Shown: piece by piece, positions 1-45,720 of the stretch
How the letters are laid out: the number at the start of each line of letters is the position of its first letter
Position numbering within the stretch: the first letter of the stretch is position 1
DNA from: an uncultured Clostridia bacterium
Lineage (GTDB): Bacteria; Bacillota; Clostridia; TANB77; CAG-508
Reading direction: 5' to 3'
DNA: 45,720 nt
Assembly: GCA_947589015.1 (NCBI GenBank)
Contig: CANPZF010000014.1
Span: 1-45,720, forward strand
Made by a program: the position numbers and the translations under genes
Notes under the pieces: model-generated
What the model was told of the DNA's origin: nothing
The model's input: the letters and a program-made list of their open reading frames with translations, nothing else
Databases searched by the model: none

Positions 1-56
1 ATATATACTACATGTTGCCGTATTGTAGAATAAAAAGTGAGAAGTGCTAAAGTTAC

Positions 57-76
57 AAAAAATACTGAAACTTAAA
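57..76 (+). repeat. Copy of short intergenic motif, one change
   Basis: Reads AAAAAATACTGAAACTTAAA, one change from the reverse complement of 9142-9161. The stretch 1-118 otherwise shows no gene. Confidence 0.35.
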
Positions 77-118
77 TATCATTGAATTTTTGTTTCCATA
101 TGTTACTTAATATAATAA

Positions 119-796
119 TTATTTGCAAAATCTATGTCTTCCTATAGTAACTGTAGCAGGTCTTGACCAAATCCATTTATTAGTTGCAGTTGACGGATTA
201 AAATAATAAATTGCACCATAGCTTGGATCCCAACCATTTAAAGCATCTTGAGCAGCTTTTTTTGCTGTACTATCAGGATTCAAATTAATTTGTCCATCAC
301 TTACTGCATCAAAAGCTCCTGATTGATATATTACTCCTGATATTGTATTAGGAAAAGAACTACTTTTTACTCTATTCATTACAACCGCTCCTACGGCAAC
401 TTGCCCTGAATATGGTTCTCCTCTTGCTTCTCCATAAATAAGTCTTGATAATAAATTAACATTACTAGAATTACTTGTACTAGAATTTGATGTACCACTA
501 GAACTATTTATTCCCATAGCTTTAAGTGTAGCAGGTCCTGCTATTCCATCTACAGTTAAACCATTTTTTCTTTGAAAATATTTTACTGCTTCTACAGTTT
601 TACTACCATAAATGCCATCTACACTTCCATTATAATATCCCCATCTTTTTAATTTTGTTTGTATTTGAGTTACTTCATTTCCCCTAGAACCATATTTAGA
701 TAATGTTTCTATTGACTTGGTATTAAAATATATAGCTACTGTTAATATCAAAATTATTATTATAAAAAAAATTTTAAATTTTCTTTTATTATTCAT
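119..796 (-). CDS. SleB-like cell wall hydrolase with peptidoglycan-binding domain
   Basis: Predicted exported hydrolase that cleaves peptidoglycan, of the family of the spore cortex-lytic enzyme SleB. The 225 residues hold one N-terminal membrane anchor (about 8-24), a PG_binding_1 repeat (about 36-94, with the typical GSRGNEV..IQ..L and VDGIYGSKT motifs), a Ser/Asn linker, and a Hydrolase_2 domain (about 115-225) with the hallmark GEARGEPYSGQVAVGAVV, in which Glu123 is the likely catalytic acid. It stands alone downstream of the holA terminator. The AGGAGG-like site at 830-836 lies too far from this ATG and is better placed for a four-codon frame at 815-826, so initiation may be unusual. 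A role in spore germination or in vegetative wall turnover cannot be told apart here. Confidence 0.88.
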   Translation of the reverse strand: MNNKRKFKIFFIIIILILTVAIYFNTKSIETLSKYGSRGNEVTQIQTKLKRWGYYNGSVDGIYGSKTVEAVKYFQRKNGLTVDGIAGPATLKAMGINSSSGTSNSSTSNSSNVNLLSRLIYGEARGEPYSGQVAVGAVVMNRVKSSSFPNTISGVIYQSGAFDAVSDGQINLNPDSTAKKAAQDALNGWDPSYGAIYYFNPSTATNKWIWSRPATVTIGRHRFCK

Positions 797-887
797 GTTT
801 ATAAAATTATGTTAATCAAATAACATATTTCCTCCATTTCATTTTTTTATATTTTTATCAGAAAATGGATTTTTTATACATAAATAA

Positions 888-927
888 AAAATAGACAGGC
901 AAAATAATTTATTTTTCTGTCTATTTT
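888..927 (-). terminator. Terminator of the murB-holA run
   Basis: Perfect 11-base stem (888-898 with 917-927) with a further A/T stem in the loop, followed on the minus strand by a T-rich tract. It sits directly after the holA stop codon and separates the run from the SleB-like gene. Confidence 0.8.
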
Positions 928-932
928 CTTTA

Positions 933-1955
933 TTAAAAATATCTACAAAGTATAGATTCTAATCCTATTTGTAAATCAATTTTTCCATTCTTGTATTGAT
1001 AGTCTAAGTCTATTAGTGATTGCAAAATATTTCTTAATTCTTTTTCTTCAAAATATTTTGCCTGTGTTCTATATTTGTTTACTAGAAAAACCTGATTAGG
1101 TTTTAAATCCAGCGTTTCAGTCACATCTTTATTATATTTTAATGATAATTTTACTAAATAAATTTTTCTGAAATGATTATACAAAGTAATTAATATTTTT
1201 TGAATAGGTTCTTTAGCATAAACTAAATTTCTAAGCACGTCTAATGCTTTTTTAGTTTCCTTTTTTCCCAAGCTATCAGTCAAATCAAATATAACACTTT
1301 CTAATTTTTTTATAGATAATTTATCAATATCTTCTTTTTCTATTTTTCCACCTACTGATACATATTCTATCAATTTTCTTATTTCATTAATTAGTTCTTG
1401 CATATTAGTGCCACAACATTCTATAAAGTATTTCACAGTTATATCATCAATTTGTACCTCATATCCAGCACAAATTGCCTTTATTCTTTTTTCTAATTGT
1501 GCTGGCTTTTGAAACTCAAAATTACATATAATTCCTAATTTATCTATAATTTTTACTAATTCAAATTTTGTATCTATTTCTTCTTCTATAAATAATACAA
1601 CTATACTTTGTCTTATTATTTCTATATTTTCTTCTATATAATTTTTTATCTTTTCTCTTAGTTTTGTAAATTCAGTATTTTTCTTTCTTCCTTCTTTTTT
1701 TAATAATCCTGTGTTTCTTACTATAATTAATTTTTTTTCATATCCAAAGGCTGGAGTTTCTATATCAGACATTAGCTCTTGTACATTGTTCTCGTCAATT
1801 GTAATATAATTAATTCCTTTTACACATTCTCCAAATAAATTTTTTATCTTTTTTAGAGAACTTTCTAGTAAAAATAGCTCTTCTCCATATAGAATATATA
1901 AGTTATTCAATTTTCCGGTTTTTAGCTCTTTTTCTAAATTTTCGATTGATAGCAT
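933..1955 (-). CDS. holA: DNA polymerase III subunit delta
   Basis: Clamp-loader delta subunit, which opens the beta sliding clamp in the replisome. The 340-residue length is normal for the family. The N-terminus reads NNLYILYGEELFLLES, the typical start of the AAA+-like domain of HolA. It is followed by the degenerate ATPase fold, the helical lid, and a C-terminal collar domain with the family-typical ending (LQIGLESILCRYF). An AGGAG site precedes the ATG. It is the last gene of a run (prepilin-like, murB, yvcK-like, debranching enzyme, holA) and is followed at once by a terminator. Confidence 0.92.
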   Translation of the reverse strand: MLSIENLEKELKTGKLNNLYILYGEELFLLESSLKKIKNLFGECVKGINYITIDENNVQELMSDIETPAFGYEKKLIIVRNTGLLKKEGRKKNTEFTKLREKIKNYIEENIEIIRQSIVVLFIEEEIDTKFELVKIIDKLGIICNFEFQKPAQLEKRIKAICAGYEVQIDDITVKYFIECCGTNMQELINEIRKLIEYVSVGGKIEKEDIDKLSIKKLESVIFDLTDSLGKKETKKALDVLRNLVYAKEPIQKILITLYNHFRKIYLVKLSLKYNKDVTETLDLKPNQVFLVNKYRTQAKYFEEKELRNILQSLIDLDYQYKNGKIDLQIGLESILCRYF

Positions 1956-2004
1956 CTTTTTCTCCTAGTTTACAATTTCATAGTTTCTTTATCATTTGGT
2001 ACAA

Positions 2005-4038
2005 TTATTTTCCTAATATAATTCTAAATACTTCTGCTACACTCCATGCTTGTGCTATAGTTCCTTTACATAATTGTGGCTTTCTAGAATCATATAATTC
2101 TGATATATTTCCAATACATCCATTATAGTATAATTCTTGTTTAAATGTTTTTTCTGTTTTATTTCTAAATTTCTCTATTTTTTCCTTTATTTCTTCTTTT
2201 TCCTGCTTATTCTTTGTTACTTTTAACTGATTTTTTAAAGTATTATAATATAGTCCTAATAGCCATGGCCATGTAATACCTTGATGATAGCTTTTATCTC
2301 TTTTTTCACTATCACCTTCATATACTTCGACATAGTCTTCTTCACCTTTTGCTAAAGTTTTTAGTCCATAATTGTTTAATAATTTTTTCTCTACTGTATT
2401 AATTGTATTTTTAGCAGTTTCTGATTGTAAATCTACTATCGGATATGTTAAACTAAATGCAAATAATTGATTTGGTCTTATTTTTCCATCTCCTATTACA
2501 TCATATAAACATTTTTTTCTTTTATTGTAAAATTTATTGTTAAATGATATTTTACAGTTTTTAGCTAATTGTTTATATTTTTTTTCATTACGTTTTTCAC
2601 CTATTTTAGCAATTAATGTTGCCATAATCATATTAGCATTATACCACATACTATTTATTTCCACAGCTTTTCCATTACGTGGAGTTATTGCTATTCCTGC
2701 ATATTTTGCATCCATCCATGTATTTTGTGTATATTCAGTACCAGATACTATTAAACCATCTTCGTCTAAATAAATATTATTATCGTCAACATTTATTCCT
2801 TTACAATAGTTTTCTATAATTTCTTCTAACTTTTCATATAAATTTTCTTTTATGAATTTATAATCTCCTGTATATTCAATATATTTTTGTACTTGCTCAA
2901 ATAAGAGTAATGAAGCATCAACACTATTATACAATGGCCTATTATCATATCCTGAATATCCATTAGGTACTAAGCCAAATTTAATATCCCTTGTCATAGT
3001 AAGTAATACTTCTCGAGCTATTTCAAATCTCTTTGTAACTAACAAAAGTCCTTCAAAAGCTATTAATGTATCACGTCCCCAATCTAAAAACCAAGGAAAT
3101 CCAGCTATAATTGTGTGTAATCTAAAATTTGGTCTATATGCAATAAAATTGTCTGTTGCAATTAAGAATTCTCTTATCATACTGTCTCTTTCTAATTCTT
3201 TTTGCGTTTTTTCTTTTCCTAAATCTATTAAAAGTGATTTATTAAATAATTCTCCTAAACGTATAATTTCTTCATTTATCATTTTTTTAACGTTTATTTG
3301 TTCTATATTTTCTTCTAAAGAGCATACAAATGATATTTCCTTTTCTTGCCTTGGTTCTATATCTATTTCAAATCTACCAGTAACTATATGGTTTTCTTGT
3401 GGATAAAATCCTCTTTTTTGTTCTTCTAAATAAAACATATTATAAAATATATCGTTTTTATGTTCAATATAAATTCCTTCTGATATATTCATATATATTG
3501 GTATTTCAGAATTTCCATCAACTATTAATTTTACTTTATTGTTATTTATATTTTGTCTTAACTCAAATTTGTGATCTGCATTAACTGCATGAAAATCCCT
3601 AAAATTTACTATTGGTGCTAATGTTAATTTAGCTTTCTTCTCTCCACCAGTTATCTTATAATACACACCTACTGTATTTTTTCCATATTGCATAGATATC
3701 ATTTTTGTTATTTTTATATCATCTACTTTATATGTAAAAATAGGTACATATATCTTTTTAAATTCTTCTTGATATTTAAAACCTTCTGAAACATAACCAT
3801 TACAAATATTTGTATACAGCTCATGTTTTTTTCCTTCTATTTCAATACTTTCATCTAATTTTGAAAGTATTAAAAATCTTCTAGCTGGTGGTGTTAATGG
3901 AGCTATCAATAATCCATGATATCTTCTTGTATTTGCTCCTATTATTGTAGATGAGCTATATCCTCCTATTCCATTAGTTATAAGCCATTCCTTCTTTAGT
4001 GCTTCTTCTAAACTTAAATTTTCCTTGGTAAATTCCAT
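2005..4038 (-). CDS. Amylo-alpha-1,6-glucosidase (glycogen debranching enzyme type)
   Basis: Glycoside hydrolase of the bacterial/archaeal glycogen-debranching type, expected to hydrolyse alpha-1,6 branch points of glycogen-like glucan in the cytoplasm. An N-terminal GDE_N domain (ITNGIGGYSSSTIIGANTRR, then YHGLLIA) is followed by the (alpha/alpha)6 catalytic domain with FPWFLDWGRDTLIAFEG (about residue 325) and HQGITWPWLLGLYY (about 590), both family signatures. The longer frame begins at 4050, but GGAGG followed by five bases points to the ATG at 4038, giving 677 residues. It follows the YvcK-like gene by about 15 bases, so the two are probably co-transcribed. A link between glycogen use and YvcK-dependent control of carbon and wall metabolism is attractive but inferred. 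Confidence 0.9.
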   Translation of the reverse strand: MEFTKENLSLEEALKKEWLITNGIGGYSSSTIIGANTRRYHGLLIAPLTPPARRFLILSKLDESIEIEGKKHELYTNICNGYVSEGFKYQEEFKKIYVPIFTYKVDDIKITKMISMQYGKNTVGVYYKITGGEKKAKLTLAPIVNFRDFHAVNADHKFELRQNINNNKVKLIVDGNSEIPIYMNISEGIYIEHKNDIFYNMFYLEEQKRGFYPQENHIVTGRFEIDIEPRQEKEISFVCSLEENIEQINVKKMINEEIIRLGELFNKSLLIDLGKEKTQKELERDSMIREFLIATDNFIAYRPNFRLHTIIAGFPWFLDWGRDTLIAFEGLLLVTKRFEIAREVLLTMTRDIKFGLVPNGYSGYDNRPLYNSVDASLLLFEQVQKYIEYTGDYKFIKENLYEKLEEIIENYCKGINVDDNNIYLDEDGLIVSGTEYTQNTWMDAKYAGIAITPRNGKAVEINSMWYNANMIMATLIAKIGEKRNEKKYKQLAKNCKISFNNKFYNKRKKCLYDVIGDGKIRPNQLFAFSLTYPIVDLQSETAKNTINTVEKKLLNNYGLKTLAKGEEDYVEVYEGDSEKRDKSYHQGITWPWLLGLYYNTLKNQLKVTKNKQEKEEIKEKIEKFRNKTEKTFKQELYYNGCIGNISELYDSRKPQLCKGTIAQAWSVAEVFRIILGK

Positions 4039-4053
4039 TTTCTCCTCCATTTT

Positions 4054-5736
4054 TTATTTTCCATTTAATTTACTATTTTCTAGTTTTTTTAACATCTCTC
4101 TTCTTAACTCTTGAGATATTCTTGCATTTTCATCATTTAGTTTATTACTATTGGTTACTTTATTTGTTCTTTTTTCTAAAGTACTTTTTTCACCAGATCT
4201 ATTTGTAACCGTTCTAGTAGTATTTTTTCTATAAACTCCCTTAGTTGATCTTCCTTCTGTATTATTTTTTAACTTTTTATCTGACTCTTTTATTGATGCT
4301 ATTCTTTCACTATATTTACTACTAAATTTACTCTTTCCTCTTTTTTCCCTTTTTGGTTTATGTTTATTTTTGCTTCTTTTTTCCATCGATTTTTTTATTT
4401 TGTTTATCCTTTTGTCTTCTCTTAATTTAGTATTTAGCATTAAATATTGAGGGTCATTTTGTTTGTCTTGATATTTTAAGTCATCACATATTAATTCTAT
4501 AATTGATTCTGCCACTAAATTTGGATCATGTCGAATATTTCCTTCTTTTATAGTAGATAAATTTCTTTGTAAAAATTTTATTCCTTTTGTTTTTTCAATA
4601 TCTTGTTCTACTAAATCTTGTCCTTCTAAATTATATTTTTTTATAAATTCTGGTACAATTTCTCCTGTATCATATATACAATAATCTATTATACCTGATC
4701 CACAATGGTCTATAATTGCATTTAAATGATCTGATACAGTATAATTATCAGTTTGACCTGGTTCTGTCATTATATTACTTACATATACCTTTATTGCTAT
4801 ACTTTCTTTTATTGCTTTTGTTACTCCATTTACTAAAAGATTTGGTATTACATTTGTATATAAACTTCCAGGTCCTATTATTATACAATCTGCTTTTTTT
4901 ATAGCATCTATTACTCCTGGAGCAGGTTTGCAATTAGCTGGACTAATCAGTATTCTACTAATCTTGGTTAATTTATCTGATACCACTTCAGGTATTCGTG
5001 ATTTTTCTTCAACTACATATCCATTTGCAAGTTCTGCGGCAATTTTCATTTCATCTAAAGTTACAGGTATTACCTTTCCTACCATATTGAAAATTTCATT
5101 GCTTTTTATAATGGATTCTTCAAAATTTCCACTTATATTTCTCATAGCTGAAAAATATATATCTGAAAACCTTAATCCTCTTAATTTGCCTGTTTTAAAT
5201 TCATAATTAAATAATGCATTCGTATATTTTTCTTTAATTGACAATGAAATAATACTATCTTTCACATCATCTAATGGTAATATACCTAATTCTTTTCTAG
5301 AATCTGTAATTGCTTCTCCATAATCTGAAACTGTAACTATTGCAGTTATATTATTAGTATAATTTTTTAATCCTGATAAAACGGTATTTAGCCCTGTCCC
5401 ACCACCTATGACTACTATATTGGGTCCTTGGTCATAAACTTTTTTATCGAAAATAAGAGATTTTACATTTACATTTTTTTTATTTTCCATTCTCTCATCT
5501 GTTGATTCAACTAAAATTTCTAGAGTTCTTTTATTTAAAAAAACTAATCCCAATATTATAGCTATAAATCCTATAACAAAGATTGCTACAACTTTTCCAA
5601 CCTCTAAAAAAGAAATTTCCTTCATTACCAAAATTTCTGCCAATCCATAGCATGCACATATTATTCCTACCAATATTAAAAATATCCATCTTTTCATTTT
5701 GCTACTTGACTTAAACCATTGCATAAATCCTTTCAT
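4054..5736 (-). CDS. YvcK/CofD-like gluconeogenesis factor with membrane anchor and basic tail
   Basis: Member of the YvcK family (UDP-sugar-binding, needed for growth on gluconeogenic carbon and for peptidoglycan synthesis in Bacillus). Residues 17-38 and 46-67 are two membrane segments. The YvcK core starts at about 107 with VVIGGGTGLNTVLSGL and continues through GPGSLYTNVIPNLLV and YVSNIMTEPGQT, both family motifs. The last 120 or so residues are a Lys/Arg/Ser/Asn-rich, probably disordered tail that the usual protein of about 320 residues does not have. The start is one base after the murB stop, so translation is probably coupled. In many Firmicutes the neighbours are rapZ and whiA; neither is here. 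The family call is firm; the role of the tail is unknown. Confidence 0.88.
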   Translation of the reverse strand: MKGFMQWFKSSSKMKRWIFLILVGIICACYGLAEILVMKEISFLEVGKVVAIFVIGFIAIILGLVFLNKRTLEILVESTDERMENKKNVNVKSLIFDKKVYDQGPNIVVIGGGTGLNTVLSGLKNYTNNITAIVTVSDYGEAITDSRKELGILPLDDVKDSIISLSIKEKYTNALFNYEFKTGKLRGLRFSDIYFSAMRNISGNFEESIIKSNEIFNMVGKVIPVTLDEMKIAAELANGYVVEEKSRIPEVVSDKLTKISRILISPANCKPAPGVIDAIKKADCIIIGPGSLYTNVIPNLLVNGVTKAIKESIAIKVYVSNIMTEPGQTDNYTVSDHLNAIIDHCGSGIIDYCIYDTGEIVPEFIKKYNLEGQDLVEQDIEKTKGIKFLQRNLSTIKEGNIRHDPNLVAESIIELICDDLKYQDKQNDPQYLMLNTKLREDKRINKIKKSMEKRSKNKHKPKREKRGKSKFSSKYSERIASIKESDKKLKNNTEGRSTKGVYRKNTTRTVTNRSGEKSTLEKRTNKVTNSNKLNDENARISQELRREMLKKLENSKLNGK

Positions 5737-5737
5737 C

Positions 5738-6649
5738 TTATAACTTCTCTCCTATAATATCAATTTCTAGTTCAATTTTTTTGTTAAACTTTTTTTTAAT
5801 TTCTTTCTTTATATAATCTATCAAATCTACAATATCTTTTGCTGTTGCATTTCCTTTGTTTATTATAAATCCACTATGCTTGGTTGATACCATAGCTCCA
5901 CCTATAGTATATCCTTTTAAACCTGCTTCATCTATTATTTTAGCAGTAATAAAATCATTTCCTCTTTTAAATGTACTTCCAGCACTTGGATATTCTAGAG
6001 GTTGTTTTTCTTTTCTAGATTTACCATATTCTACCATTTTTTCTTTTATTTTTTCTTTCTGTCCTTTTTTTAAATATAATTTTGCATATAAAACAATATA
6101 TTTGTTATTTTTTAGCATACTATTTCTATATTCAAATTTCATTTGAGAATTACCAAATTCTACTTTTTGACCATTATAATCAATGCAAATTACTTTATCT
6201 ACAATGTCTTTAAATTCCTTACCATATGCACCTGCATTCATTCTAATAGCACCACCAATTGTTCCTGGAATACCTGATAATTCTTCAAATCCTGTTATTT
6301 CTTTTTTTAATAGTATTTGCGAAAGCATTGATAATTTATATCCAGCACCAACTTTTACTATTACATCTTTGTCTTGTTCTTCTATTAGCAAATCCTCTAT
6401 TTCTATTTTGGCAACTATTCCTTTAATTCCACCATCTAGGACAAGTAAATTACTTCCATTTCCTATTATTGTTAAAGGTATACTTTTAGCTTTTGTATAA
6501 TTTACTACTTTTATTAAGTCTTCTTCATTTTTTATTTTTATAAGGCACTGTGCATTTCCTCCAACTTTAAAAGAAGTATAATCTTTCATTGGTTGGTTGA
6601 AAAAAATATATTCCTTACTAATATTTAGCTCCTCACTTATATTTTCCAT
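5738..6649 (-). CDS. murB: UDP-N-acetylenolpyruvoylglucosamine reductase
   Basis: FAD- and NADPH-dependent reductase that makes UDP-N-acetylmuramic acid, the second committed step of peptidoglycan synthesis, in the cytoplasm. The 303-residue protein shows the FAD-binding segments IGNGSNLLVLDGG and GIPGTIGGAIRMNAGAYG, the YPSAGSTFKR motif with the catalytic serine, and the C-terminal HSGFIINKGNATAKDI block. All are typical of type I MurB of Gram-positives. An AAAGGAGAG site lies about 14 bases upstream. It overlaps the operon junction with the YvcK-like gene (one-base gap). Confidence 0.95.
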   Translation of the reverse strand: MENISEELNISKEYIFFNQPMKDYTSFKVGGNAQCLIKIKNEEDLIKVVNYTKAKSIPLTIIGNGSNLLVLDGGIKGIVAKIEIEDLLIEEQDKDVIVKVGAGYKLSMLSQILLKKEITGFEELSGIPGTIGGAIRMNAGAYGKEFKDIVDKVICIDYNGQKVEFGNSQMKFEYRNSMLKNNKYIVLYAKLYLKKGQKEKIKEKMVEYGKSRKEKQPLEYPSAGSTFKRGNDFITAKIIDEAGLKGYTIGGAMVSTKHSGFIINKGNATAKDIVDLIDYIKKEIKKKFNKKIELEIDIIGEKL

Positions 6650-6685
6650 AACAAGTGTTTAACTCTCCTTTTATTAAGTACAAAT

Positions 6686-7138
6686 TTATTTACTATATGC
6701 TCTTAAATATAATAAAGTTCCTTTTTTAGTTCTCTGTTTTGTATAATTGAAAACTTCACCTGTATTAAAGTTTACTACATAAGTGTCTTGCGTATTAGTT
6801 ATTCCCAATGTTTTTAATCCAATACCAGGTATTAAAACAACATACTGTTCCATAGCCTCTATTAATTGTAGTCCTTCATGTTGCAGTATCTCGTCTATTT
6901 CCTTATACATAGTTTCGCTAATTTGATCCCCAATATTTTTAGCTTCTTCATTTACTAGTTCATACTTAGTTCTTGTTTCTAGCACAGCCTCTCCTACCAT
7001 TGACAATTCCGTAGTTGATATTCTTTCATCCATTTCTTTTTTATCAATTGTTGCAATAGTAATAGATACTCCTGCAATAATTATCGCTATTGCTATAGTT
7101 AATGCTAAAGCTATTAGAGTTATTCCTTTTTCATTCAT
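6686..7138 (-). CDS. Prepilin-like protein with type IV pilin N-terminus
   Basis: Small secreted or membrane-anchored protein (150 residues) starting MNEKGITLIALALTIAIAII, which is a prepilin peptidase-type leader: short charged segment, Gly5, then a long hydrophobic helix. The Glu usually at position +5 of the mature pilin is Ala here. Downstream is a short mixed globular region ending in a beta-rich part (TYVVNFNTGEVFNYTKQR). An AAAGGAG site precedes the ATG. It lies 36 bases upstream of murB and is probably the first gene of that run. No pilus assembly genes are in the window, so whether it is processed or forms fibres is unknown. Confidence 0.6.
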   Translation of the reverse strand: MNEKGITLIALALTIAIAIIIAGVSITIATIDKKEMDERISTTELSMVGEAVLETRTKYELVNEEAKNIGDQISETMYKEIDEILQHEGLQLIEAMEQYVVLIPGIGLKTLGITNTQDTYVVNFNTGEVFNYTKQRTKKGTLLYLRAYSK

Positions 7139-7294
7139 TTTTTCTTTCTCCTTTGTTTTTAGTCATCTTTACTATATCATTTTTTTACAATAAATACAAG
7201 TTTATTGAATCATTTATTTAAATTTCTCAAAAGTCTTTATTTTTTAAGGTTTTTGTAGTATAATATTAGTAGATGTTTTTTAGGAGGTTTTTTT

Positions 7295-7732
7295 ATGTGG
7301 CATTATTGGTTAATAGCTGCTGGATTATTTTTTGTAGCAGAAATTTTTACAGCAGGTTTTTTAGTATTTTGGTTAGGTGTAGCTGCATTAATTACAATGT
7401 GCTTTAGTTTTTTTATCTCTGACTTAATTATACTAACTTCAATATTTATAATATGCTCTGCAATATTAATTTTTGCAACAAAACCCTTTGTAAAAAAATT
7501 TATGAATACTGAGGAAACAAAAACTAATGCCTTTGCTATTATAGGTAAAAAAGCAATAGTTACTAAAAGTATAGATTCTATAAATAACATTGGGCAAATT
7601 AAAGTTGACGGTCAAATTTGGTCAGCAGAAGGGGAAAATTCTATTAACATAGAAAAAGGTAATAAAGTAGAAATTGTAAAAATTGCTGGTGTAAAAGCAA
7701 TAGTTCGCCCTATTTCTTCTGCAATTAAATAA
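7295..7732 (+). CDS. NfeD-like membrane protein
   Basis: Predicted partner of the SPFH protein encoded next to it. Three hydrophobic segments fill residues 1-70 and a C-terminal OB-fold domain (about 80-145: GKKAIVTKSI, then GQIKVDGQIWSAEGE and VEIVKIAGVKAIVRPI) matches the NfeD C-terminal domain. At 145 residues it is the short NfeD form without the protease domain. A TATAAT box lies at 7259-7264 (no convincing -35) and an AGGAGG site at 7282-7287. NfeD/SPFH pairs are known to act in membrane microdomain organisation. Confidence 0.85.
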   Translation: MWHYWLIAAGLFFVAEIFTAGFLVFWLGVAALITMCFSFFISDLIILTSIFIICSAILIFATKPFVKKFMNTEETKTNAFAIIGKKAIVTKSIDSINNIGQIKVDGQIWSAEGENSINIEKGNKVEIVKIAGVKAIVRPISSAIK

Positions 7733-7766
7733 TTGAATTATATTTAAATAAAAGGAGGTTTTTATT

Positions 7767-8693
7767 ATGACTTTTTTATTAATTTTACTTGTTATCATAT
7801 TAGTGATAGCATTTATGTCTATTAAAATTGTTAAACAATCTGAGGTGTACATAATTGAAAGATTAGGAAAATTTTATAAAGTTGCTGATGCTGGTCTTAC
7901 AATAATTGTTCCATTTTTTGACCATGTAAGAAGTGTTGTAAGTCTTAAACAACAAACAATGGACGTTCCACCTCAAGGAGTTATTACAAAAGATAATGTT
8001 ACAATTACTATAGATACTGTTGTTTTTTATCAAATAACAGATCCTGCAAAAGCAGTTTATGAAATTCAAAGTTTAAAGAAAGGTATTGAATATCTAGCAA
8101 TTACAACTATTCGTGATATTATAGGTAAAATGGATTTAGATGAAACATTTAGTTCTAGAGATAGTATTAATGATAAACTACGAGTTGTATTAGATGAAGC
8201 AACAGATAGATGGGGATGTAAAATAGATCGAGTTGAAATTAAAGATATTACTCCTCCTGCGGATATTAGAGATGCTATGGAAAAAGAAATGAATGCAGAA
8301 AGAAATAAAAGAGCTTTAATTCTTGAAGCTGAAGCTCAAAGGCAATCTGCAATAACAATTGCTGAAGGTAAAAAACAAGCTGCTATTCTTGAGGCTGAAG
8401 CTGACAGTGAATCCAAAATTAGAAGAGCTAGTGGTGAAGCTAAAGCTATAAAAGAAGTAGCAGAAGCTAAAGCTAAAGAAATTGAAATGGTTTATGATGC
8501 AATGAAAAAGGCTGATCCTAACGATAAATTAGTTCAATTAAAATCTTTAGAAGCTTTAGAAGAAGTTGCTAAAGGAGATGCTAATAAAGTATTTATTCCT
8601 TTTGAAGCAACAAGTGCTTTAAGTAGTTTAGGTGCTATGAAAGAAATTGTTAAAGAAGATAAAAAGAAAGATTTTCATGATAATAAGAAGTAA
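7767..8693 (+). CDS. SPFH/band 7 domain protein (stomatin/QmcA-like)
   Basis: Membrane-anchored SPFH-domain protein, expected to oligomerise at the inner face of membrane microdomains. One N-terminal membrane segment (about 4-20) is followed by the SPFH domain with the family signatures VKQSEVYIIERLGKF, QQTMDVPPQGVITKDNVT and VEIKDITPP. A long Ala/Glu/Lys-rich coiled coil (about 170-250, AEAQRQSAITIAEGKKQAAI) follows. AAAGGAGG precedes the ATG, and a hairpin terminator follows immediately. It lies 34 bases after the NfeD-like gene and forms an operon with it. Confidence 0.9.
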   Translation: MTFLLILLVIILVIAFMSIKIVKQSEVYIIERLGKFYKVADAGLTIIVPFFDHVRSVVSLKQQTMDVPPQGVITKDNVTITIDTVVFYQITDPAKAVYEIQSLKKGIEYLAITTIRDIIGKMDLDETFSSRDSINDKLRVVLDEATDRWGCKIDRVEIKDITPPADIRDAMEKEMNAERNKRALILEAEAQRQSAITIAEGKKQAAILEAEADSESKIRRASGEAKAIKEVAEAKAKEIEMVYDAMKKADPNDKLVQLKSLEALEEVAKGDANKVFIPFEATSALSSLGAMKEIVKEDKKKDFHDNKK

Positions 8694-8700
8694 AAATAAA

Positions 8701-8725
8701 AATCCTTCAGCTAATCTGAAGGATT
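8701..8725. terminator. Bidirectional terminator
   Basis: Perfect 10-base stem (8701-8710 with 8716-8725) and a five-base loop, flanked by A-rich sequence on the left and a T tract on the right, so it can serve both the SPFH gene (plus) and the small gene ending at 8734 (minus). Confidence 0.88.
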
Positions 8726-8733
8726 TTTATTTT

Positions 8734-9066
8734 TTAATTAGATGCCCATCTAAGCATTTTTATATCTTTGTATTTGTTTAATACTTCTTTATATTTTCCA
8801 TATTCTTCTTCCCACAATTCATCTGGAACTTTATCAAATGCAATAAATACTCTTTCTGCTTCTGATAAATAAATAATTTGTTCTTGCGGTGTCATTTTTT
8901 CATACTGTTTTGCAAATTTGTATAATTTATCTAATATCTGGTTAGCTTCAATAAAGCTCCAAAAATCTTTTATCTTTATTCCAAATAATTTAATTTGTAC
9001 TACCGCATATGCTATCAATGCAAATATTACCAATAATAATATATATATAACTGCAAGTACTACCAT
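8734..9066 (-). CDS. Small single-span membrane protein, unknown function
   Basis: A 110-residue protein not recognised beyond its layout: one N-terminal transmembrane helix (about 3-25, MVVLAVIYILLLVIFALIAY) and an acidic, helical cytoplasmic part (YEKMTPQEQIIYLSEAERVF and following). A GAGGTGGTAAG-type site precedes the ATG, and the bidirectional terminator lies just after the stop. It appears to be a single-gene unit. Codon use resembles its neighbours. Confidence 0.6.
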   Translation of the reverse strand: MVVLAVIYILLLVIFALIAYAVVQIKLFGIKIKDFWSFIEANQILDKLYKFAKQYEKMTPQEQIIYLSEAERVFIAFDKVPDELWEEEYGKYKEVLNKYKDIKMLRWASN

Positions 9067-9141
9067 TTATCTTACCACCTCTTTAGTTTTTTATAAGTTA
9101 ATTATACCATAAATGTAATATTTTTGTAAATACACCTATAT

Positions 9142-9161
9142 TTTAAGTTTCGGTATTTTTT
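9142..9161 (-). repeat. Copy of a short intergenic motif AAAAATACCGAAACT
   Basis: On the minus strand this reads AAAAAATACCGAAACTTAAA. Related copies lie at 57-76 (plus strand, one change) and 21114-21128 (minus strand, 15 identical bases). All three are intergenic. The function is not known. Confidence 0.4.
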
Positions 9162-9198
9162 GTATCTTTAAAACTTCTCTCTTTTTATTCTACATATT

Positions 9199-10113
9199 TT
9201 ACAGTTTGTCCAAAAATTTTTTCTTTATACTATAAGACGAATGTACATATCTATTTAAAGTAATATTTACATCAGAATGTCCTAATAATTCACTTAAAGA
9301 TTTTGCATCCATACCAATTTTTATACAATTACTTGCAAAAGTGTGCCTAAGTACATGAAAATTATAATTCTGAATATTACATAAATTAAGAATTTTTTTA
9401 TAAAAAGCATAATAATTACGAGGTTCAAAAATCTTTGTAGTTCCTGTTAAAAAATACATCTCATCACTTATATTATTTATTTGTTTTAGCTTTTTTAAAA
9501 TATGCATTAATTTATTTGATATTGGAATTTTTCTAGTAGAACTGTCTGTTTTAGGTTCTCCTATTTGCATTTCAGTTTTATTCTTACCTTTATAAATACG
9601 CTGAACTGTCTTATTAACTACAATTATTTTTTCTTTTAAATTTATATCTTTCCATTTTAAACAACAGATTTCTCCTATTCTTAATCCTGTATTTAAACAA
9701 ATTACTATACCTATATATCTTGCATTATGTGTATTTACGCAAAATTTTTCAAGCTTTTCTATCTCTCGCTCATTTAATATTTTTGTTTCTTTTTTTTTCT
9801 GTTTAGGAATAGCTATTAAATTTAAATTATAATTCGTATTATAATTTGTATTTATATATTTTAATATAGATTTAAATACTATCACTATATCAGAAACTGT
9901 TTTGGATGATAAATTTTTTGATAAATATTCAACATATTTATTGAAATCATAATTTTCAAAAAAAGAAACTTTTTTTCCTTTAAAATATGAATTTATATAT
10001 TTATTAACAATATAATTATATCTATAATAAGTAGATTGCTTTATAGAAAATTTTTTATATAAAAGCCATTTTTCTGTTACATTGCTAAATAATGTTTTTC
10101 TTAAAAAAAACAT
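9199..10113 (-). CDS. Tyrosine recombinase (phage integrase family)
   Basis: Site-specific DNA recombinase. An N-terminal SAM-like DNA-binding domain (about 10-90) precedes the catalytic domain with the expected residues: Arg145 in NTGLRIGEI, the KT..STRKIPI beta hairpin, His253 and Arg256 in HVLRHTFASN, His279 in LLGHSDVNITLN and the nucleophile Tyr289 in RYVHSS (numbering from the ATG at 10113). The frame is open from a GTG at 10122, but GAGGTG six bases before the ATG at 10113 fits better, giving 304 residues. No excisionase, phage or conjugation gene is adjacent, and terminators isolate it, so it is an orphan integrase or a chromosomal recombinase. It looks intact. Confidence 0.9.
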   Translation of the reverse strand: MFFLRKTLFSNVTEKWLLYKKFSIKQSTYYRYNYIVNKYINSYFKGKKVSFFENYDFNKYVEYLSKNLSSKTVSDIVIVFKSILKYINTNYNTNYNLNLIAIPKQKKKETKILNEREIEKLEKFCVNTHNARYIGIVICLNTGLRIGEICCLKWKDINLKEKIIVVNKTVQRIYKGKNKTEMQIGEPKTDSSTRKIPISNKLMHILKKLKQINNISDEMYFLTGTTKIFEPRNYYAFYKKILNLCNIQNYNFHVLRHTFASNCIKIGMDAKSLSELLGHSDVNITLNRYVHSSYSIKKKFLDKL

Positions 10114-10164
10114 TCTAATCACCTCATTTTATTAATATTTAATATTTTTTAGGTATAAAAAAAA

Positions 10165-10184
10165 CCTATCATTTTACTGATAGG
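10165..10184 (-). terminator. Terminator of the sortase operon
   Basis: Seven-base perfect stem (10165-10171 with 10178-10184) followed on the minus strand by eight T residues. It lies 15 bases after the stop of the membrane protein at 10199. Confidence 0.85.
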
Positions 10185-10198
10185 CTCCTAAATAATAT

Positions 10199-11041
10199 TT
10201 ATTTTTCTCTTCTTGCTTTTTTAGTCTGTGTTTTAATATTTCCAATTAAAATTGCTACTATTCCAATAGCTAATAAAATACTTCCATATGTCAACATATT
10301 ATCTAACATATAATTTAAAATACTTTTTATAGAATTTGATATTGAATTATTTAAAACAAGTAAATTAGAAACTTTAATATTAGAAGTTAGATATATTTTT
10401 ACAATAATATAAAATACACCAGTTGTTACAAGTGAAATTCCAATATTAGCTATTGCTTCTAATAATGTCTTACAATTATATATAAATATTAATATAACAC
10501 ATACAATTACAGCTATAATTAATATTCCTTTAACTTTTTCAATAATATTTTCTACTTTAGTAATAACATTATGTATAGTTTCTTCATAATTTGTGTGTGA
10601 CAAAGTTTCTTTATATTGTTCTACTATTTTTTCAACAAATTGATTTATTGCATTTTGCTGGGTTACATTTAATTTTTGATTATTTAATGATGTATTTATG
10701 TTATTTTTTAAGCTTGTTTCTATTGTTTCTGTATTAATAGTAATATTCTCACCATCATAAATATTATCTATAATAATATTTGTATCTTGTTTTATCTGCT
10801 CAACTGAAATAATGTTTTTAATAACATTTTCATCCAATCCTGATTGACCAATATAATTTTCAAAATTCGATTCAATTTCTTTTTTTATTTCTTCATAATA
10901 ATTTGTATCCTCTAATTTTCCTAAAACAAATTGTTTTTTTAAGATTGTAGTAGAAATTATATTTATAGCTACTAATCCTATTATACAACATGCTAATAAC
11001 ATAACTGTAATATATTTAATTATATTTAATAAAACTTTCAT
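10199..11041 (-). CDS. Multi-span membrane protein of the sortase operon, unknown function
   Basis: A 280-residue protein of unrecognised family. It has an N-terminal membrane helix (about 7-32), a long hydrophilic helical region (about 38-165, rich in Glu, Asn and Ile, probably outside the cell), and three further membrane helices (about 170-190, 193-217, 248-268) ending in a basic tail. GGGAG precedes the ATG. It starts 13 bases after the sortase stop, and the operon terminator follows, so it is the third gene of the LAYTG protein-sortase unit. A role in presenting the substrate or in the sortase complex is possible but inferred. Confidence 0.6.
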   Translation of the reverse strand: MKVLLNIIKYITVMLLACCIIGLVAINIISTTILKKQFVLGKLEDTNYYEEIKKEIESNFENYIGQSGLDENVIKNIISVEQIKQDTNIIIDNIYDGENITINTETIETSLKNNINTSLNNQKLNVTQQNAINQFVEKIVEQYKETLSHTNYEETIHNVITKVENIIEKVKGILIIAVIVCVILIFIYNCKTLLEAIANIGISLVTTGVFYIIVKIYLTSNIKVSNLLVLNNSISNSIKSILNYMLDNMLTYGSILLAIGIVAILIGNIKTQTKKARREK

Positions 11042-11054
11042 AACTGCTCCCTTC

Positions 11055-11666
11055 TTATTCTTCTAATTCGGCATATACAACATATCTTTGTGTTGCATAT
11101 CCAATGTTATTAAATGGATAACATGTATATACCATTAATATTTCTTTTTCTTGTTGAATTGGAAGCTTTTCTGTCTCAGTTTCTTTTACTAATTGCATGT
11201 CATAAATTTTGTAATTATATTCTCCATATGTTGTTGTTACTTTTATTTCATTACCTTTTTGAAGTTCAGAAAACCTACGAAATACATTTTGAGAATTGTG
11301 TCCCATATAAATAATAGATCCACCCTCTCCTGGAAAATAACTACCACTTGAATGTCCTACTCCTTTTTTTAATATTTCAAGCGTATCCCCAAAATATACT
11401 GGTAAATTTACATTGATTTTAGGAATTTGTATTGTAGCATATTGAGTTCCATATTCAGGATAAGTTTGTAATTTTTTACTTGAAGTATCAATCTCTATTG
11501 GTTCTTGTTTAAATACTGAATCTTTTTTAATTGCTACTTGATTTATTAACAGTACAGTTTCTTCTATCTTCTGCCCTAAAGATAAATAGATTCCTCCTAT
11601 TATAATTATAACCATTAATAAAGCAACTATTATATCTATAATAGTTGCTCTCATCATTTTTAACAT
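11055..11666 (-). CDS. Sortase, class D-like
   Basis: Membrane-anchored transpeptidase that cuts an LPXTG-like signal and links the protein to the wall or to another subunit. One N-terminal membrane helix (7-29), then the sortase beta barrel with His123 (IIYMGHNSQ), Cys182 (MVYTCYPF) and Arg194 (ATQRYVVYAE), the full catalytic triad. The 203-residue length and the TCYPFN.IG..TQRYVV end resemble class D enzymes. GGAG precedes the ATG. The gene directly upstream encodes a protein with a LAYTG sorting signal, its likely dedicated substrate. Confidence 0.92.
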   Translation of the reverse strand: MLKMMRATIIDIIVALLMVIIIIGGIYLSLGQKIEETVLLINQVAIKKDSVFKQEPIEIDTSSKKLQTYPEYGTQYATIQIPKINVNLPVYFGDTLEILKKGVGHSSGSYFPGEGGSIIYMGHNSQNVFRRFSELQKGNEIKVTTTYGEYNYKIYDMQLVKETETEKLPIQQEKEILMVYTCYPFNNIGYATQRYVVYAELEE

Positions 11667-11670
11667 TTAA

Positions 11671-12195
11671 TTATGCTCCAACTTTAGCAAATTTTGTTTT
11701 AGCAACAACTATTGTAGCTAGGGCAATTACTGCTATTGAAGAAGCAACTAAAATTACACTGCTGTTTCCAGTATAAGCTAAACTTCCATTATTTGCCATT
11801 GAAACAGTTTCTACTAATTTACCTTCATTATCGTAAACTTTAACTGATCCATTTTCAAATGTTAATGAATAACCTATTGTATTTGCAGCTTCTTGTGCTA
11901 ATGTTTGAATTTCACTTTTTGATTCAGATGATAATTTTCTAAAATCAGTAACGTTGTCTCTTTCCATAACTTGTACGGCTTCATCAACTTTGCTTAGTAT
12001 TACATTAGCTTTTTCTTCTGTTATATCTTTTACATGTCTTTCTATTCTTACTTTGTCTGAGCTTGACATTCCATATGATGATAATTTTTTATAAATTTCA
12101 TCAGCTAATGTTGCTCCTGTTACTGCTTTTACTCCTGTCAATACTAATGTTACTAATATTACAAATAATACTGCAATTGTTAATGTTTTCTTCAT
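11671..12195 (-). CDS. Surface protein with LAYTG sorting signal (probable sortase substrate)
   Basis: Predicted exported protein of 174 residues. It has an N-terminal signal segment (MKKTLTIAVLFVILVTLVLT), a helical charged middle with repeated Glu/Ser, and a C-terminal sorting signal: LAYTG at residues 139-143, a hydrophobic stretch and a basic end (KTKFAKVGA). Ala in place of Pro is unusual for an LPXTG signal. The frame extends upstream to 12261, but AAAGGAAG six bases before the ATG at 12195 and the signal peptide fix the start. Four bases separate it from the sortase. The fold of the middle part is not recognised. Confidence 0.75.
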   Translation of the reverse strand: MKKTLTIAVLFVILVTLVLTGVKAVTGATLADEIYKKLSSYGMSSSDKVRIERHVKDITEEKANVILSKVDEAVQVMERDNVTDFRKLSSESKSEIQTLAQEAANTIGYSLTFENGSVKVYDNEGKLVETVSMANNGSLAYTGNSSVILVASSIAVIALATIVVAKTKFAKVGA

Positions 12196-12229
12196 CTCAC
12201 ATCTTCCTTTCTTTAATTTTATATTACAT

Positions 12230-12258
12230 ATTATAACCTTAATAAAAAATTTTTTCAA
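12230..12258 (-). promoter_or_regulatory. Promoter of the LAYTG-sortase operon
   Basis: TTGAAA (12258-12253), 17-base spacer, TATAAT (12235-12230) on the minus strand, 35 bases before the start codon at 12195. Confidence 0.72.
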
Positions 12259-12321
12259 CAATTTTACAAATTTTTTTTATTTTTTGTGTATTTTTTTAAT
12301 ATGTGATTTTATTCTGTATTT

Positions 12322-12582
12322 TCATTGTTTTATAGCTACATAAAAAATATTATTTTCTATCAAAGTATCCTTTCCATTAAAATTATAATATTCTCCTTGC
12401 GTATATATCTTATATCCCATATTTTCTAACCTTTGTATACTTAGGTTTAAAAAATATTGTGTTTGTTCTTCTGTTAGTTTTTCTTTAATTCTCAATTCAT
12501 AAAATGTAATTTTTATTATTTTATCATCTTGCTCTATTTTTTGATTTATGTAATTAGTAATATATTCTAAATCCAATTTCAT
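12322..12582 (-). CDS. Hypothetical protein, 86 residues
   Basis: Small soluble protein of unknown function. It is acidic and helical at the N-terminus (LEYITNYINQKIEQ), with a central EKLTEEQTQYFLNLSIQRLE helix pair that resembles a small winged-helix-like arrangement, and a beta-rich end. AAAGGAG lies upstream of the ATG. No partner is evident: the LAYTG operon downstream has its own promoter. Codon use matches the region. Confidence 0.5.
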   Translation of the reverse strand: MKLDLEYITNYINQKIEQDDKIIKITFYELRIKEKLTEEQTQYFLNLSIQRLENMGYKIYTQGEYYNFNGKDTLIENNIFYVAIKQ

Positions 12583-12745
12583 TTTTGTCTTACTCTCCTT
12601 TATTGTCTTATTTTTTATAATATATCACAAAAAACCGTAAAATACAATAATTTCATTTAAATAATATATTTCATAGCAATAGCAACTACATCAATTATTT
12701 CTCTATTATCTATTAACAATTTTTGAAAAGTTTTATACAAATCAC

Positions 12746-12775
12746 TAGACATGCATTTATATTTTGTGATATGAT
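12746..12775 (+). promoter_or_regulatory. Possible promoter of the Ser/Thr/Asn-rich protein gene
   Basis: TAGACA (12746-12751), 18-base spacer, TATGAT (12770-12775), about 55 bases before the ATG at 12831. The match is moderate. Confidence 0.4.
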
Positions 12776-12830
12776 TATACAGTATCAAAAATTCCAAACA
12801 ATTTATATTTTATATTGGAGGTTAAAAAAA

Positions 12831-13178
12831 ATGTCAAATTTTTTTAAAATATTAGTTAACATTATTATTTCTTTTATAATATTTACATTTACTACATGTT
12901 CTTTTGCAGTAGATATGAATTTGACCGACAATAGTGCTTCTAACAATGTATCTACTAACTCATCTAGTAATTCATCTAGTAATAATGACACTACTAACAC
13001 TTATAATAGTAATTCCACATCTACAACTACATCTACCGAATCTACAACAGTAAAAAATATTGACAATACTTCTAGTTCAGATAATCAGTTAACTAATATA
13101 TTAAATATTCTTTTAATTGTAGTTGGAATACTTTTAATTTTATTAGCAATAGCTATTTTAATTCGTTTAAAAAGATAA
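12831..13178 (+). CDS. Secreted Ser/Thr/Asn-rich protein with C-terminal membrane anchor
   Basis: A 115-residue low-complexity surface protein. It has a signal peptide (about 1-27, ending CSFAVDM), a 50-residue Ser/Thr/Asn-rich stretch, and a C-terminal membrane helix with a short basic tail (AIAILIRLKR). The frame is open from 12723, but GGAGG seven bases or so before the ATG at 12831 and the signal peptide define the start. It lacks a recognisable sorting motif, so it is probably membrane-tethered. A terminator follows. No homologous family is recognised. A similar layout recurs in the next gene. Confidence 0.6.
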   Translation: MSNFFKILVNIIISFIIFTFTTCSFAVDMNLTDNSASNNVSTNSSSNSSSNNDTTNTYNSNSTSTTTSTESTTVKNIDNTSSSDNQLTNILNILLIVVGILLILLAIAILIRLKR

Positions 13179-13183
13179 TTTTT

Positions 13184-13205
13184 AAAACTCTATTTTTAGA
13201 GTTTT
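13184..13205 (+). terminator. Terminator
   Basis: Nine-base perfect stem (13184-13192 with 13197-13205), four-base loop, followed by a T tract, five bases after the preceding stop codon. Confidence 0.85.
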
Positions 13206-13336
13206 TATTTTTTTTTGCATTTTTTTGCATGTATATTTTGTCCAAATTTTTAAATACTATTAATAGAATTTTAATTTTTACATTTTTATGTGAAAACTAA
13301 TTTTTTATAATTATATTTATTATGGGAGGATTTCTT

Positions 13337-13795
13337 ATGAGCAAAAAAATATTTATTGCAATAGGTATACTTCTAGCTATTATTTTTTCTTTCAACATGA
13401 CATTTGCCAACAATGGTATGGACAATGCTGTAAATGACGTTAGAAACGTAGTTGGTGGAGCTGAAAATGCTGTAGAAGGGGCTGTAAAAGATATTTCTAA
13501 TGCTTCAAAAGACGCTACTGGAGATATGGAAAATTCTGCTAACAATACAACAACTGGTATGACTAATGACAATAGAAATGACAACAATAATGTAAATTCA
13601 GCAACTAGAACAACAAACAATAATAATGGTTCATATACAGCTACTAGAACAGCTGCTACTGATGATACTACATTTATGGGAATGGGTTCTACTGCTTGGA
13701 CATGGCTTATTTTAGGTATTGCTGCAATAGCAATCGTTGCACTTGTGTGGTATTATTCTATGCAACTAACTTCTTCTCAAGATTCTAATGATTAA
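13337..13795 (+). CDS. Secreted Asn/Thr-rich protein with C-terminal membrane helix
   Basis: A 152-residue exported protein: signal peptide (about 1-24, ending FNMTFAN), an alanine/asparagine-rich helical part with heptad-like spacing (DNAVNDVRNVVGGAENAV), an Asn/Thr low-complexity stretch, and a C-terminal membrane helix (about 117-139). GGGAGGA precedes the ATG at 13337; an upstream in-frame ATG at 13322 overlaps that site and is rejected. A TATAAT box is seen at 13306-13311. It is of unknown function and similar in layout to the gene at 12831, with its own terminator. Confidence 0.62.
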   Translation: MSKKIFIAIGILLAIIFSFNMTFANNGMDNAVNDVRNVVGGAENAVEGAVKDISNASKDATGDMENSANNTTTGMTNDNRNDNNNVNSATRTTNNNNGSYTATRTAATDDTTFMGMGSTAWTWLILGIAAIAIVALVWYYSMQLTSSQDSND

Positions 13796-13799
13796 TTAG

Positions 13800-13844
13800 A
13801 CTAAAAAAGATATATATTTTAATAAATATGTATCTTTTTTTAGT
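13800..13844 (+). terminator. Terminator
   Basis: Stem of 13 pairs with one bulge (13800-13812 with 13831-13844), T-rich right arm, directly after the stop at 13795. Confidence 0.7.
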
Positions 13845-13884
13845 TGTGTATGTTATAATTATAAAAAAATCGAGGTAATTATAA

Positions 13885-14334
13885 ATGAATACAAAATTAA
13901 TAGCTAAAAATCCTACTGCTTTTCATAATTATAACATTGAAGATAAATTAGAAGTAGGTATTGTACTTTTTGGTACTGAAATTAAATCTATTAGAAATGG
14001 AAAAGTAAATTTAAAGGATAGTTACGCTTTTATAAAAGGAAATGAAGTATATGTGTCTGGAATGCATATTAGTCCTTATGAGCAAGGAAATATTTTTAAT
14101 AAAGATCCGTTAAGAGATAAAAAACTACTTTTAAATAAACAAGAAATTAATAAATTATTCGCTTTAGTTAAGCAAAAAGGATATAGCCTCATTCCTATTA
14201 GTATATATTTTAAAAACAGTTTCGTCAAAATGGAATTAGGTATAGGTAAAGGTAAAAAGCTTTACGATAAACGAGAAGATATTGCCAAAAAAGATGCTCA
14301 AAGAAAAATAGAACAAACTTTAAAAAGATATTAA
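13885..14334 (+). CDS. smpB: SsrA-binding protein SmpB
   Basis: RNA-binding protein that delivers tmRNA to stalled ribosomes for trans-translation. The 149-residue length is normal. Diagnostic stretches are the N-terminal [19 protein letters not shown], the [20 protein letters not shown] core, the [16 protein letters not shown] strand and the basic C-terminal tail ([20 protein letters not shown]) that enters the ribosomal A site. GAGGT precedes the ATG, and TATAAT lies at 13854-13859. The ssrA gene is not in this window. Confidence 0.96.
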
Positions 14335-14335
14335 T

Positions 14336-14361
14336 AAAAAGAAGGAATTAACTTTCTTTTT
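14336..14361. terminator. Possible terminator between smpB and fba
   Basis: Imperfect ten-base stem (14336-14345 with 14352-14361, one mismatch) with T-rich right flank, between two convergent genes. Confidence 0.45.
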
Positions 14362-14382
14362 TTATTCCCTCTTTTTTATTTC

Positions 14383-15312
14383 TTATATTTTATTACTTGA
14401 GCCAAATACATCAATCATTTTATGTTTTACTGTTTCTTTTATTAATTCTCTTGCTGGAGTCAAATATTTTCTAGGATCAAAAGCACTTGGATCTTCCACA
14501 AAAACTTTTCTAATTCCTGCTGTCATAGCTAATCTTAAATCTGTATCTACATTTATTTTTGAAACTCCAGAAATACTAGCTTCATGTAATATTTCATCTG
14601 GAACTCCCTTTGCTCCTGGTATATTTGCTCCGTACTTATTACACATATCTACTAATTCAGGAATAACTGTAGAAGCGCCGTGTAATACTATAGGTGTGTT
14701 AGGAATTTTATTTTTTATTTCTTTTAATATATCAAATCTTAATTTTGCCTCTCCTTTAAATTTATAAGCTCCATGACTTGTACCTATTGCAATAGCTAGA
14801 GAATCACATCCTGTTTTTCTTACAAACTCTTCTGCTTGTGCTGGATTAGTATACATACTATCTTCTTCTGAAACATTTACATCATCTTCAATTCCTGCTA
14901 ATTTTCCTAGTTCTGCTTCTACTACTACTCCTTTACTATGTGCATAATCTACAACTTTCTTAGTTAATGCTACATTTTCTTCAAAATCATATTTAGACCC
15001 ATCTATCATAACAGATGTAAAGCCATTATCTATACACATTTTTGCCGTTTCAAAATCTGGTCCATGATCTAAATGAATAGCTACTGGAACTTCTGGATGT
15101 TCCTCTACTGCCGCTTCCACCATTTTCATTAAATAATTTATTCTAGCATATTTGATTGCACTTGAAGAAGCTTGTAATATAACTGGTGATTTACTTTCTG
15201 CTGCTGCATCCATAATAGCTTGTATAATCTCCATATTGTTTACATTAAATGCTCCTATTGCAAATCCCTCTTGCATTGATTTTTTAAACATTTCATTAGT
15301 TGTTACTAACAT
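14383..15312 (-). CDS. fba: Fructose-bisphosphate aldolase, class II
   Basis: Zinc-dependent aldolase that interconverts fructose-1,6-bisphosphate with glyceraldehyde-3-phosphate and dihydroxyacetone phosphate in glycolysis and gluconeogenesis. The 309-residue protein shows the class II signatures: PVAIHLDHGPDFETAKMCID (zinc His and catalytic Asp), GVVVEAELGKLAGIEDDV, TSHGAYKF and VLHGAST (zinc-binding His). The end IDVFGSSNKI is typical of the FbaA type. AGAGG precedes the ATG, and the gene has its own promoter. A ketose-bisphosphate aldolase of another sugar pathway is a less likely alternative. Confidence 0.93.
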   Translation of the reverse strand: MLVTTNEMFKKSMQEGFAIGAFNVNNMEIIQAIMDAAAESKSPVILQASSSAIKYARINYLMKMVEAAVEEHPEVPVAIHLDHGPDFETAKMCIDNGFTSVMIDGSKYDFEENVALTKKVVDYAHSKGVVVEAELGKLAGIEDDVNVSEEDSMYTNPAQAEEFVRKTGCDSLAIAIGTSHGAYKFKGEAKLRFDILKEIKNKIPNTPIVLHGASTVIPELVDMCNKYGANIPGAKGVPDEILHEASISGVSKINVDTDLRLAMTAGIRKVFVEDPSAFDPRKYLTPARELIKETVKHKMIDVFGSSNKI

Positions 15313-15362
15313 ATAAACCTCTCTTTCTGGCTATGTACCTTTACATATTTTTTACAATTTTT

Positions 15363-15391
15363 ATTTTATTTCTAAAAATCGAATATGTCAA
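15363..15391 (-). promoter_or_regulatory. Promoter of fba
   Basis: TTGACA (15391-15386), 17-base spacer, TAAAAT (15368-15363) on the minus strand, about 50 bases before the fba start codon. Confidence 0.75.
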
Positions 15392-15409
15392 GTTAAATCA
15401 CTAATATTT

Positions 15410-15555
15410 ACACATATTAGGTTACTGAATAGTAGTCAAATCCTTAATGTAGTTGCTAGTGCTATAATAATATATTATTTATGCAGTAACAACTACATTA
15501 AGGATTTGACTACTATCCAATAACAATATTAGGCATTTAAATACCCAATATGTGT
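15410..15555. repeat. Long inverted repeat / hairpin element
   Basis: Perfect 27-base arms (15429-15455 and 15490-15516) around a 34-base AT-rich centre. Outer arms continue imperfectly: 15410-15421 pairs with 15544-15555 at 11 of 12 positions, and the right side carries an extra segment with a small GGCATTTAAATACC palindrome. It lies between the DUF1540 gene and the fba promoter. No T tract follows on either strand, so it is not a standard terminator. Confidence 0.85.
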
Positions 15556-15565
15556 TAAACTAGTC

Positions 15566-15733
15566 TTACTGTTTTTCATATTGATAGCTTGCGCACATTG
15601 ACTCATCTGGCTTTTTTGTTTTAGTATCTATAGTTGGTTCTACTTGTATTGCCTTTAATATACAAACATTATTTTCTTCATTATTGTATTTACAGCTACC
15701 TACTGTACAGTGAATTTTTTGATTTCCTTCCAT
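15566..15733 (-). CDS. DUF1540 domain protein, 55 residues
   Basis: Tiny cysteine-rich protein of the DUF1540 type, whose function is not established. The sequence starts MEGNQKIHCTVGSCKYNNEE and ends SMCASYQYEKQ. Its four cysteines (9, 14, 24, 47), in the pattern C-x4-C-x9-C-x22-C, fit the DUF1540 layout and suggest metal binding. TAGGAGG stands six bases before the ATG. It is a real gene by ribosome site, family pattern and position, between fba and the peroxiredoxin gene. Confidence 0.82.
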   Translation of the reverse strand: MEGNQKIHCTVGSCKYNNEENNVCILKAIQVEPTIDTKTKKPDESMCASYQYEKQ

Positions 15734-15806
15734 TTTTTACCTCCTAAATAAGAATATACGAATTACTTTCGTAATATCACTATTATTATGGCAAATAAAA
15801 AAAATA

Positions 15807-16490
15807 CTATTCAATTTCTCCAATACATTTTTCCGGTGGTTCTTTAAAGCTTAAATACCAAGTAATTCCATTACGATTTTTCTCAATTTCTGCATTTCTA
15901 GCCTGTAAAGTTTCAAATGTCTGTGGTGCTGGTACAATAACTGGTTGATTTGGCATCCAATTTGCCGCAGTTGAACCATTGCTACAATCTGCCATTTGTA
16001 AAGCTTGAACAATTCTAATTATTTCGGGAATGAATCGTCCAATATTTAATGGATAAATTAAAATTGTTCTTATTGTTCCTTTATCATCAATTACAAATAC
16101 ATTTCTTACTGTTTCCGTATTACTTATGTCACTTGAAATCATCCCATATTTTCTTGCAATTTCTCCATTTCTATCAGCTATAATTGGAAAAGATACTTTT
16201 ATTCCTGTTTTACAATAAATATCATACACCCACGCAAGATGAGATGAATTACTATCTATGCTTAGTCCTAATAGTTCTGTATTTAACTCTTTAAAATATG
16301 TATTAGCTCTTGTAAAAGCTATCATTTCAGTTGTACAGACGGGGGTAAAATCTCCTGGATGTGAAAATAGTATTAACCATTTTCCTTTATAATCATTTAA
16401 ACTAACTTTTCCCATTGTTGTTATAGCTTCAAAGTCTGGTGCTTTTTGTCCTATTTTAACATTTCCATTCATCATTAATTCATAATCCAT
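15807..16490 (-). CDS. Peroxiredoxin, Prx6-like
   Basis: Thiol peroxidase that reduces hydrogen peroxide and organic peroxides in the cytoplasm. The thioredoxin-fold AhpC/TSA domain carries the peroxidatic Cys52 in SHPGDFTPVCTTEM. The long C-terminal part (about residues 140-227) with NIGRFIPEIIRIVQALQ and further cysteines (PEKCIGEIE) fits the 1-Cys/Prx6-like subgroup. The frame opens at 16511, but AGAGGAG ten bases before the ATG at 16490 marks the true start, giving 227 residues. No reductase partner is next to it. Confidence 0.9.
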   Translation of the reverse strand: MDYELMMNGNVKIGQKAPDFEAITTMGKVSLNDYKGKWLILFSHPGDFTPVCTTEMIAFTRANTYFKELNTELLGLSIDSNSSHLAWVYDIYCKTGIKVSFPIIADRNGEIARKYGMISSDISNTETVRNVFVIDDKGTIRTILIYPLNIGRFIPEIIRIVQALQMADCSNGSTAANWMPNQPVIVPAPQTFETLQARNAEIEKNRNGITWYLSFKEPPEKCIGEIE

Positions 16491-16572
16491 AAAAAAACAA
16501 ACTCCTCTCATTTTTTATATATGTTATGACATTGAACTTGTTTTCGTTACAGACTTCTTTCAAATGTATTAT

Positions 16573-18078
16573 CTAAAACAATGGTGCAAATAATCTTAAT
16601 ATAGCTTGCCATAAAGATTTAATAACTCCTGCTTTAACATCTGTATCATTTAATCTTTTACTATCTTTAAAAGTACTTTCAAAATCTTCAGCAATTTTCT
16701 GTATTTCACTGACCTCTTCCATATAAATTCCATTTTCAAAATGAAGATATAAACTTCTATAATCCATATTTATTGTTCCTACTACTGCTCGAATATCATC
16801 TGATAAAAATACTTTCGAATGAACAAATCCATTTGTATATTTATAAATTTTTACTCCATTATCGTGTAGTACTCTAAAGAATGAAGTTGTTTGTGTATAA
16901 ACTATTTTTTTATCTGGAATACCCGGTACAATTATTCTTACATCTACACCTCTTTTAGCCGCTCTACAAAGTGAATTAACCATATCGGTATCGATAATTA
17001 AATATGGTGTCATTATGTATAAATAACTTTTTGCACTATTAATCATATTAATATAAACATCTTCTCCGATTAAATCTTTATGAAGTGGTGCAACTCCATA
17101 AGGAATAACATAACCATTATTCTTATCACTATTATTAAAATTATATTTAAATTTTGTAATATCTTTATCTTCATTTATATTAGCATTCCATAAAGTTAAA
17201 AACATAACTGTTAAATTCCAAATAGCATCTCCAACAATTTTAATTCCATTATCTTTCCATATTCCTAACTTACTATTAACATTTATATATTCATCACTTA
17301 AATTCACTCCACCAGAAAAAGCCACTTTTCCATCTATTACTGTGATTTTTCGGTGATCCCTATTATTCATAAATATTCCTCTGAAAGGACTTAATTTATT
17401 AAATGTAATACATTTTATGCCATACTTAGCAAGTTGTTTTGAATAATTTGTTGAAAGCATAGCAATACTTCCCATATCGTCATATAATATTCTAACTTCT
17501 ACACCTTTAGCTGCTTTTTCTTTTAATATGTCTAAAATACTATTCCACATAATGCCTTCATTAATAATAAAGTATTCCATAAATATAAATTTTTCGGCTT
17601 TTTTTAATTCTTTTAATAATTCAGGATAAAATTTTTCCCCGAAATTATAATAATTAATTTCATTGTTAGTACTCACAAAATAATTTGTTCTATTTATTAA
17701 ATAACTAATATTATCTAATTTTTTATCATCTATATCTTTTTTGATTTTTTCTTCTTGAACTAGATATTTATTATACTTTTTTTCATATTCAAATATACTT
17801 TTTAATAATTTGTTTTTAGAATAATTTTTTCCTAAAGTAATTAATAAAATTGTTCCAAATATTGGGAATATTAAAATCAATATTACCCATGGTAAGTCAT
17901 TTGAAAGCCTTGTACTTTCTTTCAATATACCAAGAACAATTAAAATACTTGCCATACTGTAAAATAATGTAATCATTCCAAGATATTTATAAAAAAATAA
18001 TCTTATTACAATGGCAAATCCAAATTGTAAAATAACTCCTGATATAACTATTAGTGCTCTTTTTATTGCATTTAACAT
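16573..18078 (-). CDS. cls: Cardiolipin synthase (phospholipase D family)
   Basis: Membrane enzyme that condenses two phosphatidylglycerol molecules to cardiolipin. It has two N-terminal membrane helices with the PLDc_N region, then two HKD-type motifs: HRKITVIDGKVAFSGGVN and HSKVFLSDDIRAVVGTINMD. The spacing and 501-residue length are normal. AAAGGAG before the ATG at 18078 sets the start; a longer frame to 18129 has no such site. It lies 65 bases downstream of the coupled pair of unknown genes, on the same strand with no clear terminator between, so co-transcription is possible. Confidence 0.93.
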   Translation of the reverse strand: MLNAIKRALIVISGVILQFGFAIVIRLFFYKYLGMITLFYSMASILIVLGILKESTRLSNDLPWVILILIFPIFGTILLITLGKNYSKNKLLKSIFEYEKKYNKYLVQEEKIKKDIDDKKLDNISYLINRTNYFVSTNNEINYYNFGEKFYPELLKELKKAEKFIFMEYFIINEGIMWNSILDILKEKAAKGVEVRILYDDMGSIAMLSTNYSKQLAKYGIKCITFNKLSPFRGIFMNNRDHRKITVIDGKVAFSGGVNLSDEYINVNSKLGIWKDNGIKIVGDAIWNLTVMFLTLWNANINEDKDITKFKYNFNNSDKNNGYVIPYGVAPLHKDLIGEDVYINMINSAKSYLYIMTPYLIIDTDMVNSLCRAAKRGVDVRIIVPGIPDKKIVYTQTTSFFRVLHDNGVKIYKYTNGFVHSKVFLSDDIRAVVGTINMDYRSLYLHFENGIYMEEVSEIQKIAEDFESTFKDSKRLNDTDVKAGVIKSLWQAILRLFAPLF

Positions 18079-18143
18079 AATTTTAACTCCTTTATAAAAT
18101 ACTATTAATGGATTATTATTTTTGATCATTTTGGTTTATTATA

Positions 18144-19256
18144 TTAAATCTTATCTTGCTCTAAATTATTAGCTTTATAATTAATTGCTAACTGAACTAT
18201 ATCGAAAATCTCCGTATTTAACTTATTTTTTTCTATATTAATCGAAGATAAAAACTCTTTATTTTTTTTGAATACTTTTAGTAACAATTTTTTATCCATA
18301 TCATTTAATTCAATTTTATATAAAAGATTTGCAAGTATAACTAATAAATTTTTTTGCCATTCTTTCAAGTCATACATCTTAATAATCAGTTTGTCTTGTG
18401 AAAAAATTTCAATATCACTTTCTGAATATTTAGGTTGCAATCCTAATATAGGATTAATTAATAATTGCGTTGATGAATTCATTAAATTCAAATATGTTCC
18501 AAGTTCATACTGTTGTTTTTCAGTCATTTTTTCATAATCTACTCCGAAATCTTTTATATTTTCTATTGCAGTATCTAGCATTTTGGTTTCATTTGTTATT
18601 CTAGAAATTCTTTCATTAATTTCAACTATTGCTAATTCATAAGATTTAATATCTCTTTCACTAATTAAAGTAAATATTTCCTCTAACCTATCTTGTTCAC
18701 TTTTTGCCTTCCAAAATAATAGGCCACTTCCTAATAGTGCAATACCTGCAATTGACCATCCAATTGGTCCTGCTAATGCTATTATGGCGTTTCCTGCAGC
18801 CATTCCACCACCACCTGCTGCAATGGTTCCTCCACCTAACCAAGCTAATGCTGCATTTGTTGCAGCAGCACCACTTAATGAGGATATTGCTGTACCAGTT
18901 GATGCTACTCCGAATGTTGTAGCAATTCCCATTGCTGCAGTAGGTCCTAATGCGACTACAGCTACTCCTGCTGTTGCTCCAGCGGTTCCAATTCCAATTC
19001 CTTTAATTGTTGCTTTTTGATAATCTTTTTCAATTTTTTGTGCTTGGTCTATCCATTGTAATCTTATTTGTTTTAATCGTTCATATTGCAATTTGTTTTC
19101 ACTAGGCATATGTCTTATAGCATCAAATTTTAATTGAATTTCGTTAAGTGAATTATATATCTTTTTAGTGTGTTCTCCTAAAATTTCAATTTTATTGTTC
19201 GTTTCATTTATAGTATTTTTAATTCGTTCCTGCACTAACTTTAGTTTATTACTCAT
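18144..19256 (-). CDS. Gly/Ala-rich membrane-inserting protein, unknown function
   Basis: A 370-residue protein of no recognised family. Residues 1-80 form a coiled coil (many Lys/Glu/Asn heptads). Residues 85-182 are a glycine/alanine-rich hydrophobic block with glycine-zipper patterns (GIGIGTAGATAGVAVVALG; WLGGGTIAAGGGGMAAGNA; LAGPIGWSIAGIALLGSG) that could form two to four membrane helices. The rest is a second coiled coil and a helical acidic domain. Its ATG follows the stop of the upstream gene directly (TAA-ATG), which implies coupled translation with the 473-residue partner. The layout recalls pore-forming or membrane-remodelling proteins, but that is inference. Confidence 0.7.
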   Translation of the reverse strand: MSNKLKLVQERIKNTINETNNKIEILGEHTKKIYNSLNEIQLKFDAIRHMPSENKLQYERLKQIRLQWIDQAQKIEKDYQKATIKGIGIGTAGATAGVAVVALGPTAAMGIATTFGVASTGTAISSLSGAAATNAALAWLGGGTIAAGGGGMAAGNAIIALAGPIGWSIAGIALLGSGLLFWKAKSEQDRLEEIFTLISERDIKSYELAIVEINERISRITNETKMLDTAIENIKDFGVDYEKMTEKQQYELGTYLNLMNSSTQLLINPILGLQPKYSESDIEIFSQDKLIIKMYDLKEWQKNLLVILANLLYKIELNDMDKKLLLKVFKKNKEFLSSINIEKNKLNTEIFDIVQLAINYKANNLEQDKI

Positions 19257-20678
19257 TTAACTTTCACCATCCTTACTTTTAAAATATGAATCAATATCTG
19301 ATTTATTTTTTATTATTTTATTTTCTTGAACTTTTCTCATTTTCGCTAATTCTATAGAACTATCAAAAATACTTTTATAAGCCTCACTACTTTTTAGGTC
19401 ATTAACAAATATTAAAAGTTGTTTATCATTATATAATTTTGATAATTCATTTAATCCATCAATATAGTCCAAAATAATTGCTTTTTTATTTTTTTCAAAT
19501 TCAATTTGCTTTAAATGATTATTATAGTCTAAAGCTCTACTAGTTTCACCATACAGAGAAACAATAAATCTTCCGATTCCAGCAATATTCAAACGTAAAA
19601 GAAATTCTTCAATATTAAAACTTCCATATTCCCTAGAAATTCCTCTTATTGTAGCATCACCAAAATCTACTAAACAAAATGTAGCATGAGCAACTGTAAG
19701 CATCCTTTTAACAGTATTATTAAATGGTTTGCAATTTCTCCATAATAAATTAAAAGTTCTTTTTTCGTTATTTTCCACACTAAAATATTTGATTGCTCTT
19801 CTTATTGAATAAATTAATCTTACTATTAGTTCATTTACAAATACAGGTATCATTTGAGCTGTCTGAAATCTTGCATCAAATCCTTTTTCATATATTTTTA
19901 TAGCAATTTCATTAATGCTTTTATCAAATTCATTTATTGGTATATTAAGCTGATTTTTTAAAACAATAATATCGTTTATCCAACACATAATTGGTGATGG
20001 TACTCCCATTCCTCTACCTTTACTTGATGACGAACCTGATACATCTGAAATAATATGTCCAAACCAATTTGTAAAAGCACATAAGAATTTACTTGGTATA
20101 TCATTACCTTTCAATTCACATTCATTGCCTACTTTCACTAAAGATATTAAATTACCATCTGATACAAAATGCGATGAATTCGTGAATTGATCTAATATTG
20201 AAAAAAATAAACCTAATAGTGTTGGATTATGTCCCAAAGACTTGAAATGATGATTCGATGGATTTAATCCTAATACATCCAATGTTGCTTCACCTATTCC
20301 ATTTTGATCATAAGGTATTTTGTATTTTTTTTCTAAATATCTTATAGCACATGATAGACTTTTGTCTCCACTCCATCCATTTAATCTTGCAAAATCATTT
20401 ACTTTTTCTTCAAACCATTTATCCGTTATTTCTTCTATACGTGATTCACCTGGTTTTCCTATCAAAAATATGTCTATTATTCCACACAATACACCAGAAC
20501 TTGCTGCTAATGCATAATCTAATTTATCACATTGTGGTTTTAAACTCTTTATAGATTCTATTGTTTCATTTATTTTAATTAATTCATCTTCAGCATTTTC
20601 TAAGGATGATTGTATTGTACTATTAAATTCAAAGCTTTCATTATTAATAGTCATTGAAAGTATTCTTTTATTTGGCAT
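19257..20678 (-). CDS. Uncharacterised helical protein, first gene of a coupled pair
   Basis: A 473-residue protein of unrecognised family. Visible features are a short hydrophobic stretch (about 59-74), then a His/Asp/Gly-rich core that looks like a conserved active or binding site: HH at 143-144, GHNPTLLGLFFSILDQF (149-165), DG at 174-175, and NWFGHIISDVSGSSSSKGRG (204-223) followed by MGVPSP. The H-x3-D spacing (His208, Asp212) is compatible with metal binding as in some helical phospholipases; this is a guess from pattern only. The remainder is helical. GAGGTGA lies nine bases before the ATG. It is directly joined to the Gly/Ala-rich membrane protein downstream and followed further by cls. 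Confidence 0.7.
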   Translation of the reverse strand: MPNKRILSMTINNESFEFNSTIQSSLENAEDELIKINETIESIKSLKPQCDKLDYALAASSGVLCGIIDIFLIGKPGESRIEEITDKWFEEKVNDFARLNGWSGDKSLSCAIRYLEKKYKIPYDQNGIGEATLDVLGLNPSNHHFKSLGHNPTLLGLFFSILDQFTNSSHFVSDGNLISLVKVGNECELKGNDIPSKFLCAFTNWFGHIISDVSGSSSSKGRGMGVPSPIMCWINDIIVLKNQLNIPINEFDKSINEIAIKIYEKGFDARFQTAQMIPVFVNELIVRLIYSIRRAIKYFSVENNEKRTFNLLWRNCKPFNNTVKRMLTVAHATFCLVDFGDATIRGISREYGSFNIEEFLLRLNIAGIGRFIVSLYGETSRALDYNNHLKQIEFEKNKKAIILDYIDGLNELSKLYNDKQLLIFVNDLKSSEAYKSIFDSSIELAKMRKVQENKIIKNKSDIDSYFKSKDGES

Positions 20679-20761
20679 ATTAGTTATTCACCTCATTTTA
20701 ATAAATCATTTCTTATCTAATAATAACACAAATAATATTCAAAATAAAATATAAAAGCAAA

Positions 20762-20795
20762 AGAAATATGAATAACTCATTATATTCATATTTCT
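20762..20795 (-). terminator. Terminator of rpmF
   Basis: Perfect 13-base stem (20762-20774 with 20783-20795) and an eight-base loop, with a T-rich tract following on the minus strand. It lies 9 bases after the rpmF stop codon. Confidence 0.78.
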
Positions 20796-20804
20796 CATAT
20801 TAGA

Positions 20805-20996
20805 TTATGCATTTTCTGTTTCTTTCTTAGAAACGATTTCTTTTCCATCATAATATCCACAGTTTTTACAAACTCTATGAGGCATTACTGGCTCATGACA
20901 ATGTGGACAACTTGCAAATTTTGGTTGTTCTTTTTTCCAAGTTGATCTTCTTGAATGTGTTCTTGCTTTTGACCATCTTCTTTTTGGTTGTGCCAT
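20805..20996 (-). CDS. rpmF: 50S ribosomal protein L32
   Basis: Small basic zinc-ribbon ribosomal protein of 63 residues. The N-terminus MAQPKRRWSKARTHSRRSTW and the cysteine pairs CPHC and CKNC with the PHRVCKNCGYYDGKEI block are diagnostic of the zinc-binding form. A consensus promoter lies upstream and a hairpin terminator downstream, so it is monocistronic here. In many Firmicutes rpmF follows a DUF177 gene, which is absent in this place. Confidence 0.96.
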   Translation of the reverse strand: MAQPKRRWSKARTHSRRSTWKKEQPKFASCPHCHEPVMPHRVCKNCGYYDGKEIVSKKETENA

Positions 20997-21068
20997 TTTT
21001 ATTCCCCCCTTGCTATTCGATATATGTATATATCTATTGTTATTTTTTACTTTCTAAGACACTATAAA

Positions 21069-21097
21069 ATTATACAAGTATTTTCCTTTTTTGTCAA
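21069..21097 (-). promoter_or_regulatory. Consensus promoter of rpmF
   Basis: TTGACA (21097-21092), 17-base spacer, TATAAT (21074-21069) on the minus strand: a perfect sigma-A match, about 70 bases before the rpmF ATG. Confidence 0.88.
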
Positions 21098-21113
21098 TAC
21101 TTTCAATCTTTTT

Positions 21114-21128
21114 AGTTTCGGTATTTTT
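21114..21128 (-). repeat. Copy of short intergenic motif AAAAATACCGAAACT
   Basis: Fifteen bases identical to the copy inside 9142-9161, also in minus orientation. It lies between the pheT stop and the rpmF promoter. Confidence 0.4.
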
Positions 21129-21146
21129 GTTAGCACTTATCACTTT

Positions 21147-23552
21147 TTATTGTTTTCTTAATTGTGCATTTAATTTCTTTTCTAACTCTGTTATTATTTC
21201 TTCCATTGTTTTATTTATTTCTTCATCACTTAAAGTTTTATTTTTGTCTCTAAAAATCAAACTATATGCTATGCTCTTTTTATTTTCGCCTAATTTTTCA
21301 TTTCTATATATATCAAATAAATTGGCACTTTCCAATAATTTTTTACCTTTTTTAGTAATTATTCTTTCAATTTCTCCAACTTCAACATCTTCATCTACAA
21401 TAACTGCTATATCTCTTTCTACTGCTGGAAATTTTGGTATTTCAACATATTTCTTACTACTTTTACAATATTTTATCAATTTTGTTATGTTAACTTCTGC
21501 TAAATATGCTCTTTTTTCTATTCCATAATTATTCAATACTTCTGGATGTACTTCTCCAATTATTGCAATTGTATCTATTCCTATATTTATATTAGCACAT
21601 CTACCTGGATGATAAGATTCATTTTCACTTTCCTTTTTTATATCAAATCTGCTAATTCCAATACTTTCTAATACATTTTCAATAATTCCTTTTAATATAT
21701 AAAAATCTACATCTTCCCCATACATGCCAATTGTTAAAATATTTTCTTGTAATGGTACTTCTCCATTTTCTATTTCATTGCTTATATTTTTATAATTTCT
21801 TGATATATCAAATAATTTTACATTTTGATTTTTCTTATTTACATTTGTTGCTAAAATTTGCATCATACTTGGTACTGTTGATGGTCTCATTAATTTATAT
21901 TCATCACTTAATGGATTTTGTATTGTTATTGCATATTTTTTTACTTCTTCACTTATATTAGATTTCTCTAAATCTTTTTGACTTACAAAACCATATGTAT
22001 ATATTTCTGATAAACCACTATTTACAAGAATTTCTTTTATTTTATTTTCTATTTTTTGTTCTTTATTCCTGATACCTAATGTCGTATCTGCTTTTATTAG
22101 TGTAGTTTCCAATTTATCATATCCATAAAATCTTACTACTTCTTCAGCTAAATCCGCTAAAAATTCCAAATCCATTCTAAAATATGGTGCAATTGCAACA
22201 TCGTTTTCAACTTTTATTTCTAATTTTTCAAGGATCTCTATCATTTCTTGTTTGTTTATATTTGTACCCAATAAACTATTAATTCTATCTGCATCTAACT
22301 TTATTTTATTTATTTTTTGTGTTGTTGGATATACATCTATTTTTCCATCTACAACTTCTCCTGCTCCTAATAGTTCTACTAATTCAACAGCTCTATTAAT
22401 TGCTCTTAATGCATTTTCAGAAGATAATCCTTTTTCAAATCTTGATGATGCTTCTGTTCTTAATCCTACTTTTTTTGCTGTTTTTCTTACACTTCCTCCA
22501 TAAAATACAGCTGATTCAAATACTACTGTTTTAGTGTCTTCTTCTATCTCGGAATTTAATCCACCCATTACACCTGCAATAGCAACAGCCTTTTTTTCAT
22601 CTGCTATTACTAAATCTTCTTCATCCAATATTCTTTCTTGTTCATCTAAAGTAGTAATTTTTTCACCTTTTTTGGCTCTTCTTACTGTTATATGTTTTCC
22701 TTCAATTGAATTAATATCAAATGCATGCATTGGTTGCCCCATTTCTAACATAACATAATTTGTAATATCAACTATGTTATTTATACTTCTAACTCCACAT
22801 GCTTTTAATCTTCTAGTTAGCCATTCTGGTGATGGTCCTATTTTTACATTTTTAACTACTCTTGCTATATATCTATAACATAAATCTGGAGCTGTTATAT
22901 CTACTTTTAAGTCTTCAATCTCTTTTTTGTTCTCAATATTTAATTCATCTATATTTTTTCTTGGATTTTTGAATTTTTTTCCTGTAGATATTGCTACTTC
23001 TCTTCCTAATCCCTCTATTGATAAACAATCTGGTCTATTAGGCGTTATTTCAAAATCTATTATATCTTCTCTTAACTTCAAAACTTCTACAATATCTTTT
23101 CCTAAATCATTTTCTAAGGATTTATCTAATATCATTATTCCATTTTCTATTTGATTTGGAAAATCTGTTAGACCTATATTTAATTCACCTATAGAGCAAA
23201 GCATTCCACAAGATTCAACACCTCTTAACATTCCTTTTTTTATCTTTACTCCTCCTGGTAAATCTGAGCCATCTTTCGCAACAGGTACAATATCTCCTTC
23301 TTTTACATTTGGTGCACCTGTTACAATTTGAACTATTTCATCTCCAATGTCTACTTTGGTTATTACCATATGGTCTGAATTTTCATGCTTTTTTATTTCT
23401 AAGATTTTGCCTACAACAACATTTTTTATATCATTACCTTTTTGTTCTATTGTTTCTACTTTAGAACCTGTCATTGTTAATATATCTCCTAATTCTGTTG
23501 GAGTTATATCTATATCACTATATTCCTTTAACCATTCTATATTTGCTTTCAT
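21147..23552 (-). CDS. pheT: Phenylalanine--tRNA ligase beta subunit
   Basis: Beta subunit of the alpha2-beta2 PheRS, which carries the editing site and tRNA-binding modules. At 801 residues it is full length. Domains in order: EMAP/OB-type tRNA-binding domain (about 40-150, KVDIGDEIVQIVTGAPNVKEGD), B3/B4 editing domain (RPDCLSIEGLGREVA, then DITNYVMLEMGQPMHAFD), B5 (KIKLDADRINSLLGTNI), the synthetase-like core, and the C-terminal ferredoxin-fold anticodon domain (FPAVERDIAVIVDEDVEVGE). AGGAG precedes the ATG. It is the last gene of the T-box-controlled pheS operon. Confidence 0.96.
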   Translation of the reverse strand: MKANIEWLKEYSDIDITPTELGDILTMTGSKVETIEQKGNDIKNVVVGKILEIKKHENSDHMVITKVDIGDEIVQIVTGAPNVKEGDIVPVAKDGSDLPGGVKIKKGMLRGVESCGMLCSIGELNIGLTDFPNQIENGIMILDKSLENDLGKDIVEVLKLREDIIDFEITPNRPDCLSIEGLGREVAISTGKKFKNPRKNIDELNIENKKEIEDLKVDITAPDLCYRYIARVVKNVKIGPSPEWLTRRLKACGVRSINNIVDITNYVMLEMGQPMHAFDINSIEGKHITVRRAKKGEKITTLDEQERILDEEDLVIADEKKAVAIAGVMGGLNSEIEEDTKTVVFESAVFYGGSVRKTAKKVGLRTEASSRFEKGLSSENALRAINRAVELVELLGAGEVVDGKIDVYPTTQKINKIKLDADRINSLLGTNINKQEMIEILEKLEIKVENDVAIAPYFRMDLEFLADLAEEVVRFYGYDKLETTLIKADTTLGIRNKEQKIENKIKEILVNSGLSEIYTYGFVSQKDLEKSNISEEVKKYAITIQNPLSDEYKLMRPSTVPSMMQILATNVNKKNQNVKLFDISRNYKNISNEIENGEVPLQENILTIGMYGEDVDFYILKGIIENVLESIGISRFDIKKESENESYHPGRCANINIGIDTIAIIGEVHPEVLNNYGIEKRAYLAEVNITKLIKYCKSSKKYVEIPKFPAVERDIAVIVDEDVEVGEIERIITKKGKKLLESANLFDIYRNEKLGENKKSIAYSLIFRDKNKTLSDEEINKTMEEIITELEKKLNAQLRKQ

Positions 23553-23564
23553 TTTATTTTTCTC

Positions 23565-23849
23565 CTATCTATAATTATTATATCTTCTTTGTCTATCTTC
23601 TCGAGATATTCCATATAAATGATTTTCATCATTTTGCTTTTTATCTTGTTTCTTAAAAGATATTTTTAATCTTTCAATAAAAGATGGCTCAAATACTGTT
23701 ATTACATAATTTCCATCTTCATCAAAATATGCTTTTGTATTTATATTTAATTGTGGATATTGTTTCATTATAAATTTTATTTCTCTAATTTTTTGACTTT
23801 TTTCTTGTTCACTTATACCACTACTAAATTTGTACATTCTATTTATCAT
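23565..23849 (-). CDS. Small charged protein between pheS and pheT, unknown function
   Basis: A 94-residue hydrophilic protein of no recognised family. It has a helical Lys/Glu-rich N-terminal half (SEQEKSQKIREIKFIMKQY), a short beta segment (TKAYFDEDGNYVITVFEPSF) and a basic, Asn/Arg-rich end. AGGAGAG precedes the ATG. It starts 40 bases after the pheS stop and ends 12 bases before pheT, so it is inside the operon and will be controlled by the same T-box. pheS and pheT are normally adjacent, so the insertion is odd. Confidence 0.7.
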   Translation of the reverse strand: MINRMYKFSSGISEQEKSQKIREIKFIMKQYPQLNINTKAYFDEDGNYVITVFEPSFIERLKISFKKQDKKQNDENHLYGISREDRQRRYNNYR

Positions 23850-23889
23850 ATTTTCTCTCCTATAATAATTAAATTTTTAATTATTCATT

Positions 23890-24909
23890 CTAAAACTGTT
23901 TTAAAAATCTTACATCATTTTCAAATAATAATCTCATATCTTCTATTCCAAATTTTGCCATTGCTATTCTTTCAACTCCAAATCCAAATGCAAATCCTGA
24001 ATATATCTCTGAATCAATCCCACAGTTTCTCAATACATTTGGATGTACCATTCCACAGCCTAAAAGTTCTATCCAGCCTTCTTGTTTACATACTCTGCAT
24101 CCTTTCCCTCCACATACAAAACATGATACATCAGCTTCTGCACTTGGTTCTGTAAATGGAAAATGATGTGGTCTAAATCTTATTTTTGTATTTTCACCTA
24201 AACATTTTTTAGCAAACATTTCTAATGTTCCTTTTAAGTCTGTCATTGCTATATTTTTATCTACTACTAGGCCTTCTATTTGATGAAATACTGGGGAATG
24301 TGTTGCATCCACACTATCTGAACGATATACTGCACCTGGACATATTATTTTAATTGGTGGTTTTTGATTTTCCATTACTCTTGCTTGCACTGGTGATGTT
24401 TGGCTTCTTAACACTATATCATCTGATATATAAAATGTATCTTGTACATCTCTTGCAGGGTGGTCTGGTGGCGTATTTAATTTATCAAAATTGTATATTG
24501 CTTTTTCTACTTCTGGTCCATCTGCTATTTCATAACCCATTCCTAAAAATATTTCCTCTACTTCTTTAATAATTTGAGTTATTGGATGAATAGAACCTAA
24601 TTTTGTTTTTTTACTTGGTTCTGTTACATCTATATTTTCTGTTCTTAATTTTTTTAATAATTCTTCTTTTTTTAATTGCTTTTCTTTTTCTTGAATTAAT
24701 CTTTCTAATTCATCTCTTACTTCATTTACTAAGCTTCCAATTACAGGTCTTTCTTCTGGAGAAAGTATTCCCATTTTTCTAAGTACAATTGTTAATTCTC
24801 CTTTTTTTCCTAAATATTGTACTCTTACATCATTTAAACTTTTTAAGTCTTTGCATGTATCAATTTCTTTAATTGAATTTTCTTTGATTTTTGCTATCTC
24901 TTCTTTCAT
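23890..24909 (-). CDS. pheS: Phenylalanine--tRNA ligase alpha subunit
   Basis: Catalytic alpha subunit of PheRS, a class II synthetase that charges tRNA-Phe. At 339 residues it is normal. An N-terminal coiled coil (about 1-85) precedes the catalytic core with motif 1 ([22 protein letters not shown]), motif 2 ([15 protein letters not shown] with [13 protein letters not shown]) and motif 3 ([18 protein letters not shown]). A zinc-like [13 protein letters not shown] stretch is also visible. A GGAAGGG site precedes the ATG. The T-box leader lies directly upstream. Confidence 0.96.
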
Positions 24910-24977
24910 TGATATTATCCCTTCCTTTTCCTATAATTTATATTTGTTTAAAATTTATTTAACTTTTTCCTCAAAAA

Positions 24978-25226
24978 AACCATTCCATCCTTAATAGGAC
25001 GAAATGGTTATCTTCCGTGGTACCACCTAATTTTATTAGTTTATAACTAATCTCTTGATAGTTTTAACGGTTCAACCGCTCTTTCCTACTATTTTTTCAG
25101 AAAAAGACCTAAAAAGTGAAATTTCTATATAAAGATATTTAATGACTTCCAGCCTTGGTCATTTTCTCTATTAAATATTTTTTCTTTATATTTACTTTGC
25201 TTTTTAATAGGTTTTATTTATTTGTA
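24978..25226 (-). promoter_or_regulatory. T-box leader controlling pheS-pheT, Phe specifier UUC
   Basis: tRNA-sensing leader that permits transcription when uncharged tRNA-Phe binds. On the minus strand the T-box core AGGTGGTACCACGG is at 25028-25015. The terminator hairpin is 25009-24978 (arms AACCATTTCGTCC and GGATGGAATGGTT, then a T run). Upstream is a long stem I with a candidate specifier codon TTC (25120-25118) followed by A, as is usual after a specifier. It lies between promoter and pheS. Phe specificity fits the gene. Confidence 0.92.
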
Positions 25227-25232
25227 ATATAT

Positions 25233-25261
25233 ATTTTATCATAAATTTATTAATTTTACAA
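25233..25261 (-). promoter_or_regulatory. Promoter of the T-box pheS operon
   Basis: TTGTAA (25261-25256), 17-base spacer, TAAAAT (25238-25233) on the minus strand, just before the T-box stem I. Confidence 0.6.
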
Positions 25262-25363
25262 TAAGTTTTTAAAATTTATTTCTTCTTAAATGTTACAGGA
25301 TAATGATATAAACTTTCAAATATTAATAGCATTAAGTACAGTAATATTTCTTTGTGTTTTCCT

Positions 25364-26140
25364 TTATTTAATGTCTTTATGTTTTATATATTTTCTATAA
25401 AATATGATTGAAAGAATTATTGCAATGATTATAAATGTAACAATCACAATAGAAATTTCTCCTGTTTTGGGCAAAACACTTGGAGATTTCGATGAACTTA
25501 TATTATTTGAATTCACCGTATTATTTTTTATTTCTAGTCCTGCTGAATTTGTAGAATTTCCATTTACTTGTTTATTTGTATCATCTTTTTCTGTATTATC
25601 TTTCTTTATATCATCTTTCTTTATATCATCTTCTTTTTCGTCATCTTTTTTTTCGTCATCTTTTTGGGTGTCATCTATTACTGTAATTTCTAGTTTTTTT
25701 GATGATATTGTAACTTCTGAATCAGTTTGTGCGTCAGTATCTAATAAAATATCATTTGTTTCAATTTTTAAAGTACTTCCAACAGTTACATTGTCTTTTA
25801 CTTTAAATTTAAGAACATAAATATCTGCATTTTTTATACTTTGTGTAGAATTACAAATTACTGTTATATTGGGTGATGTTCCTATACTACTCCAATTAGA
25901 AGAATCAGCTACATTCTCACTAATCAATTCTAATTTTTCCGAATCATAAGTATATCTTGTATCTATTCCATTTATACCTTCTTCACTTGTTGCAGATAAT
26001 GTCACAGTAAATATTTCACCTTTTTTTACTTGAGTAACATTTGATTTTAATTCAACTGCTCCTGTAGCTGCAAAAGTTACAGATGTAAATAATATTATAA
26101 ACATTGCAATTATACCTGTACTAATAATTTTATTTTTCAA
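25364..26140 (-). CDS. Cohesin-domain surface protein with LPKTG wall anchor
   Basis: Exported wall protein of 258 residues. Signal peptide (about 1-24), a cohesin-like beta-sandwich (about 27-160; KSNVTQVKKGEIFTVTLSAT, then GINGIDTRYTYDSEKLELIS and ADIYVLKFKVK, the typical cohesin strand pattern), a Lys/Asp linker of repeated KDD units, an Asn/Ser stalk, then LPKTG at 223-227, a hydrophobic segment and a basic tail. The start codon is TTG, with AGGAGG about eight bases before it. It follows the dockerin protein gene by 36 bases. One cohesin means one docking place, so it is a minimal wall-linked receptor for dockerin proteins. Confidence 0.82.
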   Translation of the reverse strand: MKNKIISTGIIAMFIILFTSVTFAATGAVELKSNVTQVKKGEIFTVTLSATSEEGINGIDTRYTYDSEKLELISENVADSSNWSSIGTSPNITVICNSTQSIKNADIYVLKFKVKDNVTVGSTLKIETNDILLDTDAQTDSEVTISSKKLEITVIDDTQKDDEKKDDEKEDDIKKDDIKKDNTEKDDTNKQVNGNSTNSAGLEIKNNTVNSNNISSSKSPSVLPKTGEISIVIVTFIIIAIILSIIFYRKYIKHKDIK

Positions 26141-26176
26141 TTCTTTATCCTCCTTATAAAAATGTTTATAAATTAA

Positions 26177-29125
26177 TTATAGTGTATTAATTTTTCCTAA
26201 TCTAAATTTATTTATTTGCAATACATCTTTTAAATCTACTTGATTATCTTGATTTACATCTCCTGCTAGTAAATATTCATCTTTCAATAGAGCCTTATTT
26301 AGTCTATGTTTATTAATTGATAATATATCTCTTAAATTTGATTCGCCATCTCCATCTGTATCTCCTTTTACAACTATTGTAAATTCAAGATTTTCACTAT
26401 TTAAGGATATCTTTAATTTCATACCAGATGCTATTTTTACGTTATTGTCTGTAGTTTCTTTGTTGTCATTGCTATATACAGTCATTTTTCCATTTGTTTT
26501 TATTTTTTTTAGTATATTTCCTAATGTTGTACTAGGATTAATATTGCATATATATTTATTTCCATCCGTATTAACTTCGTTATATCCTTCAAAATTTGTT
26601 TCTAGTTTTGTTACTGTTATTGCTTGAGTTGTAGTTTTTGTTACACCATTTTCGGTATAGCTTATAGTTACATTTGTTTTTCCTACCATTAAATTATTTC
26701 CATCAGTTATTGTGTAGGTTGTTACTTCTTTTTTAGTGCCATTATCATATGTAGCCATTATTATCATTCCTGATTTATCAAAATTTTGACCTTCTGTATA
26801 TGTCATTTTATCTGGTACTTTTGTTACTGATATACCAGTTAATTTCTTTTCACTTACGATTATATCCTGTGTTGTAGTTTTTGTTACACCATTTTCGGTA
26901 TAACTTATAGTTACATTTGTTTTTCCTACTGTTAAATTACTGCCATCTGTTATTGTATAATCTGTTACTTCTTGTGATGTATTGTTATTATAACTAGCAG
27001 TAATTTTCATTCCTGCAGAATCAAAGTTTTGTCCTTCAATATATGTTGTTTTACTTGGAACAGTTGATACTCTTATACTACTCAATACTTTTTGATTTAC
27101 TGTTACTGCTTGAGTTACTGTTTTTGTTACTCCGTTTTCAGTATAGCTTATAGTTACATTTGTTTTTTCCACTGTTAAATTATTTCCATCAGTTATTGTG
27201 TAGGTTGTTACTTCTTTTGTAGTGCCATTATCATATGTGGCTGTTATTATCATTCCTGATTTATCAAAATTTTGACCTTCTGTATATGTCGTTTTATCTG
27301 GTACTTTTGTTACTGATATACCAGTTAATTTCTTTTCACTTACGGTTATATCCTGTGTTGCAGTTTTTGTTACACCATTTTCGGTATAACTTATAGTTAC
27401 ATTTGTTTTTCCTACTGTTAAATTACTACCATCTGTTATTGTATAATCTGTTACTTCTTGTGATGTATTGTCATTATAACTAGCAGTAACTTTCATTCCT
27501 GTAGAATCAAAGTTTTGACCTTCTATATATGTTGTTTTGTTTGGTTCTGTTGTTATTGCTATACCAGTCATAATTGGTGTTATATCAAATTTTTTTGTAC
27601 TATTCGCATTCATTACATTTCCAGCTGCATCAGATGCACCACTGATTGTAATTGTTTGCGTTCCACTTTTATTTGGTATAGCATAACTGTATGTATACAC
27701 TATATCACTACTTTTAGTCATTACTGTTTCTGCCAATGTTGATATTCCACTCATTGATATTTTAGGAGTTGTATCTCTTACTGCTTCACTGAATGTTGCT
27801 GTTATTATAGCTGTTTCTCCCGCTTTATATGTTGATTTGTCAGTTGTTACAGTTGCTGTTGGTGCTGTTCTATCTATATTATTTATATTTACTGTTACTG
27901 TTGACTCATTTCCAACTAAATCTTTTATTTTTAGTTGCTCACTTGTTGTATTATTTGTGAATGTTGCTATTATTGAATTATTATTTGTAGTAGAAACATA
28001 ATTCCAAGTTCTATTATCTGATACTATTTTTTGTATTGGCTCATCTGCACTAATTGTTACATCAACATTCCCTTGAGTTGCTTGCGTTAATGAATATACT
28101 GGCGATTGTAAAGATGGTTTTGTATCATCTAAATTTACATTTATACTTTTATTTATTGCATGTTGGTGTGCAGTTGAATTTGATTTAGTAGTTATAGTCA
28201 ATTTACTACATTTCTCAAATGGAATATTACCTATCTTCGTTACACTATCAGGTATTATTACACTTGTTAAATTACTACAATCGTGAAAGGTATAGTCTCC
28301 TATGCTAGTTACACTTCCTGGGATAGTTATTGTAGTTAGATTGCTACACATAGCAAATGACGAACCTTCTATTTCAGTTACACTATATGGTATATTTACT
28401 TGTGTTAGATTGCTACATGTATAAAAGGCATATTGGTTTATATTTGTTACACCATCAGGAATGGTAAAAGTTGTTCCTTCCTTTCCAGCCGGATAACAAA
28501 TTATTCTTGTCATCTCTTTGTTATATAAAACCCCATCATTGTTATTATTTGTATATTTTGAATTATCATTATCAACTGTTATTGAAACTAAACTTGTACA
28601 GCCACCAAAGGCAGAATCATCTATAAATGAAATATTTTTTGATATATTTATTTGTTTCAAACTACTACAACCATCAAATGCACAAAACTTTATTCTTATT
28701 ACGCTGTCAGGTATGGTTATATTTTCTAGACTACTACAATTTTGAAACATCATATATGATATTTCTTCAATATTGTCTGAAAGCGTAATACTAGTTAATT
28801 TACTACATTCTTGAAATGCATTTAAACCTATATTAGTTACACTATTTGGTACAATCACTTTAGTTACACTACTGCAATCCCTAAAAGCCATAGATTCTAT
28901 ATGTGTAACTGAATACCCATCTATTAAGCTTGGAATTGTCACAGTGGATTGATCACCTAAATATTTTGTTATTTTTGCATAATTTTCCTGCACACTATAT
29001 TCAAACGAGCCATCTTCTGTTGTTGCAGCATAAGTTTTTGGACTTGCTAAAATACTAATAATTATAGATAATACTATTACAATTAACATTGCCATTAACA
29101 TTATTTTTTTTATCTTTATATTCAT
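26177..29125 (-). CDS. BspA-like LRR / Ig-repeat surface protein with C-terminal dockerin
   Basis: Large exported protein (982 residues). Signal peptide (about 1-33), then BspA-type leucine-rich repeats (about 60-330; repeated CSSLTSI, TIPDSV and AF..CS patterns), two Ig-like domains (about 340-510), four group 3-like bacterial Ig repeats (about 515-840, each with TYTEGQNFD and TISYTENGVTKT), and a C-terminal dockerin (about 918-982). The dockerin has two calcium-loop halves, DTDGDGESNLRDILSINK and DVNQDNQVDLKDVLQINK. There is no wall anchor of its own. AGGAGG precedes the ATG. It should be displayed through the cohesin protein encoded next; LRR domains of this type are known as adhesins. Confidence 0.87.
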   Translation of the reverse strand: MNIKIKKIMLMAMLIVIVLSIIISILASPKTYAATTEDGSFEYSVQENYAKITKYLGDQSTVTIPSLIDGYSVTHIESMAFRDCSSVTKVIVPNSVTNIGLNAFQECSKLTSITLSDNIEEISYMMFQNCSSLENITIPDSVIRIKFCAFDGCSSLKQINISKNISFIDDSAFGGCTSLVSITVDNDNSKYTNNNNDGVLYNKEMTRIICYPAGKEGTTFTIPDGVTNINQYAFYTCSNLTQVNIPYSVTEIEGSSFAMCSNLTTITIPGSVTSIGDYTFHDCSNLTSVIIPDSVTKIGNIPFEKCSKLTITTKSNSTAHQHAINKSINVNLDDTKPSLQSPVYSLTQATQGNVDVTISADEPIQKIVSDNRTWNYVSTTNNNSIIATFTNNTTSEQLKIKDLVGNESTVTVNINNIDRTAPTATVTTDKSTYKAGETAIITATFSEAVRDTTPKISMSGISTLAETVMTKSSDIVYTYSYAIPNKSGTQTITISGASDAAGNVMNANSTKKFDITPIMTGIAITTEPNKTTYIEGQNFDSTGMKVTASYNDNTSQEVTDYTITDGSNLTVGKTNVTISYTENGVTKTATQDITVSEKKLTGISVTKVPDKTTYTEGQNFDKSGMIITATYDNGTTKEVTTYTITDGNNLTVEKTNVTISYTENGVTKTVTQAVTVNQKVLSSIRVSTVPSKTTYIEGQNFDSAGMKITASYNNNTSQEVTDYTITDGSNLTVGKTNVTISYTENGVTKTTTQDIIVSEKKLTGISVTKVPDKMTYTEGQNFDKSGMIIMATYDNGTKKEVTTYTITDGNNLMVGKTNVTISYTENGVTKTTTQAITVTKLETNFEGYNEVNTDGNKYICNINPSTTLGNILKKIKTNGKMTVYSNDNKETTDNNVKIASGMKLKISLNSENLEFTIVVKGDTDGDGESNLRDILSINKHRLNKALLKDEYLLAGDVNQDNQVDLKDVLQINKFRLGKINTL
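26605..27565 (-). repeat. Near-identical internal repeats (A-B-A'-B') in the Ig region
   Basis: Four Ig-type units of about 79 codons arranged as two copies of a pair (unit of about 475 bases). Units 1 and 3 share YIEGQNFDS.GMK.TASYN; units 2 and 4 share YTEGQNFDKSGMII.ATYDNGT. DNA similarity is high, which points to a recent duplication. Confidence 0.8.
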
Positions 29126-29181
29126 GAAAAGTTCCTCCTAAACAATTCAATATTTTATATATTTTTCATATTTCTAAAATC

Positions 29182-29208
29182 ATTATAACATATTTCGAAA
29201 AATAGCAA
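29182..29208 (-). promoter_or_regulatory. Possible promoter of the dockerin-cohesin operon
   Basis: TATAAT (29187-29182) on the minus strand with TTGCTA (29208-29203) 15 bases upstream. It overlaps the terminator hairpin of the preceding unit. The -35 part and its spacing are weak. Confidence 0.4.
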
Positions 29209-29250
29209 TATAAATCATGTACAAAATACATGATTTATATTGCTATTTTT
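29198..29250 (-). terminator. Strong terminator upstream of the dockerin gene
   Basis: Perfect 24-base stem (29198-29221 with 29227-29250) and a five-base loop. The minus strand continues with TTTTT. It ends the unit that closes with the MBL hydrolase. The stem is much longer than a typical terminator. Confidence 0.8.
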
Positions 29251-29368
29251 TTTAGCTACTTTAATTAAACTATTCTTAATTACATAAAATATCGCTCTCT
29301 TTACATTTTCAATGATTGCACTTATTTTCATCTTTTGATTTTTTCCTCTTCTTTCAACTTATATGTTC

Positions 29369-30241
29369 TTATTTTTTTATCCATACCATTTTATTTTCTT
29401 TGAATCCATATATAATTTTTTCATTATCAAATAGATATGATAAATATGATTTTATTGTACTTCCAACTAATATGTATTGGTTTGGATTTATTGTTAACTT
29501 ATACTCATCGAATATATACTTTAAAATATTTTCAAAAGTATTTTCATTTTCACAATAATTCAATATTTTATTTGCGATTTCATTTATTTTATTCTTATTT
29601 ATCTCTATAAGATTGTCTATATTGTCTGTAGCTTCGCAATGTGATGGGATATATAACTTTCCTTTTAGTAGTTTTAATTGTTCCAATGTGTTTAAGTAGT
29701 TTTCTACATCATATATAAAAAATATATGATACTTTGTTGTAGTTTCTTCACTAAATAAAGCATCTGCTAAAAAATATATATCATCTGATGTTCGTATTCC
29801 TATCATATCAAAAAAGTGTCCTTTTAATAAAAAATATTCTAATCCTTCTGGAAGATTATTTTCTATATTCTTTACTTTTGATTCTTTTGCTAATAAAAAT
29901 TTATTCTTTATATCTTTAAATGGATATCCTCCATAAAGAAATGATGGCTCTAATATTGGAAATTCAGTAAAACTTTTTTCAATATTATAAGATAAAATTT
30001 CACAATCAGTTCTATCTTGAATGACTTTATTTCCTCCAATATGATCTGCATTTGAATGTGTATTTATGATTCCTTTTACTTTCCAATTATTTTCTTGAAC
30101 AATCTTTAATATTTTTTTTCCTGCTTCTTTATCATTTCCTGTATCAATAATATATACATTTTCATTGTCTATTTTATATATGCCTATATTAGTAGGATTT
30201 TTAATATAATACGTTTTTTCTCCAACTTTAATAAGCTCCAT
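29369..30241 (-). CDS. MBL-fold metallo-hydrolase
   Basis: Metallo-beta-lactamase-fold hydrolase of unknown substrate, 290 residues, cytoplasmic. The metal motif reads NTHSNADHIGG, where the second His of HxHxDH is Asn. Other metal ligands can be assigned to the KGHFFDMIGI region (His) and FLADALFS (Asp), with IPSHCEA as the last His. The altered motif may change metal use, or mark a subfamily. Start: ATG at 30241 with AAAGAGAG seven bases upstream is better than the ATG at 30247. It lies 27 bases after the HAD gene, probably co-transcribed. Confidence 0.83.
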   Translation of the reverse strand: MELIKVGEKTYYIKNPTNIGIYKIDNENVYIIDTGNDKEAGKKILKIVQENNWKVKGIINTHSNADHIGGNKVIQDRTDCEILSYNIEKSFTEFPILEPSFLYGGYPFKDIKNKFLLAKESKVKNIENNLPEGLEYFLLKGHFFDMIGIRTSDDIYFLADALFSEETTTKYHIFFIYDVENYLNTLEQLKLLKGKLYIPSHCEATDNIDNLIEINKNKINEIANKILNYCENENTFENILKYIFDEYKLTINPNQYILVGSTIKSYLSYLFDNEKIIYGFKENKMVWIKK

Positions 30242-30268
30242 ACACATTCTCTCTTTCTTTGTTTTATA

Positions 30269-31075
30269 TTATACTAATAATTTTTCTAAAAATGTAGCTA
30301 CTCCATTTTCTTCATTTGATGTTGTTATTTCATCTGCATATTCTTTTACATTATCAGTTGCATTTTGCATGGCTACACTATGTCCTACTACTTTAAACAT
30401 AGAAACATCATTATAATCATCTCCAATTGCTACTGTGTCTTCTAAATTGATGTCTAGCATTTGGCACATTTTTTCAATTGCATTCCCTTTACATGATTCT
30501 GTATTTGCAACATCATAATATATAGTTCCTTCTTTAGGTGCATTTTTATTTGTTAAGCTTTTATGCTGATTTTTAATTTCAACGTCTTCAATATTTTCTA
30601 TAGAATTTTTTAAGTTTTTTATTTTTTCAAAATTAGTATCTGCTATTGTGCATTGCACAACATCATGTGTATCTACAAATGTTTTTATGTCTGTTTTTAA
30701 TTGCTCTTCTGAGCCGTCAAAATTTTTTACTTTACTTACTACTCTATTATCTCCAACATTCATTATAAATCTTACATCAGCTTCTTTTGCTATTTTATAT
30801 AGTTTTTCACAGGCTTTTTTATTCATTACATTTACATACATTATTTTATTGTCCTCATAGTTATATATATTGCCTCCATTAGATGTAATAATGTATTTGC
30901 TTGCATGACATTTTCTGCTAATATTTTCTGTGTATTTTCTTGGTCTTCCTGAGCATAAAACAACTAAAATTCCTTTGTTAGTTACTTTTTTTATTGTTTC
31001 TATTGTTTTGTCTGAAATATTTTTGTTATTATCTCTTAAAGTTCCGTCTATGTCAATAAATACCGCTTTATACAT
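30269..31075 (-). CDS. HAD-superfamily phosphatase, Cof type
   Basis: Sugar-phosphate or nucleotide phosphatase of the Cof/YidA branch of the HAD family, 268 residues. Motif I is DIDGTLRDNNKNIS at residues 7-20, motif II is VVLCSGRP, motif III is the conserved Lys before the GDDYNDVSMFKVVGHSVAM motif IV block. The C2 cap is between. GGGGTGATG precedes the ATG. It precedes the MBL hydrolase gene. The substrate cannot be told from sequence. Confidence 0.9.
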   Translation of the reverse strand: MYKAVFIDIDGTLRDNNKNISDKTIETIKKVTNKGILVVLCSGRPRKYTENISRKCHASKYIITSNGGNIYNYEDNKIMYVNVMNKKACEKLYKIAKEADVRFIMNVGDNRVVSKVKNFDGSEEQLKTDIKTFVDTHDVVQCTIADTNFEKIKNLKNSIENIEDVEIKNQHKSLTNKNAPKEGTIYYDVANTESCKGNAIEKMCQMLDINLEDTVAIGDDYNDVSMFKVVGHSVAMQNATDNVKEYADEITTSNEENGVATFLEKLLV

Positions 31076-31192
31076 TTACATCACCCCTATTATAACTAGA
31101 TTTTGATAATATTTTATTACTATTATTTATTTTATATCATAATTTATTAAATTTGCATAGTGCTTTTTTGAAAAATGTAAATATTTTGATTT

Positions 31193-32272
31193 TTATCTAT
31201 CCTCTCCACTATATGTTGTTAAATCTCCACTAAACCCATAAACCTGTTTGCATAACGGTTTTTCTCTTTTTCCTGAATGTATAACCACTTTTTCTAAATC
31301 TTCATAAATACTATGTAACTCTATTCCATACTTTCTCATTGTTTCTATATCTATCTCTTTAAAAGCTGGACAGGGTAATATTGTACCATCATATTTTATA
31401 TTTAACTTTTCAGTTCCTGCTGTACACAAGTGTGATATCATTCCATTTAATGGTATTCCAATTCTAATATTACCACTATAATACTGTTTTTCATTTTTTA
31501 ATATTTCTGAGAATTCTTTTAATTCAGTTTCATTTAACATTAATTCCTCTTTATATTCTCTTCCTCTCCCCTGTGGTACAAAGTTCAATATACTTATATT
31601 TTTTATTTTTGACATTTCTAAACATTCAATTATATCATGAAATTGTTTATAATTTGGCTTCATAGGAATAAAATGTACATCTACATTTAGTCCTGTCATG
31701 CTAGCTCTTATTAGTGAATCCATTAAATATGTGATTAGCCCTTTTCTTCCCATTAATTCATTATCTGTTGTTTCTTCAAATGCTTGCCAATCAAATACAA
31801 TCTTGTCTAACCCTAATTGTTTCAATTTTTCAAATTCTTGCTTTGTTATTGCCCCAAATGGTTCTTGCATTAAGCATCTAGTATAATATAATCTCACATT
31901 CTTTTTTAGCCTTTCATTCCATGGCTCATGTTCTTCTATTTCTTGTAAATCTTGCTCACATCTATTCTTTATATATTCTATCGTCTCTATTGGTATTTCA
32001 GGTGTTCTTTTTATTCCACTAGTAAATACTACTGTTCTAATACCATTTTTCTTACAAAATTTTATCATTTCAAATAGATTTGGATGTAAAAATGGTTCTC
32101 CTCCTGAAATAGATATTTCTTCTATTCCACCTTGTTTTATAAAATACATAATTGTTTTTTTAAACTGTTCCAATGTAACAATGGTTTGTTTTTCTTGTGA
32201 TGAATTTGAAGAACAAAACTTACATTTATTAGGACATGTTTGTATTACTTCAAAACATAAATCTTTTAACAT
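31193..32272 (-). CDS. Radical SAM protein
   Basis: Radical S-adenosylmethionine enzyme of 359 residues. The cluster motif is CPNKCKFC (Cys13, 17, 20), followed by SGGEPFLHPNLFEM (SAM-binding GGEP). A C-terminal CTAGTEKLNIKYDGTILPCP with further Cys (EKPLCKQVYG) resembles a short SPASM-like auxiliary cluster region. Such proteins often modify peptides or act in cofactor pathways. No small precursor peptide gene is seen beside it. AAAGAGAG precedes the ATG. Its closest neighbour upstream is a NUDIX hydrolase gene (75 bases). Confidence 0.88.
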   Translation of the reverse strand: MLKDLCFEVIQTCPNKCKFCSSNSSQEKQTIVTLEQFKKTIMYFIKQGGIEEISISGGEPFLHPNLFEMIKFCKKNGIRTVVFTSGIKRTPEIPIETIEYIKNRCEQDLQEIEEHEPWNERLKKNVRLYYTRCLMQEPFGAITKQEFEKLKQLGLDKIVFDWQAFEETTDNELMGRKGLITYLMDSLIRASMTGLNVDVHFIPMKPNYKQFHDIIECLEMSKIKNISILNFVPQGRGREYKEELMLNETELKEFSEILKNEKQYYSGNIRIGIPLNGMISHLCTAGTEKLNIKYDGTILPCPAFKEIDIETMRKYGIELHSIYEDLEKVVIHSGKREKPLCKQVYGFSGDLTTYSGEDR

Positions 32273-32347
32273 ATAATCTCTCTTTCATAATTTTAATAAA
32301 TTAGCTATTTTTTGAATTCATAATATATTAACGGCAATTATCTATTT

Positions 32348-32914
32348 TTACTTTAATTTTTCTAGCTTTTCATTTAGTTTTTTATAAACATTTTCTATAA
32401 CCCATTGTTCATTTGAAACATTTTTTACATCTTCTATATTAACCCATCTAACTCCACTGTTTTCATCTTCTTTTATTTTTAAAATTTCATTTTCGTCTAC
32501 TTCAATAAGATATGTTAAATTTAAATGTACATGTGAAGATACATATTTACCTCTTTTTATATGTCCGTCTACACATATGATTTCTAATGAAAAAATTTTA
32601 TCATTAAGTAGCTTTACATTTTTAACACCTGTTTCTTCTTTTAATTCACGAATTGCCGTACCCAATAAATCTGTTTCTCCGTCTGCATGCCCTCCTGTCC
32701 ATGCCCATGATTTATATATATTATGATATATCATTAAAACTTTTGTTTTTTCTTTATTTACTACCCATGATGATGCCGTAAAATGTCCAAATTCATTATC
32801 TCTTGTGAGTACATTGTCAAATGTATCTATATATTTTAGCATGGTTTGTTTGTCTTTTTCTTCTTGCTCGTTATATGGTTTATATCTTTCTATTTGCTCT
32901 TTTAGTTTTTTCAT
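32348..32914 (-). CDS. NUDIX hydrolase
   Basis: Nucleoside-diphosphate-linked hydrolase of 188 residues, probably cytoplasmic. The Nudix box is GGHADGETDLLGTAIRELKE followed by ETGV: the RELKEE Mg-binding part is intact, but the first Glu of the consensus is Thr, with Glu one place earlier, as seen in a GGHADG subgroup. An N-terminal helical segment of about 35 residues precedes the fold. AAGGAGTG precedes the ATG. The substrate is unknown. Confidence 0.9.
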   Translation of the reverse strand: MKKLKEQIERYKPYNEQEEKDKQTMLKYIDTFDNVLTRDNEFGHFTASSWVVNKEKTKVLMIYHNIYKSWAWTGGHADGETDLLGTAIRELKEETGVKNVKLLNDKIFSLEIICVDGHIKRGKYVSSHVHLNLTYLIEVDENEILKIKEDENSGVRWVNIEDVKNVSNEQWVIENVYKKLNEKLEKLK

Positions 32915-32991
32915 TTTTCACTCCTTATTTTTATAACTAATAATATAAAATCTTTTATGTTCATTCATATTATATCATAAAAAGATTTATT

Positions 32992-33216
32992 TTTAAAGTC
33001 TACACAAATTATTATACTACCAATCCTATTGAAAGTTTAAATAGTTCTTTAAGAAAAGTAACTCGTGGAAAAGGCTCTTTCATTAGTAAAGAAGCCTTAC
33101 TAAAAGTTTTGTATCTTAGAATTAAAAATCTGCAATCTTCATGGGCTAACTGGAAAAACATTCAAAGTCAATTAGTTCAATTATTTGGTGGTAGGGTCTT
33201 TAGATATTATAAATAA
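32992..33216 (+). pseudogene. IS256-family transposase remnant, C-terminal end
   Basis: Plus-strand frame of 74 codons without start. It reads YYTTNPIESLNSSLRKVTRG and KGSFISKEALLKVLYLRIKN, ending in LFGGRVFRYYK and a stop. These match the C-terminus of IS256-type (Mutator-like) transposases, including the IES with the DDE glutamate. The rest of the transposase is missing, and no terminal repeat is clear, so it is an old, truncated insertion. Confidence 0.82.
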
Positions 33217-33262
33217 ACTATATACAATATTATACTTATTAGGTATAATTATGTATATAGTT
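33216..33262. terminator. Hairpin after the transposase remnant
   Basis: Eleven-base perfect arms (33216-33226 with 33252-33262) with an inner six-base stem around a TTATTAG loop. It could be the old terminator or an end of the element. Confidence 0.5.
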
Positions 33263-33332
33263 CATTCCTAAATATAATATTAATATTTTGAATTTACACA
33301 CTTAGCTTGAAACTCTCTCAAAATGTTCCATT

Positions 33333-33630
33333 TTACCTAACATACAATGCTGGGCGGAATCCAATGTTGTTGCTGGTGCCTCCTGGAAGGTTTCCGTCAC
33401 GCGTAGAAACTGAACGTAAGCCGACAGGGCTACTGCTATTACCTCCCCTGAGAACTCGGCTATAATTGCTTATAGCTTCCATTGTCCATTCGCTCGCATT
33501 TCCTGCCATATCATATATATTCTTCATTTGATAATTTCCAGTTTTTGCCAGAGTACCTGTGGTATAAATTCCTTTTAAATTATTTCCATTTTTTATCTTT
33601 TTATTCCCTGAATAGTTTTTTGCTTGCTTT
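33333..33630 (-). pseudogene. C-terminal fragment of an FGE/C-type-lectin-fold protein
   Basis: Remnant of a protein with a formylglycine-generating-enzyme (SUMF1) or C-type-lectin-like domain. The readable frame (about 33333-33630) contains KNIYDMAGNASEWTMEA, RVLRGGNSSSPVGLRS and NNIGFRPALYVR, the usual end of such domains. In-frame sequence upstream of the first ATG (at 33527), including YTTGTLAKTGNYQ, continues the same domain until a stop near 33640, so the start has been lost. No ribosome site is near the ATG at 33527. Next to it lies the IS256 remnant, which suggests damage by insertion or deletion. Confidence 0.65.
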
Positions 33631-33640
33631 TCTTTCTTTT

Positions 33641-33893
33641 TTATAATAATACTCTTTTCTCAAGGTTCTTTTTCTTTTATAAAAAATAGCTTATAATTTA
33701 TATTTAAATTATACTTTAAGCATATTTCTTTTTCAAGCTTTTTCTTCTTTTTTCCTTTTTTGTTATATTTTTGTAACATTTTTGTAATATTTAAAATTTG
33801 AAACTAGAAATTTTTTTTATAATATTATTGTATCTTTGTATTATTTAATGATATAATTAATATTGTCAATAGTTTTTAATAGTAGGAGGATTT
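33641..33893. other. AT-rich spacer without a gene
   Basis: No coding frame or RNA gene is seen. A promoter for the next gene lies at its right end. The stretch includes a short direct repeat of ATTTTTGTAA at about 33768-33789. Confidence 0.5.
33828..33857 (+). promoter_or_regulatory. Promoter of the gene at 33894
   Basis: TTGTAT (33828-33833), 18-base spacer, TATAAT (33852-33857), 37 bases before the ATG. Confidence 0.6.
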
Positions 33894-34577
33894 ATGGGAA
33901 AATTCGATTCTTTACAAGAAACATCTTTTTCTAAAAAAACAACATATACCCGTGCAGAAGAACTTTTTTCTACGGCACATTTTTCAAAAGACGCAGAAAT
34001 TGATTATACATATTTTGAGAATTTAAATGTTCAGGATTTACATGAATATAATAGGAAGAAAAAACTTAATAAAAATATTATTACTTTATGGGCTAAACTA
34101 GAAATGAAAAGTTTTATAGACTATCAACTAGGAAACACTATAAATCCATATTTTTCTAATACTTCTAAGCCAACGGCTATAAAATTTTTTTCAGATTATA
34201 ATTATATGACAGAAGATCAAAGATACTTAAGACTATTAGATATCAAATATATCAAATCACTTGTTTTACAAGGAATTAAATTTTCTAAAATATATATGGT
34301 TACTTATGAGATAATGAACAAAGACAATAAATTTTGTCCTTATATTGAACTATATACCCAAACGGAAATTAATAATACTTTTGTTAAATTTGCTTATGGT
34401 TATGATAGTAATAAAAATGGAAAAGTTGAACTATTTATAGATTCTTTTAATTATCCTGTTTTATTAAATAATAAGGGTTTTATAGAATTACCGCTTTCTA
34501 ATGTAAGAAAAAAATTAGATGTATATGATTATATTACAGATGATGATATTGCTAAAATTTTACCTAAAAAAAATTAG
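33894..34577 (+). CDS. Hypothetical protein, 227 residues
   Basis: Soluble protein of unknown family. It has no signal or membrane segment. The N-terminal part is polar and helical (TYTRAEELFSTAHFSKDAEI), and the C-terminal part is a mixed alpha/beta region rich in Tyr and Asn (IELYTQTEINNTFVKFAYGY), ending in a DDDIAKILPKKN tail. AGGAGG seven bases before the ATG supports the start, and a promoter and terminator bracket it as a single-gene unit. Codon use is like the surrounding genes. Confidence 0.65.
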   Translation: MGKFDSLQETSFSKKTTYTRAEELFSTAHFSKDAEIDYTYFENLNVQDLHEYNRKKKLNKNIITLWAKLEMKSFIDYQLGNTINPYFSNTSKPTAIKFFSDYNYMTEDQRYLRLLDIKYIKSLVLQGIKFSKIYMVTYEIMNKDNKFCPYIELYTQTEINNTFVKFAYGYDSNKNGKVELFIDSFNYPVLLNNKGFIELPLSNVRKKLDVYDYITDDDIAKILPKKN

Positions 34578-34600
34578 ACATTTAACATGTCTAATTTTTT
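34568..34600. terminator. Bidirectional terminator
   Basis: Perfect 14-base stem (34568-34581 with 34587-34600) with a five-base loop, A-rich to the left and T-rich to the right. It serves the gene ending at 34577 and, on the other strand, rpmE. Confidence 0.88.
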
Positions 34601-34622
34601 AATAAATTATTTTTACATATTA

Positions 34623-34823
34623 TTATGCAAGACCATATTTTTTCTTAAATTTATCTGCTCTTCCTCCAGCTTTGTCTTGTCTCAAATTACCCGTCCATAG
34701 TGGATGACATTTTGAACAAATATCTACTTTTATATCTTTTTTTGTTGATCCTACTTCTAATACATTTCCACAAGCACATGTAATTGTTGTTTGATTATAA
34801 TTTGGATGTATTCCTTCTTTCAT
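34623..34823 (-). CDS. rpmE: 50S ribosomal protein L31
   Basis: Small ribosomal protein with a zinc-binding site, 66 residues from the ATG at 34823 (MKEGIHPNY, the standard L31 start). The cysteines [12 protein letters not shown] and [12 protein letters not shown] make the C+ form, and the [14 protein letters not shown] end is diagnostic. A GTG at 34835 overlaps the ribosome site and is rejected as start. It has its own promoter (34871-34899). Confidence 0.95.
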
Positions 34824-34870
34824 GTTTAAGTTCACCTCTTTCTTGAATTGAAATAAATTGACTGTTTAAT

Positions 34871-34899
34871 ATCATAACATATTTTATATTTTTTTTCAA
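34871..34899 (-). promoter_or_regulatory. Promoter of rpmE
   Basis: TTGAAA (34899-34894), 17-base spacer, TATGAT (34876-34871) on the minus strand, about 50 bases before the rpmE ATG. Confidence 0.65.
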
Positions 34900-34902
34900 G
34901 TA

Positions 34903-35067
34903 TTATTTAGTTTTATTTTCATTTTTTTGTTCCTCATAAACAAACTCTGCAGAAGACAATAGTTCTTTTTCTAAAGAAAGTTTGTTTACTAATTTTCCCA
35001 TAACATTAAAAACACAAGCAACTATTAATACTAACATTAATATTTTTTTCCAATATTTTGCAAGCAT
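34903..35067 (-). CDS. Small single-span membrane protein, 54 residues
   Basis: Minus-strand gene of 54 codons: MLAKYWKKILMLVLIVACVF begins with a basic patch and one membrane helix (about 8-24), then a short charged helix (KLSLEKELLSSAEF) and an acidic-basic end. AAAGGAGAG lies seven bases before the ATG, and a perfect TTGACA/TATAAT promoter stands about 30 bases upstream, which is strong support for expression. The family is unknown. rpmE follows behind its own promoter. Confidence 0.75.
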   Translation of the reverse strand: MLAKYWKKILMLVLIVACVFNVMGKLVNKLSLEKELLSSAEFVYEEQKNENKTK

Positions 35068-35098
35068 TTTTTCTCTCCTTTTTTATTAATCTTTATTA

Positions 35099-35127
35099 AT
35101 TATACTTTTATTTTCACAAAATGTCAA
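35099..35127 (-). promoter_or_regulatory. Consensus promoter of the 54-residue membrane protein
   Basis: TTGACA (35127-35122), 17-base spacer, TATAAT (35104-35099) on the minus strand. Confidence 0.85.
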
Positions 35128-35168
35128 TATTTTTATATTGTTTGGACATAATAACTTTGGTGATATAA

Positions 35169-35852
35169 ATGAATAAAAAAGTTTGGATTATTTTTTTTGT
35201 TATAGCTATTTTGGCTGCAATTGGTATTTTTATTTATGTACAAAATAATTCTGAAAATTCAAATAATAATAATCAATCAAGTGAAGCTAATCCTAGTTAT
35301 GAAGCTGATAGAACTTCTTCTAATGATAATACTCAATCTTCTGAAAATCAGCCTCAAGAAAATTCAGTTTCTGTAACTCAAAATATTGCAGCAACTGAAC
35401 CTGAAAAAGAAATTGCCGCATTTTCTACAAAAATTTATACCAAAGATCCTGCTAGGCAAAATAATATTGCTATTACATGCAATACTTTAAATGGTACTAT
35501 TGTTAAAAATGGAGAAACTTTTTCTTTTTGTAATACTGTTGGTCAAGCTTCTAGTAGTAAAGGATATCAGAAAGCAGATATTTTTGACAATAATGGAAAT
35601 AAAAAGAAAGGTCTTGGTGGTGGAAATTGCCAAATAAGTTCTACTTTATATAATGCTGTTTTAGCTGTGCCTTCTCTTGTCGTAACAGAACGCCATGCAC
35701 ATAGCAATTATGTTCCATATATTCAAAAAGGTAAAGATGCTGCTGTTGCTTATGGTAGTTATGATTTGAAATTTAGAAATGATTCTGGTAAAAATGTAAA
35801 AATATTAGCTGAACAAAATCCTGATGCTGTTACTGTAAGGCTTATGCAGTAG
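35169..35852 (+). CDS. VanW-family protein
   Basis: Membrane-anchored extracellular protein with a VanW domain, a family first met in vancomycin-resistance clusters and now common in Gram-positives, with unclear function. One N-terminal membrane helix (about 4-24), a Ser/Asn/Glu-rich linker (25-90), then the VanW core (about 93-227): NNIAITCNTLNGTIVKNGET, FSFCNTVGQASSSKGYQKAD, GLGGGNCQISSTLYNAVL and ERHAHSNYVPYIQKGKDAAV. The Cys in GGGNCQ and the two His are typical. The ribosome site is weak (GGTGATAT). It precedes the DD-carboxypeptidase, which fits wall metabolism. Confidence 0.9.
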   Translation: MNKKVWIIFFVIAILAAIGIFIYVQNNSENSNNNNQSSEANPSYEADRTSSNDNTQSSENQPQENSVSVTQNIAATEPEKEIAAFSTKIYTKDPARQNNIAITCNTLNGTIVKNGETFSFCNTVGQASSSKGYQKADIFDNNGNKKKGLGGGNCQISSTLYNAVLAVPSLVVTERHAHSNYVPYIQKGKDAAVAYGSYDLKFRNDSGKNVKILAEQNPDAVTVRLMQ

Positions 35853-35870
35853 TATTAGAAAATTAACATC

Positions 35871-35927
35871 AAAAGTTATATATTAATATTTATAGGTAAA
35901 AACTTTAAATATTAATATATAACTTTT
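35871..35927. repeat. Perfect 22-base inverted repeat / hairpin
   Basis: Arms 35871-35892 and 35906-35927 are perfect complements around a 13-base loop, just after the VanW stop. The right arm ends in TTTT, so it may act as a terminator. The core TTATATATTAATATTT is shared with the hairpin at 40701-40861. Confidence 0.8.
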
Positions 35928-36043
35928 TAATTTAATAAAATCATATTTTAAAAAATAGTATAATAAACTTTAGTATCAATAAAACTTACAGAGGTTAATT
36001 ATACTCCTCTTTCAAGCTAATTTGGAAAGGAATGAATTTTTCT

Positions 36044-37279
36044 ATGAAATTTGTTAAATTTTGTGTAACTTTTATATGTACATTTGTTACTACTTTATCT
36101 TTTTTTTCCTTGTCTTTTGCTGAAGATTCTATATATGTGTGGTCTAATAGCTCCGTCACTACTTCTTCTGCTGTTGATATTACAAATACGGATATTAATA
36201 GTTCTAATACATTAAATCTTGAATCTGGTTCTGCAATTTTAATAGAACAGTCTACAGGAAAAATACTTTACTCTCATAATATTCACGAAAAATTACGTCC
36301 TGCATCTGTTACTAAAGTAATGAGCATTTTACTTATTATGGAGGCTATTGATAGTGGTAAACTTTCTCTTACAGATACTGTATCTTGTAGTGAAACAGCA
36401 AGTTCCATGGGAGGTTCACAAATTTGGTTAGATCCTCGTGAAACTTTAACTGTAGATGAAATGTTAAAAGCTATTTGTGTTGCTTCTGCTAATGATTGCG
36501 TAGTTGCTATGGCAGAACATATTGCTGGCTCTGAAGATGCTTTTGTTCAAATGATGAATGATAAGGCTAAAGAACTTGGTATGTCTGATACAACTTTCAA
36601 AAATTGTCATGGACTTGATGAAGATGGCCATGTTACTTCAAGCTATGATATTGCATTAATGTCTAGAGAATTGCTAAGTAAACATCCTACTATTACTAAT
36701 TACACTACAATTTGGATGGATACTCTAAGAGATGGTAAGTCTCAATTATCTAATACCAACAAACTTATTAGAACTTATAAAGGTGCTACTGGACTAAAAA
36801 CTGGTTCTACTTCTTTAGCATTATATAATTTATCTGCAAGTGCTACTCGTGATGGCTTATCTCTTATTGCTGTTATTATGAAAGCCCCTTCTACTAAAAT
36901 TAGATTTGAAGAAGCCAAAAAATTGCTTGATTATGGTTTCAATAATTTTGCCTTCAAAGATTTTGGTAAAGAAGGTGATATTGTTAAAACTATAGAAGTT
37001 ACAAAAGGTGTTTCTACATCAGTAGATATAGTTTTTAAACAAAATGCTGGTACTTTGTTAGAAAAAGGTAAAGATAAAAATATTGAGCAAGTAATTAATT
37101 TACCTGATTCTATTTCAGCTCCTGTAACTACTGGTCAAAAGATTGGTGAAGCTTCCTATGTCTTGGATGGAGAAACTTTGGCAACTGTCGATTTGGTTGC
37201 TACATCTGATGTTGAAAAAATAAACCTATTTACTATGTCAAAATCAATTATTTATAATTGGATTAATTTGCTGAGATAA
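36044..37279 (+). CDS. D-alanyl-D-alanine carboxypeptidase (DacF-like)
   Basis: Penicillin-binding protein of low-molecular-mass type that removes the terminal D-Ala from peptidoglycan stem peptides. Signal peptide (about 1-26), then the peptidase S11 domain with the active-site motifs SVTK (RPASVTKVMSI), SAN (CVASANDC) and KTG (GLKTGSTS). A C-terminal PBP5-like beta domain and an end helix (SKSIIYNWINLLR), probably membrane-associated, follow. Two starts are possible: 36032 overlaps the GGAAAGG site, so the ATG at 36044 (411 residues) is preferred. TATAAT is seen at 35959-35964. Confidence 0.93.
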   Translation: MKFVKFCVTFICTFVTTLSFFSLSFAEDSIYVWSNSSVTTSSAVDITNTDINSSNTLNLESGSAILIEQSTGKILYSHNIHEKLRPASVTKVMSILLIMEAIDSGKLSLTDTVSCSETASSMGGSQIWLDPRETLTVDEMLKAICVASANDCVVAMAEHIAGSEDAFVQMMNDKAKELGMSDTTFKNCHGLDEDGHVTSSYDIALMSRELLSKHPTITNYTTIWMDTLRDGKSQLSNTNKLIRTYKGATGLKTGSTSLALYNLSASATRDGLSLIAVIMKAPSTKIRFEEAKKLLDYGFNNFAFKDFGKEGDIVKTIEVTKGVSTSVDIVFKQNAGTLLEKGKDKNIEQVINLPDSISAPVTTGQKIGEASYVLDGETLATVDLVATSDVEKINLFTMSKSIIYNWINLLR

Positions 37280-37289
37280 TTCAATATGA

Positions 37290-37326
37290 AAAAAGACTAT
37301 GTAATATTTAAATTACTAGTCTTTTT
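37290..37326. terminator. Bidirectional terminator
   Basis: Stem of ten plus five pairs with a single bulge (37290-37305 with 37312-37326), A-rich left and T-rich right, between the convergent carboxypeptidase and valS genes. Confidence 0.85.
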
Positions 37327-37355
37327 CTTATTCTAACAATTAATTAAATTAGTAA

Positions 37356-39992
37356 TTATTTAATTGCTTCTAACATTTTTTTGTATTTATCCAATTTTTC
37401 TTTTTCTTCATCAATTTTAGCTTTAGGTGCCTTATTTACAAATCCCGGATTAGACAACATTTTTTCACATCTTGCTATTTCGGCTTCTAATCTAGTTCTT
37501 TCTGCTTCTAATCTTTGTTTCTCCTCATCTAAATCAATTAGTCCTTCAGCAGGCATATAAACTTCTATTCCTTCTACCACTATATGAATAGCATCTTCTA
37601 AAATACCTTTTTTATCATTTTGTATTATCATATTTTCTGCAAATCCTAATTTTAGTAGTATTCCTTTTATACTGTCTAGCTCTTTTTCATACTCATTAGT
37701 TACAATTATCAATTTTGCTTTTTTGCTTGGATGAATATGTTTTACATTTCTTATATTTCTAATTTCTACTATAATTTGTTTTATTTTTTCAAAGAAATCT
37801 GATTCTTTTTGATATTGAGATACTTTACTAATTGGCCAATCTGAAATCATTATATCTTTATCATCATATTTTACTAAACTACTATATATTTTTGCTGTTA
37901 CAAAAGGCATAAATGGATGCAATAATTTTAGTGCTGTTCTAAATACTAAATCTAATACATAACATGTACGTATTTTATCTTCTTTATTTTCTGAATTTAA
38001 ATTAATTTTTGCTATTTCTATATACCAATTACAAAAATCATTCCATATAAAGTTATATACTTTGTCTAATGCTACTCCTAAATCGTAAGCCTCTATATTT
38101 GCAGTTACTTCTTTTACTATTTTTTCTAAACTATATATAATCCATTTGTCTTGAATAGCAAATGTCTCTTCATTTCGTTTTTTGCTAAATTCAATTATCT
38201 CTTCATCTGGTACCATATTCATATTAATAAATTTAGCTGCATTCCATATTTTATTAGCAAAATTAGATGCTTGTTCCAATTTTTCTGGCATGTATTTTAT
38301 GTCATTCCCCATTGTGGTTCCAGATATTAAAGAAAATCTTAAGCTATCTGTTCCATATTCGTCTATAATATCAATCGGATCAATTCCATTTCCTAAAGTT
38401 TTAGACATTTTTCTTCCTTGACTATCACGAACCATTCCATGAATTATTACATCACTAAATGGTTTCTCTTTTAATGCATAGTAACTAGAAAATACCATTC
38501 TTACTACCCAGAAGAAAATAATATCATAACCAGTTACTAATACATCTCCAGGGAAAAATGTTTTTAAATCTTCTGATTCTTTATTTGGCCAACCTAATGT
38601 TGAGAATGGCCATAATGCTGAACTAAACCATGTATCTAAAGTATCTTCATCTTGTTTGAAATGTGATTTGCCACATTTTTCGCATTTTTCTGGCTCTGTT
38701 TTTGATACATGAATATTACCACAGTCTTCACAATAATATGCTGGTATTCTATGTCCCCACCATAATTGTCTTGAAATACACCAATCTTGAATATTCTCTA
38801 ACCAATTAAAATATGTTTTTGAATATTTTTCTGGTACAAATCTTACTTCTCCATTTTTTACTGCTTCTATTGCAGGTTTAGCTAATTCTTGCATTTTTAC
38901 GAACCATTGATCAGAAATTCTAGGTTCTATTGTGTGTTTACATCTTTCACATTTTCCTACATTATGTAAATAGTCTTCTATATTTACTAGAGCTCCTAAT
39001 TCTTCTAATTTTTTTACAACTAATGGTCTTGCTTCTATTGATGTCATTCCTTTTACTTCTGGCATTAAATCTCCCATTATGCAATTATCGTCAAACACTT
39101 CTATAAATTGTAAATTGTGTGATATTCCTGCTTTATAATCATTTGGATCATGTGCTGGTGTGATTTTTACACAACCTGTTCCAAATTCTTTATCTACAAA
39201 TTCATCTGCAATAATTGGTATTTCTCTATTTACTATTGGTAATATACATGTTTTTCCTACTAAGTCTTTGTATCTATCATCCTCTGGATTTACTGCTACT
39301 GCTGTATCTCCTAACATTGTTTCTGGTCTTGTTGTAGCAACTTTTATGTATTTATCTTCTCCTTTTATTTGATATCTTAAATGCCATAAGTGTGATGCTT
39401 CTTCTTTATATTCTACTTCTGCATCTGATATTGCAGTATGACAATTTGGACACCAATTTATCATTCTTTTTCCTTTATAAATATATCCATCATTATATAA
39501 ATTTACAAATTCTTCTAATACTGCATCTGACATTCCTTCATCTAATGTGAATCTACGCCTTTCCCAATCACATGAGCATCCTAACTTACGTTGTTGTTCT
39601 TGTATTGTTCCTCCATAAAGTCTTGTCCAATCCCACGCTTCTTCTAAAAATTTTTCTCTTCCTAAATCTTTCTTTTCTTTTCCTTCTTTTTTAAGCTTTT
39701 GAACTACTTTCATTTCTGTAGAAATAGAGGCATGATCTGACCCTGGAAGCCATAGTGTATTATATCCTTGCATTCTTTTGAATCTAATTAGTATATCTTG
39801 TATTGTATCATCTAATGCATGTCCCATATGTAATTTTCCTGTTACATTTGGAGGTGGCATCATAATACAATAGCTCTTTTGATTTTTATTCATACTAGGT
39901 CTAAAAAAGCCTTTTTCCTCCCATTCTTTATATAATGTACTTTCAAAATCTTTTGGATTATATTTTCCTTCCAAATTGTTCTTTCCTTTCAT
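37356..39992 (-). CDS. valS: Valine--tRNA ligase
   Basis: Class I synthetase that charges tRNA-Val and edits mischarged Thr. The catalytic HIGH-type motif is PPPNVTGKLHMGHALD near residue 45, the editing domain follows (ATTRPETMLGDTAVAVNPED), then the KMSKS motif in GRKMSKTLGNGIDP, a zinc-like CEKCGKSH stretch, the anticodon-binding domain and a C-terminal coiled coil (EEKQRLEAERTRLEAEIARC). It is full length at 878 residues from the ATG at 39992, which has AGGAAGAGG in front; a frame to 40019 lacks a site. No T-box is seen upstream. Confidence 0.96.
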   Translation of the reverse strand: MKGKNNLEGKYNPKDFESTLYKEWEEKGFFRPSMNKNQKSYCIMMPPPNVTGKLHMGHALDDTIQDILIRFKRMQGYNTLWLPGSDHASISTEMKVVQKLKKEGKEKKDLGREKFLEEAWDWTRLYGGTIQEQQRKLGCSCDWERRRFTLDEGMSDAVLEEFVNLYNDGYIYKGKRMINWCPNCHTAISDAEVEYKEEASHLWHLRYQIKGEDKYIKVATTRPETMLGDTAVAVNPEDDRYKDLVGKTCILPIVNREIPIIADEFVDKEFGTGCVKITPAHDPNDYKAGISHNLQFIEVFDDNCIMGDLMPEVKGMTSIEARPLVVKKLEELGALVNIEDYLHNVGKCERCKHTIEPRISDQWFVKMQELAKPAIEAVKNGEVRFVPEKYSKTYFNWLENIQDWCISRQLWWGHRIPAYYCEDCGNIHVSKTEPEKCEKCGKSHFKQDEDTLDTWFSSALWPFSTLGWPNKESEDLKTFFPGDVLVTGYDIIFFWVVRMVFSSYYALKEKPFSDVIIHGMVRDSQGRKMSKTLGNGIDPIDIIDEYGTDSLRFSLISGTTMGNDIKYMPEKLEQASNFANKIWNAAKFINMNMVPDEEIIEFSKKRNEETFAIQDKWIIYSLEKIVKEVTANIEAYDLGVALDKVYNFIWNDFCNWYIEIAKINLNSENKEDKIRTCYVLDLVFRTALKLLHPFMPFVTAKIYSSLVKYDDKDIMISDWPISKVSQYQKESDFFEKIKQIIVEIRNIRNVKHIHPSKKAKLIIVTNEYEKELDSIKGILLKLGFAENMIIQNDKKGILEDAIHIVVEGIEVYMPAEGLIDLDEEKQRLEAERTRLEAEIARCEKMLSNPGFVNKAPKAKIDEEKEKLDKYKKMLEAIK

Positions 39993-40035
39993 AATACACC
40001 TCTTCCTATATCTTTTCAAAAATATAAAAGAAAAA

Positions 40036-40623
40036 TCAAGTTTTATTATATTTTTGTCGTTTTTTTCCTCTTTCAGTTTTTCTCTTTTCTAATCTGCAAC
40101 TATTCCAATAATATAATACAATAATTAATATTAAAAATACTAATACACATTTATTTTGTAAAATTTCTATAAATTTTCCCAATCCATTTAATTTGAATTG
40201 ATATTTTCCTTCTATTTGCTCATATATTACTAATTCTCTGTCTGCTGTATTATTATTATCTCCTTTTGTTTTATATTTCTTTATTCCATTTTCCCATATT
40301 ATATCAACTACCCTATGTGTTGTAATTATTTCACCTTGTCTAAAGGAAATTATGTCATTTACATTTATTTCATCTTGCGGTACTTCTTTTATTAAAATTG
40401 CATCATCTATATTAATAGTTGGAATCATACTTCCAGAAATAATTATAAAATTTTTATATCCTAAAAAGTCTGGTATTTTAAATGGATTTAAAAATGACTT
40501 TATAATCATTGTAAAATTAAAAATAATAATTGGTATTATTACTATATATAAAATAATAGATAATACTTTGTGTATATGTATCATTTTATTATTTTCATCA
40601 TTGACTTTTGTTATTTTATACAT
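40036..40623 (-). CDS. Signal peptidase I, SipW/S26B type
   Basis: Membrane peptidase that removes signal peptides, of the S26B group (archaeal/ER-like) which uses Ser-His rather than Ser-Lys. Ser65 lies in IISGSMIPTI and His103 in ITTHRVVDI, with the GDNNNTAD box. Membrane helices are at about 18-43 and in the C-terminus (about 157-175). A basic tail (KRKTERGKKRQKYNKT) ends it. The valS start is 43 bases downstream, so they may be co-transcribed. SipW in Bacillus processes TasA; no such substrate is in the window. Confidence 0.88.
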   Translation of the reverse strand: MYKITKVNDENNKMIHIHKVLSIILYIVIIPIIIFNFTMIIKSFLNPFKIPDFLGYKNFIIISGSMIPTINIDDAILIKEVPQDEINVNDIISFRQGEIITTHRVVDIIWENGIKKYKTKGDNNNTADRELVIYEQIEGKYQFKLNGLGKFIEILQNKCVLVFLILIIVLYYWNSCRLEKRKTERGKKRQKYNKT

Positions 40624-40700
40624 TTCTTCTCCTTTGCTGTTTTATATTTTAACACAATATTTGCGTTTTCTCAATATTAAAATCTCAAGTTTAGAAAAAA

Positions 40701-40861
40701 TTTGTTACGGGATAATAGTTTAAAAATTAGCTACGAAAATGCTTATATATTAATATTTGCAGTCAAGACCTGGATTGTTACACCCCAGATATGTTTTGAC
40801 AAAATATATTAATATATAAGCATTTTCATAGCTAATTTTTAAAACATTATCTTGTAACAAA
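40701..40861. repeat. Very long near-perfect hairpin
   Basis: Arms 40701-40756 and 40806-40861 pair at 51 of 56 positions. The stem continues inward (GTCAAGACCTGG at 40762-40773 against CCAGATATGTTTTGAC at 40785-40800) to a loop of about 11 bases. It is 161 bases in total, between the signal peptidase gene and the gene at 40955. No other gene is seen in 40624-40954. Confidence 0.9.
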
Positions 40862-40893
40862 AATTTTGTAATAAAAATGTAATATATTTTATG

Positions 40894-40922
40894 TAGAAAT
40901 TAATCTGCATTTAATATATAAT
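40894..40922 (+). promoter_or_regulatory. Possible promoter of the gene at 40955
   Basis: TAGAAA (40894-40899), 17-base spacer, TATAAT (40917-40922), 32 bases before the ATG. Confidence 0.5.
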
Positions 40923-40954
40923 TAAATTAGTAAATAGAATTTATGGAGGTCATC

Positions 40955-41878
40955 ATGTTTTTTTATCGATTTAATATGTTAGAGAATTATATACAAGACA
41001 ATTTTATTTCTAATATTGACATAGAAAAAGAAAAAATTTCTAAAATTATTGATTCATATTCTAATAAAAAATCCACTCTTTATAATATTACTAATAAATT
41101 AGTTTTAATCAATAATAATTTAGAGCAAGATATGCTTGATAAATTTTATCAAACCACTACTTTAATTAAATATTCTTTTGAAGATTTAGATTCTATAATT
41201 ATATCTGCTACAACATCGAAAGATTTACTAATAGATATTGAAACATTTTTTAAGAACAATTCCAAAAAAAATTTAGAACTAATTAAAGCAAATCTTGTAG
41301 AATACAATAAAAAACAGGATGAACTTTTCCATAAAATAATGGAATTCGAAGAGAAATTTACATCAATTCTAGATTCTGCCAGTATTTTTTCTTCCCTTCC
41401 GCCATCTAATGAAAGTACAAATATATTTAATCCCTTAACTAATGTTATCAATGACAATAATGTTTTAATTGTTTCAGAGAAAGAGCAGAAAGCTTATTTA
41501 CCTTATACATATGCCGAAATTGTTAAAATCTATAAAAATCATGCTGATATATATACCTCTATTCAAGATGTTATTAATAAATTATATGTACTTGATTTAA
41601 ATAAATTCAAAAATTCCTCTATTTCCCGCTTTAGAGAGTGTTTCAATTTGATGAAAAATAAAGAACATTCTAGTATTATTAAGGCTCTTGATTTAGCTTT
41701 GGAATTAATGTTTAAGTTTAATCTTAACCCTATTGTTATTGCTGCATGTAAAAATTTAGATGAACTAGATATTTATTTAGATTGTTTAGACAAAGAAGAA
41801 TTAGATGATTTTAAATGTTTTGAAATAAAATTTGAAGTAGCTCCTTTAGCTACTCAAAAAGAAAAATTAGAATTTTAA
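40955..41878 (+). CDS. Hypothetical helical protein, 307 residues
   Basis: Unknown soluble protein. The N-terminal half is a long coiled-coil-like region (about 10-125, rich in Lys, Asn and Ile), followed by a Ser/Pro/Asn-rich linker (about 133-155) and a helical C-terminal domain (YLPYTYAEIVKIYKNHADIY; SRFRECFNLMKNKEHSSIIK). There is no signal or membrane helix. GGAGG before the ATG at 40955 sets the start; the ATG at 40943 overlaps it. It lies downstream of the long hairpin, with a terminator after it, so it is monocistronic. Confidence 0.62.
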   Translation: MFFYRFNMLENYIQDNFISNIDIEKEKISKIIDSYSNKKSTLYNITNKLVLINNNLEQDMLDKFYQTTTLIKYSFEDLDSIIISATTSKDLLIDIETFFKNNSKKNLELIKANLVEYNKKQDELFHKIMEFEEKFTSILDSASIFSSLPPSNESTNIFNPLTNVINDNNVLIVSEKEQKAYLPYTYAEIVKIYKNHADIYTSIQDVINKLYVLDLNKFKNSSISRFRECFNLMKNKEHSSIIKALDLALELMFKFNLNPIVIAACKNLDELDIYLDCLDKEELDDFKCFEIKFEVAPLATQKEKLEF

Positions 41879-41892
41879 ATTTAAAATTATTT

Positions 41893-41928
41893 ATAAGAGC
41901 TAATATAACTAAACATATTAGCTCTTAT
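41893..41928. terminator. Terminator
   Basis: Perfect 14-base stem (41893-41906 with 41915-41928), eight-base loop, T tract on the right. It follows the gene ending at 41878, and may also serve the convergent transporter gene. Confidence 0.88.
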
Positions 41929-41987
41929 TTTTTGTGTATTTTCTTCCTACTTTTCATCTGTTATTTATTGACCTTTTATATTAAAAA

Positions 41988-43274
41988 CTACTTTTTTAAA
42001 CTATATTTCATGTCCTCTTTGCTATATTTTTCTGGCTTTAACCCTACTTTATCTCTCATATAATCTAATAATAACACTACAAAAATTGTTGAAATACAAC
42101 CTATTATTATGAAAGTGTTTGCTGTATTAGTTATTTCTAGCATTAATGCACACATCATAGAAATAACTGCTGTAAATAAATTTGAAGATAAATTTTTTAA
42201 TGCTGTAATTTTAGGTCTTATCGTTTTATTCGTAAAATTATTCATATATCTTACCATTAATCCATGATATGGACCTTTTACTGCATATTGTATAAGATAT
42301 AATAAAAATATTAATGTAAGAGATGATTTTGATAGTGGGTCTGATCCAATAAAACCAATTATTATACATGAAATTACAACAGGTAAACTTAAATATGTTA
42401 GAGTTTTATTTCTAAAATTTGAATGTATTTTGTCTGCCTGTCTAGAAGTAAAAGCTGCTACTAATTGTAATATAGCAAATATAATTCCAAAATATTCTTC
42501 TGGTACTTTCATTTCACTTAACATACTACTTCTTAAATTTACTATTCCATATATCATTCCCATAAATATAGCATTAAATAACATTAATGACCTCATTCTT
42601 TTTGATTTTATACAAAATTTAAGGGATGATTTTATTTGTTCCAAATATTGCATAAATTTTATTGGTTTTATTTTTTCTTCTGTTATTGCTGTATGTCTGA
42701 ATTTTAAAGATAATACAAATGATATAACACAAGATATAAAGCATAATATCATAGGTATATATCCATTTATTGCAAATGTAAAGCCTGCAATTACTGAAGC
42801 TATTGCATCTATTGTATAAAAATATGAAGCTGATTTACCATCAATTTTTGAAAATATTTTTCCTCTTTTTTTGCTACTTGGTAATGAATCATATAATATA
42901 TTAGTTTCACATAGCCCTTTGATAGAATATCCTAATGCATATATAAATTGAATTATTAATAATTCATAATAACTATGCATAAAAATCATTGCTAATATAC
43001 TTAAGGCATATAAACTATTTCCAATTATTAAACTATTCTTTTTTCCTATTCTATCTACCAATCTTGTCAAAGGTATTTGCCAAAATGTATTTGACAATGT
43101 ATAAAAAGAATCAGCAAATAATACTTGTGCTGCTGATAATCCTTTTACCTGTGTTAAAAATAAGAATATAATTGGAAAGTAAAATAGTAAATCCCAAGAC
43201 ATTGCTTTATAAATTGGGAATAAACGTACATTATTTTTTTTTCGTTTTATTTCCTTTTCTTTTGTATTATCCAT
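41988..43274 (-). CDS. MFS transporter
   Basis: Major facilitator superfamily permease of about 428 residues with roughly 12 membrane helices. The loop RLVDRIGKKNSLIIGNSLYA fits the MFS loop 2-3 motif, with a second half starting at about 215 (MRSLMLFNAIFMGMIYGIVN). The substrate is not identifiable. AAAGGAATG with the ATG at 43274 is preferred over 43286, which overlaps the site. It lies 79 bases downstream of the hypothetical gene at 43354. Confidence 0.88.
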   Translation of the reverse strand: MDNTKEKEIKRKKNNVRLFPIYKAMSWDLLFYFPIIFLFLTQVKGLSAAQVLFADSFYTLSNTFWQIPLTRLVDRIGKKNSLIIGNSLYALSILAMIFMHSYYELLIIQFIYALGYSIKGLCETNILYDSLPSSKKRGKIFSKIDGKSASYFYTIDAIASVIAGFTFAINGYIPMILCFISCVISFVLSLKFRHTAITEEKIKPIKFMQYLEQIKSSLKFCIKSKRMRSLMLFNAIFMGMIYGIVNLRSSMLSEMKVPEEYFGIIFAILQLVAAFTSRQADKIHSNFRNKTLTYLSLPVVISCIIIGFIGSDPLSKSSLTLIFLLYLIQYAVKGPYHGLMVRYMNNFTNKTIRPKITALKNLSSNLFTAVISMMCALMLEITNTANTFIIIGCISTIFVVLLLDYMRDKVGLKPEKYSKEDMKYSLKK

Positions 43275-43353
43275 TTTTAATTGCATTCCTTTCTAAGTCG
43301 CACAAATCTGGTTGGAAAAGAATTAAATTTTTTTCAACCTTTCTCCCTTATTT

Positions 43354-44010
43354 TTATCGCTCGTTATCTTGTATTTCCTCAAAATTTTTTATCCTTAACA
43401 CTTTATATGCTTCTTCTATCTTTTTTATTTTTTCTAAGGATTCATTATTACTCTTTGCTCTTTTAAGTTTGGTAAATAACCATTTATTATAATATTGTAA
43501 TCTACTTTCTTGCTCTAAATTATCTAATTTAACTAGCAATTCGTACATCTCAAATGTCCACCATGCATTTTCTGTTCCAAAATGTGATTCTTGATAACAA
43601 TATTCCCTAGAAAAATATCTTTCTTGCTCTCTTGAAAAATATATACCTGCTTTTGTTGGTAGTATTTTTTCTGATTTTATTAATTCTTGTATTCTTGTTT
43701 GTATTTTTAATTTTATTCCTTGTTTTTCTTCTGCTTCATTTGAAAAATTTTGTCTACTATATTTTCCTTTTTCTTCATTAGAATCATGTAAATATATAAA
43801 TCTATAAAATTGTCTATATATTTTGGATGCATTTGTGCAAAGTTGTTCTAAATTTTTCTCTAATGGTATTTTATATATATCTTCTAATGGTCTTTTCATT
43901 AATATTTCATGATTTGTAAAGAAAATTATTGCATCTTGCATGACATCTCTATTTGAAAATCCATAGTAACAAAATTTTTCTAATCTTTCTTCATCTTTTT
44001 GGGTCCACAT
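43354..44010 (-). CDS. Hypothetical protein downstream of rfbB
   Basis: A 218-residue hydrophilic, helical protein of unrecognised family, rich in Tyr, Glu and Lys. The start is MWTQKDEERLEKFCYYGFSN; a Phe/Tyr-rich middle (RQFYRFIYLHDSNEEKG; EQERYFSREYCYQESHF) and a Lys-rich helical tail follow. There is no membrane segment. AAGGA precedes the ATG. It begins 28 bases after the rfbB stop, so it is likely in the same transcript, but nothing ties it to sugar metabolism. Confidence 0.6.
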   Translation of the reverse strand: MWTQKDEERLEKFCYYGFSNRDVMQDAIIFFTNHEILMKRPLEDIYKIPLEKNLEQLCTNASKIYRQFYRFIYLHDSNEEKGKYSRQNFSNEAEEKQGIKLKIQTRIQELIKSEKILPTKAGIYFSREQERYFSREYCYQESHFGTENAWWTFEMYELLVKLDNLEQESRLQYYNKWLFTKLKRAKSNNESLEKIKKIEEAYKVLRIKNFEEIQDNER

Positions 44011-44038
44011 TTTAAATCCTTATCTATTGAAAATAATA

Positions 44039-45007
44039 TTACTTTAGCCATTCTGGGTTTTCTAAGTACCAATCAATGGTTTTTACTATACCATCTTCAA
44101 ATTTAGTTTTTGGTAACCAACCTAATTCTTTATTAATTTTTGTAGGATCTATTGCGTATCTATAATCATGTCCTTTTCTATCTTCTACAAACTGTATTAA
44201 ATCTTCTGATTTTCCTAATCTCTTTAATATTAATTTAACTATTTCTATATTTCTCTTTTCATTATGACCACCTATATTATATCTTTCGCCTGATACACCA
44301 TTATGAAATACTAAGTCTATTGCTTCACAATGATCTTCAACATATAACCAATCTCTTATGTTTTTTCCTGTTCCATATACTGGTAATTTTTCATTATTTA
44401 AAGCTAATTTAATCATATGTGGTATTAATTTTTCATTATGTTGATATGGTCCATAATTATTTGAACAATTAGTTACATTTATATTCATCTTATATGTTTC
44501 TTTATATGCTAATGCAATTAAATCTGAACTTGCCTTTGATGATGAATAAGGACTGCTTGGCTTTATTGGCGATGTTTCTGTAAAATATCCTTCTTCTTGT
44601 AATGAACCATAAACTTCATCTGTTGATATATGTACAAATTTATTTGCACTTCCTTCCCCCCATGTTCTCTTTGCTGCTTCTAATAATGTATGTGTTCCTA
44701 TTACATTTGTTTTAGTAAATACAAATGGATTTTTTATACTGTTATCTACATGTGATTCAGCTGCAAAATGAATAACTCCATTTATATCATATTTTTTAAA
44801 TAATTCTAAGACAAATTCAAAATCACAAATATCTCCTTGTACAAATGTTATCTTATCCATTATTTTTTTCAAATTTTCTAAATTTCCTGCATATGTCAAT
44901 TTGTCTAGTACTACTACCTTATAGTCTGGATGTTTGTTTACAAAATATTCTGCAAAATTTGCTCCTATAAATCCTGCTGCTCCTGTTACTAATACATTTT
45001 TACTCAT
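44039..45007 (-). CDS. rfbB: dTDP-glucose 4,6-dehydratase
   Basis: NAD-dependent extended SDR enzyme that converts dTDP-glucose to dTDP-4-keto-6-deoxyglucose, the second step of dTDP-L-rhamnose synthesis. The 322-residue protein shows the Rossmann motif VTGAAGFIGANFAEYF, HFAAESHVDNSI, the STDEVYGSL block with catalytic Asp-Glu, YSSSKASSDLIALAY with the catalytic Tyr and Lys, and NNYGPYQHNEKLIPHMI. AAAGGAAG precedes the ATG. rfbC is 40 bases upstream. RfbA and RfbD are not in the window. Confidence 0.96.
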   Translation of the reverse strand: MSKNVLVTGAAGFIGANFAEYFVNKHPDYKVVVLDKLTYAGNLENLKKIMDKITFVQGDICDFEFVLELFKKYDINGVIHFAAESHVDNSIKNPFVFTKTNVIGTHTLLEAAKRTWGEGSANKFVHISTDEVYGSLQEEGYFTETSPIKPSSPYSSSKASSDLIALAYKETYKMNINVTNCSNNYGPYQHNEKLIPHMIKLALNNEKLPVYGTGKNIRDWLYVEDHCEAIDLVFHNGVSGERYNIGGHNEKRNIEIVKLILKRLGKSEDLIQFVEDRKGHDYRYAIDPTKINKELGWLPKTKFEDGIVKTIDWYLENPEWLK

Positions 45008-45047
45008 TATCGTTCTTCCTTTCTTTCTGTAAAGATAAAAAATATTC

Positions 45048-45629
45048 CTATTTTAAATTTTCAAATAAATTTGTTTCTTTTAATTCTTTTAATGATGGCC
45101 ATTTTGCATCTTTTTCTGATGTTAATAATTCTGACATTTTCATTTCTCCTAAAGGCCATTCAATTCCAATATCTGGATCATTCCATGCTAATCCGCCTTC
45201 TGCTTGCGCATTATATACATCATCACATTTATATGTAAACTCAGCTTCATCTGATAATACTAAAAATCCATGCGCAAATCCCCTAGGTATCATAAACATT
45301 TTTTTGTTTTCTTCAGAAAGTATTACTCCTTCCCATTTTCCATATGTTTTACTGCCAGGTCTTAAATCTACAGCAACATCAAATACCTTTCCTTTAAGAA
45401 CTCTTACTAATTTTGCTTGAGTATTTTCTTTTTGAAAATGTAATCCTCTTAATACTCCTTTTTTTGATTTTGATTGATTATCTTGTACAAAATTGTAATC
45501 TAAACCAATTTCTTTAAACTCTTCTGCACTATATGTTTCCATAAAATATCCTCTATTATCGCCAAAAACTGTTGGCTCTATTACATAAACTCCTTCAATT
45601 GAAGTTTCTAATTTTTTAAATTTTCCCAT
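45048..45629 (-). CDS. rfbC: dTDP-4-dehydrorhamnose 3,5-epimerase
   Basis: Cupin-fold epimerase for dTDP-L-rhamnose synthesis, 193 residues. Key stretches are VYVIEPTVFGDNRGYFMETY, DNQSKSKKGVLRGLHFQ (catalytic His), VRVLKGKVFDVAVDLRPGS and MIPRGFAHGFLVLSDEAEF (catalytic Asp/His surroundings). GAAGGAGAGG precedes the ATG at 45629, and the tandem repeats begin 16 bases further upstream. It is the first of the rfb genes in this transcript inside the window. Confidence 0.95.
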   Translation of the reverse strand: MGKFKKLETSIEGVYVIEPTVFGDNRGYFMETYSAEEFKEIGLDYNFVQDNQSKSKKGVLRGLHFQKENTQAKLVRVLKGKVFDVAVDLRPGSKTYGKWEGVILSEENKKMFMIPRGFAHGFLVLSDEAEFTYKCDDVYNAQAEGGLAWNDPDIGIEWPLGEMKMSELLTSEKDAKWPSLKELKETNLFENLK

Positions 45630-45644
45630 TTTTCCTCTCCTTCT

Positions 45645-45720
45645 GCCAAAATGGCCGCTCTTAAGTTGCCAAAAGGGCCACTCTTAAGTTGCCAAAAGGG
45701 ACGTTCTTAAATGGCAACTT
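45645..45720. repeat. Tandem 23-base repeats upstream of rfbC
   Basis: Three tandem units of 23 bases (45645-45667, 45668-45690, 45691-45713) plus a partial fourth. Each carries GCCAAAA, a GGSC/GGAC core and TTCTTAA. A 9-base inverted repeat (AAGTTGCCA at 45686-45694, TGGCAACTT at 45712-45720) overlaps the last unit. They lie directly upstream of rfbC and run off the window. Confidence 0.85.

Follow-up and report, generated by a model that had tools for sequence, protein, structure and literature searches.

A predicted two-gene cohesin-dockerin cassette for surface display of an LRR protein in an uncultured Clostridia bacterium

The two genes and their surroundings

The window analyzed here, a stretch of 45,720 nucleotides from an uncultured Clostridia bacterium (contig CANPZF010000014.1), contains two adjacent genes on the minus strand, and all the features of the pair described below lie on this strand. 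The first gene (26177..29125), preceded in the sequence by an AGGAGG ribosome-binding site (29134..29139), codes for a payload protein of 982 residues with a signal peptide, LRR_5 repeats, one Big_12 and four Big_3 Ig-like domains, an X-like segment and a C-terminal dockerin. In the Pfam hmmscan, LRR_5 scores 182.1 bits (best stretch, residues 74–191; 28553..28906), and matches were also obtained for Big_12 (residues 418–510; 27596..27874) and for Big_3 in four stretches (26561..27550, the outer end being approximate and placed from the sequence; best stretch, residues 526–595). The combination of an N-terminal hydrophobic signal and LRR_5 repeats is a feature of BspA-type LRR surface proteins. 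The X-like segment (about residues 862–917; 26375..26542), directly N-terminal of the dockerin, was delimited by alignments and by an AlphaFold2 model, where it corresponds to model residues 1–55 with a pLDDT of 95–98; similar segments precede many paired dockerins in the alignments of relatives. The dockerin itself (residues 920–973; 26207..26368) comprises two calcium-loop repeats ending in RDILSINKHRL and KDVLQINKFRL, and both loops have aspartate or asparagine at positions 1, 3, 5, 9, and 12, which we take to be the ligand sites (10 of 10). The match of this tail to Dockerin_1 (PF00404), proposed earlier as a check, was obtained in a six-frame search (27.9 bits), whereas in hmmscan the score of 22.5 bits fell 0.4 bits below the cut-off of 22.9. 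Neither an LPXTG-type motif nor a hydrophobic window after the signal peptide was found in the payload protein. Both reading frames of the pair occur where the original prediction placed them, and this one agrees with its description as an LRR/Ig protein that has no wall anchor and ends in a two-loop dockerin.

The payload gene lies directly 5′ of the anchor gene (25364..26140, with a TTG start), separated by a gap of 36 nt that includes the anchor gene's own AGGAGG ribosome-binding site (26149..26154, from sequence). The encoded protein of 258 residues had been described as a signal peptide, one cohesin-like domain, a charged stalk and LPKTG, and this description is borne out. The cohesin domain (residues 27–154; 25679..26062) matches Pfam Cohesin (PF00963) at residues 35–150 (25691–26038) with 33 bits against a cut-off of 24.1 in hmmscan, and with 36 bits in the profile search of the genome. 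A stalk in which K, D, E, N, and S are abundant (residues 155–222; 25475..25678) leads to the LPKTG sorting motif (residues 223–227; 25460..25474). Behind this motif come a hydrophobic segment and a basic C-terminus, and the sorting signal is recognized by the NCBIfam LPXTG_anchor profile (19.2 bits; cut-off, 15.9). A solved-structure search with this protein listed no cohesin, only six weak matches, mostly on the stalk, so a fold search was needed. The latter assigned the cohesin fold to the domain, with non-cellulosomal cohesins of Clostridium perfringens as the best structural matches. The ScaE cohesin 2zf9 ranked 33rd in Foldseek and was absent among the VIA matches listed, an absence that does not exclude the ScaE type.

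No terminator-like site is listed between the two genes. The pair is flanked by a predicted terminator-like hairpin downstream (24978..25009, minus strand) and by a hairpin of 20 pairs upstream (29203..29245, minus strand; terminator-like on both strands). One of the ten sortases of the genome is encoded in the window (11055..11666, minus strand) and is a candidate for serving the LPKTG motif. The original prediction also held that no glycoside hydrolase is near; a gene of the glycoside hydrolase type, for a glycogen debranching enzyme, does occur in the window (2005..4050), but it lies about 21 kb from the pair and has no visible link to it.

Cohesins and dockerins in the genome and its relatives

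The genome contains four single-cohesin genes, each match in its own ORF, and three of them adjoin dockerin genes, an arrangement that random placement would give with a probability of about 1–2e-5. For example, contig C26 carries a second LRR-dockerin/cohesin pair, whose cohesin domain is 84% identical to that of the window (63% over the whole cohesin protein) and whose dockerin scores 30.9 bits with Dockerin_1. Another example is a third operon on contig C12, comprising a sortase, a cohesin-LPQTG protein and a dockerin protein; the remaining cohesin gene, on contig C4, stands alone, with no dockerin gene directly upstream. Other dockerin proteins are encoded on C1, C5, C11, C12, and C26, plus a weak one on C28; in the alignment, the recognition helices of those from C1, C5, C11, and C12 do not show the INKHRL/INKFRL pattern. 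Profile searches of this genome (95.65% complete) revealed no multi-cohesin scaffoldin, no GH5 and no GH9, and no glycoside hydrolase scored over the cut-off in the six of seven dockerin ORFs that were typed (the weak one on C28 being left out). The features by which a cellulosome is recognized, namely a scaffoldin with several cohesins, dockerin-bearing GH5 or GH9 cellulases and anchoring of the cellulosome, are not found in this genome.

Among 145 genomes of the family, 120 contain a cohesin and only one a GH9 cellulase; the GH48 profile matched none of the 145, but no positive control gave a match either. The gene-order survey covered 64 regions with 85 cohesin genes, and a same-strand dockerin gene was present directly upstream of 44 of these. 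In 42 of the 44 paired proteins the last dockerin ends 3–10 residues before the C-terminus, and none of the 44 has a sorting motif; a C-terminal hydrophobic segment was detected in 39 of the 44 cohesin partners, 29 of them with a relaxed LPxTG motif. Pfam Dockerin_1 at E 0.001 recovers 38 of the paired proteins, so the remaining six rest on the profile built in this analysis. The other 41 cohesin genes have no dockerin gene directly upstream (two of them lie at the end of a region), and therefore some partners lie elsewhere. Within the genus, six of the nine best matches of the window cohesin in other genomes have a dockerin ORF directly upstream, with INKHRL/INKYRL repeats in five of the six, and three loci have none. 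Calcium-loop residues had been expected to persist in homologues of the LRR protein tail, and nine window-type dockerins do have aspartate or asparagine at 87 of 90 loop positions, the dockerin of G046 being counted out of register because of a one-residue insertion.

The payloads of the family are diverse. Dockerins of the window type also occur on NPCBM/F5-8C, transglutaminase-like and Flg_new/Big_3 proteins, other docking types also carry a papain and lectin payload, and Coh-Doc adaptors and multi-gene arrays are found elsewhere in the relatives (e.g., L117 and L084). No glycoside hydrolase catalytic family was found in per-protein scans of 19 distinct dockerin proteins, one of which gave no match at all; 25 of 42 domain families are listed, and a rare glycoside hydrolase payload may occur.

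Docking specificity and competing explanations

Across the 44 pairs, dockerin similarity correlates with cohesin similarity (r = 0.757; highest of 2000 permutations, 0.239), and the correlation persists between genera (r = 0.735; highest permutation, 0.307). Partner swaps within genomes were as good as the real pairing in 27 of 5000 cases. Judged by sequence similarity, the covariation of the docking domains exceeds that of within-genome partner swaps; the cohesin belonging to the nearest dockerin of another genus ranks ninth or lower in 13 of the 44 pairs. When the uninterrupted DNA from the dockerin to the cohesin was translated as one chain, with its single stop read through, the AlphaFold2 model reached a pLDDT of 89.1 and a pTM of 0.81, with a disordered linker. 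A control chain, whose cohesin and dockerin are presumably not partners, reached 91.8 and 0.68; this difference in pTM comes from a single model and a single control, the latter with a different and shallower alignment (53 vs. 26 rows). The folded alignment was made without whole-protein homologues, since with these the final helix of the dockerin was displaced into the linker in most rows (2 of 26 aligned).

Taken together, the two genes probably constitute a self-contained surface-display cassette in which a cohesin-dockerin clip would hold the LRR protein on a sortase-fixed wall cohesin. Both genes would be co-transcribed, the 982-residue LRR/Ig protein would be secreted with the dockerin at its end, sortase would fix the LPKTG-bearing single cohesin in the wall, the dockerin would clip onto that cohesin in a calcium-dependent manner, and the LRR region would act in adhesion. 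Further dockerin proteins encoded in the genome may compete for this cohesin. Their presence on C1, C5, C11, C12, C26 and, weakly, C28, together with the adaptors and arrays of the relatives, would suit a window cohesin acting as a general wall receptor, the hub of a small ScaE-like complex with the LRR protein as one client among several. Such a role is conceivable but doubtful, since the recognition-helix pattern is absent from four of these dockerins and docking similarity follows the adjacent partner within genomes. The pair on C26 is of the same docking type, and exchange between it and the window pair is therefore likely.

That the pair is the remnant of an ancestral cellulosome whose enzymes were lost is improbable. 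ScaE, too, is built as a single cohesin anchored by sortase, and the dockerin proteins of Ruminococcus flavefaciens include LRR, transglutaminase-like and peptidase payloads in the passages cited (PMC2930009, PMC3573020); however, the wide presence in the family, the conserved gene order and the specific covariation are unlike decay, GH9 is nearly missing from the family, and the best fold matches are non-cellulosomal, although a fold match cannot settle ancestry. A cellulosome as such was rejected on family-wide gene order, covariation and the single GH9-bearing genome, and the same evidence supports the non-cellulosomal display originally proposed. Finally, the modest Pfam scores of both domains would allow two unrelated neighbors, in which the cohesin-like domain would be just an Ig-like spacer on a wall protein and the tail would cap its own protein and bind calcium, but conserved adjacency, the near-constant C-terminal position of the dockerin, covariation and payload exchange make this very improbable.

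Comparable systems and wider meaning

By analogy, the closest precedent for the display cassette is the CttA/ScaE system of R. flavefaciens with its LRR-dockerin proteins. According to the cited passages (PMC2930009, PMC4081043, PMC3573020), ScaE has a single cohesin and an LPXTG motif, is fixed by sortase and binds CttA, a non-enzymatic protein with a C-terminal X-dockerin whose gene is listed directly before scaE. The window pair is predicted to share this plan, its anchor protein having the architecture of a ScaE-type anchoring scaffoldin and the X module being here an X-like segment. On the other hand, ScaE is described there as carrying a whole cellulosome and CttA as binding cellulose, whereas the window payload is an LRR/Ig protein in a genome where GH5 and GH9 were not found, and ScaE is not among the best structural matches of the window cohesin. 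The SIGN-LRR-Doc and transglutaminase-like-Doc proteins of R. flavefaciens likewise have the LRR or transglutaminase-like region followed by the dockerin, but they come from a cellulosome-producing cell, and the cited part of the source lists no cohesin-anchor gene of their own beside them (PMC2930009). The C. perfringens modules 2vo8 (of GH33), 2jh2 and 2w1n (of GH84C) resemble the window cohesin; by their entry titles 2vo8 and 2w1n reside on enzymes, whereas the window cohesin resides on a wall anchor. Non-cellulosomal surface and adhesion roles, as proposed here, have also been proposed for cohesins and dockerins of ANME archaea and syntrophic sulfate reducers; in the passages cited, the attachment proposed for ANME is of the S-layer type and no two-gene LPXTG cassette is described (PMC9012536, PMC10553843). 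Another example is Lachnoclostridium sp. MSJ-17, termed "scaffoldin-containing" and presumed to be non-cellulolytic, which has single-cohesin proteins, two of them with C-terminal transmembrane helices; unlike the window pair, partner genes and cassette organization are not described in the part of the source cited (PMC11557425).

For the family as a whole, these small-genome Clostridia relatives seem, on balance, to use the cohesin-dockerin lock as a general non-cellulosomal socket for surface proteins, in which pair and anchor would be kept and the payload exchanged (LRR/Ig, NPCBM-F5/8C, transglutaminase-like or Flg_new/Big_3 within the window's own type; papain and lectin in other types), with Coh-Doc adaptors in places building tiered surface complexes. 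Cohesin-dockerin pairs have been studied mainly as parts of cellulosomes. If this reading is true, the pair would be an ordinary route for the display of large surface proteins in a family nearly without GH9 cellulases, the small wall anchor remaining constant and the payload alone varying. The family would then offer many natural matched docking pairs for specificity work and for surface-display tools, and gene order alone would predict the large surface-displayed proteins of a species.

The window pair and its own genome

Both genes are read from the minus strand, in a head-to-tail arrangement. The first (26177..29125) codes for a 982-residue protein with a signal peptide, a BspA-type LRR_5 domain (182.1 bits in Pfam), Big_12, four Big_3 stretches and a C-terminal dockerin; the second (25364..26140) codes for 258 residues comprising a signal peptide, one cohesin, a K/D/E/N-rich stalk, LPKTG (residues 223-227) and a hydrophobic tail. 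The original observation of an LRR/Ig protein lacking a wall anchor and ending in a two-loop dockerin, followed by a gene for a cohesin with a charged stalk and a sorting signal, was borne out. The cohesin scores 33 bits against a Pfam cut-off of 24.1, and the dockerin 22.5 bits against a cut-off of 22.9 in hmmscan and 27.9 bits in a six-frame search, with D or N at 10/10 positions tested in its two calcium loops; the LRR protein is devoid of any LPXTG-type motif and, beyond the signal peptide, of any further hydrophobic window. The intergenic gap is 36 nt, with AGGAGG preceding the TTG start of the cohesin gene, and a pattern scan listed no terminator-like site between the genes; it did list a hairpin on either side of the pair, at 29203-29245 (upstream) and at 24978-25009 (downstream). 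Elsewhere in the window, at 9199-12261, genes for a phage-type integrase, a sortase (11055..11666) and two proteins without Pfam match follow one another and may form a small mobile island.

The genome itself (1.65 Mb, 52 contigs, completeness 95.65%) has 10 sortase-domain ORFs, the one in the window included, four cohesin matches in as many separate ORFs (that of contig C12 below the cut-off, the other three above it), and dockerin matches in seven ORFs, the one on contig C28 being weak and below the cut-off. All but one of the four cohesin genes have a dockerin gene as neighbour (window, C26, C12), an adjacency with a chance of about 1-2e-5 under random placement, assuming eight dockerin genes against the seven found. 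Contig C26 carries a second pair, an LRR_5/Big/dockerin gene followed by a cohesin-LPKAG gene (region L015, 4293-8222); it adjoins a serine recombinase-like gene (8650-9975, judged by eye), a hint of cassette mobility. The C12 operon (region L014, 4315-8941) runs from a sortase gene through a cohesin-LPQTG gene to one for a protein of 1072 residues whose dockerin is close to the N-terminus, and the sortase is possibly dedicated to the cohesin anchor; this cohesin-then-dockerin order recurs in genome G133 (L091). No dockerin gene stands beside that of the fourth cohesin (contig C4, LPYAG). Six of the seven dockerin ORFs were typed, namely that of the window and five more: LRR (C26), fn3 below the cut-off (C12), Big_2 (C1), M60 peptidase with fn3 and F5/8C (C5) and a Glucosaminidase match below the cut-off (C11; 19.3 vs 30.2). 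The C5 protein (L018, 2343-8468) has 2041 residues and an internal dockerin, and no cohesin gene was recognised among the ORFs listed alongside. On C11 (L017, 4781-8073), the 568-residue protein with the weak glucosaminidase match and a C-terminal dockerin precedes a membrane protein of 521 residues that bears cadherin-like domains; its N-terminal part may be a very divergent cohesin.

Gene order and partner matching

Gene order was compared in 64 regions, namely the window, three others from its genome and 60 surrounding listed cohesin matches, which were taken in descending strength except for three weaker ones from the genus of the window, a sample that is biased to strong cohesin matches and includes close relatives (L067-L069 are near copies). 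Gene calls followed a simple rule, that of the longest ORF, and profiles built in the analysis found 85 cohesin proteins. A dockerin gene lies directly upstream on the same strand for 44/85 cohesin genes (the gap, counted with the stop codon, has a median of about 40 nt) and directly downstream for 12/85, four of these having dockerin genes on both sides; for 29/85, with both neighbours visible, neither is a dockerin gene. In 42 of the 44 upstream pairs only 3-10 residues follow the last dockerin, and no paired dockerin protein (0/44) has a sorting motif. Among the cohesin partners, 39/44 have a C-terminal hydrophobic segment, and in 29 of them a motif agrees with a relaxed LPxTG pattern; four others carry both cohesin and dockerin (Coh-Doc), and one has neither such a segment nor a dockerin. 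Coh-Doc proteins stand between payload-dockerin proteins and anchor cohesins in the multi-gene arrays of L117, L084, L103 and L097, and payloads in L061, L065, L075 and L097 bear an internal cohesin with 26-34% identity to that of the anchor; together these suggest tiered surface complexes.

Over the 44 pairs, the correlation of dockerin with cohesin similarity is r=0.757, whereas 2000 permutations averaged 0.004 and rose no higher than 0.239. Restricted to pairs of unlike genera it is 0.735 (highest permutation 0.307). To take out whole-genome shared ancestry, partners were exchanged only within genomes holding at least two pairs, ten in all: the mean r was then 0.529, and 27/5000 swaps were as good as the real pairing. 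The 12 same-genome comparisons gave r=0.656, reached by 37/2000 permutations. This covariation fits adjacent genes keeping a matched specificity. The matching is imperfect: the cohesin attached to the nearest other-genus dockerin ranks among the top six for 31/44 and ninth or lower for 13/44.

Payloads on the window docking type

One of the 44 pairs, from genome G002 and with an NPCBM plus F5/8C payload, holds both the dockerin and the cohesin that are nearest to those of the window outside its genus. Within the genus, the window cohesin alone as query matched 54/97 genomes, and in six of the nine best other-genome loci a dockerin ORF lies directly upstream, 5/6 ending in INKHRL/INKYRL repeats like those of the window. 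The payload is NPCBM/F5-8C in genomes G251 and G274, Flg_new/Big_3 in G310 and transglutaminase-like in G288; in G302 a 78-residue ORF bears the dockerin and comes after a 334-residue ORF that has no Pfam match and runs off the contig, and in G312 a variant motif follows Big_3, interrupted by the contig end. The upstream dockerin is absent from the other three loci (G303, G288 contig C22, G279). In a wider set of 44 proteins (42 paired, leaving out the two LRR proteins of the window's genome, plus two Coh-Doc proteins), the Pfam families listed include Dockerin_1 (38), F5/8C (11), NPCBM (11), Transglut_core (10), Lectin_like (7), Peptidase_C1 (6) and LRR_8 (3). The recurring unit is thus the display module and not the LRR payload. 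Two large payloads (L070, 5533-10413; L085, 5671-10299) have an N-terminal NPCBM and F5/8C near residue 1000, and the roughly 700 residues between them gave no Pfam match at E 0.001.

Spread in the family and relation to known systems

Cohesin matches occur in 120/145 genomes and 38/39 genera of the family, and in 142/191 genomes of the order, with four families among those listed. Cohesins in the family also sit on giant proteins, with matches within open frames of more than 4000 residues in genomes G070 (contig C9) and G082 (contig C28). Pfam Cellulase (GH5), searched in the window's own genome, had no match there, while six controls gave matches; GH9 was found in 1/145 family genomes (two controls gave matches) and GH48 in 0/145, a weak answer because no control gave a match. 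In Ruminococcus flavefaciens, the LPXTG protein ScaE has one cohesin and is attached by sortase; it holds ScaB, CttA and a peptidase-like protein (unpublished results there) via X-dockerins, and LRR-dockerin and transglutaminase-like dockerin proteins are present as well (PMC2930009, PMC4081043, PMC3573020). The gene order cttA-scaE is that of the window pair as well, and the way of working is thus known. The differences from R. flavefaciens lie in the absence of the cellulosome hallmarks tested, in the one-payload-one-anchor operon and its spread through a family, and in payload exchange. Among the matches listed in the open-access literature, no description of such cassettes in these bacteria was found, a limited negative. 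The earlier reading of the pair as a non-cellulosomal surface display is supported. We infer that sortase would fix the cohesin, that calcium-dependent docking would hold the payload on it and that the LRR protein would serve in adhesion. Force-resistant binding, reported for a gut X-dockerin:cohesin complex (PMC7456326), would by analogy suit such a surface socket.
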